Below are positions 1 through 64,000 of a stretch of DNA of 64,000 nt, one piece after another. Each line of letters opens with the position of its first letter. Within the stretch, counting starts at the first letter, position 1. The notes below the pieces were generated by a model. That model was not told where the DNA came from, ran no database searches, and was given only the letters and a program-made list of their open reading frames with translations. Origin of the DNA: Pseudidiomarina planktonica (GTDB lineage: Bacteria > Pseudomonadota > Gammaproteobacteria > Enterobacterales > Alteromonadaceae); contig NZ_FXWH01000001.1 of assembly GCF_900177775.1 (NCBI RefSeq), forward strand, positions 558,001-622,000, in the 5' to 3' direction. The position numbers and the translations under genes were made by a program.

Positions 1-409
1 TGATCAGCGACTTACGGCGCAAGTGGTAGTCAAAATCAAAGCGTACAAAAGCTTTGTCGGCTAAACCTTCATGGCTACCAATAAAGTCATTCAACAATTG
101 CTTTAAACTGGCGTGGCTTAAGGTACCATTGTTGGAAAGCTCGTCTAGTAACAGATACAGCCGTGACATATGAATGCCTTTGGCTTTAGGATCGGCTAGG
201 TTTACAAAAGCTTCGACTTTCGCGCTAACCTGACGGTCAGGTTCTCCAATGGCAGCTACCATCAGAGGAATTTCGATGTTGCTCATACCTACCCAATCCA
301 GTGCTCCTTCGGTTTGGGCACTAGTCTGATTGGCTATATCTGGCATAATGGTCGGCGTCATAGTCGACATGCTCATACTGCTCCGCGATGTTTTTAAAGT
401 GTCTGGCAT
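1..409 (-). CDS. folE2: GTP cyclohydrolase IB (FolE2), 5' part
   Basis: FolE2 converts GTP to 7,8-dihydroneopterin triphosphate, the first step towards folate and deazapurines. About 136 codons are present and the rest lies beyond the left edge; the family is near 300 residues. The stretches [13 protein letters not shown] and [30 protein letters not shown] are typical of this COG1469 (DUF198) family. The start is uncertain. The longest frame begins at 409 without a clear ribosome site. An ATG at 376 has GGAG four bases upstream, and further in-frame ATGs follow at 370, 361 and 346. The gene is divergent from the hptA-like gene at 477, so 410-476 should hold both promoters. Confidence 0.9.
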
Positions 410-476
410 AATTTAAAAGGCCGTTAGTATAACAAGAATAACGTCCATTACGGTAGTTTCGATTCAAGGGTTCACT

Positions 477-839
477 ATGACAACAGGAAATTCGATTGCA
501 TTAGATGAAGTACTGCTAGGTCAGTACGCTGACGCCTTAGGTTTGGATGGGCTGCAGCACACCGTCAACATCTTTATACAGATAATGCCAAGTTATATGG
601 AAGAGCTAACCGAGGCTGCTGATAACAAAGATACCGCAGCGGTGCGTAGTCAGGCTCATAAAATGAAAAGTGCCTGCCGTTCCGTCGGGCTGGCTGGGTT
701 GGCAAGAAAGCTGGAATATCTCGAAAAAGAGAGTTGGCAACCCAGTGATTTGCCTGCTTTGCTGAAGGATTTTGATAGCGCATATGAAAAAGCCACCCCT
801 GTGTTACAGGAATGGCTTCAGAATTATAACCAAAGTTAA
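477..839 (+). CDS. hptA: Hpt-domain phosphotransfer protein, HptA-like
   Basis: A 120-residue protein made almost entirely of one histidine phosphotransfer (Hpt) four-helix domain. The phospho-accepting histidine is His61 in the motif QAHKMKSACRSVGL. It has no kinase or receiver part, so it must relay phosphate between other proteins. The gene converges on arcA, with only nine bases between the two stop codons. In Shewanella, ArcA is phosphorylated through a free-standing HptA because no ArcB is present; the position here suggests the same job. The partner kinase is not visible in the window. The domain call is firm; the assignment as HptA is inference from context. Confidence 0.72.
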   Translation: MTTGNSIALDEVLLGQYADALGLDGLQHTVNIFIQIMPSYMEELTEAADNKDTAAVRSQAHKMKSACRSVGLAGLARKLEYLEKESWQPSDLPALLKDFDSAYEKATPVLQEWLQNYNQS

Positions 840-848
840 AAGTTTGGT

Positions 849-1577
849 TTATTCCACCCGATTAGCAACCACATCACCAACAAATCGGTAGCCTTCACCA
901 TGAATAGTGGTGATCAGGTTTGGTGTGGTTGGGTGCGACTCAAAGTGACGACGAATGCGGCGAATAGCTACATCCACAGTCCGATCGTTCGGCCGCAGTT
1001 CGCGGTCGAGCATCTTTTTCACTAAGGTTTCGCGATCCAGAATTTTGCCCGGATTAGTCAGAAACAGTTCCATGGCGCGATATTCGCTTTTTGGTAAGCG
1101 GAACACTTTGCGCTCTGGTGAAAACAGGCAACGGCTGTCGCTGTCTAATTTCCAACCGTTGAACTCAAATACCACACTGTCGTGGCCAACTGGTTGCTGC
1201 TGCGACTTTAAGGCTTCAATACGGCGGTACAAGTTACGTACCCGAATCAGCAATTCTTTCGGGTTGTAAGGCTTGATCAGGTAATCGTCAGCGCCAATTT
1301 CCAGTGCCAGTAAACGGTCATCTTCGCTATCGCGACCGGTTAAGAATACCAGTCCGATGTTGTCCCGTTCACGTAGTGATTCAGCCAGCTCAATACCGTT
1401 TTTACCAGGTAAGTTCACATCCATAATAACAATGTCAACGGTCTGCTGAGACATAATACGTTCCATCTGCAAACCATCGGCCGCGTCAAATACTTCGTAA
1501 CCTTCGTGCTGAAACAGGCGGGTTAGCGTCTGGCGGGTAACAACCTCATCTTCCACTATTAAAATCTTGGCGCTCAT
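849..1577 (-). CDS. arcA: aerobic respiration control response regulator ArcA
   Basis: An OmpR/PhoB-type response regulator of 242 residues: receiver domain (about 1-120) and winged-helix DNA-binding domain (about 140-235). The acidic pair Glu9-Asp10, the phosphorylation site Asp53 in VIMDVNLPGKNG and the lysine of the IKP motif are present. LPGKNG, FLTGRD, LEIGADDYLIKP and TVDVAIRRIRRHFES closely follow enteric ArcA, which represses respiratory genes under low oxygen. The C-terminal helix-wing ending in IHGEGYRF is complete. The gene stands alone: 174 bases separate its start from the yfiR-like gene upstream, so it should have its own promoter in 1578-1751. Confidence 0.93.
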   Translation of the reverse strand: MSAKILIVEDEVVTRQTLTRLFQHEGYEVFDAADGLQMERIMSQQTVDIVIMDVNLPGKNGIELAESLRERDNIGLVFLTGRDSEDDRLLALEIGADDYLIKPYNPKELLIRVRNLYRRIEALKSQQQPVGHDSVVFEFNGWKLDSDSRCLFSPERKVFRLPKSEYRAMELFLTNPGKILDRETLVKKMLDRELRPNDRTVDVAIRRIRRHFESHPTTPNLITTIHGEGYRFVGDVVANRVE

Positions 1578-1751
1578 ATCAAAGTTCCGTTGATGTCGAT
1601 AAGTCGTTAACTAATTTGAAAATAGATTATTACTTTTGTAAACAGAATACCAGTTAAACACCCGGCAATATGCGTTAAGAAACACTGCAAACGCATTGTT
1701 TATACAGCTAATCTTATTCAAATGTAGCGAATACGCGTAGTTTAACACAGT

Positions 1752-2408
1752 TTATTCTGTGAGCGGATAAAAACGGGATACTTGTAACAAACGTGAACCT
1801 AAGGTTATATCACTGCGCTGTAATTCGTGATTATTGAGATATAAACGCACCCGTTTGTTCTCAAAATACAGCGCGCCAATACCACCCTGATTTAAAAAGG
1901 CCAGATTATTCGAAACGATAAAGCTGGAAATGTTCAGTTGTTGAATAGCAATACTGGGCAGCTCTTTAAGCTGGTCGTAGTCTGCATAAATAACATGGCA
2001 GTGATCATTCACTAAATGCAGTTGCAGCTGGCTGTAATGATAAAAGGTAACTACTCGCGGTGCGTCCGGGCTATTCGCTTCCGCACTGCGCTGTTGCAGC
2101 ACACTGGCTTCGGTTAACAGTTGCGGTGAAGTTTCGGTTGGGCGCTGATGCAGCATGCAGAAAGTAACGCGGTCGGGAGTGGCAGATTCACCGAGTTTAC
2201 CGGTTGGCACAAATGGCCATTTTATAAAGTGAATCATTTGCGCCATAAATAGCGCGCGGGCCAAACGCTGTGCAGCTTCGGTTTCTTCGGCTGGAGTTGG
2301 CTCGGTAGCTTGCAACGGCAGTGGCGCAGCCGGTGCAACGCTGACACTGGTAGGCGCCACAATCAGCAAGGTACCGAGCGCGGCAACAGCTGACCATGAG
2401 CAGCGCAT
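1752..2408 (-). CDS. YfiR family (DUF4154) periplasmic protein
   Basis: A 218-residue protein with an N-terminal hydrophobic segment (about residues 8-28) that should export it to the periplasm, followed by a YfiR/DUF4154 domain. Recognisable parts are RALFMAQMIHFIKWP near the start, where YfiR proteins have a similar aromatic helix, and the C-terminal block SSFIVSNNLAFLNQGGIGALYFENKRVRLYLN, ending GSRLLQVSRFYP. In Pseudomonas, YfiR represses a membrane diguanylate cyclase. Here it follows a sensor histidine kinase gene with a one-base gap, so it probably modulates that kinase's periplasmic sensor instead. Function is inferred from pairing only. Confidence 0.75.
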   Translation of the reverse strand: MRCSWSAVAALGTLLIVAPTSVSVAPAAPLPLQATEPTPAEETEAAQRLARALFMAQMIHFIKWPFVPTGKLGESATPDRVTFCMLHQRPTETSPQLLTEASVLQQRSAEANSPDAPRVVTFYHYSQLQLHLVNDHCHVIYADYDQLKELPSIAIQQLNISSFIVSNNLAFLNQGGIGALYFENKRVRLYLNNHELQRSDITLGSRLLQVSRFYPLTE

Positions 2409-2409
2409 G

Positions 2410-4071
2410 TTAGCCCTGCGCCTCAGCAGAAGGGGGTTCGTCAGACTTTGCTGGTGGCAATATAGTTACCGGAAAGCGCACCACAAACTCAACTCCCTGC
2501 TCTTGTTCACTAAAGAAATGAATATTGCCTTTTAATACCTGCGTAACCAGGTTGTAAACTAAATGCATGCCCAGGCCGCTGCCGCCGGAACCGCGCTTAG
2601 AGGTAACAAAAGGGTCAAAAATACGGCGGCGAATATCAATAGGTACGCCCGCGCCATTGTCTTCATAAACAATTTCCAAACGCTTATCGGTATCAATGGC
2701 AATGGTAATATTTACTTCACCTTGCTGGCGGTGGTCAAAACCGTGCACCATAGAGTTGGTAATCAAATGGCTCAGTATTTGGTTAAGCGGACCGGGCTTG
2801 GTTTCAATGCGCAGGGTAGGGTCGCAATGAATATGAATGGGGAAGTTGGTGCTGTCTTTTAGGCGTGGCTTTATCGACAGCAGTACGTCTTGCATAAAGT
2901 CCACTACCAGAATTTGCCGGTCAACTTCAGACGACTGGTCTACCGCCACTTGTTTAAATGCGGTAATCAAATCTGCAGCACGATTTACATTGCGGTAAAT
3001 AATGGCCAGGTTTTCGTCACAATCATTCAAAAACCGTTCAAATTCCTGCGTCGAAATGCGTTTGGCGGAGAACTTCTCCTGCATCAGATGCAGTTTGTCC
3101 TGCAGCAGCGTAGAGGCGGTTACCGACAACCCAATCGGGGTGTTTACCTCATGCGCAATGCCCGCCACCATATCACCCAGTGACGCCATTTTTTCCGACT
3201 CTACTAACTGACTTTGATACAAATGCAACTGCTCGAGGGTTTTCAATAATTCGGAGTTGGCTTCTTTTAAGGCCTGGGTACGCTGGCTTACTTGCTGTTC
3301 CAACTCCGACGCCAGTGAGCTGGCTTCCTGTTCAGCTTTTTCCTGCCGGGTTATATGCTGCTGAATACGATTCAACATGATATTGAAGGCATGACTAACA
3401 CTGTCAACTTCCTGCAAATGTGAGGTGGGCAGACGTAGTGAATAATCTTTCTCGCGGGCTACTTGCTGAATAACCTCAACCATACGATCCAGCGGGCTGG
3501 TAATGGTTTTACGCATCCGAATAGTTAATAAGGCGGCTAGTATCAGAGTGCCCAGGGTAACAATAACTGCCAGCATAATGGAGCGCTGCACAAAAGCTTC
3601 CAATTCCGACATGGACGAGCGCAGATACACATAACCTACCACCGAGTTATCCAGTTGAATGGGCTCGGCAACCTCTAAATAGTCAGCCACAATACGTGGC
3701 TCACCCAGGCTGTTAATACTGGCATATTTTGCGGGAATGGGAGCCAGGCCACGGCGGTTATAGCTGGCAAAGAAATTCAGATCGCCGGTAACTTCATCCA
3801 GCTTGTAAATGTGTACATGCTCAACAAAAGAGGTACTGCGCAGGCTGCGTAAGCGTTGGGTTTCGGTTTCGTTATCGTCAAACACCACGCTGCTAAGGGC
3901 ATTAAAGGCAGTAACCCGGGCATAAGCGACCGAGCGCTCTATCAGGGAGTCACGGTAATGTTGCACCTGACTATAGGTATTAATTGTAAAAGCAATCAGC
4001 AACGCCAGTGTCGTTACAATCAATACGATCAGTAACATGCTGCGCTTGATCGAGCTGAACTGAATGGCCAC
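2410..4071 (-). CDS. membrane sensor histidine kinase
   Basis: A 553-residue kinase with two membrane helices (about 12-32 and 165-187) enclosing a periplasmic sensor of about 130 residues, then a HAMP linker, a coiled coil with QVSQRTQALKEAN, and a dimerisation/phosphoacceptor domain with His307 in GIAHEVNTPIG. The ATPase domain shows the N box (HLITNSMVHGF), G1 (DNGAGVP) and G2 (GSGLGMHLVYNLV). The protein has no receiver or Hpt domain and no response-regulator gene adjoins it. It lies directly upstream of the YfiR-like gene, so the two are probably one transcription unit and one signalling module. The signal it detects is unknown. Confidence 0.85.
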   Translation of the reverse strand: MAIQFSSIKRSMLLIVLIVTTLALLIAFTINTYSQVQHYRDSLIERSVAYARVTAFNALSSVVFDDNETETQRLRSLRSTSFVEHVHIYKLDEVTGDLNFFASYNRRGLAPIPAKYASINSLGEPRIVADYLEVAEPIQLDNSVVGYVYLRSSMSELEAFVQRSIMLAVIVTLGTLILAALLTIRMRKTITSPLDRMVEVIQQVAREKDYSLRLPTSHLQEVDSVSHAFNIMLNRIQQHITRQEKAEQEASSLASELEQQVSQRTQALKEANSELLKTLEQLHLYQSQLVESEKMASLGDMVAGIAHEVNTPIGLSVTASTLLQDKLHLMQEKFSAKRISTQEFERFLNDCDENLAIIYRNVNRAADLITAFKQVAVDQSSEVDRQILVVDFMQDVLLSIKPRLKDSTNFPIHIHCDPTLRIETKPGPLNQILSHLITNSMVHGFDHRQQGEVNITIAIDTDKRLEIVYEDNGAGVPIDIRRRIFDPFVTSKRGSGGSGLGMHLVYNLVTQVLKGNIHFFSEQEQGVEFVVRFPVTILPPAKSDEPPSAEAQG

Positions 4072-4132
4072 CTGGCGCCCTCAGAGAGTGTTCAAGGTTA
4101 GAAGCTCATGTTAGGCAGTTACGAGTTGCCTT

Positions 4133-5227
4133 TCAAGCTTTACGTCGGCCTTTCGAGCGTGCCGGGGCTTTAGCCTGCGCCCGATATACCGCGTAGCGAT
4201 TATCGTTGGCAATGCGTTCACAATGCCCAAAGCTTTGTTCAATCAGCTCTGGCCAGGGTAAAAACTTATTGGCAACCAGCCAGAGTTCACCTTGTGCGGT
4301 CAGGTGCTCACGGGCTTGTCGCAAAAATTGCTGACCAATGCGGTAGTCAGTTGCCACGCCAGTATGAAACGGCGGGTGGCTCACAATAAAGTCGAATTTA
4401 CCTAGTTTGGCATCCAGCTTATCCGCCGCCATTACTGTAGTAGAATCGCCATCAGTGGCCAATTTATTGCGGGTAAGGGTTGCTTCGGTAGCGGCCAGTG
4501 CCAGCGCGCTAACATCTACATAGGTAACTTGTAACTGTGGCTGCTGTTGCTGCAAACAGGCACCCAATACACCAGCGCCACAGGCAAAATCCAGCACCCG
4601 GGATGACGCTCGCGGAACCGGCAAGTGGCGCAATAAATAATGGCTACCGCTGTCGACGCTTTCGTGGGCAAACACGCCCGGGAAGGTGCAAAGCTCAAGC
4701 AGGGTGTCGGTTAACGGATGTTGGTACTGAACCCAACTGGCGTAGTCGTCCAAACTCCACGCGGGGGCCTGAGCCACAACTTCGGTGGCAAATAACGAGC
4801 AGTGGTTACCGTCAGTTAATTTTTGCGCACCGGCAAAAGCATTACTCAGTTGCTTGGCCACACTTTTAATGCCGCTACGTTTTTCGCCTACCAGCCACAC
4901 TGGTGCGCCAACAGGTAATAACTTTGCTACGGCGGCTAGTAACATGGCAAGTAGTGGTTTTTCTTTGGGAACATAAATAATGGCAGCGGTAGCTGCATAG
5001 TCAGGAGTTCTGGCGGTAAAATGACTTTGTTTGCCACTGGCTTGCCACAATTGATGATAACCAAAGTGCAAATTCCAGCTGCATACCTGCGGTAGTGCCG
5101 CACCAGCGGCGTCGCTGCTATTGATAACCAGCACCTGATGCTCGTGAAGACTGTCTAAACCATAGCGTTGTAATAACTGACCGGGGGCTGATAAGGCGCT
5201 AGCGGATACCGCAGGGGGAGTGCTCAT
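4133..5227 (-). CDS. rsmC: 16S rRNA (guanine-1207-N2)-methyltransferase RsmC
   Basis: A 364-residue protein with the two-domain layout of RsmC/RlmG: a degenerate N-terminal methyltransferase-like domain and a catalytic C-terminal domain that binds S-adenosylmethionine (motif I VLDFACGAGVLGACL). It would methylate G1207 of 16S rRNA. ELWLVANKFLPWPELIEQSFG and the ending NRYAVYRAQ follow RsmC. An oddity is the catalytic motif IV: the family has NPPFH, but here the codons read SHPPFH, with histidine in place of asparagine. The C-terminus is a basic tail (KAPARSKGRRKA). The gene starts one base after the stop of the DUF342 gene, so they are probably co-transcribed. Confidence 0.85.
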   Translation of the reverse strand: MSTPPAVSASALSAPGQLLQRYGLDSLHEHQVLVINSSDAAGAALPQVCSWNLHFGYHQLWQASGKQSHFTARTPDYAATAAIIYVPKEKPLLAMLLAAVAKLLPVGAPVWLVGEKRSGIKSVAKQLSNAFAGAQKLTDGNHCSLFATEVVAQAPAWSLDDYASWVQYQHPLTDTLLELCTFPGVFAHESVDSGSHYLLRHLPVPRASSRVLDFACGAGVLGACLQQQQPQLQVTYVDVSALALAATEATLTRNKLATDGDSTTVMAADKLDAKLGKFDFIVSHPPFHTGVATDYRIGQQFLRQAREHLTAQGELWLVANKFLPWPELIEQSFGHCERIANDNRYAVYRAQAKAPARSKGRRKA

Positions 5228-6919
5228 TTAACGTAAAACATCCATTATAAGTTCGTGTTGGCGCAAGGCTATCACAGTTCCGCCGCGATGCTCTTTAACG
5301 CGCAAAAATTTATCTTCAAACCGAACTATAGCGCCCGGATACAACTGACGGCCTGCTATTACCTGCAACTGCAGATCTGGCGCCGGCGTGTCCATTACTA
5401 AGCTCAAGCGGCCTCGCAAAGTAGCAATAGTATTCTGTTGATGCGCCAGTTCGTCGGTTATTTTGCTGCGCATTAATTGCTGGCGTTCGTTCAACTTGGG
5501 TATTTTCGCCAATTGTTGCTGGGCTGCCAGTAATTTTTTAATAGTGCGCAGGGCTATTTGTAAGTGGTTGCGTAAGCTATTCACTTCCACGTCAGCTTCA
5601 GAGGCATCCAGTGGCTGCTGAAAATAAATACGAGTTTTCGTACCAGCCGGTGCACCCACCTGGCCGGCCGACACGTCACTGGTGGTTTCTACTACGCCAC
5701 CAATAAGCTTACCAAGTGCGTTTTTACCTTCACCCCCGACACAAAGCGCACCCTGAGTAATCACGTGACAGTGGGTTAATTGTTTATCAACAATGACTCC
5801 GTGCTTGCCAATTAACATCGCGTACTGAGCATAGGAAACCCACACCGAACCACTGGCTATCAGGCGGGTCGACAGCGGGGCAAAGTTATCGTCGTCGTCT
5901 TCGTCGTCATGGGCCAGTTGATGCCCAATAACGCCTTTAGCAACGGTAATATTACCGCCGGCATTCAGCTCGGCAGAATCCACGTAGCCGGCAATAGTAA
6001 TGTCACCGGTGGCTTTCACGCGCATGCCTTCGCCTACGCTGCCGGTAATAATAACGCTGCCTTCGTAATCAACATGGCCGGTACCAACGTCAACGTCTTT
6101 CATAGTCAGAACTTCATCAACTTCAGCCGAGTTATCGATGAAGGTTGGCATGCCTTGTTTCTCGGCAATAAGTTCGTCGCTGTTGTCAGGGTTCAGCAAG
6201 GTACCTTTGCCCGCCTTTATATCGCGATCAGTGCCATCGGTTGCGGGTAAAGGCTCGCCTTTAATGGTGAAACCCGGCCGGCCTTTGGTAGCCGGAATGC
6301 GGCGCAGCACAGCTTCGCCTTCCTTTACCGAAAACAGTTTACCAAGATCGCGCATATCAACGCTGCCGTCGCCCCGGTCCTGTGGCCGCAGAATGCGTTT
6401 GCGGGCATCGGGAACCAGCGGTTTAAAGCGGGCATCCAAACCATTCACAGGCTTACGCCCGCGCGCAATAGTTACCTCTAGCGGCAAGCCGGGCAGGGCG
6501 GTGTTGCAATGTTCAATCAGTTGTTCAATAGCTTCGCGACGAATACCTGCAGTAATTTCCTGCTCACGCAAACAGCTGAGAATATGGCCACGGCTCAGGG
6601 TAGTGCCGCCGTATGGCGCCGTAACATAAGCTTCGGCTTCCATGGCATCTTCGGAAATCTCAATGGTGAGTTCAGCATCACGAATTTCAGCTATTTTGAA
6701 GCGTAAGTTTTGTTTGGTGCCGGGGTTTTCTGTGCGGTATTTGCGCGCTTCAGTAACGGCATTTTGAAAGCCGTTGTCTACGACTTTAGCTTTGCTAAGT
6801 TCACTCTTGCGGTAGGCGTCTTCGAGGTTCTCAATCGTCATGGCGCTCACGTCAAGACCATGGGGGATCTCAACATGCACAAAGCCTGCCTGACTAATGA
6901 ATTTTAAGCCGTCACTCAC
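5228..6919 (-). CDS. DUF342 (FapA) family protein
   Basis: A 563-residue protein of the FapA/DUF342 family. The central part is a run of short repeated strands (for example DVDVGTGHVDYEGSVIITGSVGEGMRVKATGDITIAGYVDSAELNAGGNITV) forming a beta-helix-like core, followed by a coiled coil around residues 445-510 (LRNHLQIALRTIKKLLAAQQQLAK). An acidic insert DDEDDDDN lies near residue 335. No signal peptide is seen, so it is probably cytoplasmic. Family members are often listed near flagellar or polar-organising genes, but no such genes adjoin here and the function is unknown. A purine-rich AGGAGG-like ribosome site (GGAGGTAGG on the minus strand) lies just upstream of the start. Confidence 0.8.
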   Translation of the reverse strand: MSDGLKFISQAGFVHVEIPHGLDVSAMTIENLEDAYRKSELSKAKVVDNGFQNAVTEARKYRTENPGTKQNLRFKIAEIRDAELTIEISEDAMEAEAYVTAPYGGTTLSRGHILSCLREQEITAGIRREAIEQLIEHCNTALPGLPLEVTIARGRKPVNGLDARFKPLVPDARKRILRPQDRGDGSVDMRDLGKLFSVKEGEAVLRRIPATKGRPGFTIKGEPLPATDGTDRDIKAGKGTLLNPDNSDELIAEKQGMPTFIDNSAEVDEVLTMKDVDVGTGHVDYEGSVIITGSVGEGMRVKATGDITIAGYVDSAELNAGGNITVAKGVIGHQLAHDDEDDDDNFAPLSTRLIASGSVWVSYAQYAMLIGKHGVIVDKQLTHCHVITQGALCVGGEGKNALGKLIGGVVETTSDVSAGQVGAPAGTKTRIYFQQPLDASEADVEVNSLRNHLQIALRTIKKLLAAQQQLAKIPKLNERQQLMRSKITDELAHQQNTIATLRGRLSLVMDTPAPDLQLQVIAGRQLYPGAIVRFEDKFLRVKEHRGGTVIALRQHELIMDVLR

Positions 6920-7033
6920 AGCTGCCTACCTCCTGCCGTCGACTTTTTATTACATCAGCCGAAAGCATTAAAGTCCTTTATATTTCTTGTATCGGCTAAG
7001 TGTACAAAAAATCTACCCACAGGGGGCATTTCT

Positions 7034-7402
7034 TTAAGGGTGCGCTTGATAAAGTTGTATATATTCCCTGGCTTCAGCAACAATGCGTTGCATATGCAGG
7101 CTCAGTTCCTGCCAACGAGAGTTTAATTCCCGCTCATCCAAATTGTGCCAGTCTTGCTGTAATTCACGGGCGCGCAAGCTAAAAGCCGTCGCCCCAATAG
7201 TAGCACTGTGGCCTTTTAAGGTGTGCAGCCAGCGCACAATATCTTCCGGTGATTGCTGTTGAAAACTGGCAAGGGTCGGGGCTTCGCCATACTGATCCAC
7301 ATAGTGTTCCAGTATTTGGCGATAAATTGAGGAACGCCCATGGCAATAGCGCAGCCCAAGCTGCACATCTACCTCATTGGCGTTATATCGGTTTCTGGTC
7401 AT
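7034..7402 (-). CDS. Hpt-domain protein
   Basis: The second free-standing Hpt protein in the window, 122 residues from the ATG at 7402 (MTRNRYNANEV). This start is chosen over a longer frame reaching 7519 because it overlaps the end of the upstream gene by 20 bases, typical of translational coupling. The phospho-accepting residue is His60 in the classical motif WLHTLKGHSATIGA. The rest is predicted helical. It is the last gene of the rimB-rimK-aspartoacylase run, so it may belong to that unit, but no dedicated kinase is visible nearby. Partners are unknown. Confidence 0.75.
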   Translation of the reverse strand: MTRNRYNANEVDVQLGLRYCHGRSSIYRQILEHYVDQYGEAPTLASFQQQSPEDIVRWLHTLKGHSATIGATAFSLRARELQQDWHNLDERELNSRWQELSLHMQRIVAEAREYIQLYQAHP

Positions 7403-8417
7403 AAACTTCGCTGAATATATCAACATTCTCGGCTGCATCGTCCATTTCGTCAGCCTCAAATTGTGCAATGTTAAACAAAGCTTCCCCTTCGTTTGCCACC
7501 GGGATGTTACTGATGCCAATCACAATACCATTAGTGGTGGAGCGAATCGCATACATTTCTTCACCGTGCGGGTTTACTGACTGCGCAACAATTTGCCCCT
7601 TGCTAATGGTTTGGCCTAATTCCACTTTCGGAATGACCAGACCGTCGTACTCGCTACGTATCCAGGTGGAACGACGTGCCACCACCGGATTTACGCGCCG
7701 GCGGCGAGGGCGGCCGGTAAGCATTTTTAATGATTTCAGCACATTTTTTACGCCAATAACACCAGCTTTTATAGCGGCGTAATCAAATCGCAAGGCTTCC
7801 CCGGCTTCATACAGTATCAGCGGCATGCCTAGTTCATGTGCCAGTGAACGGAGTGAGCCGTCGCGATCTTTCGCGTGTAGAATAACCGGTGACCCGAAGG
7901 CTTCAGCCATGGCTAGTGCTTCGGCGTTGTCTACATTCACGCGAATTTGCGGCAAATTACTACGGTGAATGGCGCCGGTGTGCAAATCCACAATGTGAGT
8001 AGCACGCTCCACCAGCGTTTCCCGGAACAAGTGCGCCAGTCGACTACCCAGGGCACCGCGTTCAGATCCCGGAAAGCAGCGGTTTAAGTCGCGGCGGTCA
8101 GGCAAATAACGCGATTGCTGAATAAAGCCAAACACATTCACCACCGGCACTATCATTAAAGTTCCGGTTAGTTTCAGCGGGTCTATTTCGCTTAACAAGC
8201 GGCGACAAACCTCAATCCCGTTTAATTCATCACCATGAATGGCCGCACAAACCAGCAGCACCGGGCCGGGCTTAGTGCCGTGAAAAACTTCCACATGCAA
8301 ATCTATCGGGGCATCGTTATACAGCCGCGCTGCTGGTATTTTCACACTGTGCCGCGAACCTGGCGCAATGCTATGTTCAGCTAACTGAAAATGCTCACGG
8401 GTTTTGCTTTTAACCAC
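7383..8417 (-). CDS. succinylglutamate desuccinylase/aspartoacylase family protein
   Basis: A 344-residue zinc hydrolase of the AstE/ASPA family (M14-like fold). The first metal ligands are visible as His61 and Glu64 in AAIHGDELNGIEV, followed by a substrate-binding block RDLNRCFPG and a further histidine in IVDLHTGAIHRSNLPQIRVN. A C-terminal beta-rich domain (about 245-330, SEYDGLVIPKVELGQTISKGQIVA) resembles a lipoyl/biotinyl-type fold common in this subgroup. Family members remove acyl groups from amino acids; the substrate here is unknown. Its place directly behind rimK, which adds glutamates to ribosomal protein S6, suggests a role in trimming or recycling acylated or glutamylated products (inference). 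Confidence 0.82.
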   Translation of the reverse strand: MVKSKTREHFQLAEHSIAPGSRHSVKIPAARLYNDAPIDLHVEVFHGTKPGPVLLVCAAIHGDELNGIEVCRRLLSEIDPLKLTGTLMIVPVVNVFGFIQQSRYLPDRRDLNRCFPGSERGALGSRLAHLFRETLVERATHIVDLHTGAIHRSNLPQIRVNVDNAEALAMAEAFGSPVILHAKDRDGSLRSLAHELGMPLILYEAGEALRFDYAAIKAGVIGVKNVLKSLKMLTGRPRRRRVNPVVARRSTWIRSEYDGLVIPKVELGQTISKGQIVAQSVNPHGEEMYAIRSTTNGIVIGISNIPVANEGEALFNIAQFEADEMDDAAENVDIFSEVYDQKPI

Positions 8418-8443
8418 TCACGAAACTCCTGTTGGTACTGGTA

Positions 8444-9349
8444 TTACCCGCGACCTTTGGTGCGGGTGCTGTTGTCTTTCTTATTGCGCTCAATAAAGTC
8501 AATAATCTTGTCGGCAACGTCTTTGTCGGTGGCCGACTCAATGCCCTCTAAACCTGGCGACGAGTTAACTTCCATTACCAGCGGACCATGGTTAGAGCGT
8601 AGTAAATCAACACCAGCCACGTTTAACCCCATGGTTTTAGCCGCTTTTACAGCGGTGGCGCGTTCCGCCGGTGTTAGTTTCACCAGCGAGGCAGAACCAC
8701 CACGGTGCAAGTTCGAGCGGAACTCACCTGATTTAGCCTGGCGTTTCATGGCAGCAATTACTTTATCGCCAATAACAAAGCAGCGAATGTCGGCACCGCC
8801 GGACTCTTTAATATATTCCTGCACCATAATGTTTGATTTCATGCCCATAAAGGCTTCAATCACACTTTCTGCGGCCTGGCGAGTTTCAGCTAACACCACG
8901 CCAATGCCCTGGGTGCCTTCCAGTAGTTTAATTACTAGTGGCGCGCCGCCAACCATATCAATTAGGTCGGGAATGTCCTGCGGCTTACTGGCAAAGCCGG
9001 TAATGGGCAAGCCAATGCCTTTGCGCGATAACAGCTGCAATGAACGCAGTTTGTCGCGGCTACGGGAAATGGCTACCGACTCGTTCAGTGGGTAAACGCC
9101 CATCATTTCAAACTGGCGCAGTACGGCCGTGCCGTAGAAAGTTACCGAAGCGCCAATACGCGGAATTACCGCATCATATAGCGGCAGCTCAATACCCTTC
9201 ATATGAATAGACAACTCGCGGGCATTGATATTCATGTAACAACTTAGCGGATCTAATACGTCAACCTCGTGGCCACGCGCTTCGGCAGCCTCAATTAAAC
9301 GGCGGGTTGAGTACAAACGCCTGTTGCGTGACAAAATAGCTATTTTCAT
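8444..9349 (-). CDS. rimK: ribosomal protein S6--L-glutamate ligase RimK
   Basis: A 301-residue ATP-grasp ligase that adds glutamate residues to the C-terminus of ribosomal protein S6. The N-terminal domain starts [22 protein letters not shown] as in enteric RimK. The ATP-grasp region shows [38 protein letters not shown] and the metal-binding [16 protein letters not shown] basic, low-complexity tail ([13 protein letters not shown]) ends the protein. The start overlaps the rimB stop by four bases, so rimB-rimK are coupled. Regulation of RimK activity by c-di-GMP and the RimA and RimB proteins is known in Pseudomonas. Confidence 0.93.
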
Positions 9350-9768
9350 TGCGGCTCTCCTAATAAATACGATGCGTCCGGATTAACCAGAAACTGGCGG
9401 CGCATCGCTTGGCGACCCAGTAACATTCGAAATTTCATACTATCGCGGTTGGTCAGCGTTAGCTCTATCGGGGAATCAAAATCACCTATCACCAACCGGC
9501 TTTTAATCACGTAACGTTGCTCGGTATGGCCGCCGGAATCAGTGACTGCGCGCTGATCGTGAATTTGTGCTTCACAAATTTGTTCGCGGTCGCTGTTTTG
9601 TTCCGGGTGCATCCAAATACGTAACCATTGCTGACCATCGCGTTCGAAGGGCTCTAACTTAAAAGCATGTAAACAAGACGTTTTTGCGCCGGTATCAACT
9701 TTCATTTTTATGGCAGCAATGCCAAGTTCAGGGAGTGCTCCCCATTCACGCCAACCCAGGGTTTGCAT
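9346..9768 (-). CDS. rimB: RimB-like retropepsin-type protease
   Basis: A 140-residue protein of the COG4067 family (often labelled ATP-dependent zinc protease), with a small aspartic-protease-like beta fold. The presumed catalytic motif is [12 protein letters not shown] near residue 25, and the domain closes with [18 protein letters not shown], the LGR motif that pairs with DTG in retropepsins. In Pseudomonas the homologue RimB modulates RimK. It is the first gene of the minus-strand unit rimB-rimK-aspartoacylase-Hpt and is divergent from the EAL protein at 9877, so 9769-9876 should contain back-to-back promoters. Confidence 0.82.
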
Positions 9769-9876
9769 GCAAAATCCTTCTGTAGCTATTTTTTAAAACT
9801 GAAACAGTGTTATTGTATACAACTGATTGATCCAGCCTACCACACCTCGCGTATTTTGCCTCAGGAGGATAACACT

Positions 9877-10614
9877 ATGCCAGCATGTAATACTTGTTCT
9901 TGTCGTGAACCACTAGGTTTCGGGGTTAAAATGGCATTTCAGCCAATTGTTGATATTGCCAATCGTGAAGTGTTTGCCTACGAATCATTGGTCCGTGGTG
10001 AGAACGGTGAAGGTGCTGGTGACGTATTAGCCCGGGTAAACGACGACAATAAGTATACCTTCGATCAAACTTGTCGCATACGTTCTATTGAGACCGCAGC
10101 AAAATTAAATCTGCAGCAAAACCTCAGCATTAACTTTATGCCGAATGCGATTTATGAACCTGAAACCTGTTTGGCGCAAACCTTAAAAACCGCCAACGAA
10201 ACCGGTTTCCCGCGTGAGAAAATCATTTTCGAGGTTACCGAGCACGAAAAAATTGAGAATCACAATTTGCTGGTTGATGTGTTTAAAACCTATCGTGAGT
10301 ACGGCTTCCGTACTGCTATTGACGATTTCGGTGAAGGTTATGCGGGCTTGAATTTATTAGCCGATTTCCAACCTGATTTTCTGAAAATCGACATGAATTT
10401 AATTCGCAATATTCATCTAGATCGTACCAAGAAAGCCATTTTGTCGGGCATTATTAGTGTAGCAACTGAGCTGGAAATTCAACTTATTGCCGAAGGTATT
10501 GAAACCGACGACGAGTACAAATATTTGCGCGATCGCGGCATTAACTTAATGCAGGGCTATTTCTTTTGCCGCCCGGCAATAGAACAACTGAATCAGCCTA
10601 ACTGGCCGGAATAA
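9877..10614 (+). CDS. rimA: EAL-domain c-di-GMP phosphodiesterase, RimA-like
   Basis: A single-domain EAL protein of 245 residues. The start at 9877 (MPACNTCSC) is chosen because AGGAGG at 9863-9868 sits eight bases upstream; a longer frame to 9763 lacks such a site. The signature residues of an active phosphodiesterase are present: Glu36 in YESLVRG, INFMPNA, FEVTEHE, IDDFGEGYAG, FLKIDM and AEGIET. Three cysteines cluster at the N-terminus (C4, C7, C9). It lies divergently next to rimB-rimK; in Pseudomonas fluorescens a small EAL protein, RimA, belongs to the rimABK locus. The enzyme class is well supported; the RimA role is inferred from that neighbourhood. Confidence 0.8.
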   Translation: MPACNTCSCREPLGFGVKMAFQPIVDIANREVFAYESLVRGENGEGAGDVLARVNDDNKYTFDQTCRIRSIETAAKLNLQQNLSINFMPNAIYEPETCLAQTLKTANETGFPREKIIFEVTEHEKIENHNLLVDVFKTYREYGFRTAIDDFGEGYAGLNLLADFQPDFLKIDMNLIRNIHLDRTKKAILSGIISVATELEIQLIAEGIETDDEYKYLRDRGINLMQGYFFCRPAIEQLNQPNWPE

Positions 10615-10641
10615 ATCATCGGCTAGTTGTCAGGGAGCGCC

Positions 10642-11331
10642 CTATTCGCCGCGCTGTGCAGCAGGTCGGTGCTCCCGTAATTGCCGCAAGTGGGAACAGA
10701 ACTCTTCCAGCGGCCGGTCCAGCGCACTATCACTAATATAAATGTCGTAACCCAATAGCTCACGCAATTGCAGCATGCGGGTTGCAAACATCGCCTTAAT
10801 GCCATTGTACTCAATTCCCTGGCGGCTTACGTAGCTCGTTGGAATATCGAAATAGTCGCTGTAATCGGTTAGCTCCGGCTTTTCCCGGCGCAGTGCCATA
10901 GTGAGCAGGTGTCGCTGTTCACTAACTAAATGCACAGCCAGGCGTGGGGACACTTCGGCTAAAAATAAATCTTCATCTTCAATTTTAATGCCCACAAAGG
11001 GCAAGTCTTCTAAGTCCAGTCCCCGGTGAACTCGGGGTATATCAAACCTTATAATATTGTCCCAGTCGAGGCGCCAGGTTCCGCGGCGGTGCAAATAACG
11101 AATATCTGCGGGCGTAATTAACAGCGACACTTCCGGCTCGGTAATTTTGGCAATGCCCAGCAACAATAAAAAGCCACTGAAAGCTAAAATAATGGCCCAT
11201 GCCTGCCAGGGTAAATCGATAGCGGTCAGCCTCATTAGCAGGGCCAGTACAATAATACCTACCCCGGCAAAGCAAAAAACTAAACCGTTGCGCTTGGCCA
11301 TTGGTTTTACGGAATACTCAGCAGAGCTCAT
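10642..11331 (-). CDS. DUF2982 inner-membrane protein
   Basis: A 229-residue protein with two adjacent membrane helices near the N-terminus (about residues 17-36 and 40-60) and a cytoplasmic C-terminal part. RRGTWRLDWDNIIRFDIPR and YDIYISDSALDRPLEEFC fit the DUF2982 family found in Vibrio, Shewanella and relatives. Its function is not known. The helices followed by a PH-like stretch (ITPADIRYLHRRGTWRLDW) recall small membrane proteins with a bacterial PH domain, but this is only an impression. It lies just downstream of mutH on the same strand (three-base gap), so the two may share a transcript. Confidence 0.72.
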   Translation of the reverse strand: MSSAEYSVKPMAKRNGLVFCFAGVGIIVLALLMRLTAIDLPWQAWAIILAFSGFLLLLGIAKITEPEVSLLITPADIRYLHRRGTWRLDWDNIIRFDIPRVHRGLDLEDLPFVGIKIEDEDLFLAEVSPRLAVHLVSEQRHLLTMALRREKPELTDYSDYFDIPTSYVSRQGIEYNGIKAMFATRMLQLRELLGYDIYISDSALDRPLEEFCSHLRQLREHRPAAQRGE

Positions 11332-11334
11332 AGT

Positions 11335-12015
11335 TTATAACTCGAATGCGTCGTGAATAAGTTGTTGGGTAAAGGCTGTTTTCAAGTAAAACCCTCGCGG
11401 TAGCGTTTGAATATGTTGGCCATGTGCGCCAATGGCGTCGGTCAGTACCCGCCCATTAGCAGCTTTGGGGCGCAGTTGCAGGCAGTCGCCATGGCGCGCA
11501 TTTATTTGTTCCACCTGACCTAGCGCGATGCGATCCATGTGTTCCTGCCAGTCGGCGCGTAAGCGTGCTTCCTGGTCCGCGTTGGGGCGCCATAAAAAAG
11601 CACTGCCAACGCTGCGCTCGGCCAGCGGCACCTCGCGGCGCCCGTCAATGGGCAACCACAACACACATTGTAGCTTATTGCGTACGTTAGAATTGGCCCA
11701 TTGCAAGCCAGCTATGTTGGTGAGCGGGGCGCTGCACACAAAGGTGGTTTCCAGTGGTTTGCCGCCGGCATCAATAGGCAAGGTTTTCAGCTCAACACCT
11801 AACTGGGGAAAGTCCTGCTCCTGCTTGGAGCCGGCGCTGGCGCCCAAGAAACGCTCCAATAGCTGACCAACCCAACCTTTGTCGCGGCGCAGGTCGGCCG
11901 GCAGCGTTACTTTCGCCGCTTCTGCCAGTTCAGCAAAGCTGGCGCCGGCCAGGCTACTAGCACGATCAAATAGCTGGGCAAGACTAGCTGGTGGTTGTGT
12001 GGCAAGGCGTAACAT
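11335..12015 (-). CDS. mutH: DNA mismatch repair endonuclease MutH
   Basis: MutH nicks the unmethylated strand at hemimethylated GATC sites after activation by MutL in methyl-directed mismatch repair. The protein has 226 residues from the ATG at 12015; a TTG at 12039 would add eight residues. Catalytic Asp, Glu and Lys lie in [17 protein letters not shown], and [32 protein letters not shown] and [13 protein letters not shown] match enteric MutH (229 residues). Its presence implies a Dam methylase elsewhere in the genome. It is divergent from rppH; 12016-12133 holds both promoters. Confidence 0.93.
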
Positions 12016-12133
12016 GGGTTGAAGAGACTCCCGCAGCAACTTCGTTTGTTAACTTTAACATAACTAATTTGCCCATCAGCCGGTATTGTGGAAAAATCAG
12101 CTACAGAACTTAAAAAATAAAGAGGTTGCTCGC

Positions 12134-12685
12134 GTGATAGATGCTGAAGGATTCCGCGCCAACGTAGGAATCGTCATCTGTAACGAGCAGGGACAAGTCT
12201 TTTGGGCACGTCGATTTGGGCAACATAGCTGGCAATTTCCGCAAGGTGGAATTGATGATGGCGAAAACGCCGAACAAGCTATGTACAGGGAACTTTGGGA
12301 AGAAGTCGGGTTAACCCCCGATCAAGTTGAGATTGTTTACACCAGTCGCAGCTGGCTTCGATACCGATTGCCAAAACGCCTGGTTCGCCGTGAACAGCGA
12401 CCGACCTGTATTGGTCAGAAACAGAAGTGGTTTTTACTGCGTTTGAAGTGCAAAGAGCAGGATGTCGATGTGCTGAAGTCCGGCCATCCCGAGTTTGATG
12501 GCTGGCGCTGGGTGAGTTTTTGGTATCCGGTACGTCAGGTAGTGTCCTTTAAACGTGATGTGTATCGCCGCGTGATGAAAGAATTCGCCGCGCATGCCTT
12601 TGGTGTTGCCGGCGGTTCTGCTGCGGGTCAGGCTCATCCTGGTCGGCGCTCGCGCGGGCAACGTAGAAAAAGGTCCTCATGCTAA
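12134..12685 (+). CDS. rppH: RNA pyrophosphohydrolase RppH
   Basis: A Nudix hydrolase that removes pyrophosphate from 5'-triphosphate mRNAs and so starts their decay. The Nudix box is [23 protein letters not shown]. The GTG at 12134 ([12 protein letters not shown]) is taken as start because it aligns with enteric RppH (MIDDDGYRPNVG) and has AGAGG at 12121-12125 eight bases upstream; a TTG at 12086 would give an unlikely extension. The conserved [26 protein letters not shown] and [15 protein letters not shown] blocks are intact. The product is 183 residues with a basic tail. It overlaps ptsP by seven bases. Confidence 0.94.
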
Positions 12686-14952
12686 GAGTTTTGCAGCGCA
12701 TTGTTGAAGCCGTAACCCAGGCGCCTGATTTTGATTTGGCGCTTACCACCATGGTTACTCAGGTAAAACGTGCGCTGGAAACCGACAGCTGTACCGTCTA
12801 TTTAGCCGATCACGAGCAAAAGCAATTCAGTTTGGCGGCTACCGACGGCCTGCAAGTGCGCGATAATACCCACATTCGGGTTCCCTTTGGCGAAGGTGTT
12901 ATTAGCTTAGCTGCGCAGCGTGAAGAACCCCTGAATATTGCCAATGCCACCAACCATCCGGCCTTTAAACGCATGGAAGGGTTGGACGAAGAAGCTTATT
13001 CGGCCATGTTGGCAGCTCCTGTTATTCACCGTCGCAGGGTACTTGGTGTACTCACCGTGCAGCAAGTGCACGCCCGTGCCTTTTCCCGCGACGAAGAAGC
13101 TTTTATTGTTACCTTAGCGGCGCAGCTGGCAGTGGTTATTGCCCACGCCGAAGCGAAAGGTTTACTGCGTACCGAACCTCATTCCCCCTGGCTGCAAAGC
13201 ATTCGTGGTTTACCCGGCGCACCCGGTGTTGCCGTGGGCGAAGCTTATGTGGCGAAACCACCGGCTCGACTGGAGCAGGTTACACCTAAGCGAACCGACA
13301 AACCGGCGCATGAAATTCGTCGGTTTCGGCACGCGGTTGCGCTTACCCGGCAGGAACTGAACGAGCTATCTAATCGCCTGCAGGGGCAGGTGGCCGACGA
13401 CACCCTGGCCATTTTTGACGTGTACCACGGCATGCTTGATGCCGCGAGTTTAGGCGATGCGGTAGAAGCGGCTATTCAGCAAGGCTGGCGCGCGCAAACC
13501 GCGCTGCGGCAGGTGGTTGAGCAGTTTATTGCACAGTTTGAAGAAGTTGACGACGAGTATATTCGTGAACGCGCCGGCGACGTACGCGATCTCGGCCAGC
13601 GGGTACTGTCGCATTTGCAAAAACGCGAACGCCGGCGCTTACAGGTGCCCAGTAGCTGTATTCTGGTGGCCGAAGAAGTAACCGCTGCCATGTTAGGCGA
13701 ACTGCCCGAGTCCGAAATTATCGGCATGGTGTCCATGCGCGGCTCCAGCAACTCACACGCGGCTATTTTGGCGCGCAGCATGGGTATTCCGGCGGTACTG
13801 GGCGTAGACGACATTGCGTTGCAGGACTTTGCTGAGCAACAACTTATAGTAGACGGTTATACCGGCCAGATTTATCTGAACCCACCGGCGCAGGTGCGCA
13901 GTGAATACGAACAACTAGCGGCGGAAGAAGACGAACTTCGCGATTTAGTAGCAACCGCACGCGACTTGCCCGTTGAAACCGAAGACGGCGTGCCTGTTAC
14001 TTTGCAACTAAATGTAGGGTTAAACACCGACCGCGATTTGCTGAAAGAACTGAACGTGAAAGGCGTTGGCCTGTATCGCACCGAAATTCCCTTTATGATG
14101 CGCGAACGTTTGCCTACCGAAGACGAACAAGTCGAACTTTACGCCAAAGTGCTGGAACAGTTCTCCGCCGGACCGGTGGTAATGCGCACGCTCGACGTAG
14201 GCGGCGACAAACCTTTACCTTACTTCCCCATTAATGAAGAAAATCCGTTTCTGGGCTGGCGCGGTATTCGCTTAACGCTGGACCACCCGGAGATTTTTCT
14301 GGTGCAGGTTCGCGCCATGTTGCGGGCCAGCATTCTGCGCAATAATTTACGTATTTTATTGCCCATGGTTACGTCGGCTGCCGAAGTGGACGAAGCCTCG
14401 CGGCTGGTTAAGCAAGCATTCTTTGAAGTGGCCGAAGAGCTTAGCTGTGACAGCGACGAACAGCTGTTTCAACCTTTGCTGGGGGTGATGATTGAAGTAC
14501 CGGCACTGGTGTATCAGCTGGAAGCTATTGCCGGCAAGGTCGATTTCTTCTCGGTCGGTACCAATGATTTAACCCAGTATCTGCTGGCGGTAGATCGCAA
14601 CAATCAGCGCGTGGCCAGCTTATACGATGCCTATCATCCGTCGGTACTGGCGGTGTTACAGGAAATAGTGACGCGCTGCGAAGCCTTAGGCAAACCGGTG
14701 AGTGTGTGCGGGGAACTTGCTGGTGAACCCGGTGGAGCACTATTACTTGTGGCTATGGGGTATCGCACCCTTAGCATGAACAGTTACAATATTGACCGGG
14801 TGCGCTGGATTTTACGCAATGTTCGTTTAAGCACGTTGCATGTCATGTTAGCTCAGGCATTACGCGCCCGTACTCCGGAACAAGTTCGCAAAATGACCAA
14901 CCTGAAGCTGGAAAGCATGGGTCTGGGTGGTTTTGTTCGCGCTGGTAAATAA
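12679..14952 (+). CDS. ptsP: phosphoenolpyruvate-protein phosphotransferase PtsP
   Basis: Enzyme I of the nitrogen phosphotransferase system (PTS-Ntr), 757 residues. Domains in order are a GAF sensor (about 1-170), the EI N-terminal part beginning [15 protein letters not shown], the phospho-histidine loop with His360 in [24 protein letters not shown], and the PEP-binding barrel with [23 protein letters not shown] and [17 protein letters not shown]. It passes phosphate from PEP to NPr, a regulatory chain linked to nitrogen and potassium balance. The rppH-ptsP pairing is widespread in gammaproteobacteria. Confidence 0.95.
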
Positions 14953-14997
14953 ACCAGCAGCGCTAAAATTAACGCTTAATTCAAGAAAGGATCGCAC

Positions 14998-15792
14998 GTG
15001 TTATTAACCGGCTGGATTTTATGTCTGTGTGGCGGCGCTATTGCCGGGCTGCTGGCTGGCATGTTGGGAATCGGCGGCGGTTTAGTAGTAGTTCCTTTGC
15101 TTATTTATTTACTGCCCGAACTGGGTGTAGCGCCACACTTGGTCGTGCCTATGGCCGTTGCCACCAGTTTGGCCACTATTTGCATGACCACCATGAGCGC
15201 CGCGCGCTCGCACATGCGCCATGGTCAGGTTAGCTGGTTCTGGGTGCGTCGGGTTATTCCCGGGCTTATGGCTGGTGCCGTACTGGGTGCTTTTCTGGCA
15301 ACCCAAATAGCGCCGGTATGGTTACAGCGTATCTTCGCCGTGGTGCTCATTATTTTATCGGTACGCATGATGGTGCCGCAGCGCACCGGCGAACCTTTAA
15401 CTGGAATTTCCAAACGTTTACTTGCCATTATTGCTGCCGGCATTGGTGTACTTGCCGCTCTGGTTGGCATTGGCGGTGGTGCGCTCACAGTGCCATTTTT
15501 ACAACGTTTGCGGGTGCCTATTCGACAAGCCATTGCGGTATCCTCGGTAGGTAGCCTAAGCATTGGCTTTAGTGCCGTTACCATGTTTATTATTCTGGGC
15601 CAAAGTCAGCTAGAAGCTGAAACTGGCCTGCTGGGCTACGTGCATGGCCCGGCCTGGATAGCTATTTCCATTGCGTCGGTATTATTCGCACCACTGGGTG
15701 CGGCGTTAACCCAGCGCATTGCCATTCGACGCTTACAACAAGGTTTTGCTGCATTTTTGGTTATAGTGGCAGCCAACTTACTAATAGGATAA
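14998..15792 (+). CDS. TauE/SafE family membrane transporter
   Basis: A 264-residue membrane protein with about eight hydrophobic segments in two similar halves. Each half begins with a glycine-rich signature, GMLGIGGGLVVVPLL near residue 20 and ALVGIGGGALTVPFL near residue 155, diagnostic of the TauE/SafE (sulfite/organic anion exporter) family. The GTG start at 14998 follows a purine-rich AAGAAAGGA. The family exports sulfite, sulfoacetate or related anions, but the substrate cannot be read from sequence. A gene of this family lies between ptsP and lgt in many related bacteria. Confidence 0.85.
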   Translation: MLLTGWILCLCGGAIAGLLAGMLGIGGGLVVVPLLIYLLPELGVAPHLVVPMAVATSLATICMTTMSAARSHMRHGQVSWFWVRRVIPGLMAGAVLGAFLATQIAPVWLQRIFAVVLIILSVRMMVPQRTGEPLTGISKRLLAIIAAGIGVLAALVGIGGGALTVPFLQRLRVPIRQAIAVSSVGSLSIGFSAVTMFIILGQSQLEAETGLLGYVHGPAWIAISIASVLFAPLGAALTQRIAIRRLQQGFAAFLVIVAANLLIG

Positions 15793-15795
15793 CCA

Positions 15796-16599
15796 ATGAA
15801 TCAAGACGCCTGGATCCATCCCTCAATTGATCCCATTATTTTCAGCATAGGGCCGCTGGACATTCGCTGGTACGGCTTAATGTATCTGCTGGGCTTCGCC
15901 TTCGCTTACTGGTTTGGTAATCGTCGGGCCGAACGCGACAGCAACTGGGGCAAAAACGAATTCAGTGACTTATTATTCTGGGGCTTTATTGGCGTTGTCG
16001 TGGGCGGTCGTCTGGGTTATGTATCCTTTTATCAGTTTGAGTATTTTATTCAGAATCCACTTTACCTGTTTGATGTTAAAGCCGGCGGCATGTCCTTCCA
16101 CGGCGGCTTATTGGGCGTCATGGCGGCGTGCTGGTGGTTTACCCGCAAAACCGGCAAAACCTTTTTGCAAATTGGTGACTTTGTGGCGCCACTGGTACCG
16201 GTTGGGCTTGGCCTGGGCCGCATTGGTAACTTTATTAACGGCGAGTTATGGGGCCGCGCTACTGACATGCCGTGGGGTATGGTGTTTGCCCATGGTGGCA
16301 ACGTTGCCCGGCATCCGTCGCAATTGTATCAGGCACTGTTAGAAGGCCTGCTGTTATTTGTGGTATTGGCACTGTATAGCCGCAAGCCGCGCCCGGTTGG
16401 CGCTGTTGGTGGACTGTTCCTGATTGGCTACGGCATTAGTCGCTTTGTGGTGGAATTCTTCCGCGAGCCTGATGCCCACTTAGGCCTGTTGACCTTTGGT
16501 TTGTCCATGGGACAATTGTTATCGCTACCGATGATTGCAGTGGGTGCTGCACTCATGGTGTGGGCATACAAACATAAACAGCGTGGAGGCAAAGCATGA
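15796..16599 (+). CDS. lgt: prolipoprotein diacylglyceryl transferase Lgt
   Basis: Lgt transfers diacylglycerol from phosphatidylglycerol to the lipobox cysteine of prolipoproteins in the inner membrane. The 267-residue protein has about seven membrane helices. The Lgt signature [16 protein letters not shown] is complete, as are the HGGL motif ([10 protein letters not shown]) and HPSQLYQ. Several substrates are in this window, including BamB, PilW, the S8 protease and two small lipoproteins. The gene ends with a four-base overlap onto thyA (ATGA). Confidence 0.95.
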
Positions 16600-17429
16600 A
16601 ACAGTATTTAGATTTGATGCAGCACGTGCTGGAAAACGGCGTTGAAAAAACCGACCGCACCGGCACTGGCACCCGCAGTATTTTCGGCTATCAAATGCGC
16701 TTTGATCTGGCTGAAGGGTTTCCGCTGGTCACCACCAAGAAATGTCACCTGCGTTCTATTATTCACGAGCTGCTGTGGTTTTTAAAAGGTGAAACCAACG
16801 TTACTTACTTGCGCGAAAATGGCGTGAGCATTTGGGACGAATGGGCCACTGAAGCCGGCGAATTAGGCCCGGTTTACGGCGCGCAATGGCGCAGTTGGCG
16901 CGGCCCGAACGGCGAAGTAGTAGACCAGATAAAAGACCTGATTCAGGCCATTAAAACCACGCCTGACTCGCGCCGGCTGTTGGTCAGTGCCTGGAATCCG
17001 GCGGTACTGCCTGACACCAGTAAATCGCCCCGAGCGAATGCCGAAGCCGGTAAACAAGCACTACCGCCTTGCCATACCTTGTTCCAGTTTAATGTGGCTG
17101 ACGGCAAGCTGAGCTGTCAGTTGTACCAGCGCAGTGCCGACATCTTTTTGGGTGTGCCTTTTAATATTGCCAGCTATGCTTTACTTACGCTTATGGTAGC
17201 GCAGGTTTGTAATTTAAAACCGGGTGATTTTATTCATACCTTTGGTGACGCGCATTTGTATTCCAATCACCTGGAACAGGCGAAAGAGCAGTTATCGCGC
17301 AAACCTTATCCGTTGCCGGGTATGCTGTTGAATCCTGAAGTGAAAGACATATTCTCGTTTACCTTTGACGACTTCAGTTTGCAGGACTACCAGGCGCATC
17401 CACACATAAAAGCACCGGTGGCTATTTAA
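16596..17429 (+). CDS. thyA: thymidylate synthase ThyA
   Basis: ThyA makes dTMP from dUMP with methylene-tetrahydrofolate. The 277-residue protein carries the catalytic Cys159 in [10 protein letters not shown], the substrate-binding arginines in [10 protein letters not shown], the [23 protein letters not shown] block and the C-terminal [10 protein letters not shown]. It is longer than E. coli ThyA (264 residues) because of a short insert before the active site ([16 protein letters not shown]), seen in other thymidylate synthases. Its start overlaps the lgt stop. Confidence 0.95.
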
Positions 17430-17430
17430 C

Positions 17431-18483
17431 ATGACCTTACGGGTAACTTTGTGTGACGACTCCGGCATGGCGCGAAAGCAATTATTTCGTGCTTTACCTG
17501 CCGACTGGGACGCACAAGTGAGCATGGCAGAACACGGCGAGCAGGCACTGGAACGCATTCGCTCTGGCGCGGCCGAAGTGCTGTTTCTGGATTTAAACAT
17601 GCCGGTGTTAGACGGTTATGAAACCTTAGAACGCATTGCTGCTGAGCAATTAGATACCTTTGTTATTGTGGTGTCCGGTGATATTCAGCCGGCCGCGCAG
17701 CAGCGCGTGAAACGCTTAGGTGCCATGGCTTTTGTGAAAAAGCCAATGAGTGCCGGTGAAGTAACCAATCTGCTCAGCACCTTTGGTTTGTATACCCCCG
17801 CTGGTGGTCAACTGCATCAAGTTGAAGAATCCACCACTTTAACGGCCAGTCAGCATAAGCGTGACACCTATCAGGAAATTGCCAACGTGGCCATGGGGCG
17901 GGCGGGCGACTTTTTGGCGCGAATTCTGGATGTGTTCATTGATTTACCCATTCCGAATGTGAATGAACTGGCGCCCAGCGAACTGCACATGGCACTGGCG
18001 ACTATTGATCAGGACAGCCGCGTGTCGGCGGTCAGTCAAGGTTTTGCCGGTGGCGGCATGCATGGCGAGGCGCTGGTTATTTTTACCGATTCGTCCATGG
18101 AAGGCATGGCCAAGCTGCTGAATTACGATGCGACTAATGCGCCGGTACAGCAAGAACTTGAAGCTTTAATGGACATTGCTGCGCTGCTTACCAGTGCCTG
18201 CTTAAAAGGCTTAACTGAGCAACTGCACGTAAACTTTTCCCCCGGCCAGCCTATTCTATTAGGCCAGCATCAGCAGTTGCGCGAACTGCTGCAAGCGTCA
18301 ACGTTGCAGGAACAAGCCGGTGAAGAAGACACTCGGCCACCGCTGTTGGCCATTGAAATTGGCTATAGCATTAAATCGCACGATATTCATTTTGACCTGT
18401 TGCTACTGTTTCCACCCATGGCAATTCCGGCGTTAGACCGGCAGCTTGCCCACATACTGGAGGCCTCTCATGAGTATGGATGA
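17431..18483 (+). CDS. response regulator with CheC-like phosphatase domain
   Basis: A 350-residue fusion of an N-terminal receiver domain (about 1-118) and a C-terminal CheC/CheX-type domain (about 140-340). Receiver residues are Asp9-Asp10, phospho-acceptor Asp54 in FLDLNMPVLDGYE and the lysine in FVKKPM. The CheC part has the phosphatase pattern E-x2-N followed by proline in YQEIANVAMGRAG...DLPIPN; the second site (ELEALMDIAALL) has aspartate where asparagine is expected and is probably inactive. CheC proteins dephosphorylate response regulators, so this could be a self-limiting or cross-acting phosphatase. It overlaps the PAS-protein gene by 14 bases. Confidence 0.8.
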   Translation: MTLRVTLCDDSGMARKQLFRALPADWDAQVSMAEHGEQALERIRSGAAEVLFLDLNMPVLDGYETLERIAAEQLDTFVIVVSGDIQPAAQQRVKRLGAMAFVKKPMSAGEVTNLLSTFGLYTPAGGQLHQVEESTTLTASQHKRDTYQEIANVAMGRAGDFLARILDVFIDLPIPNVNELAPSELHMALATIDQDSRVSAVSQGFAGGGMHGEALVIFTDSSMEGMAKLLNYDATNAPVQQELEALMDIAALLTSACLKGLTEQLHVNFSPGQPILLGQHQQLRELLQASTLQEQAGEEDTRPPLLAIEIGYSIKSHDIHFDLLLLFPPMAIPALDRQLAHILEASHEYG

Positions 18484-18916
18484 CATGGCTGACATGGAAG
18501 AGCTGCACTGGAAACTCAGTATTCTAGGTGCCATAGACGTGGGCATTGTGGTAGTAAATAAGAATTACCAGATTCAAATCTGGAATGAATTTATGGAAAA
18601 CCACAGCGGCCTGCTACCCAGCAGTGTGCGTGAACAGTCGTTATTTAAAGTGTGTCCGGAAATAGACGCCGACTGGTTACAGCGCAAAGCACGGGTAGCC
18701 TGGGAATTGGGCTCACGCAGCTTTATTACCTGGCAGCAACGACCTTACGTATTTCGCTTCGGTAATTATCGCCCGGTAACAGGCCGTAGCGAGTGGATGT
18801 ATCAGAACATCACTTTATTGCCGTTGGCCTCACCCCGTGGCGACATTGAACACCTGTGTTTGATTGTGTACGACGTAACCGAACAAGCCATTAGCTCAAC
18901 CGAACGAGCAAACTAA
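18470..18916 (+). CDS. PAS-domain protein
   Basis: A 148-residue protein consisting essentially of one PAS domain (ILGAIDVGIVVVNKNYQIQIWNEFMENHSG to the closing LIVYDVTEQAI). The start at 18470 is chosen because GGAGG at 18459-18463 lies six bases upstream; a frame to 18446 lacks this. There is no output domain, so it must act through a partner. The coupling with the receiver-CheC gene suggests that it controls or senses for that protein. This REC-CheC plus PAS pair is a plausible two-gene signalling module, but ligand and partner kinase are unknown. Confidence 0.78.
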   Translation: MSMDDMADMEELHWKLSILGAIDVGIVVVNKNYQIQIWNEFMENHSGLLPSSVREQSLFKVCPEIDADWLQRKARVAWELGSRSFITWQQRPYVFRFGNYRPVTGRSEWMYQNITLLPLASPRGDIEHLCLIVYDVTEQAISSTERAN

Positions 18917-18938
18917 GCGACTAAACAAAGAGAGCAAA

Positions 18939-19709
18939 ATGAGCGAGCCGAATCCCCGTTTTAGCGGCGTAAGCCGGGTTTATGGTCAACCACAATTACA
19001 GCGCCTGCAGCAACACCATGTCGCTGTGGTTGGTTTAGGCGGGGTCGGATCCTGGGCAGTGGAAGCGCTGGCGCGCACCGGCATTGGCGCACTTACCTTA
19101 ATTGACCTGGACGATATCTGTTTAACCAATATCAACCGCCAGTTGCCAGCGTTAACCAGTACCGTGGGCCAGTTAAAAACCGAAGTGCTGGCAGCACGGG
19201 TAAAAGACATCAACCCGGACTGTGAAGTACGGATTATTGATGACTTTCTTACCGCCGACAATCTGGAAGCCTGTTTGGGTGAGCCGGTAACTGCGGTGCT
19301 GGATGCCATTGATTCGGTGAACACCAAAGCAGCCCTGATTGCCTGGTGCAAGCGTCGCAAGCTGCCGTTAGTGACTTGTGGTGGTGCGGGCGGGCAGCTC
19401 GACCCCGGCAGTGTAACTATGGCTGACCTGGCCAAAGCTGAGCAAGATCCGCTGCTGGCTAAAGTACGTTCACAGCTGCGTCGTGACTATAACTTCACCA
19501 AGAACCCGAAGCGTAAATTTGGCGTGCAGGCTATTTATTCCACCGAGCAATTGCGTTACCCCACCGGCGACGGCGGCATTAGCATGGCCAAACCTGGTGC
19601 TGGCAGCATGCGCATGGACTGCAGTACCGGCTTTGGTGCCAGCATGATGGTTACTACCACCTTTGCCATGCACGCTGTGGCAGCCTTACTGAAGAAAATT
19701 ACTGCTTAA
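18939..19709 (+). CDS. tcdA: tRNA threonylcarbamoyladenosine dehydratase TcdA (CsdL)
   Basis: An E1-like adenylating enzyme of 256 residues that cyclises t6A37 of tRNAs to ct6A using ATP. The nucleotide-binding motif is VAVVGLGGVGSWAVEALARTGIG, with DLDDICLTNINRQLPA and DAIDSVNTKAALIAWC as in TcdA; KNPKRKFGVQAIYSTE and GSMRMDCSTGFGASMM close the domain. TcdA works with the CsdA-CsdE sulfur-transfer pair, and csdE lies immediately downstream on the opposite strand with a four-base overlap of the ends. A csdA gene is not adjacent. Confidence 0.93.
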   Translation: MSEPNPRFSGVSRVYGQPQLQRLQQHHVAVVGLGGVGSWAVEALARTGIGALTLIDLDDICLTNINRQLPALTSTVGQLKTEVLAARVKDINPDCEVRIIDDFLTADNLEACLGEPVTAVLDAIDSVNTKAALIAWCKRRKLPLVTCGGAGGQLDPGSVTMADLAKAEQDPLLAKVRSQLRRDYNFTKNPKRKFGVQAIYSTEQLRYPTGDGGISMAKPGAGSMRMDCSTGFGASMMVTTTFAMHAVAALLKKITA

Positions 19710-20080
19710 CTGGTAGGCAATACCTGCGCCCGCAATGCCGCCGCTACCTGATACAACCCGTTCGTGCGCGACGGGCTTAAATGTTTGGCTAAACCAATGT
19801 CGGCGAAGTACTGCTGACCGTCGAAGCTGGCAATAGTCTCCGCGCTGCGGCCATCGGTTTGTTCCAGTAACAACGCTAGCAACCCTTTGACAATGCGCGA
19901 TTCGCTGTCCATGCGCACCTGCACCTGTTCAGGGTTGCTGCTATCAACCGCCAACCACACTTTCGCCTCGCAACCCGTTACCTCATGCGCTTTGTCGCGC
20001 AGTTCAGAGGGGTAGGCGGGCATTGACCGAGCTTGTTGCACTAAATATCGAAAACTGTGTTCCCAACTGGAAAAATCCAC
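19706..20080 (-). CDS. csdE: SufE/CsdE family sulfur acceptor
   Basis: A 124-residue SufE-fold protein that accepts persulfide sulfur from a cysteine desulfurase. The acceptor cysteine is Cys37 in HEVTGCEAKVWLAV, corresponding to the GCxSxVW motif. DSESRIVKGLLALLLEQTDGRSAETI and AKHLSPSRTNGLYQVAAALR are typical of the fold. The family name SufE is certain; CsdE is preferred because it is convergent with tcdA, as csdE and tcdA (csdL) adjoin in many gammaproteobacteria, and because no suf operon is visible. Confidence 0.85.
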   Translation of the reverse strand: MDFSSWEHSFRYLVQQARSMPAYPSELRDKAHEVTGCEAKVWLAVDSSNPEQVQVRMDSESRIVKGLLALLLEQTDGRSAETIASFDGQQYFADIGLAKHLSPSRTNGLYQVAAALRAQVLPTS

Positions 20081-20156
20081 GTATCACCCTTTATTAGTAC
20101 ATACTGTTAGTAAGCCATTGTATACGCTCTAAGGCCGAGCGGAAAAGGTTAAGGGC

Positions 20157-20185
20157 TTTACTCTTGTCGGTCAGTTTACGATAAT
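20157..20185 (+). promoter_or_regulatory. candidate sigma-70 promoter of etfBA
   Basis: TTTACT at 20157-20162 and GATAAT at 20180-20185 are separated by 17 bases, about 80 bases before the etfB start. Identified by eye; the -35 box is weak. Confidence 0.4.
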
Positions 20186-20266
20186 GCCCGACTAAAATTC
20201 GCTGTGAGTGTCTTGATATCGGCGTCGCAGAACACAGAATCAAGCAGTTAAAAAAGGAATGACAAC

Positions 20267-21016
20267 ATGAAAGTGCTCGTCGCAGTAAAGCGCGTCATTG
20301 ACTATAACGTCAAAGTACGTGTGAAAGCGGATCAGTCAGATGTTGATCTGGCCAACGTAAAAATGGCGCTAAACCCGTTTTGCGAAATCGCTGTTGAAGA
20401 AGCCGTTCGCTTAAAAGAACAGAACCACGCCGACGAAGTGGTAGTGGTATCTATTGGCCCGAAAGCCGTGCAGGAGCAATTGCGTACCGCACTGGCACTG
20501 GGAGCCGATCGCGCTATTCAGGTTGAAACCGACAGCATGCCTGACTCACTAAGCGTGGCTAAGCTGTTAAAAGAAGTTATCGCCAAAGAAGAACCAGATT
20601 TAGTTATTCTGGGCAAACAGTCCATTGACGCCGACAACAACCAGACCGGCCAAATGCTGGGTGCCTTAACCGGCATGCCACAAGGTACTTTTGCGTCTAA
20701 GCTAGTAGTAGAAGACAGCGCCGTATCTGTTACTCGTGAAGTAGACGGCGGCCTGCAAACCCTGCGGTTGAAACTGCCAGCCATTGTGACTACTGACTTG
20801 CGTTTAAATGAACCACGCTATGCTTCATTGCCAAATATTATGAAAGCCAAGCGCAAGCCGCTGGACGTAATGAGCACTGACGACTTAGGCGTAACCGTAG
20901 GCAGCAAAGTTGAGTTACTAAAAGTAGAAACCCCACCCGAGCGTAGCGCCGGTGTGAAAGTAGCTGATGTTGCTGAGTTGGTAGACAAATTAAAAAATGA
21001 GGCGAAAGTACTATGA
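20267..21016 (+). CDS. etfB: electron transfer flavoprotein beta subunit
   Basis: The 249-residue beta subunit of the heterodimeric electron carrier that takes electrons from acyl-CoA and other dehydrogenases to ETF-ubiquinone oxidoreductase. It starts [20 protein letters not shown], and the ETF beta signature [31 protein letters not shown] is complete; it includes the recognition loop that contacts partner dehydrogenases. AMP-binding features ([18 protein letters not shown]) are also seen. The gene overlaps etfA by four bases. GGAATGA upstream provides the ribosome site. Confidence 0.95.
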
Positions 21017-21942
21017 GTATTTTAGTAGTTGCCGAACACGACAATAAAGAACTGAACCCAGCCACTCTAAAAACTTTGGCTGCAGCGGTGCAGTTGGGCG
21101 ACGATATTAGCGTATTGGTTGCTGGTGAAAACTGTGCCGGCGTTGCGAACGCCGCCGCACAAGCTGCCAACGTAAGCAAAGTCTTACTGGCTGACAACGC
21201 TGTTTACGGTCATTTCTTAGCGGAAAACTTAGGCGAGTTAGTAGCCAAATTAGCTGCTGACTACGAATACGTGCTGGCACCAGCTACCACTACCGGCAAA
21301 AACTTTATGCCGCGCGTAGCTGCGTTATTAGACGTATCGCAAATTTCCGACATTATGAGCGTAGAAAGTGGCGACACCTTTAAGCGTCCAATTTACGCCG
21401 GTAATGCTATTGCCACCGTGAAATCGTCGGACAGCATTAAAGTTATTACTGTGCGTACCACTGCGTTTGACGCGGTTGCAGCCGAAGGTAGCGACGCGCC
21501 GGTAGAAGACATTGACGACGTATTCAGCAACGACAAAGCCGAGTTCGTAAACGAACAACTGGCCGAGTCAGAACGCCCTGATTTAACCGCAGCAAGCATC
21601 GTTATTTCCGGTGGCCGTGGCATGCAAAACGGCGAAAACTTCAAATTGCTGGAAACTGTGGCCGACAAACTTGGTGCTGCTGTAGGTGCCTCGCGTGCTG
21701 CGGTTGACGCCGGCTTCGTACCGAACGACATGCAAGTAGGTCAAACCGGTAAAATTGTAGCCCCTGAGCTATACATTGCGGTTGGTATTAGTGGTGCTAT
21801 CCAGCATTTGGCCGGTATGAAAGACTCCAAAGTCATTGTTGCTATTAATAAAGACGAAGAAGCACCGATCTTCCAGGTGGCTGATTACGGTCTGGTAGCC
21901 GACTTATTTGATGTTTTACCGGAGTTAGAAAAAGCTCTGTAA
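21013..21942 (+). CDS. etfA: electron transfer flavoprotein alpha subunit
   Basis: The 309-residue FAD-binding subunit of ETF. The N-terminal domain starts [21 protein letters not shown]; the C-terminal FAD domain has [83 protein letters not shown] and [10 protein letters not shown], all characteristic. Translation is coupled to etfB through an ATGA overlap. A REP palindrome follows the stop codon by about 30 bases and could protect or end the transcript. Confidence 0.95.
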
Positions 21943-21972
21943 GCTTTACCCTCCCCATTAGTGCACCCTTTA

Positions 21973-21999
21973 GTAGCCTGACCTAACCCGTCAGGCTAC
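21973..21999. repeat. REP-type palindrome downstream of etfA
   Basis: A 27-base near-perfect hairpin: GTAGCCTGAC, a seven-base loop, then GTCAGGCTAC. Both feet carry GTAG/CTAC, the tetranucleotide recognised by REP-associated tyrosine transposases (TnpA-REP/RAYT) in other gammaproteobacteria. It is the simplest member of the family seen at 24074, 27888, 31756 and within gspI, gspH and gspJ. No T-run follows, so a terminator role is less likely than a REP. Confidence 0.8.
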
Positions 22000-22186
22000 T
22001 AACATAATTCGATCTTTTCTCTACCAACTACTTGCATAATTCCAACTCATCGGACATGATTCAATGCATATCCGTCGGACACGACCTGTTGGGGTGCAAG
22101 TTTTTCACCTAATTTTTAACAAAATGACGTGACAACCTGCGCAGGAATTACCCGGCTAATACGCTCTCAGGATTAGGTGGCTAACA

Positions 22187-24022
22187 ATGAAAAGAAGAAC
22201 AACTATGCTAAAAAAACTACCTCTTGCTTCAGCCATAGCGCTAAGCCTTGCAAGTACAGCAACACAAGCAGCAGAATTTGACGTTGGTGATTTCCGCGTA
22301 AAATTTGACTCTATTGTTTCCTATGGTGCCGCATGGCGCATGGAAGACCCAGACCTACGTGTTATCCATCCAGGTAACCGTGAAGGTGGCATGGGTCAGT
22401 CAGGCGTTGCCGACGACGGTAACCTGAACTTTGATAAAGGCGATTTAGTTACGTCGGTATTCAAAGGTGTACATGACTTATCTATCGACGGTGGCGACTT
22501 TGGTGCCTTCGTTCGTTTCAAATACTGGTATGACTACGTGCTTGAAGAAGAAGAAATGGCGCACGGTCACACCGGTAATAACTACTTTCCAGACGTAACT
22601 CTGAACGCCGACGACCTGAACGATTTTGCTAAAGGCAGCGGCATCGAGTTACTTGATGCTTTCGTTTACAGCTATTTTGACTTAGGCGATATGCCGGTTA
22701 GCTTACGGGTTGGTCGTCAGGTATTAAGCTGGGGTGAAAGTACCTTTATCTTCAACGGCATTAACGCCATTAACCCAATTGACGTGAACGCTGTTCGCCG
22801 TCCGGGTGTTGAAATTAAAGAAGCATTACTGCCAGTTGGCATGATTAGCGCCAACATTGGTCTAACGACTAACTTAAGCTTAGACACTTTCTATCAGTAC
22901 GAGTGGGACAACACCAAAGTTGATGGTTGTGGTACCTTCTTCTCTACAGTAGACATCATTGGTGGTCCGGGCTGTAACAAAGTTACTCTGAACCCACAAT
23001 TAGTAGCTACTGACCCAAGTTCTTCGTTAAGTGACCGTGAATCATATGAATTCGGTACTTATCTGGATCGTCGCCCTGACTTACTGCCAGATGACGGCGG
23101 TCAGTACGGTGCAAGCTTGCGTTATTACTCCACTGATTTAGACGTGGAATTCGGTTTGTACTACATGAACATTCATCAGCAAACTCCGCTGATTGGTGCT
23201 TATAACTGGCGCGTGCAGCCAAGCCCTTCCTACAGCCACCCAGATGGCTTACCGGTAGCTGGCCCTGACTACGTGCTGGAGTATCCGGAAGATAACAAGA
23301 TTATGGGTGCTAGCTTCAGTACTAACGTTGGCCTGTGGTCAGTTGGTGGTGAAATCAGCTTCCGTCCTGATCATCCGGTGCAAATTAACACCACGGAAAT
23401 CCTTACTGCTGGCTTACGTGCCGGCGTACCAAGTACCTTCGCCGACCGCTTAGAGCGTGACGAAGAAGGTAACTGGACCAACTTAGACGCATTGCTGTCT
23501 GGTTATGACGAGCTTGATATTACTCAGGGTCAAATTACCGGTATTCGCTTCATCGACAACGTGTTGGGTGCAAACCGCCTAACCTTTATCAGTGAAGTGG
23601 CTATGAGCACAGTAAGCAGCCTGCCAAGCCTGGACGAACAGCGTTATGGTCGTAACCCGGTATATGGCAAGTGCTTCACTGAAGCTGATTCAGCTGCCTT
23701 AGGCGGCGCAGTACCTGCAGGTAACTGTGAAGGTTTCGTAACTTCTAGCTCCTGGGGTTACCGCATCCGCGCTGCTCTTGATTACAGCAGCGCCATTGCA
23801 GGCTGGAACTTAACACCAAACCTGGCTTGGTCTCACGACGTAGACGGGTACTCTGCTAACACCAACTTTATCGAAGGTCGTAAAACCTTAGGTTTAAGTC
23901 TGGATGCAGACTACCAGAGCAAGTACAAAGTGTCCTTGGGTTATACCACTTCAACAGGTGCTGATTACGACGTTGCAGAAGATCGCGACTTTGCATCCGT
24001 AAGCTTTAGCTACTCGTTCTAA
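22187..24022 (+). CDS. DUF1302 family outer-membrane protein
   Basis: A 611-residue protein with an export signal (hydrophobic core LPLASAIALSLASTATQA, cleavage before AEFDVG) and long alternating strands ending in an aromatic C-terminus (ASVSFSYSF) as in outer-membrane barrels. The blocks DSIVSYGAAWR, GRQVLSWGESTFIFNGINAINPIDVNAVRRPG and EFGLYYMNIHQQTPLIG identify the DUF1302 family. AGGTGG at 22175-22180 supports the ATG at 22187; an ATG at 22205 is an alternative. DUF1302 genes often pair with a DUF1329 lipoprotein gene in lipid or hydrocarbon-linked clusters, but none is here. Function unknown. Confidence 0.82.
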   Translation: MKRRTTMLKKLPLASAIALSLASTATQAAEFDVGDFRVKFDSIVSYGAAWRMEDPDLRVIHPGNREGGMGQSGVADDGNLNFDKGDLVTSVFKGVHDLSIDGGDFGAFVRFKYWYDYVLEEEEMAHGHTGNNYFPDVTLNADDLNDFAKGSGIELLDAFVYSYFDLGDMPVSLRVGRQVLSWGESTFIFNGINAINPIDVNAVRRPGVEIKEALLPVGMISANIGLTTNLSLDTFYQYEWDNTKVDGCGTFFSTVDIIGGPGCNKVTLNPQLVATDPSSSLSDRESYEFGTYLDRRPDLLPDDGGQYGASLRYYSTDLDVEFGLYYMNIHQQTPLIGAYNWRVQPSPSYSHPDGLPVAGPDYVLEYPEDNKIMGASFSTNVGLWSVGGEISFRPDHPVQINTTEILTAGLRAGVPSTFADRLERDEEGNWTNLDALLSGYDELDITQGQITGIRFIDNVLGANRLTFISEVAMSTVSSLPSLDEQRYGRNPVYGKCFTEADSAALGGAVPAGNCEGFVTSSSWGYRIRAALDYSSAIAGWNLTPNLAWSHDVDGYSANTNFIEGRKTLGLSLDADYQSKYKVSLGYTTSTGADYDVAEDRDFASVSFSYSF

Positions 24023-24037
24023 GCGCTTAGCTAGCAG

Positions 24038-24066
24038 AAAAAACCCGCCTCGGCGGGTTTTTTTAT
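24038..24066 (+). terminator. rho-independent terminator after the DUF1302 gene
   Basis: The stem AAACCCGCC / GGCGGGTTT with a short loop (TC) is followed by a run of T residues, 16 bases after the stop codon. Confidence 0.92.
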
Positions 24067-24073
24067 GCCCGCT

Positions 24074-24164
24074 GTAGCCTGACGTTCCACGTCAGGGCCG
24101 ATCCTGCCGAAACAACCAATTGCTATGGATTACAAATCGCACCTGACGTAAAACGTCAGGTTAC
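24074..24164. repeat. REPIN-like REP doublet, intergenic
   Basis: Two inverted REP palindromes: 24074-24096 (GTAG, then CCTGACGTTCCACGTCAGG) and 24142-24164 (CCTGACGTAAAACGTCAGG, then TTAC, a one-base change from CTAC). The 45 bases between them contain CGATCCTGCC, also found inside the gsp repeat units. It lies between the DUF1302 terminator and the S9 peptidase promoter region, a typical intergenic site. Confidence 0.8.
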
Positions 24165-24297
24165 CAAAAACCGCTGGTCGTGAAAAAGCGGGGCGATTGT
24201 CGCAGTTCCGTTGCACAGGTGGAATGCTCAGACTAAGCTGTTGAAACTAATAATGTAAAAAAATAGAAAATTAACAGTCCATGACGAGGGAACCACA

Positions 24298-26334
24298 ATG
24301 AAGCGATTATTAGCCTCCACGGCTTTGTTGGTATTGTCGGGAACGGCAATGGCAGCAGACAAGCATAATGAATTTACCTTAGCCGACGTGTTTGAGTTGG
24401 AGTACGCATCACAGCCAACTATTCATCCTAGCGGCGATACCACCATATTCGTGCGCAACTTCATGGACAAAATGAGCGATCGTAAGCTCGGCAATCTATG
24501 GTCAGTTGACGACAACGGCAACGTGCGTCCGGTTACTGTAGGTAACCACAGCGACCATTCACCGGTATGGTCACCCGATGGCAGCAAACTGGCGTTTGTG
24601 TCATCGCGTTCAGGTAGCCCGCAAATTCACATGCTATGGCAAGACACCCAAAAGCATGCCCCTATTACGCGCTTAAATGGCAGTCCATCTAACTTAAGCT
24701 GGTCACCGAACGGCGAATGGTTGGCATTTACCATGTTCACCAAGCAGCCTGAGTCAGCTCCAGTAAGCTTACCGGGTAAACCAGAGGGTGCCGACTGGGC
24801 CGACCCTGCTATTTATATTGATAAAGACAACTACCGTTTTGACGGCGGTGGTTATGCTCGCGAAGGTTATCAGCAAATTTATATCATGCCAGCCAGCGGT
24901 GGTACGCCACGTCAGCTAACGCAAGACGACTACAACCATGGCGGCACGTTAAGCTGGTCAGGTAACGGCGAGCACATTTACTTCTCAGGCAACCTTCGTG
25001 AAGACGCTTTCGAGCAGCCAACGAACTCAGAGCTCTATTCTGTGAATGTTCGTGACGGCGACGTGAAGCAAATTACTGACCGCGTTGGCCCTGACAGCAA
25101 TCCGGTAGTATCACCGGACGGTAAGAAAATCGCCTGGTTGGGTTTTGACGACAAGTACCTAAGCTATCAGACCACGCGTTTGTACGTTATGGATGCTGAC
25201 GGCGATAACGCCCGTGTACTGACTGACGATCTGGATAACAGCGTAAACGACATCCAGTGGTCAGCCGACAGCAACGGCTTGTACCTGTCGTACGACAGCG
25301 AAGGCGAAGGTTACATTGCTTACCAAAGCTTACGCGGCAAGCGTACTCAGGTAGTGAATAACTTAGGTGGTCTGGCTTATTCACGCCCATACAGCGGTGG
25401 CGCTTTCTCGGTTGCCAATGACAACACTATTGCGTACACAGTGGCGAACACCCAGCGTCCGGCTGAACTGGCTATCCATAAAGGCAAAAAAGCCACTCAG
25501 GTAACCAACCTGAACGACGATCTGTTTGCTCACAAAACCTTAGGTAAAGTGGAAGAAATCTGGTACGAATCCAGCCACGACGGTAAGAAAATCCAAGGTT
25601 GGATAGTGTATCCGCCAAACTATGATGCTTCGAAAAAGTATCCGTTGATACTGGAAATTCATGGTGGCCCGCATACCGCGTACGCACCAAGCTTCGCAGC
25701 TGAAGTGCAACTGTTCGCTCAGGCTGGTTACGTAGTGCTGTACACCAACCCTCGCGGCAGCACCAGCTATGGCGCTGATTTCGCGCAAGAGATTCACCAC
25801 AACTACCCAAGTGAAGACTACAACGACTTAATGGACGGCGTTGACGCTGTTATTGAGAAAGGCATTATTGATGAAGATCAGTTATATGTAACCGGTGGTA
25901 GCGGCGGTGGTGTATTAACGGCCTGGATTGTCGGCCATACCGATCGTTTCCGCGCAGCGGTAGTGGCTAAGCCGGTAATTAACTGGTATAGCTTTGTGTT
26001 AACCGCTGATGCTTACAACTTCTTCTACAAATATTGGTTCCCTGGTCTGCCGTGGGAGAACATGGAACATTACATGAAGTATTCACCTATCAGCTATGTA
26101 GGCAACGTAACTACGCCAACTATGCTATTAACCGGTGAAGCAGATTACCGCACGCCAATGTCAGAATCTGAGCAATATTATCAGGCGCTGAAACTGGCTG
26201 GCGTAGAAACTGCAATGGTGCGTGTACCTGGCTCAGGCCATGGTATTTACTCGCGGCCAAGTAACTTAATGGCGAAAGTTGCCTACATTTTACATTGGTT
26301 CGAGAAGCACAAAGAAACTTCAAGCGACGAGTAG
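24298..26334 (+). CDS. secreted S9-family prolyl oligopeptidase-type peptidase
   Basis: A 678-residue exported peptidase. The signal peptide is MKRLLASTALLVLSGTAMA. Residues of about 40-390 form a beta-propeller of PD40/WD40-like repeats (HSPVWSPDGSKLAFVSSRSG, LSWSPNGEWLAF, NPVVSPDGKKIAW). The alpha/beta-hydrolase domain holds the catalytic triad Ser535 (TGGSGGGVL), Asp616 (GEADYRTP) and His648 (GSGHGIY). Relatives are dipeptidyl- or acylaminoacyl-peptidases that degrade peptides in the periplasm; the precise specificity is not readable. It seems to be transcribed alone. Confidence 0.88.
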   Translation: MKRLLASTALLVLSGTAMAADKHNEFTLADVFELEYASQPTIHPSGDTTIFVRNFMDKMSDRKLGNLWSVDDNGNVRPVTVGNHSDHSPVWSPDGSKLAFVSSRSGSPQIHMLWQDTQKHAPITRLNGSPSNLSWSPNGEWLAFTMFTKQPESAPVSLPGKPEGADWADPAIYIDKDNYRFDGGGYAREGYQQIYIMPASGGTPRQLTQDDYNHGGTLSWSGNGEHIYFSGNLREDAFEQPTNSELYSVNVRDGDVKQITDRVGPDSNPVVSPDGKKIAWLGFDDKYLSYQTTRLYVMDADGDNARVLTDDLDNSVNDIQWSADSNGLYLSYDSEGEGYIAYQSLRGKRTQVVNNLGGLAYSRPYSGGAFSVANDNTIAYTVANTQRPAELAIHKGKKATQVTNLNDDLFAHKTLGKVEEIWYESSHDGKKIQGWIVYPPNYDASKKYPLILEIHGGPHTAYAPSFAAEVQLFAQAGYVVLYTNPRGSTSYGADFAQEIHHNYPSEDYNDLMDGVDAVIEKGIIDEDQLYVTGGSGGGVLTAWIVGHTDRFRAAVVAKPVINWYSFVLTADAYNFFYKYWFPGLPWENMEHYMKYSPISYVGNVTTPTMLLTGEADYRTPMSESEQYYQALKLAGVETAMVRVPGSGHGIYSRPSNLMAKVAYILHWFEKHKETSSDE

Positions 26335-26358
26335 GAAAGGCCGCAGCCGTCTCCGGGG

Positions 26359-27147
26359 TTAGCCCTCGGAGCGGCTGATATCGTCACCGCGCTTACGCCG
26401 GTACTCACGTTCGTACAGCTTGGCTTCAGTCAGGAAAAAGTGAAACGCATCAATATTGGCTTTAATAAATCCCCGCCAACCCGACCAAATCATTTGCCTT
26501 CCTAAGTAGAACTTCAAAAACATTAACGGATAAATCAGTAACAACCGAGGCAGGCTACAACCGCGACCTTGCTCTTCCCGCTGCTTGGCTTTTAACAGTG
26601 AATAGGTGTTCAGCTTGTCCATATAACCGTGGGCCGAGTCATAGCCATAATGTTTAAATCGAATCGGCAATTCAGCTAATGGCGGTTCTACTTCAATATG
26701 CTCGTGTACCAGTACAGCAGTATTCATGTGCGCTTTGTCTTTACGATACACCCGGCGATATTTATGGTGCCGTGCCGCACGCAAGCTATGCCCCATAAAA
26801 ATGTCGTCATGCGCCACCCAAATACCGTTAATGTCACCCTGGGCAATACGCTGCTGAATCATTTCAAAGCCGCCCGGTGGCAGCACTTCATCACCATCCA
26901 GGTTAATCACCCAATTGTGGGTGCATTGCTCTAGCGCAAAGGCTTTTTGTTTGGAATAGCCCGGCCAGTCGTTGTGAATAATGCGGGCGCCGTGGCGTTT
27001 GGCAATTTCCAGCGTGTCATCAGTTGAGCCGGAATCCACCACCACGATTTCATCCACACCGCGCACACTTTCGAGTACTTCATCTAAATAGCGACCCTCG
27101 TTCAGTGTGATCACAAAACAACTGATTTTGGGAATTTCGTTCTGCAT
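26359..27147 (-). CDS. family 2 glycosyltransferase, WaaE/KdtX-like
   Basis: A 262-residue GT-A glycosyltransferase. The start at 27147 ([21 protein letters not shown]) is preferred because GAGG lies about six bases upstream; the longer frame to 27330 would cover the ung promoter and start. Motifs are [22 protein letters not shown] and the metal-binding [19 protein letters not shown] and HPIDVHEHIEV-like blocks (here [16 protein letters not shown] and [10 protein letters not shown]) match the family that adds a core sugar to lipopolysaccharide. A membrane-associated stretch ([15 protein letters not shown]) lies near the C-terminus. The acceptor is unknown. Confidence 0.82.
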
Positions 27148-27209
27148 GTAAAGCCTCGTTTGTTGCTGCCGCGGTTGCATGTAAAATGGTACACCAAATA
27201 TCAATAATA

Positions 27210-27875
27210 ATGGATACGAATATGCAAAGCTGGCGCGACGCCCTGGCTGCGGAAAAGCAGCAGCCCTATTTTCAGCAACTGATAAGCCGGGTGCAGTCTG
27301 CCAGAGCCGAAGGTGTGGTGGTGTATCCACCCGCAGCAGATGTATTCAATGCCTTTAAACTTACCGAACTAGGTGACGTAAAAGTGGTGATACTGGGGCA
27401 GGACCCATACCACGGCCCGGGGCAGGCACATGGTCTGTGTTTTTCGGTACCGCTGGGTATCAAGCCGCCGCCGTCGTTGAAGAACATCTACAAAGCCCTG
27501 CAGCATGATTATCCCGACTATCAGGTGCCCGATCATGGTTGCTTAGAGCACTGGGCCGAGCAGGGCGTGTTCTTGCTGAATACCGTGTTAACCGTTGAGC
27601 AGGGCAAAGCGCATTCACACGCAGGCTGGGGCTGGGAACAGTTTACCGACACGGTTATTGCAGAAATTAATGAGCGCTTACAGGGCGTGGTGTTTTTACT
27701 CTGGGGTTCGCATGCGCAAAAGAAAGCCGCTCGGGTAGATGCGAGCAAGCATGATGTATTAACCGCCGTGCACCCCTCGCCGTTGTCGGCGCATCGAGGC
27801 TTTTTAACCTGTGGCCATTTTCGCGCGGCGAACGAAGCACTGGCCGCTCAGGGCAAGCAGCCGATAGCTTGGTAA
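27210..27875 (+). CDS. ung: uracil-DNA glycosylase
   Basis: Family-1 UDG, which removes uracil from DNA. The catalytic water-activating motif [18 protein letters not shown], the [11 protein letters not shown] block and the [11 protein letters not shown] loop are complete. The length is about 221 residues (E. coli 229). The start is not certain: ATGs at 27186, 27210 and 27222 are in frame; 27222 ([17 protein letters not shown]) aligns best with enteric UDG, while 27210 is given here. It is divergent from the glycosyltransferase gene. A REP element follows the stop codon. Confidence 0.93.
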
Positions 27876-27887
27876 CGATTTTTCGGT

Positions 27888-27910
27888 GTAGCCTGCGGTT
27901 CCACCGCAGG
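27888..27910. repeat. REP palindrome, left half of a degraded doublet
   Basis: GTAG followed by CCTGCGGTTCCACCGCAGG. The bases after it (TGCGATCCTGCC, then ATTTTGTCCG and CGACAGCACC) match the interior of the units inside gspH, but no right-hand palindrome follows. The unit appears truncated where the 3' end of the DUF3545 gene begins. Confidence 0.8.
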
Positions 27911-27972
27911 TGCGATCCTGCCAGCGACGATTTTGTCCGCTACGACAGCACCCTTGCCGTAAAACCGTTAGC

Positions 27973-28143
27973 TTAGAAATCCATTTCTTCTAAATCAACA
28001 TCCAACCCAAAGTCCATTTCCTGAAGTTCCTGACGAAGGCGATACTTTTCCTTAATCGCTTCAATTTCACGCCATTTGCGTTTGCTATTGCGCGACTTGT
28101 CAGACTTATCGTTCACAACACTTAGCTCTTCTGAATGATCCAT
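27973..28143 (-). CDS. DUF3545 family small protein
   Basis: A 56-residue protein read from the ATG at 28143 (MDHSEELSVVNDKSDKS), with GAGGG seven bases upstream on the minus strand. The core SKRKWREIEAIKEKYRLRQELQEMD is the hallmark of the DUF3545 family of Vibrio, Shewanella and Alteromonas, and the C-terminus is acidic (LDVDLEEMDF). It is predicted helical and soluble. No function is known. It is a single-gene unit between ung and suhB, with its 3' end next to a decayed REP unit. Confidence 0.8.
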   Translation of the reverse strand: MDHSEELSVVNDKSDKSRNSKRKWREIEAIKEKYRLRQELQEMDFGLDVDLEEMDF

Positions 28144-28375
28144 CAAAAATCCCTCATGTTGGCTATTTATTATTGTTTAGCGCGAGTTTTAAATATCATA
28201 TACAGCGCAATATTAAAACTATTTTGTTGCGTTATTGTGACATTTATTGGTTAAGTTTGTGATAAAACGCCCGCCAGCTAAGCGTTTCGCGGCCTGTAGC
28301 GCGGCTTTACCTTTGTGGCGATATCTCCTATAATCCGCGCCCAGAAAACGTTCTTTCACAGCACAGGTATTTGGT

Positions 28376-29176
28376 ATGCATCCGATGTTAAACATAGCGG
28401 TGCGCGCTGCGCGTGCAGCGGGCAAAATCCTCACTAAGAATTTTGGTGAAAAAGCAGATTTTAAAGCACAAATGAAAACCCATAACGACTGGGTAACGGC
28501 AATTGATAAAGCGGCAGAAGAAGCCATTATCGCCGTTATTCGTAAGTCGTATCCGAAGCACAGTATTCTGGCTGAGGAAAGCGGGTTACAGGAAGGCTCT
28601 GATGCAGACGTGACCTGGGTTATCGACCCATTAGACGGCACTACCAACTACCTGCGCGGTGTTCCTCACTTCGCAATCTCTATTGCCATTACCATGAAAG
28701 GCGTGGTTCACCATGCTGTGGTATACGACCCAATGCGCGAAGAACTCTTTACCGCAAGTCGTGGCGCTGGTGCGCAGTTAAACGACAAACGTTTGCGTGT
28801 AAGCAATGCCAAAGACCTGCAAAGCACTTTGCTGGCAACCGGCTTTCCATTTAAGAACAAAACCTTACTACCTACCTATCAGGGCATTTTCTCTGATCTG
28901 TTCGAGCACGTGGCTGACATGCGCCGTGGTGGCTCAGCAGCGCTGGATCTTGCCTATGTGGCCAGTGGCCGCTTCGACGGTTTCTGGGAATTCGGCTTGC
29001 AGCAGTGGGACACCGCAGCAGGTGATCTGTTAGTGCGTGAAGCCGGTGGTATTGTCACCGATTTCCGTGGTGGTCACGACTATCAGCAAAACGGCAATAT
29101 TGTGGCCGGTGCCCCGAAAGTAGTGAAAGAAATACTTTCAATTGCCCGTCCGCACTTACCTAAAAGCCTGAAGTAA
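28376..29176 (+). CDS. suhB: inositol-1-monophosphatase family protein SuhB
   Basis: A 266-residue metal-dependent phosphatase of the IMPase superfamily. Motifs are AEESG, the metal site [22 protein letters not shown], and [15 protein letters not shown]. Besides hydrolysing inositol phosphates, SuhB in enterics joins the rRNA transcription antitermination complex; conservation around [19 protein letters not shown] suits SuhB. The 232 bases upstream (28144-28375) have no gene and should carry its promoter. It lies directly before trmJ and the isc cluster, as in many gammaproteobacteria. Confidence 0.93.
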
Positions 29177-29201
29177 GCCGCTAAGCAAACGGAGTCTGCG
29201 C

Positions 29202-29933
29202 ATGTTGAACAATATTCGAATTGTATTGGTAAACACCTCGCATACCGGCAATATTGGCTCGGTTGCCCGGGCCATGAAAACCATGGGGCTAAGCCAGTTA
29301 ACTCTGGTTGACCCTGTGCAGGCTCCCGACAGTCATGCATCGGCACTGGCCGCTGGCGCTACCGACATTCTGGCTTCGGCTAAAACTGTGGGTACCCTGG
29401 CCGAAGCCATTGCTGATTGCGGGCTAAGCATTGCGACCAGTGCGCGTAGCCGCACCCTGGACTGGCCGTTGCTGAACCCGCGCGAATGCGCTGCCAAAGT
29501 ATTGGAAGAAAGCCCGAATTACCCGGTTGCCTTAGTATTTGGCCGGGAAAACAGTGGCTTAACCAACGAAGAACTGCAGCAATGTAACTTCCATGTGCAT
29601 ATTCCGGCGAATCCTGATTACAGCTCGTTGAATTTAGCCATGGCTGTACAAACCTTAAGTTATGAAGTGCGTATGCAGTACTTAGAAGCACAGGCTTACC
29701 AACCTGCGGAAGACGCCGAGCAGGTAAGTTACCCGCATAACGAAGACTTAGAACGCTTTTATACCCACCTGGAACAAACCCTGACGGCCACGCAATTTAT
29801 TGTCCGCCAGCATCCCGGCCAGGTGATGTCCAAGCTGCGTCGTTTATTTTCCCGCGCACGCCCGGACACCAATGAATTGAACATTCTGCGGGGCATTTTA
29901 GCCTCAGTGGACAAGAAGCTTGACAGATCTTAA
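29202..29933 (+). CDS. trmJ: tRNA (cytidine/uridine-2'-O-)-methyltransferase TrmJ
   Basis: A SPOUT-class methyltransferase of 243 residues that 2'-O-methylates position 32 of tRNAs. Conserved blocks are [50 protein letters not shown] and the knot motif [19 protein letters not shown]. The C-terminal part ([17 protein letters not shown]) is the usual helical extension. The suhB-trmJ-iscR order agrees with related genomes. Confidence 0.94.
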
Positions 29934-29971
29934 GGCAATAGCTCGCTAGCTCAGCTGTAGCAAGGGTCAAA

Positions 29972-29996
29972 ATACTTGACTAAAACAGTCGGGAAT
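29972..29996 (+). promoter_or_regulatory. IscR type 1 operator in the isc promoter
   Basis: The 25 bases run ATACTTGACT, five bases, then AGTC and GGGAAT. They match the type 1 IscR site pattern ATASYYGACTRWWWYAGTCRRSTAT except at the right end. TTGACT within it can serve as the -35 box, with only a weak -10 about 17 bases on. This implies autorepression by [2Fe-2S]-IscR. Confidence 0.8.
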
Positions 29997-30044
29997 GTCA
30001 GGATCAGGGCATAGAAATCACTTAACAACGCAAGAGATTCGCTT

Positions 30045-30515
30045 ATGCGCCTGACATCGAAAGGTCGATACGCAGTAACTGCCATGCTCGACGTTGCCCT
30101 GCACACTGACCATGGCCCCGTGCCGCTGGCTGATATTTCCGAGCGGCAAGGAATTTCGCTGTCGTATTTAGAACAATTATTCGCGCGTTTACGTAAGCAA
30201 GGATTAGTTACCAGCGTGCGCGGTCCAGGCGGCGGTTATCGGCTCGGCCAAGAAGCCATCAGTATTTCGGTGGGTTCGGTTATTCAGGCGGTTGATGAAT
30301 CTATTGATGCAACCCGTTGCCAGGGTAAAGCCGACTGTCAGGGTGGCGAACGTTGCCTTACACACTCGTTGTGGGAAGGCTTAAGTGAACGAATCGAAGA
30401 TTTCCTCGGCGGTATTACGCTGGGAGAATTAATGCAAAGCAGTGACATTAGCGGTGTCGCCAAGCGCCAGAACGAAGCGCAACGGGCACAGCAAATTTCC
30501 GTCAACTGTTTATAG
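30045..30515 (+). CDS. iscR: Fe-S cluster-sensing repressor IscR
   Basis: A 156-residue Rrf2-family regulator. The winged helix is at the N-terminus ([49 protein letters not shown]), and the three cluster-ligating cysteines lie in [14 protein letters not shown]. With the cluster bound it represses its own operon at the type 1 site upstream; in the apo form it regulates other genes. It is the first gene of the isc cluster, with a short gap to iscS. Confidence 0.96.
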
Positions 30516-30533
30516 AACGTTAGGAGCACTACC

Positions 30534-31748
30534 ATGCAGTTACCCATCTATTTTGATTACGCGGCAACCACTCCGGCAGACCCGCGTGTAGTAGAAAAAA
30601 TGATGCAATTCATGGGGCCTGAAGGTCACTATGGTAACCCGGCATCACGCTCTCACCGGTTCGGTTGGCAGGCGGAAGAAGCTATTGATATTGCCCGTAA
30701 CCAAATCGCTGATTTGATTAACGCCGACCCGCGCGAGATCGTATTTACCTCAGGCGCCACCGAGTCAGACAATCTGGCTATTAAAGGCGCTGCTGAGTTC
30801 TATCAGAAAAAAGGTAAGCACGTGATTACGGTAAAAACCGAGCACAAAGCCGTGCTTGATACCTGCCGTCAGTTAGAGCGTGAAGGTTTTGAAGTAACTT
30901 ATTTAGACGTGCAGGAAAACGGTCTGATTGATCTGGACGTGTTCAAGCAAGCACTGCGCGAAGACACGGTGCTGGTTAGCGTGATGCACGTGAACAACGA
31001 AATTGGTGTGATTCAGGATATCGAAACTATTGGTAACCTGTGCCGCGCAAACAAAACGATTTTCCACGTAGATGCAGCGCAAAGCGCAGGCAAAGTTGCC
31101 ATTGATTTGCAGCAGCTACCAGTAGATTTAATGTCATTCTCAGGCCACAAAATGTATGGTCCGAAAGGCATTGGCGCTTTGTATGTACGCCGTAAACCAC
31201 GGGTACGTTTGAATGCGCAAATGCACGGCGGCGGTCACGAGCGCGGCATGCGTTCAGGCACCTTGCCAACCCACCAAATTGTGGGTATGGGTGAAGCAGC
31301 ACGTATAGCTAAAGCCGAAATGGCAGCCGAAGCCGAGCGCTTCCATCAGTTGCGTGAGCGCTTGTGGAATGGCGTGAAAGACATTGAAGAAGTTTACATT
31401 AACGGTGATCAGGAACAGGGCGTACCGCATATCTTCAACATCAGCTTTAACTTTGTTGAAGGCGAGTCGCTGATTATGGCACTGAAAGACTTAGCCGTTT
31501 CATCTGGCTCAGCTTGTACTTCAGCCAGCCTGGAACCGTCGTACGTATTGCGCGCCATTGGCCGTAACGACGAACTGGCGCATAGCTCAATCCGCTTCAG
31601 CTTTGGTCGCTTTACCAAAGAAGAAGAAATTGACTACGCCATTGAACAAATACAGAAATCCATCGGCCGCCTGCGTGACATGTCGCCGTTATGGGAAATG
31701 TTTAAAGAAGGTGTGGACCTCGAATCAGTCGAATGGGCCGCCCATTAA
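30534..31748 (+). CDS. iscS: cysteine desulfurase IscS
   Basis: The 404-residue PLP enzyme that supplies sulfur for Fe-S clusters, thiamin and tRNA thiolation. [13 protein letters not shown], the aldimine lysine in [20 protein letters not shown] and the catalytic Cys328 in [21 protein letters not shown] are present. Cys328 is at the same number as in E. coli IscS, and the length is identical to that protein (404). The start has TTAGGAG upstream. A single REP palindrome separates it from iscU. Confidence 0.97.
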
Positions 31749-31755
31749 ATAATAT

Positions 31756-31778
31756 GTAGCCTGACGTTCCACGTCAGG
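31756..31778. repeat. single REP palindrome between iscS and iscU
   Basis: GTAG then CCTGACGTTCCACGTCAGG, seven bases after the iscS stop and 27 bases before the iscU start. The same arm sequence as the left half of the 24074 doublet. Inside an operon such a hairpin could stabilise upstream mRNA or bias relative expression (inference). Confidence 0.8.
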
Positions 31779-31805
31779 AACAAACGCGAAAAGAGGCACT
31801 TTATT

Positions 31806-32189
31806 ATGGCTTACAGCGAAAAAGTAATCGATCATTATGAAAACCCGCGCAATGTTGGCGGTTTCGACAAAAACGATCCGAGCATTGCCACCGGCATGGT
31901 TGGCGCACCAGCGTGCGGCGACGTTATGAAGCTGCAAATTAAAGTGAACGAGCAGGGCATTATTGAAGACGCCAAGTTCAAAACTTACGGTTGCGGTTCA
32001 GCTATCGCTTCCAGCTCGCTACTTACCGAATGGGTAAAAGGCAAGTCACTGGAAGAAGCATCACAGCTGAAGAACACCCAAATTGCAGAAGAGCTGGCGT
32101 TACCTCCGGTAAAAATTCATTGCTCTATTTTGGCTGAAGACGCCATTAAAGCAGCTATTGAAGATTACAAGAAAAGACACGTACAGTAA
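31806..32189 (+). CDS. iscU: Fe-S cluster scaffold IscU
   Basis: The 127-residue scaffold on which new [2Fe-2S] and [4Fe-4S] clusters are built. The three cysteine ligands are in [24 protein letters not shown] and [11 protein letters not shown]. The HscA recognition motif LPPVK is intact (ALPPVKIHC). The start [18 protein letters not shown] is as expected, and GAGGCAC precedes it. It receives sulfur from IscS and hands clusters on with the help of HscA and HscB. Confidence 0.97.
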
Positions 32190-32212
32190 CGGCATTCGCA
32201 AGGAGTAATGGC

Positions 32213-32536
32213 ATGGCGATTACCATGACCGACGCGGCAGCAGCACGCGCGCGTTCGTTTTTGGAAAAGCGCGGTTCAGGCGTTGGCATCCGTTTAGGTG
32301 TAAAAACCACGGGTTGCTCAGGCCTGGCCTACGTAATGGAGTTTGTAGACTCTGTTGATGAAGGCGATACCGTATTCGAAGCCCACGGCATTAACGTTAT
32401 TATTGACGGTAAAAGCCTGGTGTACCTGGACGGAACCGAACTGGATTTCGTGAAAGAAGGTTTGAACGAAGGTTTCGAATTCAACAACCCGAACGCCAAA
32501 GGCGAGTGCGGTTGTGGAGAGAGCTTTAACATCTAA
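32213..32536 (+). CDS. iscA: A-type Fe-S carrier IscA
   Basis: A 107-residue A-type carrier that transfers clusters or iron to target proteins. Its three conserved cysteines are in [13 protein letters not shown] and the C-terminal CGCGESFNI. IxLTxxAAxR-like start ([19 protein letters not shown]) and [13 protein letters not shown] are typical. The length equals that of enteric IscA. It lies between iscU and hscB in the standard order. Confidence 0.96.
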
Positions 32537-32549
32537 CTGGCCTGACTGA

Positions 32550-33071
32550 ATGAATCATTTTGAGCTTTTCGATCTGCCGCAACAGTTCACGCTGGATGCG
32601 GCAGATTTACAACAGCGTTACCGTCAACTGCAGCAGGCAATGCATCCCGATCGTTTTGCCAGCAGCGGTGAACGTGAAAAGCTGCGTGCCGTGCAACGCA
32701 CTGCGCAGTTGAATGATGCCTACCAGACCTTGCGCAAGCCGTTGTCCCGCGCGGAGTACATTCTAACCCTGCGCGGCATTGATATTCGCCACGAACAACA
32801 AACCATTAGCGATCCTGAATTTTTAATGGCGCAAATGGAATGGCGCGAGCGGCTGGAAGAAGTAGCCGCCAGCAACGACTTATTGGCCGACATTGGCCGC
32901 GCTGAGAAAGACTTACTGGAACAAACCGCGGCGTTGCAGAGCGAACTCGAACAACTCTTAGAACAGCCAACTGACAGCGCCAACGATGCGGCCACCGAAG
33001 TGGTTCGCAAACTGAAATTTATGCATAAATTGCGCAACGAGCTGGAACGGCTGGAAGAGCAAGCGTACTAA
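32550..33071 (+). CDS. hscB: Fe-S co-chaperone HscB
   Basis: A J-domain co-chaperone of 173 residues that delivers IscU to HscA and stimulates its ATPase. The N-terminal J domain starts MNHFELFDLPQQFTLDAADLQQRYR and carries HPD in QAMHPDRFAS. The C-terminal three-helix IscU-binding domain has EFLMAQMEWRERLEE and ends KLKFMHKLRNELERLEEQ. Length and features equal those of enteric HscB (171). Confidence 0.95.
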   Translation: MNHFELFDLPQQFTLDAADLQQRYRQLQQAMHPDRFASSGEREKLRAVQRTAQLNDAYQTLRKPLSRAEYILTLRGIDIRHEQQTISDPEFLMAQMEWRERLEEVAASNDLLADIGRAEKDLLEQTAALQSELEQLLEQPTDSANDAATEVVRKLKFMHKLRNELERLEEQAY

Positions 33072-33095
33072 ATACCGACAGGAGAGCACCACGGC

Positions 33096-34958
33096 ATGGC
33101 ATTACTGCAAATTGCGGAACCTGGCCAAAGTACGGCCCCACATGAACATCGCTTAGCGGCCGGAATAGATTTAGGCACCACCAACTCATTGGTGGCGTCG
33201 GTGCGTAGTGGCACTGCAGAAGTGTTAAACGACGCCCAGCAGCGCCCGATATTGCCGTCAGTAGTGCACTACGGTGCCGAGCAAACCCTGACCGGTCACG
33301 AAGCGCTGGCAATAACTGACAGCGACACCGAGAACACCATAGTGTCGGTAAAACGCTTTATTGGCCGTACCGTGGCCGACGTACAAAAGAATTTCTCGAA
33401 TTTGCCGTATCACTTGTCGGAAACCGACAATGGCGTACCTGTGTTTAACACCGCGGGTGGCCAGCGCAACGCCGTGCAAGTATCAGCCGACATACTGCGT
33501 ACTCTGGCAGCTCGGGCTGAAGCCACTTTAGGTGGCGAGCTTACCGGTGTGGTTATTACCGTGCCGGCATACTTTGATGACGCCCAGCGCCAAAGCACCA
33601 AAGACGCCGCACAACTGGCTGGTTTAAACGTACTACGCCTGTTGAACGAGCCAACCGCTGCGGCAGTAGCTTATGGTTTAGATTCTGGCCGAGAAGGGCT
33701 GATTGCCGTGTACGACTTGGGCGGCGGTACTTTTGATATTTCTTTGCTGCGCTTAGACAAAGGCGTGTTCGAAGTATTAGCTACCGGTGGCGACAGTGCC
33801 TTAGGTGGCGACGACTTCGACCAGCTTATAGTGCATCATCTGAAACAAGAGTTTGGGTTTGACGACAAGGTCAGCGCCAAAATTGAACGCCAGCTGATTA
33901 ACGCCGCCCGCCAAGCCAAAGAAACCCTGACCGATTCAAATCGTGCTGACATTCAAATTGTTATTAACGGGCAGGACTACCAGCTAACATTGACTCGCGA
34001 TCAGTTAAACGAACTGATTGCGCCGTTAGTAAAACGCACGCTGCTAAGCTGCAAGCGCGCGTTAAAAGACGCCGAAGTAACTGCCGACGAAGTAATTGAC
34101 GTAGTGCTGGTAGGTGGGTCAACCCGCGTACCTCAGGTACGCTCTGCGGTAGCCGAATTTTTCGGTAAAGAGCCACTCACGCACATAGACCCGGATCAGG
34201 TAGTTGCTCTGGGTGCCGCCATTCAGGCAGACATTCTGGCAGGTAACAAACCCGATTCAGACATGCTGTTGTTAGACGTGATTCCGTTGTCGCTGGGGCT
34301 GGAAACCATGGGTGGATTGGTGGAAAAAATTATTCCACGTAACACCACCATTCCGGTTGCTAAAGCGCAGGAATTCACCACCTTCAAAGATGGCCAAACC
34401 GCCATGATGATTCACGTGCTGCAAGGCGAACGTGAGTTAGTTGATCACTGCCGCTCACTGGCGCGCTTTAACCTATTGGATATTCCGCCAATGGCAGCCG
34501 GTGCTGCACATATTCGCGTGACCTTTCAGGTAGACGCCGATGGCCTGCTGAGTGTGTCGGCTATGGAGAAATCCAGTGGCGTGAGCGCATCTATTCAGGT
34601 GAAGCCGTCGTACGGCTTAGGCGACACCGACATTGCTGACATGATTCAAAGCTCCATGAGCAACGCCAAAGAAGACATGGCGGCGCGTATGTTGCGCGAA
34701 CAACAGGTGGAAGCCGACCGTGTGCTGGAAGCCTTAAGCCAGGCGCTGGCAGCAGACGGCGAATTGCTGGAACCAAGCGAACGCACTAAACTGGATGACA
34801 GCATGGAAGCCCTACGCATAGCCCGTGCTGGCACCGACAAAGCTGCCATTGAGCAAGCCATTGAAACCGTAGACAACGCCAGTGAAGAATTTGCTGCGCG
34901 CCGTATGAACAAGTCCATTCGTCATGCCTTATCAGGCAAGTCAGTAGACAGTATTTAA
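33096..34958 (+). CDS. hscA: Hsp70-type chaperone HscA
   Basis: A 620-residue specialised Hsp70 for Fe-S cluster transfer from IscU. Nucleotide-binding signatures are [35 protein letters not shown] and [14 protein letters not shown]; the linker is [19 protein letters not shown]. The substrate-binding domain has [30 protein letters not shown]. It is close in length to E. coli HscA (616). It works with HscB and recognises the LPPVK motif of IscU. Confidence 0.96.
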
Positions 34959-34990
34959 CGGCCGTTTTTACTTAGTTTAAGGAGTACGCA

Positions 34991-35329
34991 ATGCCACAGA
35001 TTATTTTCCTTCCACACGACGATTTATGCCCGGAAGGCACCGCCGTGGAAGCCGCTGAAGGCGAAACTGTTTTAGATGTGGCGCTGAAAAACGGCATCGG
35101 CATTGAACATGCCTGCGAAAAATCTTGTGCCTGCACCACTTGCCATGTGGTTATTCGGGAAGGTTTTGATTCGCTTGATGAAAGCGACGAGCTGGAAGAC
35201 GACATGCTGGACAAAGCCTGGGGTCTTGAGCCGGAATCACGCCTGGGTTGTCAGGCCATTATCAAAAACGAAGATTTGGTAGTGGAAATTCCGAAATACA
35301 CCGTGAATATGGTGAAAGAGAACCACTAA
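34991..35329 (+). CDS. fdx: isc-type [2Fe-2S] ferredoxin
   Basis: A 112-residue adrenodoxin-type ferredoxin giving electrons for cluster assembly. The four ligands are three cysteines in CEKSCACTTCHVVI and one in RLGCQAII. The acidic patch LDESDELEDDMLDKAWGLEPESR is typical of Isc ferredoxin. AAGGAG precedes the start. The cluster ends here: an iscX gene, common after fdx in gammaproteobacteria, is not seen before msrA, which runs in the opposite direction. Confidence 0.96.
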   Translation: MPQIIFLPHDDLCPEGTAVEAAEGETVLDVALKNGIGIEHACEKSCACTTCHVVIREGFDSLDESDELEDDMLDKAWGLEPESRLGCQAIIKNEDLVVEIPKYTVNMVKENH

Positions 35330-35365
35330 CACCGGGTTAGTGGTTCCGTCGGCATAGCTGGTGGC

Positions 35366-35896
35366 TTACACCAGCTTGTCGGCAAAAGTTTTACGAAACT
35401 TCGCCAGCTTTGGCGATACCACCGCCTGGCAATAGGCGTTTTCAGGATTACGCGCAAAGTAGTCCTCGTGATAATCCCCTGCAGAATAGAACACATCCAA
35501 GGGTTCAACCTCAGTTACCACCACACCGTCCCAGGTATTCTGCTGATTAATTTCAGCAATAATGGCATGCGCCGCTTCCGCCTGATCTTCATTGTGGTAA
35601 AACACCGCGCTGCGATACTGGGTGCCAATATCATTACCTTGGCGATTCAGCTGAGTTGGATCGTGCAACGCAAAGAAAATCTCCAGAATTTCACGCACAC
35701 TAATTTGATCTTCAGCAAAGGTCAGTTGTACTACTTCTGCATGCCCGGTACGACCTGTGCACACTTCTTCATAGCTCGGATTCGGCGCTGTACCGCCCGC
35801 ATAACCTGATTCCGCTTTCTCAATACCGCGTACCTGCTTAAAAGCAGATTCAATACACCAGAAACAGCCACCGGCTAACGTAATTTTCGTCGACAT
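35366..35896 (-). CDS. msrA: peptide methionine-S-sulfoxide reductase MsrA
   Basis: A 176-residue enzyme that reduces methionine-S-sulfoxide in proteins. The catalytic Cys11 is in the GCFWC motif (LAGGCFWCIESAF). Conserved blocks GYAGGTAPNPSYEEVCTGRTGHAEVV, FFALHDPTQLNRQGNDIGTQYRSAVFY and the C-terminal HQDYFARNP-like AGDYHEDYFARNP are intact. The gene converges on fdx and its promoter should lie in 35897-35978. It marks the left border of the accessory islet. Confidence 0.94.
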   Translation of the reverse strand: MSTKITLAGGCFWCIESAFKQVRGIEKAESGYAGGTAPNPSYEEVCTGRTGHAEVVQLTFAEDQISVREILEIFFALHDPTQLNRQGNDIGTQYRSAVFYHNEDQAEAAHAIIAEINQQNTWDGVVVTEVEPLDVFYSAGDYHEDYFARNPENAYCQAVVSPKLAKFRKTFADKLV

Positions 35897-35978
35897 AAAA
35901 CCTCTTTTGGACGTCTAAACATCTATTTGCAGTATGCTACGTGAGTCACTTGTATAACGCAACTCAAACTCGCAGCGA

Positions 35979-36266
35979 TCATTCAGAATCTTCAATACGA
36001 CGGCGGGTAGCTGCACGCCGGGCTGCAAACTGAGCTTCTACTTCGGCTGCTGATACCAAATTGCCTGCATTGGCCGAATCAAGACCGGCTTGTACCTCAC
36101 GACGAAACCAGTCGTCATATTCAGCCGTATCTTGCTGTTGTTTTACGAACTCGCGCATAAAGTCCCGAAGAAGCTGTGCTCCGCTGCGGTCGCGGGATTT
36201 TGCAGCTTGGGTAAACTGGCTTTTCAAAGTGTCATCGACTCGGATGGTGAAGGTTGAATCGCTCAC
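35979..36266 (-). CDS. ribbon-helix-helix antitoxin-like protein, apparently orphan
   Basis: A 95-residue protein from the GTG at 36266 (SDSTFTIRVDDTLKSQF), chosen because GAGG lies eight bases upstream; the longer frame to 36377 crosses the probable promoter. The N-terminal strand STFTIRVDD and the two helices LKSQFTQAAKSRDRSGAQLLRDFMREFVKQQ form a ribbon-helix-helix DNA-binding fold. The C-terminal part (YDDWFRREVQAGLDSANAGNLVSAAEVEAQFAARR) resembles toxin-binding tails of RelB/CopG-type antitoxins. No toxin gene adjoins: only 82 bases lie between it and msrA, and the other side is divergent. Probably a solitary or relict antitoxin. Confidence 0.7.
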   Translation of the reverse strand: MSDSTFTIRVDDTLKSQFTQAAKSRDRSGAQLLRDFMREFVKQQQDTAEYDDWFRREVQAGLDSANAGNLVSAAEVEAQFAARRAATRRRIEDSE

Positions 36267-36368
36267 GGCTATATCCTCATGTGTTACGTTGTACTTGCAA
36301 TGTAGCACCAAGACTGATTTCTGTCCATTTCTCTTGTATAGCCTGGCCACAGAAGGTAATTTTGCTGG

Positions 36369-36551
36369 ATGAAACACTTACTGCACCTGTTGTTATTACA
36401 GATACTGATCGCACCGAACGCTTTGGCCGATGGGCAATCGAGCTCGTCATGCAAGGTTCCCGAGTTGGTTGCACATCAGAAGCAGTACAATGATGAGGTA
36501 TGCTCAGGTATTTCAATGATGCAGAGCAACAACTATGAAGTGGCAATCTGA
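36369..36551 (+). pseudogene. 5' remnant of an exported protein gene cut off by an IS end
   Basis: Sixty codons: a signal peptide (MKHLLHLLLLQILIAPNALA) followed by DGQSSSSCKVPELVAHQKQYNDEVCSGISMMQSNNYEVAI. The end looks like the opening helix of a tetratricopeptide repeat (NNYEVAI), and then the reading stops. The stop TGA at 36549-36551 is also the first three bases of the presumed IS3-type inverted repeat. This points to truncation of a longer gene by insertion; the 3' part was not found downstream. It may still be expressed as a short secreted peptide. Confidence 0.6.
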
Positions 36552-36640
36552 ATCGCCACTAGTTCACTAGACACTCAGTAGACGTTTTTTTTAAATTGCT
36601 TTTCATAATCTGTTGGTGAAATCTGATTGAAAACGTGATG
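36549..36640 (-). mobile_element. remnant of an IS3-family element (inverted repeat and transposase C-terminus)
   Basis: The plus strand begins TGAATCGCCACTAGTTCACT, resembling an IS3-family terminal inverted repeat starting TGA. The minus strand just inside encodes FNQISPTDYEKQFKKNVY followed by a stop codon (TGA), like the C-terminus of IS3-family OrfB transposases (NxISPxxYExQ). Only about 20 codons remain, and no other end was recognised, so the right border near 36640 is approximate. Identified by eye. Confidence 0.58.
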
Positions 36641-36732
36641 TTACGACAGGAGAAAGGTCAGAGTTGCATATCGCAGCTTGTTATCTAATTCGGAACAATC
36701 GGAGACAAACTCCAATTAAAGTGTGGATTACT

Positions 36733-37050
36733 ATGAAATTACTGCAGAGAACTTTGCTAGCTTTTTGTCTAGTTTTAGCAGGTTGTGGACAAATGACGTC
36801 AGCACAAGAGATTGAAGACTTGGTTGCAACTAGATTAGATGATGGAAGCAGCTCTCGGGAGATCGAAATTTTTTTTAATGAGGAAGGTTGGATTTACGGC
36901 TTTGACCGTCACCAGAGTCGATATCAAGTTCGGGATCCAAACGAGGATAAATTACCTGAATTCTTGGGGCGCCACCAGATACTTGTTTATGTTGATGACC
37001 AAAGAAGATTTATTAGGGTTGAAGTTGAAAAAATGTACAACTCGCTTTAG
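36733..37050 (+). CDS. small lipoprotein, unrecognised
   Basis: A 105-residue predicted lipoprotein. The ATG at 36733 begins a signal peptide MKLLQRTLLAFCLVLAGC with lipobox LAGC (Cys18). The mature part (DLVATRLDDGSSSREIEIFFNEEGWIYGFDRHQSRYQVRDP, then FLGRHQILVYVDDQRRFIRVEVE) looks like a small beta-rich domain. I do not recognise a family. The base composition is more AT-rich than that of the flanking core genes, in keeping with acquisition. The upstream longer frame (36664) is unlikely because it would bury the signal peptide. Confidence 0.6.
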   Translation: MKLLQRTLLAFCLVLAGCGQMTSAQEIEDLVATRLDDGSSSREIEIFFNEEGWIYGFDRHQSRYQVRDPNEDKLPEFLGRHQILVYVDDQRRFIRVEVEKMYNSL

Positions 37051-37132
37051 TGGTAAAAATTACAGTGTGAATAATAACTAACTTTTTATGCTTTGGGTGA
37101 GTTGAGGCGAAGCACATTTTTGGAGCCGAAAC

Positions 37133-37357
37133 GTGACAAGTAAAATTGATGTAATAGTCAGCAGCGACTTGGACTACGAGAATTTGATAGCCGAAGTTGC
37201 AATTGATGACATATTCGTAGGTCTGGTTACTAATGAGCCGTCCAAAGGGGTTTGTTTTGAAGCACCTGCAGGCCAAGTACTTGGCGAGCCCATAGCGTTT
37301 GATATATATATCAAAGCACTCATTAAGGCAAAAAACGAACTGTTACAGTTAAAGTAG
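37133..37357 (+). CDS. small protein of unknown function
   Basis: A 74-residue soluble protein from a GTG at 37133, with GGAG about eight bases upstream. The sequence SDLDYENLIAEVAIDDIFVGLVTNEPSKGVCFEAP suggests a compact beta domain, followed by a C-terminal helix (FDIYIKALIKAKNELLQL). It is acidic and lacks a signal peptide. Small acidic single-domain proteins in such islets are sometimes immunity proteins, but no toxin or effector gene was found beside it. No family recognised. Confidence 0.5.
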   Translation: MTSKIDVIVSSDLDYENLIAEVAIDDIFVGLVTNEPSKGVCFEAPAGQVLGEPIAFDIYIKALIKAKNELLQLK

Positions 37358-37558
37358 ATCTTAAATCCAAAGCCTCGCTCAAGCTCTTCAGCCAAGGCCA
37401 GAACATCCAGTTGATTACAATATACTCAAGTAGGTGTTCGAATTTAGTTGTTACTAGTGGGGGGGTTATTAATGCCATACATGGCAGCATCAGCCCCGAG
37501 CAGTTCGAGCAAGCCTCATTTTGAGGTGTCTGGGTGTCAATGATACTGGGGTCTTTCC
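37358..37558 (+). other. intergenic stretch without a supported gene
   Basis: About 200 bases with no start-bearing ORF of note. One plus frame without an ATG is open from about 37330 to 37523 and would read KVDLKSKASLKLFSQGQ, later GSISPEQFEQASF, then stop. This may be a decayed gene or chance. A G-run (GGGGGGG) lies near 37460. Nothing else was seen. Confidence 0.35.
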
Positions 37559-37711
37559 ATGGAACGATTACCAGACGAGGATGGAACTGCGGTTGTTGGG
37601 GTAGTCAATCGTGAGGATCTCAAGAGCAATGTGCCTGGTGCTGGTAAGTCCTTTCTCTTAATTATTGATAAGAACCGCGGTATTGTTCTTGAGGAATTAA
37701 GTTATCAGTGA
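37559..37711 (+). pseudogene. short ORF, probably the 3' fragment of a decayed gene
   Basis: Fifty codons starting MERLPDEDGTAVVGVVNREDL and ending GAGKSFLLIIDKNRGIVLEELSYQ. A terminal strand pair of the form FLLIIDKNRGIVLE resembles the C-terminus of small NTF2-fold immunity-type proteins, in which a conserved strand is followed by a lysine-rich turn; this is only a resemblance. There is no ribosome site upstream. It is more likely a fragment than a complete gene. The bases from 37712 to 37911 hold nothing I can identify apart from the upstream region of the methyltransferase. Confidence 0.35.
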
Positions 37712-37911
37712 GATAGCCAGTAAGCTCTTAAGCGACATGCTGGCTACTCATACGAGTTCTACTAGTCCTTCCTGCAACCTCACCACATATCAGAGGCGCG
37801 ATAGATGATGAATTTCACCCTTGTGGTTTTTGCGACAGTTATAAATTTATCTATGGTGGAGTAACATAAAAAAAATACTTTCAACCTCTTAACACGTATA
37901 AGGCTATAACC

Positions 37912-38700
37912 ATGCTTAGAATCCCATATACAACCCGATTTAGAATCTACGACTTTTGGAAGGGCTTATTCAAAGGCACATTGTTAATTCAGCGAAAACT
38001 TCGCGGCCACTTGCGTGATCAGAAAAAGAATTGGGCGAAACACTATACTCATGGATATTTTTATCAAGGATTGGAAGAACTTGGTATTACCGGTGCCAAG
38101 CCGACGGGATTTCGGTTCAAGCAATATCAAGTAGATGAGATTCTTGAGAATGCTGAGGTGCTTGATATCGGTAGTAACTGTGGTTTTGTGTCTATCTACT
38201 GCGCCAAATTAGCAAAATCGGTAACAGCCATCGAGCTAAATCCATACCTGAATCGCATCGCACGTGATGCATTGGCTTTCTTCAAGCTAAGCAACGTGGA
38301 CGTTATTGAAAGCGATTTCACCACATATGATTCGAACAAGAAGTTTGATGTGATCCTGTCTTTTTCTAATCATCATACTATCGATGGTAATCTGGATATG
38401 GGGTTTGAAGCATACATTCAGAAGTGTCAGGGGCTTTTACGGCCAAACGGATATTTACTGTTTGAGAGCCACAACGTTTTTGGTAAAGGAAAAGGTGGCG
38501 TTGGTGACGATGGTGATATGGAATTAAAGATACAAATCATGAACAAGTATTTTAATATTGAGCGGTACCGCATGGTTCGGTGTTTCCTGGGCCACAGAAA
38601 AGGAGATATCGACAAATTGTTTATTGTCGCTCGGCAGTCGGATTCACCGTCACCCATTTCTTTTGATCTGACTCAGGCTAGAGAGAAGTACAGCTATTGA
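37912..38700 (+). CDS. class I SAM-dependent methyltransferase
   Basis: A 262-residue methyltransferase with the Rossmann motif I EVLDIGSNCGFVSIYCA (about residues 83-99), acidic loop VTAIELNP, and post-II blocks DVIESDFTTYDSNKKFDVILSFSNHHTI. LLRPNGYLLFESHN is motif III. An N-terminal helical part (about 1-75) is basic and may bind its substrate. The substrate is unknown; neighbours give no hint. It sits in the AT-rich islet between msrA and ndk, so horizontal acquisition is likely. Confidence 0.75.
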   Translation: MLRIPYTTRFRIYDFWKGLFKGTLLIQRKLRGHLRDQKKNWAKHYTHGYFYQGLEELGITGAKPTGFRFKQYQVDEILENAEVLDIGSNCGFVSIYCAKLAKSVTAIELNPYLNRIARDALAFFKLSNVDVIESDFTTYDSNKKFDVILSFSNHHTIDGNLDMGFEAYIQKCQGLLRPNGYLLFESHNVFGKGKGGVGDDGDMELKIQIMNKYFNIERYRMVRCFLGHRKGDIDKLFIVARQSDSPSPISFDLTQAREKYSY

Positions 38701-38772
38701 TGGAGTCAGCCCCCAGGCTCCACACATCCTCCCCACCTTTTCCACGCAAACGCCACCAAACACACATTTATG

Positions 38773-38801
38773 TTGGGGTTTGCGTTCAATTCGCGTATAA
38801 T
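38773..38801 (+). promoter_or_regulatory. candidate sigma-70 promoter of ndk
   Basis: TTGGGG at 38773-38778 and a perfect TATAAT at 38796-38801 are 17 bases apart, about 70 bases before the ndk start. The -10 is strong, the -35 weak. Identified by eye. Confidence 0.5.
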
Positions 38802-38872
38802 TTGCGCGTTAATTATCACCCACTTATTCAATTCTGATATAGCAGTGAATGCTGCACGGAACGGAGAAAAAA

Positions 38873-39304
38873 ATGGCTTTAGAGCGTACGTTATCGATGA
38901 TCAAACCAGACGCAGTTGGCAAAAACCTGATTGGCGCCATCTACTCGCGTTTTGAAAGCGCAGGCCTGCGTATTGTTGCAGCAAAAATGATGCACCTGAG
39001 CAAAGAGCAAGCCGAAGGCTTCTACGCTGAACACAAAGAGCGTCCTTTCTTTGGCGCCCTGGTTGGCTTCATGACTTCAGGTCCTATCATGGTAACTGCG
39101 CTGGAAGGCGAAAATGCTGTGCTTAAGCACCGTGAAATCATGGGTGCAACAAATCCAGCCGAAGCACTGGCAGGTACTTTGCGCGCAGACTATGCTGAAA
39201 CCATCGACGAAAATGCTGTCCACGGTTCAGACGCGGTTGAATCAGCTGGACGTGAAATTGCTTACTTCTTCAGCGACGAAGAGTTGTGCCCACGCACACG
39301 CTAA
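38873..39304 (+). CDS. ndk: nucleoside diphosphate kinase
   Basis: Ndk equilibrates nucleoside triphosphates by ping-pong phosphotransfer through His117 in [20 protein letters not shown]. The start [21 protein letters not shown] at 38873 is preceded by GGAG; the frame can be extended to 38849 but the extension is not conserved. [29 protein letters not shown] and [18 protein letters not shown] are standard. The product is 143 residues, as in E. coli. It has its own promoter and a terminator-like hairpin behind. Confidence 0.96.
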
Positions 39305-39330
39305 GTTTTCGCGCGAAGTTGTAAACTGAT

Positions 39331-39383
39331 AAAAACGGACGCATGGACGCGGCAGCAATACCGCAGAAAGTGTCCGTTTTTTG
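39331..39383 (+). terminator. rho-independent terminator after ndk
   Basis: The outer stem AAAACGGAC (39332-39340) pairs with GTCCGTTTT (39372-39380), with an inner GCGG/CCGC stem and a T-run after it. The long loop makes it less certain than a compact terminator. Confidence 0.65.
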
Positions 39384-39443
39384 TCGTTAAGAAGCCTTAG
39401 CTAAACCAAGGCTTAAGTAAATAAGTTAGATATTGAGGTTTGA

Positions 39444-40580
39444 ATGACCAACGCCGTTGATAAAAAAGTAAACCTGCTCGATTTGAATCGCGAAGGTATT
39501 CGTGAGTTCTTCAAAGAGATAGGTGAAAAGCCATTTCGGGCCGACCAGGTCATGAAGTGGATTTATCATTTCTGCGTTGACGATTTCGAGCAAATGACCA
39601 ACCTCAACAAAGCACTGCGTACCAAGCTGGCGAACATTGCTGAAATTCGCGCACCGGAAATACGTACCCAACAACAATCAACGGACGGCACCATTAAGTT
39701 TGCCATGACCTTGTTTGATGGTCAGGACGTAGAAACCGTATGGATTCCGGAAAAAGATCGCGCCACTTTGTGCGTTAGTTCGCAGGTAGGTTGTGCGCTT
39801 GAGTGCACCTTCTGTTCTACTGGTCAGCAAGGCTTTAACCGTAATTTACGCGTGGCTGAAATTATTGGTCAGGTATGGCGGGTAAACCAGCTGCTGGGCG
39901 CGTCTGGCGACACTGGCGTAAAAGCTGTTACCAACGTAGTTATGATGGGCATGGGCGAACCCTTGCTGAACCTGAACAACGTAGTACCTGCCATGCAGTT
40001 AATGCTGGATGACTGGGGCTTTGGCCTGTCGAAACGTCGGGTTACCTTAAGCACCTCAGGTGTGGTTCCTGCACTTGATAAACTACGTGAACAAATTGAT
40101 GTGGCACTGGCCATTTCATTGCACGCACCAGACAACAAGCTGCGTGACGAAATAGTACCTATTAATAAAAAGTACCCAATTGAAGAGTTTTTGGCGTCTA
40201 GTCGCAAATATGTCGAGAACTCTAAGGCACAAAACAAGGTCACAGTAGAGTACGTGATGATTGATCATGTGAATGATTCAACCGATCAGGCTCATGCGCT
40301 GGCAGAAACCTTGAAAGATACGCCAAGTAAGATAAATCTGATTCCATTTAATCCATTTCCTGGGTCAGATTACGGCCGTTCCAGTAATTCACGCATTGAC
40401 CGCTTTGCTAAAGTTCTGATAGAAAAGGGGTTTGTGGTTATGGTTCGGAAGACTCGCGGTGACGATATTGATGCCGCTTGTGGTCAGTTGGTTGGCGATG
40501 TAATTGACCGTACCAAACGTATTCTGAAGCGTCAGCAGCAAGCGCGCGGCGGTGACGAAATAGGCGTAAAAGCCGTATAA
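39444..40580 (+). CDS. rlmN: dual-specificity 23S rRNA/tRNA adenine-C2 methyltransferase RlmN
   Basis: A 378-residue radical-SAM enzyme that methylates A2503 of 23S rRNA and A37 of some tRNAs. The cluster cysteines are in [11 protein letters not shown], the SAM-binding [12 protein letters not shown] follows, and a C-terminal cysteine in [12 protein letters not shown] corresponds to the methyl-carrying residue. The N-terminal accessory domain ([26 protein letters not shown]) is intact. The rlmN-pilW-rodZ-ispG order is the common gammaproteobacterial arrangement. Confidence 0.95.
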
Positions 40581-40626
40581 CTAAGCTGGTAGTAGCACCG
40601 GCCACTTGTACCAACGGGGAAAACTT

Positions 40627-41397
40627 ATGAAACAACTGCTTATTGTGCTAATTACAGCACTGCTAATTAGCGGTTGTGTGTCTCAACGTGTGGTAAAAGG
40701 CGAGCAACAGCCGGCGCAAAAATTTAACGCAGCCGAAGCGGCACAAGTACGGCTGGCACTTGGTTTAGAATATTTGAACTCGGGTGACTTTGAGCAAGCA
40801 AAATTTAATTTAGAGAAAGCGCACGAATACGCCCCTAAGTCGGCTGACGTGCAATTGGGTTTAGCTTATTATTATCAGCGTGCCGAAAATTTAGAAGCGG
40901 CCGTTCGGCATTATGAACAAGCCCTGAATTTGGCGCCAAATAACCCCGACGTAATGAATAACTACGGGGTTTTGCTGTGTGAAGCTGGTGAGTATGAAGC
41001 GGCTGATAAGCTGTTCCGTCAGGCCTTGCAGGTGAATACTTACTTCCGGGTTGGCGATACGTACGAAAATGCGGCAAACTGTGCCTACGAAAGCGGCAAT
41101 ATTGTACAAGCGCAACAATATTTTGAGCAGGCGATTAATCACGCACCACAAGATAGCGCTATTCTTGAGCGCTATGCTGGGTTATTGTTGCAACTGGAAC
41201 GTTGGAATCAGGCACAAGATGTGCTGCGCAAACGCGCTCGACAGCCGCAACTTAGTGCACAGTATTTATGGTTAGAAGTACAATTATCCCGCGCCCTTGG
41301 TAATCCCGAGCGAGCACGGCAATACGGTGAAATTCTGGAACAACAGTACCCGGATTCCACCCAAACACAACGCTACCAACAGCTAACAAAACTATGA
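40627..41397 (+). CDS. pilW: type IV pilus biogenesis/stability lipoprotein PilW (PilF)
   Basis: A 256-residue outer-membrane pilotin with TPR repeats. The ATG at 40627 begins the signal MKQLLIVLITALLISGC with lipobox ISGC; a GGGG-rich ribosome site precedes it. Repeats include LALGLEYLNSGDFEQAKFNLEKAHEYAPKSADVQLGLAYYYQRAENLEAAVRHYEQALNLAP and NYGVLLCEAGEYEAADKLFRQAL. PilW/PilF helps PilQ secretin assemble. The stop overlaps rodZ by four bases. Confidence 0.9.
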   Translation: MKQLLIVLITALLISGCVSQRVVKGEQQPAQKFNAAEAAQVRLALGLEYLNSGDFEQAKFNLEKAHEYAPKSADVQLGLAYYYQRAENLEAAVRHYEQALNLAPNNPDVMNNYGVLLCEAGEYEAADKLFRQALQVNTYFRVGDTYENAANCAYESGNIVQAQQYFEQAINHAPQDSAILERYAGLLLQLERWNQAQDVLRKRARQPQLSAQYLWLEVQLSRALGNPERARQYGEILEQQYPDSTQTQRYQQLTKL

Positions 41398-42503
41398 CAG
41401 CAGAGCAAGAAAACCCGGAACAAAACAATAACGAAAACGAGGTTTCAACGCCGCCACCTGCCAGTGGTCCTACGCCAGGTGAGCTGCTACGTGCCGCTCG
41501 CATGAGGCGTAACCTTGAGCTACGTGATATTGCCGATCGCTTACGTTTGCGTTTGCAAATTATTGAGCTGATTGAAGAAGACGACTACGAAACCTTTAAT
41601 TCCGCCACCTTCGTGCGTGGCTATTTGCGTTCGTACGCCAAAGCACTGGAACTGAACGAAGTTGAAGTGTTAGCAGCATACGACCGCATGGGCTACGAAG
41701 AACCTGTTTCTATTGATATGCAAAGCTTCTCACGACGCAAAGCACATCAGGAAAACGACAACCGCCTTATGTTCGTAAGCTACGCCATTTTAGTTTTGGT
41801 CATTGGCCTGGCTTTTATCTGGTGGTGGCAGGAACCTGATTTTCAGTTTGGTGCCGACAGCGGTAATGGTGAAGCAGTGAGCACGAATAGCGGTCGCACC
41901 AGCGCCGCCATGCGCCCCGATGAACTGCAAGACGCTGCCGATGAGTCTGCGGCGGCTGCTCAGCGCAGTCAGGCTAACTCAGCAGAACCTTTGCGTGAAG
42001 ACGAAGTAAGTTCTGCCGATGTTTCCACGGCGCTTAGCTCTACACACCCGGAACCTGCTGCGGAAGTGAGCGGTGCCGATGTTGAAGAAATTACGCAATT
42101 GCCGGTTGAATCTGAGCCAGAGCCAGAAGCAAATCGGCCAGAGCCGCAAACTGCAGACCAACCAGCAGAAGACCAAACACAATCTGAGCCAGTAGCGGCA
42201 GCTCCACAGCCGGCTAACGAACCAGCCGCGCAGGCAACTGCCAGCGAAAGTGCTGAAGCAACCAACGCTGAACTGGTTTTAATATTCGGTGGTGATTGCT
42301 GGGTGAAAGTTGAAGACGCCACCGGCGAAACCATTGCCTTTGGCGTGAAGCCAGCAGGTTATGAAATGCCATTAGAAGGTGAAGCGCCTTACAACATTAC
42401 TTTGGGTGCGCCTGAAGTGGTGAGCATTCGTTTCCGTGGTGAATCGGTAGACATGAGCCAGTTCCGTTCTGGCCGGGCAGCAAGTTTCACGCTGCCCCAG
42501 TAA
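41394..42503 (+). CDS. rodZ: cytoskeletal protein RodZ
   Basis: A 369-residue membrane protein linking MreB to the cell-wall elongation machinery. The N-terminal helix-turn-helix domain (PGELLRAARMRRNLELRDIADRLRL...FVRGYLRSYAKALEL) binds MreB. A single membrane helix lies at about 123-143 (LMFVSYAILVLVIGLAFIWWW). A periplasmic linker of about 120 residues rich in Ala, Glu, Gln and Pro follows, and a C-terminal DUF4115 domain (LVLIFGGDCWVKVEDATGETIAFG) completes it. Confidence 0.92.
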   Translation: MTAEQENPEQNNNENEVSTPPPASGPTPGELLRAARMRRNLELRDIADRLRLRLQIIELIEEDDYETFNSATFVRGYLRSYAKALELNEVEVLAAYDRMGYEEPVSIDMQSFSRRKAHQENDNRLMFVSYAILVLVIGLAFIWWWQEPDFQFGADSGNGEAVSTNSGRTSAAMRPDELQDAADESAAAAQRSQANSAEPLREDEVSSADVSTALSSTHPEPAAEVSGADVEEITQLPVESEPEPEANRPEPQTADQPAEDQTQSEPVAAAPQPANEPAAQATASESAEATNAELVLIFGGDCWVKVEDATGETIAFGVKPAGYEMPLEGEAPYNITLGAPEVVSIRFRGESVDMSQFRSGRAASFTLPQ

Positions 42504-42532
42504 TATTTTTAGCAATAAGTTGAGTAGCAGTC

Positions 42533-43645
42533 ATGATGCACGAAAGTCCAATTAAACGTCGCCCGTCACGTCGCATATACGTGGGTAACGTGCCTATCGG
42601 CGATGGTGCGCCAATAGCGGTGCAGTCTATGACCAATACTGAAACCACCGATGTTGCCGCCACCGTTGCGCAGGTGAATGCTATTGCCGCAGCGGGTGCC
42701 GACATTGTGCGGGTTTCAGTGCCTACCATGGACGCTGCCGAAGCCTTCAAGAAAATCAAACAACAGTGCAGTGTGCCACTGGTTGCCGACATCCACTTTG
42801 ACTACCGCATTGCCCTGAAAGTGGCCGAATACGGCGTTGATTGCCTGCGTATTAACCCGGGCAACATTGGTAACGAGCAACGTATTCGCAGTGTGGTAGA
42901 CGCCGCCCGTGATAAAAACATTCCGATTCGTATTGGCGTAAACGGCGGCTCATTAGAAAAAGACCTGCAGGAAAAATACGGTGAGCCAAATCCGCAAGCC
43001 TTGTTTGAATCCGCTATGCGTCACGTCGACATTCTTGACCGTCTGAATTTTCAGGACTTCAAAGTAAGCGTAAAAGCCTCCGACGTATTTTTAGCGGTTG
43101 AGTCTTACCGCTTGCTGGCAAAACAAATTGAACAACCGCTGCACTTAGGTATTACCGAAGCTGGCGGCCTGCGCAGTGGTTCGGTGAAGTCGGCTATTGG
43201 TTTAGGCATGTTGCTGGCCGAAGGCATTGGTGACACCTTGCGCGTGTCGCTGGCGGCTAACCCGGTAGAAGAAATCAAAGTAGGCTTCGATATTCTGAAG
43301 TCACTGCGCATTCGTAGCCGTGGTATTAACTTTATTGCCTGCCCAAGTTGTTCACGGCAGGAATTCGATGTTATTTCCACCGTCAATGAGCTGGAAGAAC
43401 GCCTGGAAGACGTAACCACGGCCATGGACGTGTCCATTATTGGGTGTGTGGTGAATGGCCCGGGCGAAGCGCTGATCTCCCATGTAGGCTTAGCTGGCGC
43501 CAAAAATAAAAGCGGTTTGTATGTAAATGGCGAGCGCCAGAAAGAGCGTTTAGACAACAACGATTTAGTTGATCAACTAGAAGCTAGAATCCGCGCCAAA
43601 GTAAAACAACTGCAGGCTGAGCAGATTCCTGTGAAGCCATTGTAA
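42533..43645 (+). CDS. ispG: 4-hydroxy-3-methylbut-2-en-1-yl diphosphate synthase IspG
   Basis: An MEP-pathway enzyme of 370 residues with a [4Fe-4S] cluster. The cluster cysteines are in [12 protein letters not shown] and [12 protein letters not shown]. The TIM barrel opens with [27 protein letters not shown] and continues [15 protein letters not shown] and RINPGNIG. It needs Fe-S clusters from the Isc system also encoded here. Start [10 protein letters not shown]. Confidence 0.96.
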
Positions 43646-43704
43646 AGCTGCGGTATACTATGCGGCTTACATTCTTAGTATTCCACTGTAAATGGTAGTT
43701 TGAC

Positions 43705-44988
43705 GTGGCAAAAACAATCCAAGCAATTCGTGGTATGAACGACATTTTACCGCAGCAAAGCCCGGCCTGGCAGCAGGTTGAAGCCGTGTTGCGGCAGGTG
43801 GCCGCCAGCTATGGTTACGAAGAAATTCGTATGCCTATTGTAGAGAGCACTGATTTATTTAAACGCTCTATTGGCGAAGTAACCGACATTGTTGAAAAAG
43901 AAATGTACACCTTTGACGACCGCAACGGCGACAGCCTGACGCTGCGTCCGGAAGGAACCGCCAGCTGTGTGCGTGCCGGTAACGAGCACGGGTTGCTGTA
44001 TAACCAAACACAGCGGTTGTGGTACATGGGCCCAATGTTCCGCCACGAGCGTCCGCAAAAAGGTCGCTACCGTCAGTTTCATCAGTTTGGCCTGGAAGCT
44101 TTTGGCTTGCCAGACGCCGACATTGATGCCGAAATTATTTTGCTAACCGCGCGCCTGTGGCGCGAGTTTGGTATTGCCGATCAGGTTGAGTTGCAACTGA
44201 ACTCGCTGGCCTCAAACGAAGCCCGGGCAACCTATCGCGATGCGCTGCGCACTTATTTAAGTCAGCATGAAGAAGTGCTGGACGAAGACAGCAAGCGCCG
44301 TTTGCAGAGCAATCCACTACGTATTCTGGACAGCAAAAACCCGGATATGCAGGCCATACTGGTGAATGCACCGCAGCTGTCAGAATACTGGGACGACGAG
44401 TCCCGCGAACATTTTTCGCAGTTGTGTAAACGACTGGATACCGCCGGTATTAAGTACACTTTGAACGAACGTTTGGTGCGCGGGCTGGATTATTACAACC
44501 GCACCGTGTTTGAATGGGTAACTACCGAGTTGGGTGCGCAAGGTACAGTATGTGCCGGTGGCCGTTACGACGGTCTGGTTGAGCAACTAGGTGGTAAAGC
44601 GACACCAGCAGTAGGTTTCGCCATGGGGCTGGAGCGGCTGGTATTGTTGCTGGAAAGCCAGAATAAAATTAAATCTCAGGCCAGTGCCGATGTGTATGTT
44701 GCCCTTATGGGTGAAGCCGCGGAACTAGCCGGTGTTGATGTTGCCGAGCGCTTGCGCTCTGAATTACCGAACGTACGGGTGCTGATGCACTGCGGTGGCG
44801 GCAACATGAAGAAACAAATGAAGAAAGCCGATAAATCAGGGGCCGCAGTAGCCGTGATTATTGGTGACAGCGAGCTTGAAAACAGTAGCTACACAGTGAA
44901 ACCATTGCGTGACCAGACCGGTCAGAAAAGTGTTAGCTGGCAGCAGCTGGTTGAGTATTTAACCGCAACAATTGCAGAAAAATCTTAA
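43705..44988 (+). CDS. hisS: histidyl-tRNA synthetase
   Basis: A class II aminoacyl-tRNA synthetase of 427 residues. Motif 1 region [19 protein letters not shown], motif 2 ([21 protein letters not shown]), the histidine loop [15 protein letters not shown] and the [15 protein letters not shown] block are all present; motif 3 is [16 protein letters not shown]-terminal anticodon-binding domain follows ([21 protein letters not shown]). The start is a GTG at 43705. Confidence 0.96.
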
Positions 44989-45003
44989 AGAAGGATTAGG
45001 CAC

Positions 45004-45639
45004 GTGGAAACTGAAGATCAACAAGTAGAACGCCTGAAGGAATTCTGGAATGAGCATGGTAAAGGCCTGGTTGCCGGCGCCGTTATCGGTTTTGGTTTAT
45101 TTTACGGCTGGCGTTACTACGACGCTTCAGTAACTGAAGCGAAAGAAGCAGCCTCTGAGCGCTTTAATCAGGTAACCGCACAGTTTGATAGCAACGAAGC
45201 CGGTGATGAAGCGGTAGCCGTTGAAAACGCACAGGCGTTTATTAATGAGAAAGGCGACACCACTTATGCGCAACTGACTGCGTTTCAGTTGGCTCGTGAA
45301 GCTGTGAATAATGGCGACTTAGCCACTGCAGTAAGTGCGTTACAACAAGTGCGTGACAACGCTGAACCAGAACTTCGTGCTATTGCCGACATCCGTCAGG
45401 CGCGGGTTTTACTGGCGCAACAGCAATATGATGCGGCGTTGACGGCACTGGCAACTGACAAGCCGGCAAGTTTTACTGCGGTAGTGGCTGAACTGCGCGG
45501 CGATGTGCTGGTCGAAACAGGCGACATCGAGGGTGCGCGTGCGGCCTATCAGTTAGCTGTAGACGAAGACACTGCAGCCAGCATGGCCGGTTCAAGCACC
45601 GCAAAACTTAAATTACAAAATCTGGCAGTGGCTTCATGA
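45004..45639 (+). CDS. yfgM: YfgM family protein (SecYEG ancillary subunit)
   Basis: A 211-residue inner-membrane protein with a short cytoplasmic N-terminus, one helix (about 19-37, GLVAGAVIGFGLFYGWRYY) and a periplasmic TPR-like domain (FQLAREAVNNGDLATAVSALQQVRDNAEPELRAIADIRQARVLLAQQQYDAALTAL). In E. coli YfgM associates with SecYEG and periplasmic chaperones. The GTG start at 45004 has AGGATTAGG upstream. It overlaps bamB by four bases. Confidence 0.9.
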   Translation: METEDQQVERLKEFWNEHGKGLVAGAVIGFGLFYGWRYYDASVTEAKEAASERFNQVTAQFDSNEAGDEAVAVENAQAFINEKGDTTYAQLTAFQLAREAVNNGDLATAVSALQQVRDNAEPELRAIADIRQARVLLAQQQYDAALTALATDKPASFTAVVAELRGDVLVETGDIEGARAAYQLAVDEDTAASMAGSSTAKLKLQNLAVAS

Positions 45640-46886
45640 CATTTATTGGGCAACATTTGCAACAACAGCCGAACAACTCAGCCAGTGGCATCACGCCGCT
45701 GTTAACTCGCATTGGCAAAGCCTTAGCAGTAGGTACTGCGGCGGTGAGCTTGTCGGCTTGTTCTATTTTTTCTACCGACGAAATTACCTGGGCCGAACTT
45801 CAGCCTATTGATGAGCAAATAAAGCCATCAGTGGAATGGGATGAAAGCGTAGGCGACGGCGTTGAGCATTATTTCTCTCGGCTTGGTCCGGTAGTGGTTG
45901 GCGATCATATTATTGCAGCTGACCGTGAAGGCGTGATCAAGTCAATGCATGTGGACACGGGCAAAACTAAGTGGCGCATGAACTTAACCTCTGAAAATAG
46001 TGGTTGGAAAGTGCCAGGCAAAGCTGACACTGCGCGTATTTCCGGTGGCTTAGTAGCTAATTCGGGTAACCTGTATTTCGGTACTGAAAACGGTGAAGTG
46101 GGTGCGTTAAATGCAACCACCGGCGAACTGCTCTGGCAACAAAAAGTAGCTGGTGAAGTGCTGGCTGACCCTGCCGTAGGCGAGGGCATGGTAGTAGTGC
46201 ATACCTCGTCTGGTAGCCTGGTTGGGTTAAATGCCGACACTGGTAAGCAACGCTGGGAAATTCAAATGGAAGTACCAACGCTTACCTTGCGTGGTAGTTC
46301 TGCACCTAGTATTGCCAGTGGTGGTGCTGTATTTGGTACCAATAGCGGCAAGCTTACCGTGGCTATTCTAGAAAACGGTCAACGAGCCTGGGAAACCCCG
46401 ATTGCGAAACCGCGTGGCAGCACCGAGCTAGAGCGTTTGGTGGATGTAGACACCAAGCCGATTATTTTCGGTGGCACTATTTATACCATCGCGTTTAACG
46501 GTCAGTTGAGTGCCGTAGAGCTGTCTAACGGCAGAATTATCTGGCAGCGCAAATATTCGTCGTACCAGAGCCTGGCGGTTACCGCCTTAGCTATTTACGT
46601 AACCGACGACCAAAGCCACGTGCATGCCATTGAGCGTAGCTCAGGTACCGAAATCTGGAGTTCATCTGAATTGTATGGCCGCCAGTTAACGGCGCCAACA
46701 GTAAGCGGTGAATTTGTGGTGGTAGGCGACTTTGAAGGCTACTTCCATTGGTTAAACCGCAGTTCAGGTGAAATTCAGGGCCGTCTTGAATTAGATGGTG
46801 ACGGTGCTTATGTGCCAGCACTTGAACACAACAATATGCTTTATATGCAACTGCGCGATGGCAGTCTGGTAAAAGTAAAACCTTAA
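45636..46886 (+). CDS. bamB: outer-membrane assembly lipoprotein BamB
   Basis: A 416-residue beta-propeller lipoprotein of the BAM complex, which inserts barrels in the outer membrane. The lipobox is LSAC near residue 42, after an unusually long N-region (MTFIGQHLQQQPNNSASGITPLLTRIG); an internal start could remove it, but the ATGA overlap with yfgM supports 45636. Propeller repeats such as GNLYFGTENGEVGALNATTGELLWQQKV and GGTIYTIAFNGQLSAVELSNGRIIWQR follow. Confidence 0.93.
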   Translation: MTFIGQHLQQQPNNSASGITPLLTRIGKALAVGTAAVSLSACSIFSTDEITWAELQPIDEQIKPSVEWDESVGDGVEHYFSRLGPVVVGDHIIAADREGVIKSMHVDTGKTKWRMNLTSENSGWKVPGKADTARISGGLVANSGNLYFGTENGEVGALNATTGELLWQQKVAGEVLADPAVGEGMVVVHTSSGSLVGLNADTGKQRWEIQMEVPTLTLRGSSAPSIASGGAVFGTNSGKLTVAILENGQRAWETPIAKPRGSTELERLVDVDTKPIIFGGTIYTIAFNGQLSAVELSNGRIIWQRKYSSYQSLAVTALAIYVTDDQSHVHAIERSSGTEIWSSSELYGRQLTAPTVSGEFVVVGDFEGYFHWLNRSSGEIQGRLELDGDGAYVPALEHNNMLYMQLRDGSLVKVKP

Positions 46887-46910
46887 AACTCCAAAAGGAT
46901 AGAAACGGCC

Positions 46911-48353
46911 ATGTTACCCGTTGTAGCCCTAGTCGGGCGTCCAAATGTCGGCAAATCAACCTTATTCAATCGGCTAACGCGTACTCGTGACGCGTTAGTT
47001 GCTGACTTTCCGGGGTTAACGCGTGACCGCAAGTACGGTCAGGCCAATTACGACGGCTATCAGTTTATTGTGATTGATACCGGTGGTATTAACGGCGACG
47101 AAGAAGGCATTGATTTAGAAATGGCCGGGCAGTCGCTGCAAGCTATTACTGAAGCCGACGTGGTGTTGTTTCTGGTAGACGCCCGCGACGGTGTTACCGT
47201 AGCTGACGATGCCATTGCCAAACACCTGCGTAAGCAAAACAAAAAAACCTTCGTGGTATGTAATAAAGTAGACGGCATTGATGCCGTAGCCGCCTCGGCA
47301 GACTTTTACAGCTTGTCGCTGGGCGAAATATACCCCATTGCGGCAGCGCACGGTCGTGGCGTTGAGCAACTGCTGGAATTAACCTTAGGCCCCTTGGCCG
47401 AGGCGTATCCGGAAGTGCTGGCGTCAAACACCGAAACCCCAGCCAGTGAAGACTTAGCGCACGACGAAATTGACTACGAAGCGCTGCCATTAAAACTGGC
47501 CATTGTTGGTCGGCCCAACGTGGGCAAATCTACGTTGATCAACCGCATTCTGGGCGAAGAGCGAGTGGTGGTGTACGACATGCCGGGAACCACCCGTGAC
47601 TCGGTTTATATTCCCATGCAACGCGATGGCCGTGAGTACATCTTAATTGATACTGCCGGCGTACGTCGCCGCGGCAAAATTGACGAAACCGTTGAAAAAT
47701 TCTCAGTGGTGAAAACCCTGCAGGCTATTGAAGACGCCAACGTGGTTATTTGTGTGGTAGATGCCCGCGAAACCATTTCCGACCAGGACTTAAACCTGAT
47801 TGGTTATGCCTTAAATGCGGGTCGCTCTATAGTACTGGCAGTCAATAAATGGGATGGCCTGCGCAGTGATCACAAAGACGAAATTAAGCGCGAGCTGGAT
47901 CGCCGCTTAGGCTTTGTAGATTTTGCTCGCCTGCACTTTATTTCCGCATTGCACGGCACCGGCGTTGGCAACCTGTTTGAGTCGGTACTGGAAGCCTACG
48001 ACAGCGCTACCCGCCGAATTAACACTGCACAACTAACCAAGATTATGGAAATGGCGCAAGACGAGCACCAGCCACCATTGGTGCGTGGTCGTCGGGTGAA
48101 GCTGAAGTATGCGCATGCTGGTGGCTACAACCCGCCACGGGTAATTATTCACGGCAACCAGGTAGAGCACCTGCCGGGTTCTTATCAACGCTATTTGATT
48201 AACTATTTCCGCAAAGCCATGCGGGTAATGGGTACGCCAATTAAAATTGAGTTCCGTGAATCTGTGAATCCGTTTGCTGGTAAAAAGAACAAACTTACCT
48301 TAACGCAGGAACGCAAGCGCAAACGCCTGCTGAAATTCATTAAAAAGAAGTAA
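46911..48353 (+). CDS. der: ribosome-assembly GTPase Der (EngA)
   Basis: A 480-residue tandem GTPase needed for 50S subunit maturation. Two G domains are present, with P-loops [14 protein letters not shown] and [14 protein letters not shown], switch II DTGG and DTAG, and the NKVD/NKWD motifs. The C-terminal KH-like domain has [32 protein letters not shown], and the tail is strongly basic ([14 protein letters not shown]). It ends the ispG-der run; a strong terminator follows. Confidence 0.96.
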
Positions 48354-48415
48354 CAAGAAGTTACAAAGTGTTTCGAGTTGATTTACGGCTGAATGTGTAC
48401 AAGTCCTATTGCAAT

Positions 48416-48445
48416 AAGGGCCAGACAAGCGTCTGGCCTTTTTTG
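48416..48445 (+). terminator. rho-independent terminator after der
   Basis: The stem AAGGGCCAGAC / GTCTGGCCTT with a four-base loop (AAGC) is followed by a T-run. Confidence 0.93.
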
Positions 48446-48746
48446 TTTACGCCTTACAAAACCTAAACAGTCATATTTGTTAAAAATATGATGAATTCGT
48501 GCTTTCAATGTTAAAAAAAATTAAGTAGCATCGGTTCCGATCCGTTATTAGCTATGTGCAGATGTTACACAAGTGTAACGGGTGAGCAAGCTCAATACTG
48601 CCTTTTAGTGAACCCGCGAATTTTTCGTAAGTGGTGACTGGGAAGTCTAGTTTTATTTGCTAAGTAAATATAAAAGTTGCTCACATCTTTTTAGTGTTTG
48701 AAGAATGTAGTGAGTGGTATTAATTGAACAATAGGATGATATAACA
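48446..48746 (+). promoter_or_regulatory. AT-rich upstream region of the S8 protease gene, with a palindrome
   Basis: This 300-base gap holds no ORF. A perfect inverted repeat GTTACAC-AA-GTGTAAC at 48564-48579 could be an operator for a dimeric regulator. AGGA near 48732 serves as ribosome site for the protease gene. No clear promoter pair could be chosen. Confidence 0.4.
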
Positions 48747-51014
48747 ATGCCAACTAAACAATTTAAATTAACGGCATTATCAGCTGCGCTTGTACTGGGC
48801 TTAACCGCCTGTGGCAGTGATGATAATTATGCACCGGAAGTTTCAGCGTCAATTGCTGCTGAAGGTAACCAGTGGATGCCAATTCAGGGTCAGGTAACAG
48901 CAACCGACGCCAACGGCGACGACTTAACCTACTCGGCTACGGTAGCCTCAGCTGAAGGTGCCGAAACAGCACCAGGTACAGTAGAAATTAGCGGCGATGG
49001 CAGCTTCGTATACACGCCAATTCGCGCTGAAGCAGCGGTAATCACTATTGAAGTAAGCGATGGTGAATTAACGACTACAGAAACAGTGACCGTTGAGACT
49101 GTGAACGGCGATCCACTAGCTGACCAACAGTGGCACTTACGTAACACCGGACAAACTGGTTTTGCCATGGCGGACTCGGTTTACGAAGCATACATAGATC
49201 TTCGTGTTGCTCAGGGTTGGACTCAAGAAGAAGCTGAAGCAGTTTTCTTTTTTGACGACAGTATTCTGGTTCCAGGTGAAGACTTGAACGTTGCTGGTGC
49301 TTATCAACGTGGTATTACCGGTCAGGGCTCTATCTCGGTGGTAGTTGACCAAGGTTTGGCTATTGACCATGAAGACCTGCAATCGAACGTGCTGCCAGGC
49401 CGCTCAATAAACCTGATTCCTGATGCTGTAGATCGTACTGACCCTACCGTATTAGGTAATGGCGGTGACCACGGTACTTCAGTTTCTGGTTTGATTGCTG
49501 CTGAAGGCTGGAATGGCTTAGGTGGTCGCGGTGTGTCTCCTAACGCAGGCCTGATTGGTATGAACTATTTGGGCGGAGCTGGTACACAAACAGACCGTAA
49601 CTTTATGATGGTTCATGGTATGGCTGGTTCTGGTATTGGCGCTAGCGACAACGTTGTTACCTTTAACCGTAGCTACGGTATTACTGCTCCGGTAATTTTT
49701 GACACCGACCCTATTGATGAAGCTATCGTTAGTTACCCATCTACCCAGTTACGTAACGGTTTAGGTGCGTTGAATATTAAGTCAGCCGGTAATGCGTTTA
49801 TTAGTTCAGGTAACTGGCCTGAAGGTAACCAACTGTGTGACGCACAGCAGGCTGGTGTAGTTGAGGGAGCGCGTCGTGTTCTTGGTTGTTATGACGGTAA
49901 CTGGGATCCAAGTAACGCCAATTTCTACACGCTATCAATTGGTGCAGTTAACTCCGACGGTAACCACACGAGCTATTCAACGTCAGGTTCTAACCTGTTA
50001 GTTGCGGCTCCTGCTGGTGAATTCGGAACCTTTGAACCAGCGATGGTGACCACGGACCAAACTACTTGTACACGTGGCTACTCAGGTTGGGCTGCTTATG
50101 ACAGTTTCCGTGCCGTAAACGGCGCATTTCTAGATAGTTTGGGTGTTGAAAACTTCCATGCCCGCGTTTACCCGTTCAACAACCCTATGGGTGATTTGAA
50201 CGACAATAACTTAAGCTGTAACTATACCAGCACCTTTAATGGTACTTCGTCAGCTGCACCAAACACTTCTGGTGTGGTTAACTTGATTGCTGAAGCAAAT
50301 CCAGATTTAAACTGGCGTGAAATTCGCTACATTCTGGCAAGCACTGCAACCCAGGTTGCTCCTGACGACGCTCCAGTTGAACTAACTATTGGTGAAGACG
50401 TGTTTGTTGCTCACCAAGGTTGGGTAGAAAACGCTGCTGGTTATAGCTTCAACAACTTATATGGCTTTGGTCGCCCGAACGCCGGTGCGGCAGTTGAACT
50501 TGCTATGTCAGGTTCGGTCGAACTACCAGAACTGGTTGAAACTGATTGGCTGGAAACTGTACTGGAAACTCCAGTAGCTGTACCAGACAACAATGCCGAA
50601 GGTACTTCAATTGAAATTACTGTTGAAGAAGACCTGACCATTGAGGGCGTACAATTTGCCTTGTCAGTAACCAACCCAGCAATGGAAGATGCATACAACG
50701 GTGTTATCTCAGGTACTACCGCAGGTTCGGATATTGCTATTGAAGTAACTTCTCCGGCGGGCACGACGTCAGTGATTGCAACCTCGCGTACATCGCTAGG
50801 TGCGTACTTTGGTTTAGGCGCTCTGGGCGGTACTTTGGAAGCGATTTATCATCCAAGCAGCCCGTTGCTAACCAACGCGTTTTTAGGTGAGTCGTCTGCC
50901 GGTACTTGGACAGTTCGTGTGTTAGATACGAATGGTCAGGATCGTGGTGTGTATCTAAATAATGCGGAAAACAGCCTTGTAGATCAGGTTAATGTCCGTC
51001 TGTTTGGTCATTAA
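48747..51014 (+). CDS. kexin-like S8 serine protease lipoprotein
   Basis: A 755-residue surface or periplasmic protease. A lipoprotein signal ends at LGLTAC (Cys22). Residues of about 30-115 form an Ig/cadherin-like domain (VTATDANGDDLTYSATV). The subtilase domain has Asp201 (VVDQGLAIDHEDL), His242 (GGDHGTSVSG), oxyanion Asn349 (SAGN) and Ser501 (FNGTSSAAP). Asp-x-Gly with DHEDL is the kexin/proprotein-convertase type. The end (about 620-755) is a P-domain (IEITVEEDLTIEGVQFALSV...GTWTVRVLDTNGQD). There is no clear N-terminal I9 propeptide; the small gene behind may supply folding help. Confidence 0.87.
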   Translation: MPTKQFKLTALSAALVLGLTACGSDDNYAPEVSASIAAEGNQWMPIQGQVTATDANGDDLTYSATVASAEGAETAPGTVEISGDGSFVYTPIRAEAAVITIEVSDGELTTTETVTVETVNGDPLADQQWHLRNTGQTGFAMADSVYEAYIDLRVAQGWTQEEAEAVFFFDDSILVPGEDLNVAGAYQRGITGQGSISVVVDQGLAIDHEDLQSNVLPGRSINLIPDAVDRTDPTVLGNGGDHGTSVSGLIAAEGWNGLGGRGVSPNAGLIGMNYLGGAGTQTDRNFMMVHGMAGSGIGASDNVVTFNRSYGITAPVIFDTDPIDEAIVSYPSTQLRNGLGALNIKSAGNAFISSGNWPEGNQLCDAQQAGVVEGARRVLGCYDGNWDPSNANFYTLSIGAVNSDGNHTSYSTSGSNLLVAAPAGEFGTFEPAMVTTDQTTCTRGYSGWAAYDSFRAVNGAFLDSLGVENFHARVYPFNNPMGDLNDNNLSCNYTSTFNGTSSAAPNTSGVVNLIAEANPDLNWREIRYILASTATQVAPDDAPVELTIGEDVFVAHQGWVENAAGYSFNNLYGFGRPNAGAAVELAMSGSVELPELVETDWLETVLETPVAVPDNNAEGTSIEITVEEDLTIEGVQFALSVTNPAMEDAYNGVISGTTAGSDIAIEVTSPAGTTSVIATSRTSLGAYFGLGALGGTLEAIYHPSSPLLTNAFLGESSAGTWTVRVLDTNGQDRGVYLNNAENSLVDQVNVRLFGH

Positions 51015-51040
51015 TTTACAAGGTTAAAGGAGAATAAATT

Positions 51041-51532
51041 ATGAAATTAACAATCATGGCTTTAGCCGCATCAGGTTTATTGATGACAGGTTCTGTTATC
51101 GCTCAGGATCAAGCTGGCGATATCCGCCTGAACAGCAATAGTCAGAACAGCGTTGCAAAGGCTGAGCGTCCGGCATCGGTAGGCAACGAACGTGCGTTCG
51201 GAACTTACCGCATGATGAAAGATGGCGCGAGCGTTGAAGCACCTAAGCTTTCTGGTGGTGTTCAAGTGTATAACGAGGTAACCCGTAACGTAGCCACTAT
51301 TAGTGGTAACGTGACTGTGTTAGCCGGCGAGAGCAGCTTGGCAGCCATTGCAGAAGAATTTGGTCTGACTATTGTTAGCCAGGATTCTCGTGTTGGCTTA
51401 GGCGTATTACAAGCACCAGAAGGTGCTGACTTAAATGCGTTAGTTGAGCAATTACGCGCAAGCGGAAAGGTTCGTGCAGCTCGCATAGAAGTTGTTGAAC
51501 CGCTGAACGAGTTACACGTTATTAAACGTTAA
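51041..51532 (+). CDS. small secreted protein, possible external chaperone of the S8 protease
   Basis: A 163-residue protein with a signal peptide (MKLTIMALAASGLLMTGSVIA, cleavage before QDQAG). The C-terminal half (GNVTVLAGESSLAAIAEEFGLTIVSQDSRVGLGVLQAPEGADLNALVEQLRASGKVRAARIEVV) has the strand-helix-strand pattern of subtilisin propeptides and I9-type inhibitors. It starts 26 bases after the protease gene, and AAAGGAG lies upstream. In Aeromonas, the kexin-like protease ASP needs a chaperone encoded just downstream (ORF2); the same arrangement suggests the same role here. Similarity to ORF2 itself was not tested. Confidence 0.6.
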   Translation: MKLTIMALAASGLLMTGSVIAQDQAGDIRLNSNSQNSVAKAERPASVGNERAFGTYRMMKDGASVEAPKLSGGVQVYNEVTRNVATISGNVTVLAGESSLAAIAEEFGLTIVSQDSRVGLGVLQAPEGADLNALVEQLRASGKVRAARIEVVEPLNELHVIKR

Positions 51533-51551
51533 TTCGTATTGAAGTGAATAT

Positions 51552-51592
51552 AAGGCCTGATTCTGGTGTTAAACTGGGGTCAGGCCTTTTTC
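51552..51592 (+). terminator. rho-independent terminator after the protease pair
   Basis: AAGGCCTGA (51552-51560) pairs with TCAGGCCTT (51580-51588) across a 19-base loop, followed by TTTTC. Confidence 0.82.
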
Positions 51593-51610
51593 ATTTAAGG
51601 AAAGCAAATT

Positions 51611-52132
51611 ATGAAAATTAATATGACAGCCAATATCAAACTTAGCTTGCTGGCGTTCGCCTCAGTTTTTATGCTGAGCGCCTGTAACGAACAAAGCGAA
51701 CCAACTCAGCAGCAGGATGAGCAGGAGTTAAGTTCAGATGAACAGAGCTCAGAGGCAGGGAGCTCAGCAGGCGAGCAAGGCACAGAAATGACGGGTGCTG
51801 ACGACCAACAAGAACAGCAAGTAACCGAACAGGAACTGGCTGAAAAGCGTCAACAAATTCGTGATATTATTCGGCCACCCAGAGCCAGCGACATAACGCA
51901 ATGCAAGTTAGTAGGCCTGGGCTCCAGACCTTGCGGTGGCCCTGAACGCTACGTAATTTATTCCACGGAAACAACCGATGAAACTAAGTTGCTACCGGCG
52001 GTTGAAGAATACAATCGCATGCATAAAATACTGAACGAACAACAAGGCCAGATTTCCATTTGTGAAATGCTTCCGGAGCCAAATATCGCGCTAAATAGTG
52101 GTATGTGTATGCCAGGGGCTGAACTCCATTAA
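51611..52132 (+). CDS. lipoprotein of unknown function
   Basis: A 173-residue lipoprotein with lipobox LSAC (Cys25). A long low-complexity linker rich in Glu, Gln, Ser and Gly follows (about 27-85), then a small C-terminal domain with four cysteines: ITQCKLVGLGSRPCGGPERYVIYSTETTDETKLLPAVEEYNRMHKIL, ISICEML and GMCMPG. The pattern PCGGPxxYxIYST followed by a helix is familiar from uncharacterised gammaproteobacterial lipoproteins. The cysteines probably form disulfides in the periplasm. Function unknown. Confidence 0.65.
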   Translation: MKINMTANIKLSLLAFASVFMLSACNEQSEPTQQQDEQELSSDEQSSEAGSSAGEQGTEMTGADDQQEQQVTEQELAEKRQQIRDIIRPPRASDITQCKLVGLGSRPCGGPERYVIYSTETTDETKLLPAVEEYNRMHKILNEQQGQISICEMLPEPNIALNSGMCMPGAELH

Positions 52133-52162
52133 ACTCAAGTAATAAAGGCGAAAAACAAATTT

Positions 52163-52981
52163 ATGTCTACCTATCCAACCGACCAGCTGTTGCGTTATAC
52201 CTTTATTGACCAAGACGTGCGTGGCGAGCTTGTGCAACTTAGCTCCAGCTATCAGCGTATGCTGCAAGGGCACGAGTATCCGGCCCCAGTGCAGCGTTTG
52301 CTGGGCGAGCTCATGGCCGCTACCTCGTTGCTTACTGCCACACTGAAATTTGAAGGTCATATTGGCGTGCAGTTGCAGGGTGACGGACCGCTGAACTTTA
52401 TTTCGGTGAACGGTTATCACGATCAGCGGTTGCGCGGTGTTGCACGGGTGCGTCAGGAAATTAGCGACGACCAGACTGACTTGCGCGAGTTATTAGGTAA
52501 AGGGCAGCTGATTATTACCCTAACGCCAGACCAGGGTGAGCGCTACCAGGGTGTAACCAGCGCTGATGAAGACAGCGTTGCTGCTATTTTAGAAAATTAT
52601 TTTAGCCAGTCTGAGCAGTTGCATACGCGGTTGTGGTTGCACGCCGATGGCGAGCATGCGGCCGGTATGATGCTGCAGGTGTTGCCTTCAGCGGGTACTG
52701 ATTTAGCTGGTTTTGAGCACTTAGAGCACCTAACGCAAACCATGACAGCCGCTGAATTGTTTACGCTGCCGGGTGAGCAAGTACTTACTCGCTTATATCA
52801 TGACGAGCAGGTGGAACTCTATCCGGCACAGGGCGTCGAATTCTTCTGTGGCTGTTCGCGTGAACGTACTGCCGATGCACTGGCTGCAGTAGACCCAACC
52901 GAATTAGAAGAAATTCTTCGCGAGGAAGGTCAAATTGTAATGACTTGCGAGTATTGTTTAGCTGAGTACGTGTTTACCTAA
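52163..52981 (+). CDS. hslO: redox-regulated chaperone Hsp33
   Basis: A 272-residue holdase activated by oxidation and unfolding. The C-terminal zinc switch has CGC in VEFFCGCSRERTADAL and CEYC in MTCEYCLAEYVF, the four redox cysteines. The N-terminal domain opens with DQLLRYTFIDQDVRGELVQL and includes GDGPLNFISVNGY. It shares a strand with hslR, but the two are in the order hslO-hslR, the reverse of E. coli. Confidence 0.94.
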   Translation: MSTYPTDQLLRYTFIDQDVRGELVQLSSSYQRMLQGHEYPAPVQRLLGELMAATSLLTATLKFEGHIGVQLQGDGPLNFISVNGYHDQRLRGVARVRQEISDDQTDLRELLGKGQLIITLTPDQGERYQGVTSADEDSVAAILENYFSQSEQLHTRLWLHADGEHAAGMMLQVLPSAGTDLAGFEHLEHLTQTMTAAELFTLPGEQVLTRLYHDEQVELYPAQGVEFFCGCSRERTADALAAVDPTELEEILREEGQIVMTCEYCLAEYVFT

Positions 52982-53030
52982 GTTTGTTTACTTACCTAAG
53001 CTCAGCTAACCTAGGTTCATTTGGCACAAG

Positions 53031-53420
53031 ATGGCTATGACTGAATCAGTAAGACTGGATAAATGGTTATGGGCGGCGCGGTTTTATAAAACCCGCTCAC
53101 TGGCGCGGCAAGTGGTACAGTCGGGTAAAGTATTGCTCGACGGGCAGCGTTGTAAGCCGTCACGGACTGTGGCGGTGGGTAATCTGCTGAAGTTTCCGCG
53201 CGGGCATGACATTATGGAAGTGGAAGTTCTGCAGGTAAGTGACGTGCGCCGCAATGCACCTGAGGCGCAGAAGCTTTATCAGGAAACGGAAGCTTCGGTA
53301 GTGCGGCGGGAAAAGGAAGCAGAACTGCGTAAGCTAAACGCGCATCTGAATCCGCATCCGGCTACCAAGCCCGACAAAAAGCAGCGTCGCGATTTGCGTA
53401 AATTTAAGAATGAAATGTAA
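53031..53420 (+). CDS. hslR: ribosome-associated heat shock protein Hsp15
   Basis: A 129-residue S4-domain RNA-binding protein that rescues stalled 50S subunits carrying nascent chains. The S4 motif is VRLDKWLWAARFYKTRSLARQVVQSGKVLLDGQRCKPSRTV. The C-terminal part is highly basic (KPDKKQRRDLRKFKNEM) as in E. coli Hsp15. The start may be 53031 or the ATG at 53037. Confidence 0.92.
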   Translation: MAMTESVRLDKWLWAARFYKTRSLARQVVQSGKVLLDGQRCKPSRTVAVGNLLKFPRGHDIMEVEVLQVSDVRRNAPEAQKLYQETEASVVRREKEAELRKLNAHLNPHPATKPDKKQRRDLRKFKNEM

Positions 53421-53466
53421 GTAGTAGTGCGAATAAAAAGGTAAGCAAAAGAATATTGTTAAACGA

Positions 53467-53495
53467 TTGTTGCCCTCGGCCTATCACGATAGAAT
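53467..53495 (+). promoter_or_regulatory. candidate promoter of the gsp operon
   Basis: TTGTTG at 53467-53472 and TAGAAT at 53490-53495 are spaced by 17 bases, 35 bases before gspC. Identified by eye and modest in match. Confidence 0.4.
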
Positions 53496-53530
53496 GCCGA
53501 GACACTATAAAACTAAAATAAAGTAATCCT

Positions 53531-54487
53531 GTGGTCACAAAATTTTCAATCCGAAGTGTGAACTGGTCTGGCGGAGCAACCGACAGCGCTACCTTACAAC
53601 GCCGTTTATTAAAGGCTGGCGTGGTGGTATTGGCGTTGGTGGCCGTATGGCTATTGGCACAATGGGTATGGTTGTTAGCCACGCCCGCGTCACCGGCAGC
53701 ACCGGCGGGTACTGCAGCGCCAAGTAGCCAGGCTGGCAGCGGCCAAAGCAGTGCGCCCAGCGTAAATATTTCCAGTCTGACGAATTTGCATTTGTTTGGT
53801 GAAAGCTCCGCGCAAAGCGTTCAGGCGCAGGCATTAAATGCCCCTAAAACTCAGTTGAATGTGCGCTTAGTGGGGGTGTCGGCCAGTAGTAATCCGGAAC
53901 GTTCGGCAGCCATTATTCAGCAAGGCGCTAATCAGCAAACTTACGTGGTTGGCGACACCCTTACCAATGCCCGGGTTACCATCACTGAAATTTACGCTGA
54001 CCGTGTTATTCTCGACAACAGCGGTCGCATTGAAACGCTTGAACTGGAAGGCATTGGCGAGCTGAGCGAAGGTTTGTCACTTACTATGGCAAACAGCGTG
54101 AGCAACAATGCAAGCACGAATACCGCTAACCGCAGTAATAGCCGCGAAGTAGACAATCGTGACGACGCTGAGTTATCCGAGCAACTGGCTGCGGTGGCTA
54201 ATGAGCCAAGCAACTTATTCAGTTACGTAAATATTTCACCAATGCAACAAGACGGTGAACTACTTGGCTACCGGTTAGCGCCGGGGCAGCAGCCGGAATT
54301 GTTCCGCGCGGCAGGATTTCAGGCCGGCGATTTGGCTATTTCAATTAACGGCTACGACTTAACCGACATTAGCTCGGCTATGTCTGCCACCGAAGAATTA
54401 AGAACCAGCAGTGAAGTGTCTATTACCGTGCTGCGTAATGAAGAATACATAGAGCTGGTATTTAGCTTACCGGCCGCACAGGAATAA
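53531..54487 (+). CDS. gspC: type II secretion inner-membrane protein GspC
   Basis: A 318-residue protein of the type II secretion system joining the inner-membrane platform to the secretin. It has a GTG start at 53531, a short cytoplasmic end, one helix (about 33-55, VVLALVAVWLLAQWVWLLA), a Pro/Ala/Ser-rich linker, the homology region (NLHLFGESSAQ to VILDNSGRIETLEL) and a C-terminal PDZ domain (about 230-318, YVNISPMQQDGELLGYRLAPGQQPELFRAAGFQAGDLAISINGYDL). Its first gene position is standard. Confidence 0.93.
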   Translation: MVTKFSIRSVNWSGGATDSATLQRRLLKAGVVVLALVAVWLLAQWVWLLATPASPAAPAGTAAPSSQAGSGQSSAPSVNISSLTNLHLFGESSAQSVQAQALNAPKTQLNVRLVGVSASSNPERSAAIIQQGANQQTYVVGDTLTNARVTITEIYADRVILDNSGRIETLELEGIGELSEGLSLTMANSVSNNASTNTANRSNSREVDNRDDAELSEQLAAVANEPSNLFSYVNISPMQQDGELLGYRLAPGQQPELFRAAGFQAGDLAISINGYDLTDISSAMSATEELRTSSEVSITVLRNEEYIELVFSLPAAQE

Positions 54488-54492
54488 ATTTT

Positions 54493-56658
54493 ATGATGCC
54501 AAAACCAATCAACAAACTGACACTTGCGCTGCTACTTAGCCTAACAGGTATGCATGCCGCTACTGCCGTTGCCGCGCCGCAAAATACACAACAACAAAAT
54601 GCGCAGCAGGAAGAATACGCCGCCAGTTTCAAGAACACCGAAATCAGCGAGTTTATTCAGGTGGTGGGCCGTAATTTGGGCAAAACCATTATTATTGATC
54701 CGCAGGTGCGAGGCCGCATTGACGTGCGTAGCTATGACGTGATGACCGCCAGCCAGTACTGGCAGTTTTTCCAGAACGTGCTGCAGGTGTACGGCTTTGC
54801 CGCCATTGAAATGGAATCGGGCATCGTAAAAGTTATTGTTGATAAAGACACCAAAAATGCTGCGACACCTATTGTCGGAGAAGGCGAGCAATTGCGCGGT
54901 GACACTATAGTTACTCGCGTACTTCAGGTGAAAAATGTAAACGTACGCGAACTGGCACCCTTGATTCGTCAGTTAAACAACCAGGCTGGCGGTGGTAACA
55001 CCGTTAGTTATGACCCTTCTAACGTTATCATCCTTACCGGTAACGCCGAGCGCGTGCAGCGCTTAACTGAAATCGTAGAACGGGTAGACTTAGCTGGTGA
55101 CCGCAACGTTGAAATTATTGAACTGCAGTATGCATCGGCCTCGGAAATTGTGCGTATTGCACTAAGCCTGTACGACAAATCAGCCGACGCCAATGCACCT
55201 GATTTATTGATTCCTAAAGTAGTGGCTGACGAGCGCACCAACAGCGTGATTATCAGCGGCGAGCCGCGCGCTCGTGAGCGAGTTTCTAAGTTGGTACGTC
55301 AGTTAGACAAAGACTTAAAAACCGAAGGTAACACCCGGGTTTATTATTTGAAATACGCCAATGCGCAAGAGCTGGTTGAGGTGCTGCAGGGCGTTAGCCA
55401 GTCCATTCAGGCAGAAATGGAAGGTGCTGGTGGCAGTGGCCAGGCAGCGAATGTGCAACGCCGTCGTCCGTCCGGCGGCGGTGCGCTGGGGCAGGACATC
55501 AGCATTAGCGCGCACGAAGCCAGTAACTCATTGGTTATCACCGCCAAGCCCGATTTAATTGCTTCGCTGGAAAGCGTGATTCGTCAGCTAGATATCCGCC
55601 GTGCTCAGGTGCACGTAGAAGCGATTATTGTGGAAGTAATGGAAGGCGATGGCGTTAACTTAGGCTTGCAGTGGATAAGCGAAGACGGCGGCATGGTGCA
55701 GTATAACAACGGTAACCAGGTACCTATTGGCCAATTAGCCGCTGGTGCTTATCAGGCCCGTACGCAGGAAGGCTCAGTAACAGAACGTATTGATAACGCC
55801 GGTAACTTAATTACCACCCGCGAACCCGATCAGCAAGGCGACGTGTCGCTGCTGGCAGAGCTTCTGGGTAGCGTAAACGGCATGATGTTCGGTGTGATTA
55901 AAGACGACTGGGGCGCTATTTTGCAGGCGGTTAGCACCAGCACCAACTCCAACATTCTGGCTACGCCCAGCATTATGACGCTGGACAATGAAGAAGCCAG
56001 TTTCCTGGTAGGGCAAAGCGTACCAACAATCACAGGTTCAACCGTGGGTGGCAACAACGAAAATCCATTCCAAACGGTAGACCGTGAAGACATTGGTATA
56101 AAACTGAAAGTTACCCCGCAAATTAACGAAGGTAATGCCGTACAAATGATTATTGAGCAGGAAGTTTCCAGCTTAAGCGGCGCAACCTCGGTAGATATCA
56201 CCATTAATAAACGTGAACTGAAAACCGTGGTGCTGGCTGAAGACGGCGAAACCGTGGTGCTGGGCGGCTTAATTGATGAAGACGTACAAGAAAGCGTGTC
56301 TAAAATTCCATTGCTGGGTGACATTCCGGTATTAGGGCATTTGTTCCGCTCTACCGCTACCAGTAAACAGAAGCGTAACCTCATGATTTTCCTGCGCGCC
56401 CGTATTGTGCGCAGTAGCAACGAAGCCCAGGCTATTAGTGGCACCAAATACAACTACATGCGTGCCGAGCAGTTAAAACGCCGTGCCGATGGCATTGATT
56501 TAATGCCAAACACCGACAGCCCGGTAATGCCGGAATGGAACGGCAACCTTACTTTGCCACCAAGCTTTGATGAATACCTGCAGGAAAAAGGCATTGAGTC
56601 GCCGCAGCGCGAAGCTGAGCAGGCTGAGGGTGAGCAAGACCAACCGGTGAAGGACTAA
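54493..56658 (+). CDS. gspD: type II secretion outer-membrane secretin GspD
   Basis: A 721-residue secretin forming the outer-membrane channel. After a signal peptide it has the N0 domain ([39 protein letters not shown]), N1-N3 domains with [21 protein letters not shown] and [17 protein letters not shown], and the secretin domain with [44 protein letters not shown] glycine-rich insert ([23 protein letters not shown]) lies within N3. It is followed by an S-domain-like end. ATG at 54493 or 54496. Confidence 0.95.
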
Positions 56659-56660
56659 GC

Positions 56661-58178
56661 ATGACTGATGTGGCTGAGCTGGTTTCAAGCATAGTTCCCA
56701 AACGCTTACCTTTTGCGTTTGCGAAGCGCTTTGGTGTGGTTATCCAACACAACGAAGGCGAAGCGCCGGTGGTACATTGCCGTAGTGACATCAGCGGTCA
56801 AACCTTGCTGGAAGTGCGCCGTATTCTGGCCCAGCAGTTTGAGTTGCAACAGCACAGCGACAGTGACTTCGAAGCCTTATTAACTCAGGCCTACCAGCGC
56901 GACTCCAGCGAAGCCAAGCAGTTGATGGAAGATATTGGTAATGAGAGCAATCTGTTTAGCCTGGCCGACGAGCTGCCGCAAACCGAAGACTTATTAGAAA
57001 GTGAAGACGACGCGCCTATTATCAAGCTTATCAACGCCATGTTGAGCGAAGCTATTAAAGAGGGCGCTTCAGATATTCACATTGAAACCTTTGAAAAAGA
57101 TCTGCTGATACGTTTTCGTATTGACGGCGTGTTGCGTGAAATTATTCGCCCGAACCGCAAGTTAAGCTCGCTGCTGGTGTCACGTATTAAAGTGATGGCG
57201 CAGCTGGATATTGCCGAAAAGCGTATTCCGCAAGACGGCCGCATTAGCTTGCTAATTGCAGGCCGGGCAGTAGACGTGCGGGTTTCTACCATGCCGTCGA
57301 ATCACGGCGAACGCGTGGTACTGCGGTTACTGGACAAAAACAATGCGCGCTTAAACCTCGGTCAACTGGGCATGACTCAGGATCATCGCGACTTATTCGC
57401 CGAACTGATTAAAAAGCCACACGGTATTATTCTGGTAACCGGCCCTACGGGCTCGGGTAAAAGTACCACTTTGTATGCCGGCTTAAGCGAAATTAACTCC
57501 AAAGACCGTAATATTCTGACGGTGGAAGACCCAATTGAGTACGCCATTGAAGGCATCGGCCAAACTCAGGTGAATCCGCGGGTAGACATGACGTTCGCAC
57601 GTGGCCTGCGGGCTATTTTGCGACAGGATCCCGACGTAGTCATGGTGGGTGAGATTCGCGATGTGGAAACTGCCCATATTGCGGTGCAGGCCAGTTTAAC
57701 CGGTCACTTAGTGTTGTCTACCTTGCACACCAATACCGCCTCGGGCGCTATTACCCGGTTAGAAGACATGGGAATAGAACCATTTCTGCTCAGCTCCAGT
57801 TTGCTGGCGGTATTGTCGCAGCGCTTAGTACGAACCTTGTGTGAGCACTGCAAAGAGCCGCACCTGGCCGACAACGAAGAAGCTCAGGTGTTGTCAGTAA
57901 CCAGCGCCGAGCGTGATGCCCAGGGCGACTTTACTATTTATCGCGCCAAGGGCTGCGAGCACTGCAATCAAAGCGGTTATCGCGGCCGTACCGGCATTCA
58001 CGAACTTCTGCTGGTGGACGAAAAAGTACGCGAACTCATTCACAACGGGCACGGCGAGCAGTCAATTGAGAAGTATGTGCGTAAACAGGCGCCCAGCATT
58101 CGTCATGACGGTTTAGACAAAGTAAAAGCCGGGGTCACCACGCTCGAAGAAGTATTGCGTGTAACGCGCGAGGAATAA
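56661..58178 (+). CDS. gspE: type II secretion ATPase GspE
   Basis: A 505-residue cytoplasmic ATPase powering pseudopilus growth. The N-terminal N1E/N2E part binds GspL. Walker A is [15 protein letters not shown], the Asp box [20 protein letters not shown] region is [13 protein letters not shown], Walker B is [18 protein letters not shown], and the His box [16 protein letters not shown] four-cysteine zinc site (CEHCKEP and [19 protein letters not shown]) is intact. A two-base gap separates it from gspD. Confidence 0.96.
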
Positions 58179-58181
58179 ATC

Positions 58182-59429
58182 GTGGCAGCGTTTGAATATC
58201 AGGCGGTTACCGCCAAAGGCAGCAAAAAGAAAGGCATTATTGAGGCCGACACCGTACGTCAGGTGCGTCAACAGCTGCGCGAACAAGGCTTAATGCCGAT
58301 TCGGGTAGACTTAGCTGCGGAGCAGGACCGCGGCACTGCCGAAGAACATCGCGCCCGGTTGGGCTGGCTGTCCAGTGGCTCCTTTCGTAGTGGCGTTAGC
58401 GCGTCCGACTTAGCACTAGTTACCCGTCAGTTATCTACTCTGGTAGGCAGCGCCTTACCTATTGAACAAGCCTTGCTGGCGGTGGCCGACCAAAGCGAAA
58501 AGCCGCGCCTGCAAAAGCTTATTATGGCAGTGCGCAGCAAAGTGGTGGAAGGCTACTCGCTGGCGGAAAGCATGGCCGAATATCCGCGTGTATTCGACAA
58601 CCTGTATACCGCTATGGTGGGTGCTGGCGAACGCTCGGGCCATCTGGACGAAGTATTAAGCCGCCTGGCTGATTACACCGAACAACGCCAGCATATGAAA
58701 AGCCAACTGGTACAAGCGCTGGTGTACCCAGCCATGCTAACTCTGGTGGCTGTAGGTATTATTGTATTCCTGCTGGTGTCGGTAGTGCCGCAAATTGTCG
58801 AGCAGTTCACCACCTTGGGGCAAGAACTGCCGCCGACTACCACAGCACTTATTGCTATTAGTGAAACCCTGCGTGGTTACGGTATTTATTTGCTGTTGCT
58901 GATTGGGGTGGCGCTCATTGTGTTTAAGCAAGCACTACGTAAGCCTGCGTTTCGCGATAAATTTCATGCCTGGCTGCTGCGAATGCCGTTGTTTGGTAAG
59001 GTTATTCGTGGGGTAAACACTGCGCGGTTCAGCCGTACGTTGAGCATTTTAAGTGCCTCGGCGGTACCGCTGCTGGAAGGCTTGCGTATTACCGCCACCG
59101 TACTTAGCAACCGTGCTATGCATATGGCGGTTAGTGATGCGGCCGACCGGGTACGCGAGGGTTCGTCATTGCGGGCAGCCTTGGCACAAACCAAACTGTT
59201 TCCGCCTATGATGTTGCACATGATATCTGCGGGTGAAAAAAGTGGCGAGCTGGAACAAATGTTAGGCCGGGCCGCCGACAACCAGGACCGCGAGTTTGAA
59301 AACCTGGTCAGCATTAGCTTAAAAATATTTGAGCCGGTTCTTATTGTAACTATGGCCGGTATTGTCTTATTTATTGTGTTAGCTATTATTCAGCCGATCT
59401 TGCAGTTGAATCAAAGCATTGGTTTGTAG
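58182..59429 (+). CDS. gspF: type II secretion inner-membrane platform protein GspF
   Basis: A 415-residue polytopic protein with two cytoplasmic helical domains and three membrane helices (about 180-205, 230-250, 385-410). The opening AAFEYQAVTAKGSKKKGIIEADTVRQVRQQLREQGLMPI and the repeats FDNLYTAMVGAGERSGHLDEVLSRLADY and FPPMMLHMISAGEKSGELEQMLGRAADNQ are diagnostic of GspF/PilC. It forms the platform with GspL and GspM. Start GTG at 58182. Confidence 0.95.
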   Translation: MAAFEYQAVTAKGSKKKGIIEADTVRQVRQQLREQGLMPIRVDLAAEQDRGTAEEHRARLGWLSSGSFRSGVSASDLALVTRQLSTLVGSALPIEQALLAVADQSEKPRLQKLIMAVRSKVVEGYSLAESMAEYPRVFDNLYTAMVGAGERSGHLDEVLSRLADYTEQRQHMKSQLVQALVYPAMLTLVAVGIIVFLLVSVVPQIVEQFTTLGQELPPTTTALIAISETLRGYGIYLLLLIGVALIVFKQALRKPAFRDKFHAWLLRMPLFGKVIRGVNTARFSRTLSILSASAVPLLEGLRITATVLSNRAMHMAVSDAADRVREGSSLRAALAQTKLFPPMMLHMISAGEKSGELEQMLGRAADNQDREFENLVSISLKIFEPVLIVTMAGIVLFIVLAIIQPILQLNQSIGL

Positions 59430-59472
59430 TCTTACACAGCAGTAGTAATAGCGTTATTAACGAGGAATTATC

Positions 59473-59928
59473 ATGAGTATTATTTCAAAGTCTGCGGCTA
59501 GCAAAACTGGCCAGTCTGGTTTCTCACTCATCGAAGTTATGGTGGTGGTAGCCATTATTGGTGTGCTGGCCAGTATTATTCTGCCGAACGTTATTGGCTC
59601 TAGTGAACAGGCCGATCGCCAGAAAGTGGTGGCTGACATGGTAGCGCTGGAAAATGCGCTGGCGCAGTACCGCCTGGACAACGGCATGTACCCAACTACC
59701 GAGCAGGGCCTGGAGTCGCTGGTAAATGAACCTACCGTTGGACCAAGCCCGCGTAACTACCGCCGTGGCGGTTACATTCAGCGCTTACCACAAGACCCAT
59801 ACGGTAATGACTACCTGCTGCTGAACCCGGGTGAGTACGGCGACGTAGACATTTTCTCGGCAGGCCCTGACAACCAAACCGGTACCGACGACGACTTCGG
59901 CAACTGGATGATAGGCCAGAATGACTGA
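59473..59928 (+). CDS. gspG: major pseudopilin GspG
   Basis: The main pseudopilin, 151 residues. The leader is ordinary: about 16 residues before the prepilin-peptidase site SG|FSLIEVMVVVAIIG with Glu at mature position 5. The C-terminal region has the calcium-binding features of GspG (LPQDPYGNDYLLLNPGEYGDVDIFSAGPDNQTGTDDDFGNW). Unlike the next three pseudopilins it carries no repeat insertion. AACGAGG precedes the start. The stop overlaps the gspI start (ATGACTGA). Confidence 0.96.
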   Translation: MSIISKSAASKTGQSGFSLIEVMVVVAIIGVLASIILPNVIGSSEQADRQKVVADMVALENALAQYRLDNGMYPTTEQGLESLVNEPTVGPSPRNYRRGGYIQRLPQDPYGNDYLLLNPGEYGDVDIFSAGPDNQTGTDDDFGNWMIGQND

Positions 59929-60652
59929 AAGGAATGACGTAGCCTGCGGTTCTACCGCAGGTGCGATGCCGGCTATCCCTCCTGACGTAAAACGTCAGGC
60001 TACGTGTGCCAATGTTTCCGGGTTTGATGTAGCCTGCGGTTCTACCGCAGGTGAGATATCGAACCCAACAACAATGTCCGATGCAATCACCGCCCTTGCC
60101 GTTTTCAACACCCCACCTGACGTAAAACATCAGGCTACGTGTGCCAATGTTTCCGGGTTTGATGTAGCCTGCGGTTTTACCGCAGGTGCGATCTCGAATC
60201 CACCGATTCCGCCCGATACGACAACCGCCCTTGCCGTTTTCAACACCCCACCTGACGTAAAACATCAGGCTACGGGCGAACGCAGGACCCTTGGTTTTAC
60301 ATTAATTGAGGTTATGCTGGCGCTGTCCATATTCGGCCTGGCGGCACTGGCGGGGGTGAAAGCTGCCACCGATAACCTCAATAGCGTTGGCTTTATTCAG
60401 GACAAAACCTTTGCTCGCTATGTGGCTGCTAATCGCTTAGCCGAACTTAGCCTGAGCACCCGTTGGCCACCCGCCAACAACCAAACCGGAAGCGAACGCA
60501 ACGGCGACAAAGAATGGTTCTGGCAGCAACAAGTACAAGAAACCGCCATGTCTGATTTTCGCGCTGTAACCATACGCGTAAGCGACCGCCAGTTCACCGA
60601 GGAAGACGACAGTAGTGTGTACTCACTAACCCGCTACGTAGGGCGGCGCTAA
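59921..60652 (+). CDS. gspI: minor pseudopilin GspI with repeat-encoded leader extension
   Basis: The mature part (118 residues from Phe126) is GspI: G|FTLIEVMLALSIFGLAALAGVKAATDNLNS, then DKTFARYVAANRLAEL and WFWQQQVQET. The start ATG at 59921 overlaps the gspG stop by eight bases, which suggests coupling. Residues 7-118 are read from three REP doublets (VACGSTAG...PDVKRQATCANV). No ATG, GTG or TTG occurs in frame between the block and the mature protein; the last in-frame ATG is residue 52, so at least two of the units must be translated. The usual leader is 5-30 residues; here it is about 125. Confidence 0.88.
   Translation: MTERNDVACGSTAGAMPAIPPDVKRQATCANVSGFDVACGSTAGEISNPTTMSDAITALAVFNTPPDVKHQATCANVSGFDVACGFTAGAISNPPIPPDTTTALAVFNTPPDVKHQATGERRTLGFTLIEVMLALSIFGLAALAGVKAATDNLNSVGFIQDKTFARYVAANRLAELSLSTRWPPANNQTGSERNGDKEWFWQQQVQETAMSDFRAVTIRVSDRQFTEEDDSSVYSLTRYVGRR
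59939..60273. repeat. three REP doublets in the gspI leader
   Basis: Units: 59939-60003 (short), 60029-60138 and 60164-60273 (110 bases each). Each has GTAG plus CCTGCGGTTCTACCGCAGG or a variant on the left and CCTGACGTAAAACGTCAGG plus CTAC on the right. In units 2 and 3 the right palindrome reads ACATCAGG, a shared change that indicates local duplication. Spacing between unit starts is 90 and 135 bases, both divisible by three. The spacer GTGTGCCAATGTTTCCGGG recurs. Confidence 0.9.
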
Positions 60653-61587
60653 TGCATTGCGCACAGAATAATGACGTCGCCTACGGCTCCGCTGTTGTTG
60701 CCTGCGGCGCTGGGTCTCATGCGGCCTGCGGTTCTGTTGTAGCCTGCGGTTCCACCGCAGGTGCGATCCTGCAACCAAAGATTTTGTCCGATGCGACAAC
60801 CGCACCTGTCGTATTCAACACCCCACCTGACGTAAAACGTCAGGCTACGTGTGCCAATGTTGTAGCCTGCGGTTCTACCGCAGGTGAGGTTCTGCAATCA
60901 ACGATTTTGTCTGATGCGACAACCGCACCTGTCGTATCCAATATCCCACCTGACGTGGAACGTCAGGCTACAACAAACGCGGCATCGAATGCGGCACCAA
61001 ACGCGACATCGAATGCGGCACCAAATGCGGCATCGGTACGCTGTGCTAGCGGCTTTACGTTAATCGAAATTATGCTGGTTATGGCCATTGTGGGTTTGCT
61101 GGCGCTGGGGGTTACCCTCACGCTGTCCAGCCCTGGTGGTAAAACCCCGCAGGAAACCGCGCAAAACCTGGCCTACCGCCTGCAATACGCCCGCGAATAC
61201 GCGCTAGTTCGTCAGGCCACCATGGGCCTGCATATTCAGGAAGAAAGCTACCAGTTCGTAAGCTGGCAACCCGAGTTAGGTGAAAACGGCCGCTGGCAGG
61301 GCGTTACCGAACGTGGTTTCGAAAAGTTCGACATTCCCTGGAACCACGCCATTACGGTTGAAAGCGCCGACCTTGATTTAATGGAACAGGAAGAACAACT
61401 AAGCGGTGGCTTGTTTGCTGAAGAAGACGACCGCAACGATCAAATAACCCCCCAACTGATTATTTTTCCAAGCGGCCAGTTACCCCGGTTCCGCCTGAAT
61501 ATTCGCGACCGGGAAGAGCCCGGCTCTACCTGGCACGTACAAAGCGTGGATGGCTTCAACCTGGAGGTTACCCGTGCTGAATTATAA
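60652..61587 (+). CDS. gspH: minor pseudopilin GspH with repeat-encoded leader extension
   Basis: The mature part (177 residues from Phe135) is GspH: SG|FTLIEIMLVMAIVGLLALGVTLTLSSPGG, then QNLAYRLQYAREYALVRQATMGLHIQEESYQFVSWQ. The start at 60652 shares one base with the gspI stop (TAATG). Residues 8-107 derive from repeats: degenerate copies (DVAYGSAVVACGAGSHAACGS), then two full units, followed by a five-fold four-residue repeat (N-A-A-S or N-A-A-P). No ATG, GTG or TTG start lies between residue 1 and the mature start except within the first degenerate part. It stands after gspI instead of before it. Confidence 0.87.
   Translation: MHCAQNNDVAYGSAVVACGAGSHAACGSVVACGSTAGAILQPKILSDATTAPVVFNTPPDVKRQATCANVVACGSTAGEVLQSTILSDATTAPVVSNIPPDVERQATTNAASNAAPNATSNAAPNAASVRCASGFTLIEIMLVMAIVGLLALGVTLTLSSPGGKTPQETAQNLAYRLQYAREYALVRQATMGLHIQEESYQFVSWQPELGENGRWQGVTERGFEKFDIPWNHAITVESADLDLMEQEEQLSGGLFAEEDDRNDQITPQLIIFPSGQLPRFRLNIRDREEPGSTWHVQSVDGFNLEVTRAEL
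60739..60971. repeat. two REP doublets in the gspH leader
   Basis: Units 60739-60848 and 60862-60971, 110 bases each, 123 bases apart (41 codons), joined by GTGTGCCAATGTT. Upstream, 60680-60738 holds broken copies of the left arm (GCCTGCGG, twice). The right palindrome of the second unit reads CCTGACGTGGAACGTCAGG, as at the intergenic sites. All are in the VACGSTAG frame. Confidence 0.9.
60976..61035 (+). repeat. five tandem 12-base repeats in gspH
   Basis: Five copies of AAYGCGGCAYCR (one GCGACA variant) encode N-A-A-S, N-A-A-P, N-A-T-S, N-A-A-P, N-A-A-S. Placed between the REP block and the prepilin-peptidase site; in frame. A likely slippage-prone spacer. Confidence 0.85.
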
Positions 61588-62632
61588 TGAGCGTCGGGTG
61601 GATGTAGCCTGCGGTTCTACCGCAGGTGCGATCCCGCAACCAACGATTTCGCGCGTTGCGACAACCAACCCTGTCGTTTCCACTACCTCACCTGACGTAA
61701 AACGTCAGGCTACGTGTGCCAATGTTGTAGCCTGCGGTTCTACCGCAGGTGCGATCCCGCAACCAACGATTTCGTGCGATGCGACAACCAACCTTGTCGT
61801 TTCCACCACCTCACCTGACGTAAAACGTCAGGCTACGTGTGCCAATGTTGTAGCCTGCGGTTCTACCGCAGGTGCGATCCCGCAACCAACGATTTCGTGC
61901 GATGCGACAACCAACTCTGTCGGTTCCACCACCTCACCTGACGTAAAACGTCAGGCTACGTGTGCCACAGCCGCACATTCCGGCCGCGGTCAATCAGGGT
62001 TTACGCTGGTGGAAGTGCTGGTAGTCATGATGATATTCGCTGTTATTGGCATGGCCAGCTACCAGGTGGTAGACGGCATGATTAACACCGAACAACAAAG
62101 CAGCGCCCGCCAAAGCGAGCTGGAAAAACTGCAGTACGCCATGCTGATTATGGAACGCGACATTCGCCAAATAGTGGCCCGGCCCGTGCGCGGCGCTCAG
62201 GGTGACGACGCTAATATGTACCTAACCACCGACCGCGACCTGACCAACAGCGACAGCGGCACCTTAGGCTTTGTGCGAACTGGCTGGCAGAATCCCGGCG
62301 ATATGTTTCCACGCAGCGCGCTGCAACCCGTGGTGTACCGTATTTACGACGACCAACTGCAACGCATCAGCTACCCCTATGTAGATCAGGTAGGTGCCGA
62401 CCCAAACATTCAAGTAGTTATGCAAGGCGTTCCCGAACTGCGCTTTCGCTTTATTGCCGACACCACTAACACCGCGCCAAACTGGCAAGACGAGTGGAAC
62501 CGCAGCGGCTGGCTCCCGCTGGCTATTGAAATGACCATGCAAACTGAAGACTTTGGTGAAATACGCCGGGTATTCGAACTCAATGGCGGTCAATTCATAG
62601 AACAGGACCAGCAAGCGGAGCAAGAGCAATGA
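61574..62632 (+). CDS. gspJ: minor pseudopilin GspJ with repeat-encoded leader extension
   Basis: The mature part (210 residues from Phe143) is GspJ: SG|FTLVEVLVVMMIFAVIGMASYQVVDGMINTEQQSS, then LEKLQYAMLIMERDIRQIVARPVR. The start is taken as the GTG at 61574 (LNYNERRVD) because GGAGG at 61563-61567 lies six bases upstream; it overlaps the gspH stop by 14 bases. An in-frame ATG at 61550 lacks a ribosome site. Codons 11-129 are read from three REP doublets. Since the ribosome site lies before the repeats and no ATG, GTG or TTG follows them before the mature pilin, the repeats should be translated. The leader is about 142 residues. Confidence 0.88.
   Translation: MLNYNERRVDVACGSTAGAIPQPTISRVATTNPVVSTTSPDVKRQATCANVVACGSTAGAIPQPTISCDATTNLVVSTTSPDVKRQATCANVVACGSTAGAIPQPTISCDATTNSVGSTTSPDVKRQATCATAAHSGRGQSGFTLVEVLVVMMIFAVIGMASYQVVDGMINTEQQSSARQSELEKLQYAMLIMERDIRQIVARPVRGAQGDDANMYLTTDRDLTNSDSGTLGFVRTGWQNPGDMFPRSALQPVVYRIYDDQLQRISYPYVDQVGADPNIQVVMQGVPELRFRFIADTTNTAPNWQDEWNRSGWLPLAIEMTMQTEDFGEIRRVFELNGGQFIEQDQQAEQEQ
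61604..61959. repeat. three REP doublets in the gspJ leader
   Basis: Units 61604-61713, 61727-61836 and 61850-61959, each 110 bases and exactly 123 bases apart (41 codons). They are nearly identical to one another, which shows recent tandem duplication. The spacer GTGTGCCAATGTT is the same as in gspH. Every unit would encode 41 residues with two cysteines. Confidence 0.92.
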
Positions 62633-63636
62633 TCTCGCGCCCGCAAAAACAACAGGGCGTAGCCTTAATCATGGTGTTACTGGTGGTTGCCTTAGTTTCA
62701 ACCTTAGCAGTAACCATGGGTGGGCGTTTGCAGCTGCAAATACTGCGCACCCAAAACCTGCAGGACTCCGAGCAAGCCTACTGGTATTTGCACAGCGCCG
62801 AAGCCCTGGTGAAACAAGTGCTAGTAATGGAACTGGAACAAAGCGACGGCGAAGTGAATTTGGGCCAGAACTGGGCCCAACAAAACAGCGTGTTTCCGGT
62901 AGAAGGGGGCACCATTGAAGGGCGCATTAGTGATTTACGCAGCTGCCTAAATGTAAATGCGCTGGACGCTAGTAGCAGCAATGCCACCGCCAATAGTCAG
63001 GAGCGCCGTAAAGAACAATTCAAAAACCTATTTCTGGCGTTGCAAATAGACGACTACAATGCCGACGTAATGGTCGACAGCATTGTGGACTGGATAGACC
63101 GCGACACCAATATTAGTGGTACCTATGGCGCTGAAGATCCGGACTATGAGTCACTGCCTACCCCATACCGGACGGCCAATGCACCCTTGGCTCATATTAG
63201 CGAACTGCGCTTAATTCGTGGCTTCACCCGCGAAATTTATCAAAAAGTATTACCCTTTGTATGTGCCATACCAGCCAACAGTGACGGCCAGGTGAATATT
63301 AATACCGTGCAGCAACCAGAAGTGCTCACTGCACTGTTTGGCGGACGGTTGGCACTAAGTGAAGCGGCCGAGCTTATAGAGCAACGGCCCGAGAACGGCT
63401 ACAATAAAATAACTGATTTTTCTGAAAATTCAGCGGTGCAGGCCGCATTGCAAAACGAATCTGGTGAAGCCCAGGAAGCTGGGGAACAACAAACTGCCCT
63501 TGACGATTTGCGCTTAACCAGTGAGTATTTTGAACTGCGTGGCCGGGTTCGCTTTGGCCAGTTAAGCCAAACCGCAACCAGCATTATTAACGTTGATGGT
63601 AGTGAAGTCACGGTGTTATACCGTGGTATGCACTAA
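62629..63636 (+). CDS. gspK: minor pseudopilin GspK
   Basis: The large tip pseudopilin, 335 residues. The leader is short (MISRPQKQQG|VALIMVLLVVALVSTLAVTMGG) and without repeats. As in other GspK proteins the mature position 5 is not glutamate. The helical and alpha/beta domains have LRSCLNVNALDASSSN, VDSIVDWIDRDTNISGTYGAEDPDYESLPTPYRTANAPLAHISELRLIRG. It caps the pseudopilus with GspI and GspJ. Its ATG overlaps the gspJ stop by four bases. Confidence 0.94.
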   Translation: MISRPQKQQGVALIMVLLVVALVSTLAVTMGGRLQLQILRTQNLQDSEQAYWYLHSAEALVKQVLVMELEQSDGEVNLGQNWAQQNSVFPVEGGTIEGRISDLRSCLNVNALDASSSNATANSQERRKEQFKNLFLALQIDDYNADVMVDSIVDWIDRDTNISGTYGAEDPDYESLPTPYRTANAPLAHISELRLIRGFTREIYQKVLPFVCAIPANSDGQVNINTVQQPEVLTALFGGRLALSEAAELIEQRPENGYNKITDFSENSAVQAALQNESGEAQEAGEQQTALDDLRLTSEYFELRGRVRFGQLSQTATSIINVDGSEVTVLYRGMH

Positions 63637-63667
63637 TGCCGCTACGAATTAAAACGAGAATAACAAC

Positions 63668-64000
63668 ATGAGCAAAGCGAACGAACGACTTTATATAAGG
63701 CTGCCAGCCAGCACCAACCAAATCTGCCACTGGCTGATTTGGGACGCCGCCGCGGGCGAGCTTATTGCCAGCGGTGAGCTAAGTTCGGCTGAACAACTAA
63801 GCCAGCTTAGCGACAAAGCCGCCAGCCGCGAAACCACGGTGTTCGTGGCCAGCCACGGCATCGCTTTGCGTCAAATCAGCATTCCTAGTGGTGCGCAGCG
63901 CCATTTGAATCAAGTGGTGCCATACGCACTGGAAGAAGAATTAGCCAGCGACATCGACAGCCTGCACTTTGCCTGGCCGCAAAAATCAAAGCAGCCGGAG
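63668..64000 (+). CDS. gspL: type II secretion inner-membrane protein GspL, 5' part
   Basis: The first 111 codons of gspL, cut by the window end. The cytoplasmic actin-like domain starts MSKANERLYIRLPASTNQICHWLIWD. The stretch HLNQVVPYALEEELASDIDSLHFAWPQ is the GspL pattern (PxALEExLxxDxxxLHFA), which contacts GspE. The whole protein is usually about 400 residues, with a membrane helix near residue 250. Confidence 0.88.
   Translation, partial: MSKANERLYIRLPASTNQICHWLIWDAAAGELIASGELSSAEQLSQLSDKAASRETTVFVASHGIALRQISIPSGAQRHLNQVVPYALEEELASDIDSLHFAWPQKSKQPE

Follow-up and report, generated by a model that had tools for sequence, protein, structure and literature searches.

Repeat blocks in the leaders of gspI, gspH and gspJ

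How did mobile palindromic repeats come to lie inside three adjacent genes of a type II secretion operon, and are they translated there? We analyzed a window of 64,000 nucleotides, to which the positions below refer; all genes and repeats described in it are on the forward strand. The source organism is a marine relative of Idiomarina. In gspI, gspH and gspJ, eight head-to-head REP doublets (REPINs) lie in frame, 5' of the prepilin-peptidase site. Re-reading confirmed the coordinates, sequences and reading frame that the initial annotation had given for them.

gspI (59921..60652; TIGR01707, E 9e-24 over residues 125-222) carries a short unit of 65 nt at 59939..60003 and two units of 110 nt at 60029..60138, which contains an internal ATG at 60074, and at 60164..60273. 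Its REPIN-coded leader spans 59921-60295, and the mature domain begins at the F at 60296. The gspH ORF (60652..61587; TIGR01708, 92.5 bits against a cut-off of 80) has a REPIN-coded leader at 60652-61053, with units at 60739..60848 and 60862..60971, the last arm of which includes a GTG at 60955. Degenerate left-arm-like pieces, recognized by eye and with approximate boundaries (60668..60738), are in frame 5' of its first full unit, and a 12/24-nt tandem repeat (NAASNAAP...) lies in frame at 60974..61035. gspJ (61550..62632; TIGR01711, E 3e-53) starts at ATG 61550 or, more likely, at GTG 61574, and its REPIN-coded leader, with units at 61604..61713, 61727..61836 and 61850..61959, ends at 61999. 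Expanded leaders of 125-142 residues had been claimed; re-measurement gave 125 residues for GspI, 134 for GspH and 142-150 for GspJ, none of them a short cytoplasmic leader. The flanking gspG, coding for the major pseudopilin (59473..59928; TIGR01710, E 3.9e-47), has an ordinary, repeat-free leader of 16 residues, and the leader of gspK (62629..63636; NF037980, E 1.2e-91) is also ordinary.

The eight units share one orientation, with the CGG arm first, and one frame (GTA GCC TGC GGT..., ...CCT GAC GTA AAA). Each consists of two inverted arms, in total 65 or 110 nt, and most arms comprise GTAG, an 8-bp stem and a 3-nt loop, with a stem mismatch in two gspI arms. The tandem periods in the blocks are 90, 135, 123, 123 and 123, every one a multiple of 3.

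Insertions of this size in three adjacent genes, together with a gspI/gspH order that is changed at the window locus only, could mean that the operon is decaying, its translation broken and gspI, gspH and gspJ on the way to pseudogenes. However, GspG, GspI, GspH, GspJ and GspK all scored above the curated cut-offs of their Pfam/NCBIfam profiles (GspH only modestly), the N-methyl motif G|FTL[IV]E is retained in GspI, GspH and GspJ, and gspG to gspK showed neither a stop nor a frameshift. Preservation of the frame in three blocks would be unexpected for a decaying locus, and we regard decay as very improbable.

Start codons and possible translation of the leaders

The initial annotation stated that no ATG, GTG or TTG in frame follows the repeats. 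This held after the last unit of every block; inside the blocks it failed for ATG 60074 in gspI and GTG 60955 in gspH, neither of which has a ribosome-binding match (+0.1 and +2.6 kcal/mol). No such codon occurs in frame inside the gspJ block. The best ribosome-binding match was that of gspJ GTG 61574, which is preceded by GGAGG (-10.0; 1% quantile of random positions, -7.1); ATG 61550 is a further in-frame candidate, and the gspI start has a weak match (-3.1). Two other codons, ATG 59934 in gspI and ATG 61587 (TAATG) in gspJ, are out of frame and terminated by the REP's own TAG. Initiation at any standard start therefore includes at least one whole REPIN in gspI and all three in gspJ, and a start at GTG 60955 would in principle be possible for gspH.

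The nearest in-frame start upstream is 74 codons away in gspI, 33 in gspH and 134 in gspJ. Among 356 prepilins from 104 loci, only the window gspI and gspJ exceeded 39 codons, in a scan whose motif was unsuited to GspK; gspK leaders were read separately. A whole repeat or repeats are unavoidable from any standard start in 10 of the 20 repeat-bearing leaders found in the genus (see below).

An unusual start codon, or an internal jump just before G|F, could nevertheless leave most of the repeats untranslated, the leaders short and the REPs effectively intergenic, the situation of many annotated REPs of other genomes. Many N-terminal REPs are possibly misannotated, as PMC3733652 warns, and gspI ATG 60074 and gspH GTG 60955 do exist. 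Normal leaders of 4-13 aa would be possible in three other genomes of the genus (G008, G017 and G019), where the last arm contains, or is followed by, GTG or a similar codon. On the other hand, standard start codons are absent after all three blocks and throughout that of gspJ, the frame is held over 78-119 repeat codons per gene although stops close both other forward frames, and upstream of the repeats the gspJ GTG is preceded by GGAGG and, in the same three genomes, the gspI ATG by GGAGGA. Such an escape from translation thus appears quite unlikely.

The open frame by itself says less. The three blocks contain no in-frame stop in 309 codons, against 15 and 13 stops in the other two forward frames, but one reverse frame has only 4 stops, none of them in gspI, so the open frame is not unique. 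Openness alone is weak evidence because frame 0 of this REPIN type is also open in copies elsewhere in the genome, because the observed substitutions had a chance of about 0.5 of creating no stop, and because a non-coding array beside the RAYT gene has a period of 159, likewise a multiple of 3. Another array elsewhere in the genome has a period of 112. The absence of stop-making substitutions was accordingly rejected as proof of translation. Purifying selection on the REPIN-coded residues was also rejected: pN/pS among units was 1.12 (0.74 and 0.56 in the other two frames as controls), and the residues look unconstrained.

REP population and RAYT gene of the window genome

A pattern search of the window genome returned 67 dispersed matches, or 65 without two overlapping 2-mismatch matches at C5:579973-579999, compared with 3 control matches. 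The gsp leaders hold 16 of the 65 arms, inside genes. None of the remaining 49 lies wholly within an ORF of at least 110 aa, and three overlap one end of a longer ORF. Extragenic location is typical of REPs, not defining, and intragenic REPs are already in print.

The gsp units share a spacer that is absent from the other full REPINs listed for the genome. Separate insertion into each leader from the genome-wide pool was rejected, because the eight units are related. The only PF01797 gene of the genome, a RAYT (Y1_Tnp) gene at C5:669537-669881 (E 4.8e-9), is flanked by REP arms at 668792-669426 and 670110-670302 and lies about 50 kb from gsp. We infer RAYT-driven mobility of the REPINs from this distribution.

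A mobile unit of two inverted REPs, the REPIN, was described in 2011 (PMC3116915), and the window genome shares with the REPIN-RAYT systems of that report both the inverted pair and the REP-flanked RAYT gene. In Pseudomonas fluorescens SBW25, REPs are almost wholly extragenic, with 14 of 1,067 16-mers overlapping genes (PMC3116915), whereas coding leaders contain 16 of the 65 arms of the window genome, and the spacer of the gsp units is missing from its other full REPINs as listed.

Recurrence across the genus

Leader expansion is not a one-off in the window genome. A scan of related genomes, which the initial annotation had proposed, covered 24 genus genomes and found in-frame repeats in minor-pseudopilin leaders of 10 of them, in total 20 leaders in five lineages on the tree; leaders were repeat-free in the other 14, and no gspG leader in the 24 carried a repeat. 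Three types of GTAG REP are involved, along with one unrelated repeat. Copy number varies between close species with the frame still open, as in the gspI leaders of G008 (97 aa) and G019 (60 aa) and the gspJ leaders of G012 and G018 (31 aa) and G020 (39 aa). Beyond the genus, we examined 80 named loci, at least six of which (L152, L154-L158) apparently repeat genus genomes.

On the tree, the sister of the window genome is I. xiamenensis (support 0.95, long branches), whose leaders are normal and whose scanned stretch contains no REP-like palindrome. This, the RAYT gene and REP population of the window genome, and the unavoidable repeats in gspI and gspJ support one part of the earlier proposal, namely that a mobile repeat lengthened what had been ordinary leaders; domestication of the repeat, its other part, is hypothetical. 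As some relatives carry other repeats at the same place, it looks as though mobile DNA has repeatedly found in these leaders a site where it can land safely.

RAYT genes, REP clustering and REPs in other proteins

We searched for PF01797 genes in 14 genomes, picked mostly for REPs or decorated leaders. Such a gene was found in 13, within 12 kb of gspJ in nine, and in six of these nine (G007, G008, G011, G012, G014 and G019) it is flanked by the genome's own repeat type. The PF01797 genes form two groups, 21-29% identical. The gsp-near gene of G018 and the sole one of G017 belong to the group without adjoining GTAG REPs; the leaders of both genomes nonetheless carry REPs.

REPs crowd the gsp region in all three genomes measured. 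Within 100 kb lie 27 of the 49 non-gsp arms of the window genome (uniform expectation 3.8), 48 of 94 arms in G012 (7.2) and 49 of 85 exact arms in G008 (6.5). Clustering is no proof of local copying, because a REP-dense region may have another cause.

In the stretches fetched, 39 of 154 arms in G008 and 31 of 95 in G012 lie inside some ORF of at least 100 aa, many of which look spurious. Seven that resembled known proteins were scanned, six of them in G008 and one in G012, and these conserved proteins also have REPs in frame. Such cases come from G008 and G012 only, since in the window genome no REP lies wholly within any further ORF of at least 110 aa. The names Der, RodZ, HscA, AceF, SucB and BkdB were assigned to scanned proteins from sequence features, and the Pfam domains agree. 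The HscA insertion is within the HSP70 match, outside any linker.

Tolerance and dosage as possible explanations

Taken together, the sequences suggest that REPINs probably spread locally and that the leaders tolerate in-frame copies because, as segments that would be cleaved away, they require no more than an open frame. The RAYT transposase, to judge from position, would copy REPINs mostly near its own chromosomal site, a neighborhood that in this genus often appears to include the type II secretion operon. The operon genes abut or overlap, and copies landing there would therefore fall in coding sequence. Directly behind a minor-pseudopilin start codon, copies that do not close the frame may survive because they lie in a short cytoplasmic leader that prepilin peptidase (GspO/PilD) is expected to remove, so that its residues would matter little. 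Copies would then have multiplied by in-frame tandem duplication and spread among the three leaders. Translation from the upstream starts would yield long precursors, to be cleaved at the predicted site G|F, with a nearly neutral net effect.

The REPINs might instead be retained to tune minor-pseudopilin dosage, strong RNA hairpins directly behind the start codons slowing translation or partitioning mRNA stability so that GspG exceeds GspI, GspH and GspJ. Minor pseudopilins of type II secretion systems are the subunits required at low dosage, the same leaders were hit in five lineages and gspG never, and the gspJ block folds far better than shuffled sequences (z -6.3). This z-score is unspecific, however, because any REPIN array would fold well; 14 of 24 genus genomes do without leader repeats, dosage gives no account of the in-frame REPs that G008 and G012 carry in other proteins, and local REP density accounts for part of the recurrence. 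Retention for dosage is thus unlikely, and it is equally doubtful that in Idiomarina-type bacteria the leaders were adaptively loaded on repeated occasions, with hairpins or leader length throttling synthesis or processing of GspI, GspH, GspJ and GspK relative to GspG. If they were, selfish repeats of two unrelated kinds would now serve to adjust subunit dosage for the initiation of secretion filaments. We favor tolerance over purpose in the first place because ten genomes carry leader repeats and two of them also carry repeats in other proteins.

Comparison with known intragenic repeats

Di Nocera et al. (2013; PMC3733652) describe REP-decorated proteins, in which GTAG REPs, single or as dimers, lie in frame inside genes, are suggested to be neutral in flexible linkers or loops, and can provide with their TAG the stop codon of a neighboring gene (PMC3733652). 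The in-frame GTAG palindromes and the REP TAG acting as stop are common to both cases. The inserts described there are of 20-30 aa, in clusters 43-82 aa, whereas the window blocks have 78-119 codons; the hosts there include genes for repair and replication, and many of the N-terminal REPs are suspected to lie outside genes; here the hosts are prepilin leaders. Unlike in those cases, no start follows the blocks, and one operon was hit repeatedly across species. In the main text of PMC3733652, "pilin" does not occur at the start of a word, a statement that leaves aside compounds such as prepilin and the supplement. We found no published account of a recurrent REP site in prepilin leaders in the literature searched; intragenic REPs as such were already known.

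Rickettsia palindromic elements (RPE; Ogata et al. 2000, 2002) are likewise palindromic mobile repeats that interrupt protein genes without breaking the frame and seem to be tolerated there (PMC10969869, PMC3733652). They are about 150 bp long, code for a conserved peptide and occur in many genes of an unrelated host, whereas GTAG REPINs and a RAYT are present here; the parallel is one of description only.

The present cases single out one class of protein segment, the prepilin leader that is cleaved off, as a place where mobile repeats settle again and again, and they link leader REPs to the region that harbors the transposase gene of these repeats. In some leaders, a downstream standard start cannot explain the REPs away. 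As the cases in the five lineages differ in repeat and copy number, they form a natural experiment, and the decorated leaders offer a direct test of the prepilin leader length that a type II secretion system tolerates. The prepilin-peptidase profile PF01478 has one match in the window genome.

REPIN blocks in the gsp operon

The T2SS operon in the window has the gene order gspG-gspI-gspH-gspJ-gspK. REPINs, each consisting of two inverted GTAG-tagged REP palindromes (arms), follow the start signals of gspI (three), gspH (two), and gspJ (three) and precede the prepilin-peptidase site (G|F). The initial annotation of eight in-frame REPINs before this site was confirmed. The three blocks contained no stop codon in 309 in-frame codons. 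The other forward frames contained 15 and 13 stops, and one reverse frame only 4. The left and right arms are GTAG-CCTGCGGTTCTACCGCAGG and CCTGACGTAAAACGTCAGG-CTAC, respectively, with minor variants, and the units are 110 nt long except for the first unit of gspI (65 nt). Every unit encodes VACG[SF]TAG...PPDVK or a near variant. The resulting leaders are 125 (gspI), 134 (gspH), and 142–150 aa (gspJ) long. The mature domains of the window pseudopilins scored above the cut-off, and one prepilin peptidase match was present in the genome. The RNA of the gspJ block was predicted to fold strongly (z −6.3), as expected of any REPIN array. The gspH leader has an additional in-frame tandem repeat of 12/24 nt (60974–61035). 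The order G-I-H-J-K at 59473–63636 differs from the G-H-I-J-K order in 30 of 30 relatives compared, and the I/H swap may have been aided by the REPINs preceding each gene.

Start codons and leader length

No standard start codon was present inside or after the REPIN block of gspJ, and its repeats must be translated if any standard start serves. The strongest ribosome-binding match was that of the GTG at 61574 (−10.0 kcal/mol). In gspI, use of any standard start would entail translation of no fewer than 74 codons, the third REPIN among them. In gspH, GTG at 60955, located in the last arm, would give a 33-codon leader; the bases preceding it showed no ribosome-binding match (+2.6). The earlier reading that no in-frame start follows the repeats holds for all three genes; in-frame starts are located inside the block in gspI (ATG at 60074) and gspH (GTG at 60955). 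Two ATGs (59934 and 61587) are out of frame and are ended by the TAG of a REP. The start codons, frame-keeping lengths, and relatives argue for translation from the upstream starts through the repeats, and the long precursors would be cut at G|F.

We compared these leaders with a motif-based set of 356 prepilins (mature part of at least 80 aa, 104 loci), in which some genomes were counted twice. The nearest in-frame ATG, GTG, or TTG was located 3–19 codons before G|F in 343 prepilins and 25–39 codons before it in 11, including gspH of the window (33). The distances for gspI and gspJ of the window were 74 and 134 codons. PF07963 detected 15 prepilin-like proteins in the window genome, and the motif could be placed in 13; the nine other than gspG/I/H/J had distances of 6–23 codons.

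Relationship among the gsp units

Because the gsp units have a common spacer and linker, absent from the remaining full REPINs listed for the genome, they probably multiplied inside the operon and did not arrive three times from outside. All five tandem periods of the gsp blocks are divisible by 3. A period of 112 was found for the array at C5:1833399-1833729, and the non-coding array (C5:668792-669291) beside the RAYT (REP-associated Y1 transposase, PF01797) has a period of 159, likewise a multiple of 3. Among the seven full gsp units, 42 of 111 columns were variable with a pN/pS of 1.12, so the REPIN-coded residues look free to vary. The chance that no stop arose from the observed substitutions was about 0.5, and the absence of stops alone is unsurprising; frame 0 of this REPIN type was open in copies elsewhere too. 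Several contig ends of the assembly adjoin REPIN copies (C2:115127, C3:73, C4:144-249, and C5:1833399-1833729).

Decorated leaders in related genomes

Among 25 same-genus genomes (G001–G025), gspJ was matched and read in 23, with no match in G001 and G023. In-frame repeats were present in 20 minor-pseudopilin leaders from 10 of 24 genomes, window included. GTAG REPs were of type CCTGCGG/CCTGACG in the window (I, H, J), CCCGTGG/CCCGCAG in G007 (I), G008, G017, and G019 (I, J each), and CCCGGCG in G012 (J), G018 (J), and G020 (I, J). In G014 and G016 (loci L122 and L124), the gspI, gspJ, and gspK leaders contained a repeat without GTAG, AAGGGGCAGGCACTTA. The decorated genomes comprised five lineages on a tree of concatenated GspG-K, on which G007 is the sister of G014/G016, yet carries a different repeat. 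No gspG leader in the 24 genomes contained a repeat.

In 10 of the 20 decorated leaders (window I and J, G007 I, G012 J, G018 J, G020 I and J, G014 I and K, and G016 I), translation from any standard start would pass through one or more complete repeats; the remaining 10 are ambiguous, because a start codon is present within or beyond the final repeat. REPs before gspH in G011, G012, G020, and G022 were upstream of the nearest start and extragenic. At the 3′ end of gspG in G011 and G012 (L119 and L120), the stop codon is the TAG of a REP. The named loci, besides contigs already in the genus set, yielded a single leader palindrome, a hairpin of another kind (L178).

Transposase genes and REP density

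PF01797 was searched in 14 genomes, picked mostly for REPs or decorated leaders, and was present in all except G022. In nine genomes (G003, G007, G008, G011, G012, G014, G018, G019, and G020), a copy was located no more than 12 kb from gspJ. The distance was about 50 kb in the window genome and 138 kb in G017; the G002 gene is on a separate contig and the G016 gene on a short one. The genes compared formed two groups with 21–29% identity between them. Group 1 comprised the genes of the window, G007, G008, G011, G012 (C9:392571), and G019; its members from the relatives were 51–58% identical to the window RAYT, and GTAG REPs flanked all six. GTAG REPs adjoined none of group 2 (G002, G012 (C9:410751), G014, G016, G017, G018, and G020 (C4:23740)). 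Around the G014 gene (L285) were 13 copies of AAGGGGCAGGCACTTA, the repeat of the G014 leaders; this repeat was not found beside the group 2 gene in the other six genomes. A transposase gene with a matching repeat was within 12 kb of gspJ in six relatives (G007, G008, G011, G012, G014, and G019), of which G011 has one but no decorated leader. Leaders of G017 and G018 contain REPs, yet a GTAG-type RAYT was not found in either genome. In G003, REP positions were listed on both sides of the gene.

In the window genome, 27 of 49 non-gsp arms were within 100 kb of the RAYT (3.8 expected if uniform). The corresponding numbers were 49 of 85 exact arms in G008 (6.5 expected) and, measured from the point midway between its two PF01797 genes, 48 of 94 in G012 (7.2 expected). 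The RAYT would copy REPINs locally. A REP arm encodes the first residues of the RAYT open frames of G008 and G019 (L292 and L291), and the true starts of these frames may be later.

REPs within coding sequences

At the level of sequence, we could demonstrate that the repeats are inserted in frame, have expanded by multiples of three, and recur, and that transposase genes are present in a REP-dense region; the insertions themselves would be near-neutral, and the dosage control raised in the initial annotation is hypothetical. REPs inside genes are already described in PMC3733652, and in-frame palindromes of Rickettsia in a review (PMC10969869). Literature on REPINs/RAYTs and coding, palindromic elements within genes, REPs and pseudopilins or Idiomarina, and long prepilin leaders, judged by its listings, contained nothing on REP-loaded leaders. 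Among ORFs of at least 110 aa in the window genome, REPs affected the gsp leaders only. In-frame REP arms were found in Der, RodZ, AceF, SucB, and BkdB of G008, where they avoid the displayed Pfam domain stretches, in HscA of G008 and G012, where they fall within the HSP70 match (REP-bearing loci L268, L269, L272, L281, and L283 in G008; L251 in G012), and in the mature part of G007 GspJ (L115 3963–3982). Because of these in-frame arms, REP-coded residues seem to be tolerated in several proteins of G007, G008, and G012.
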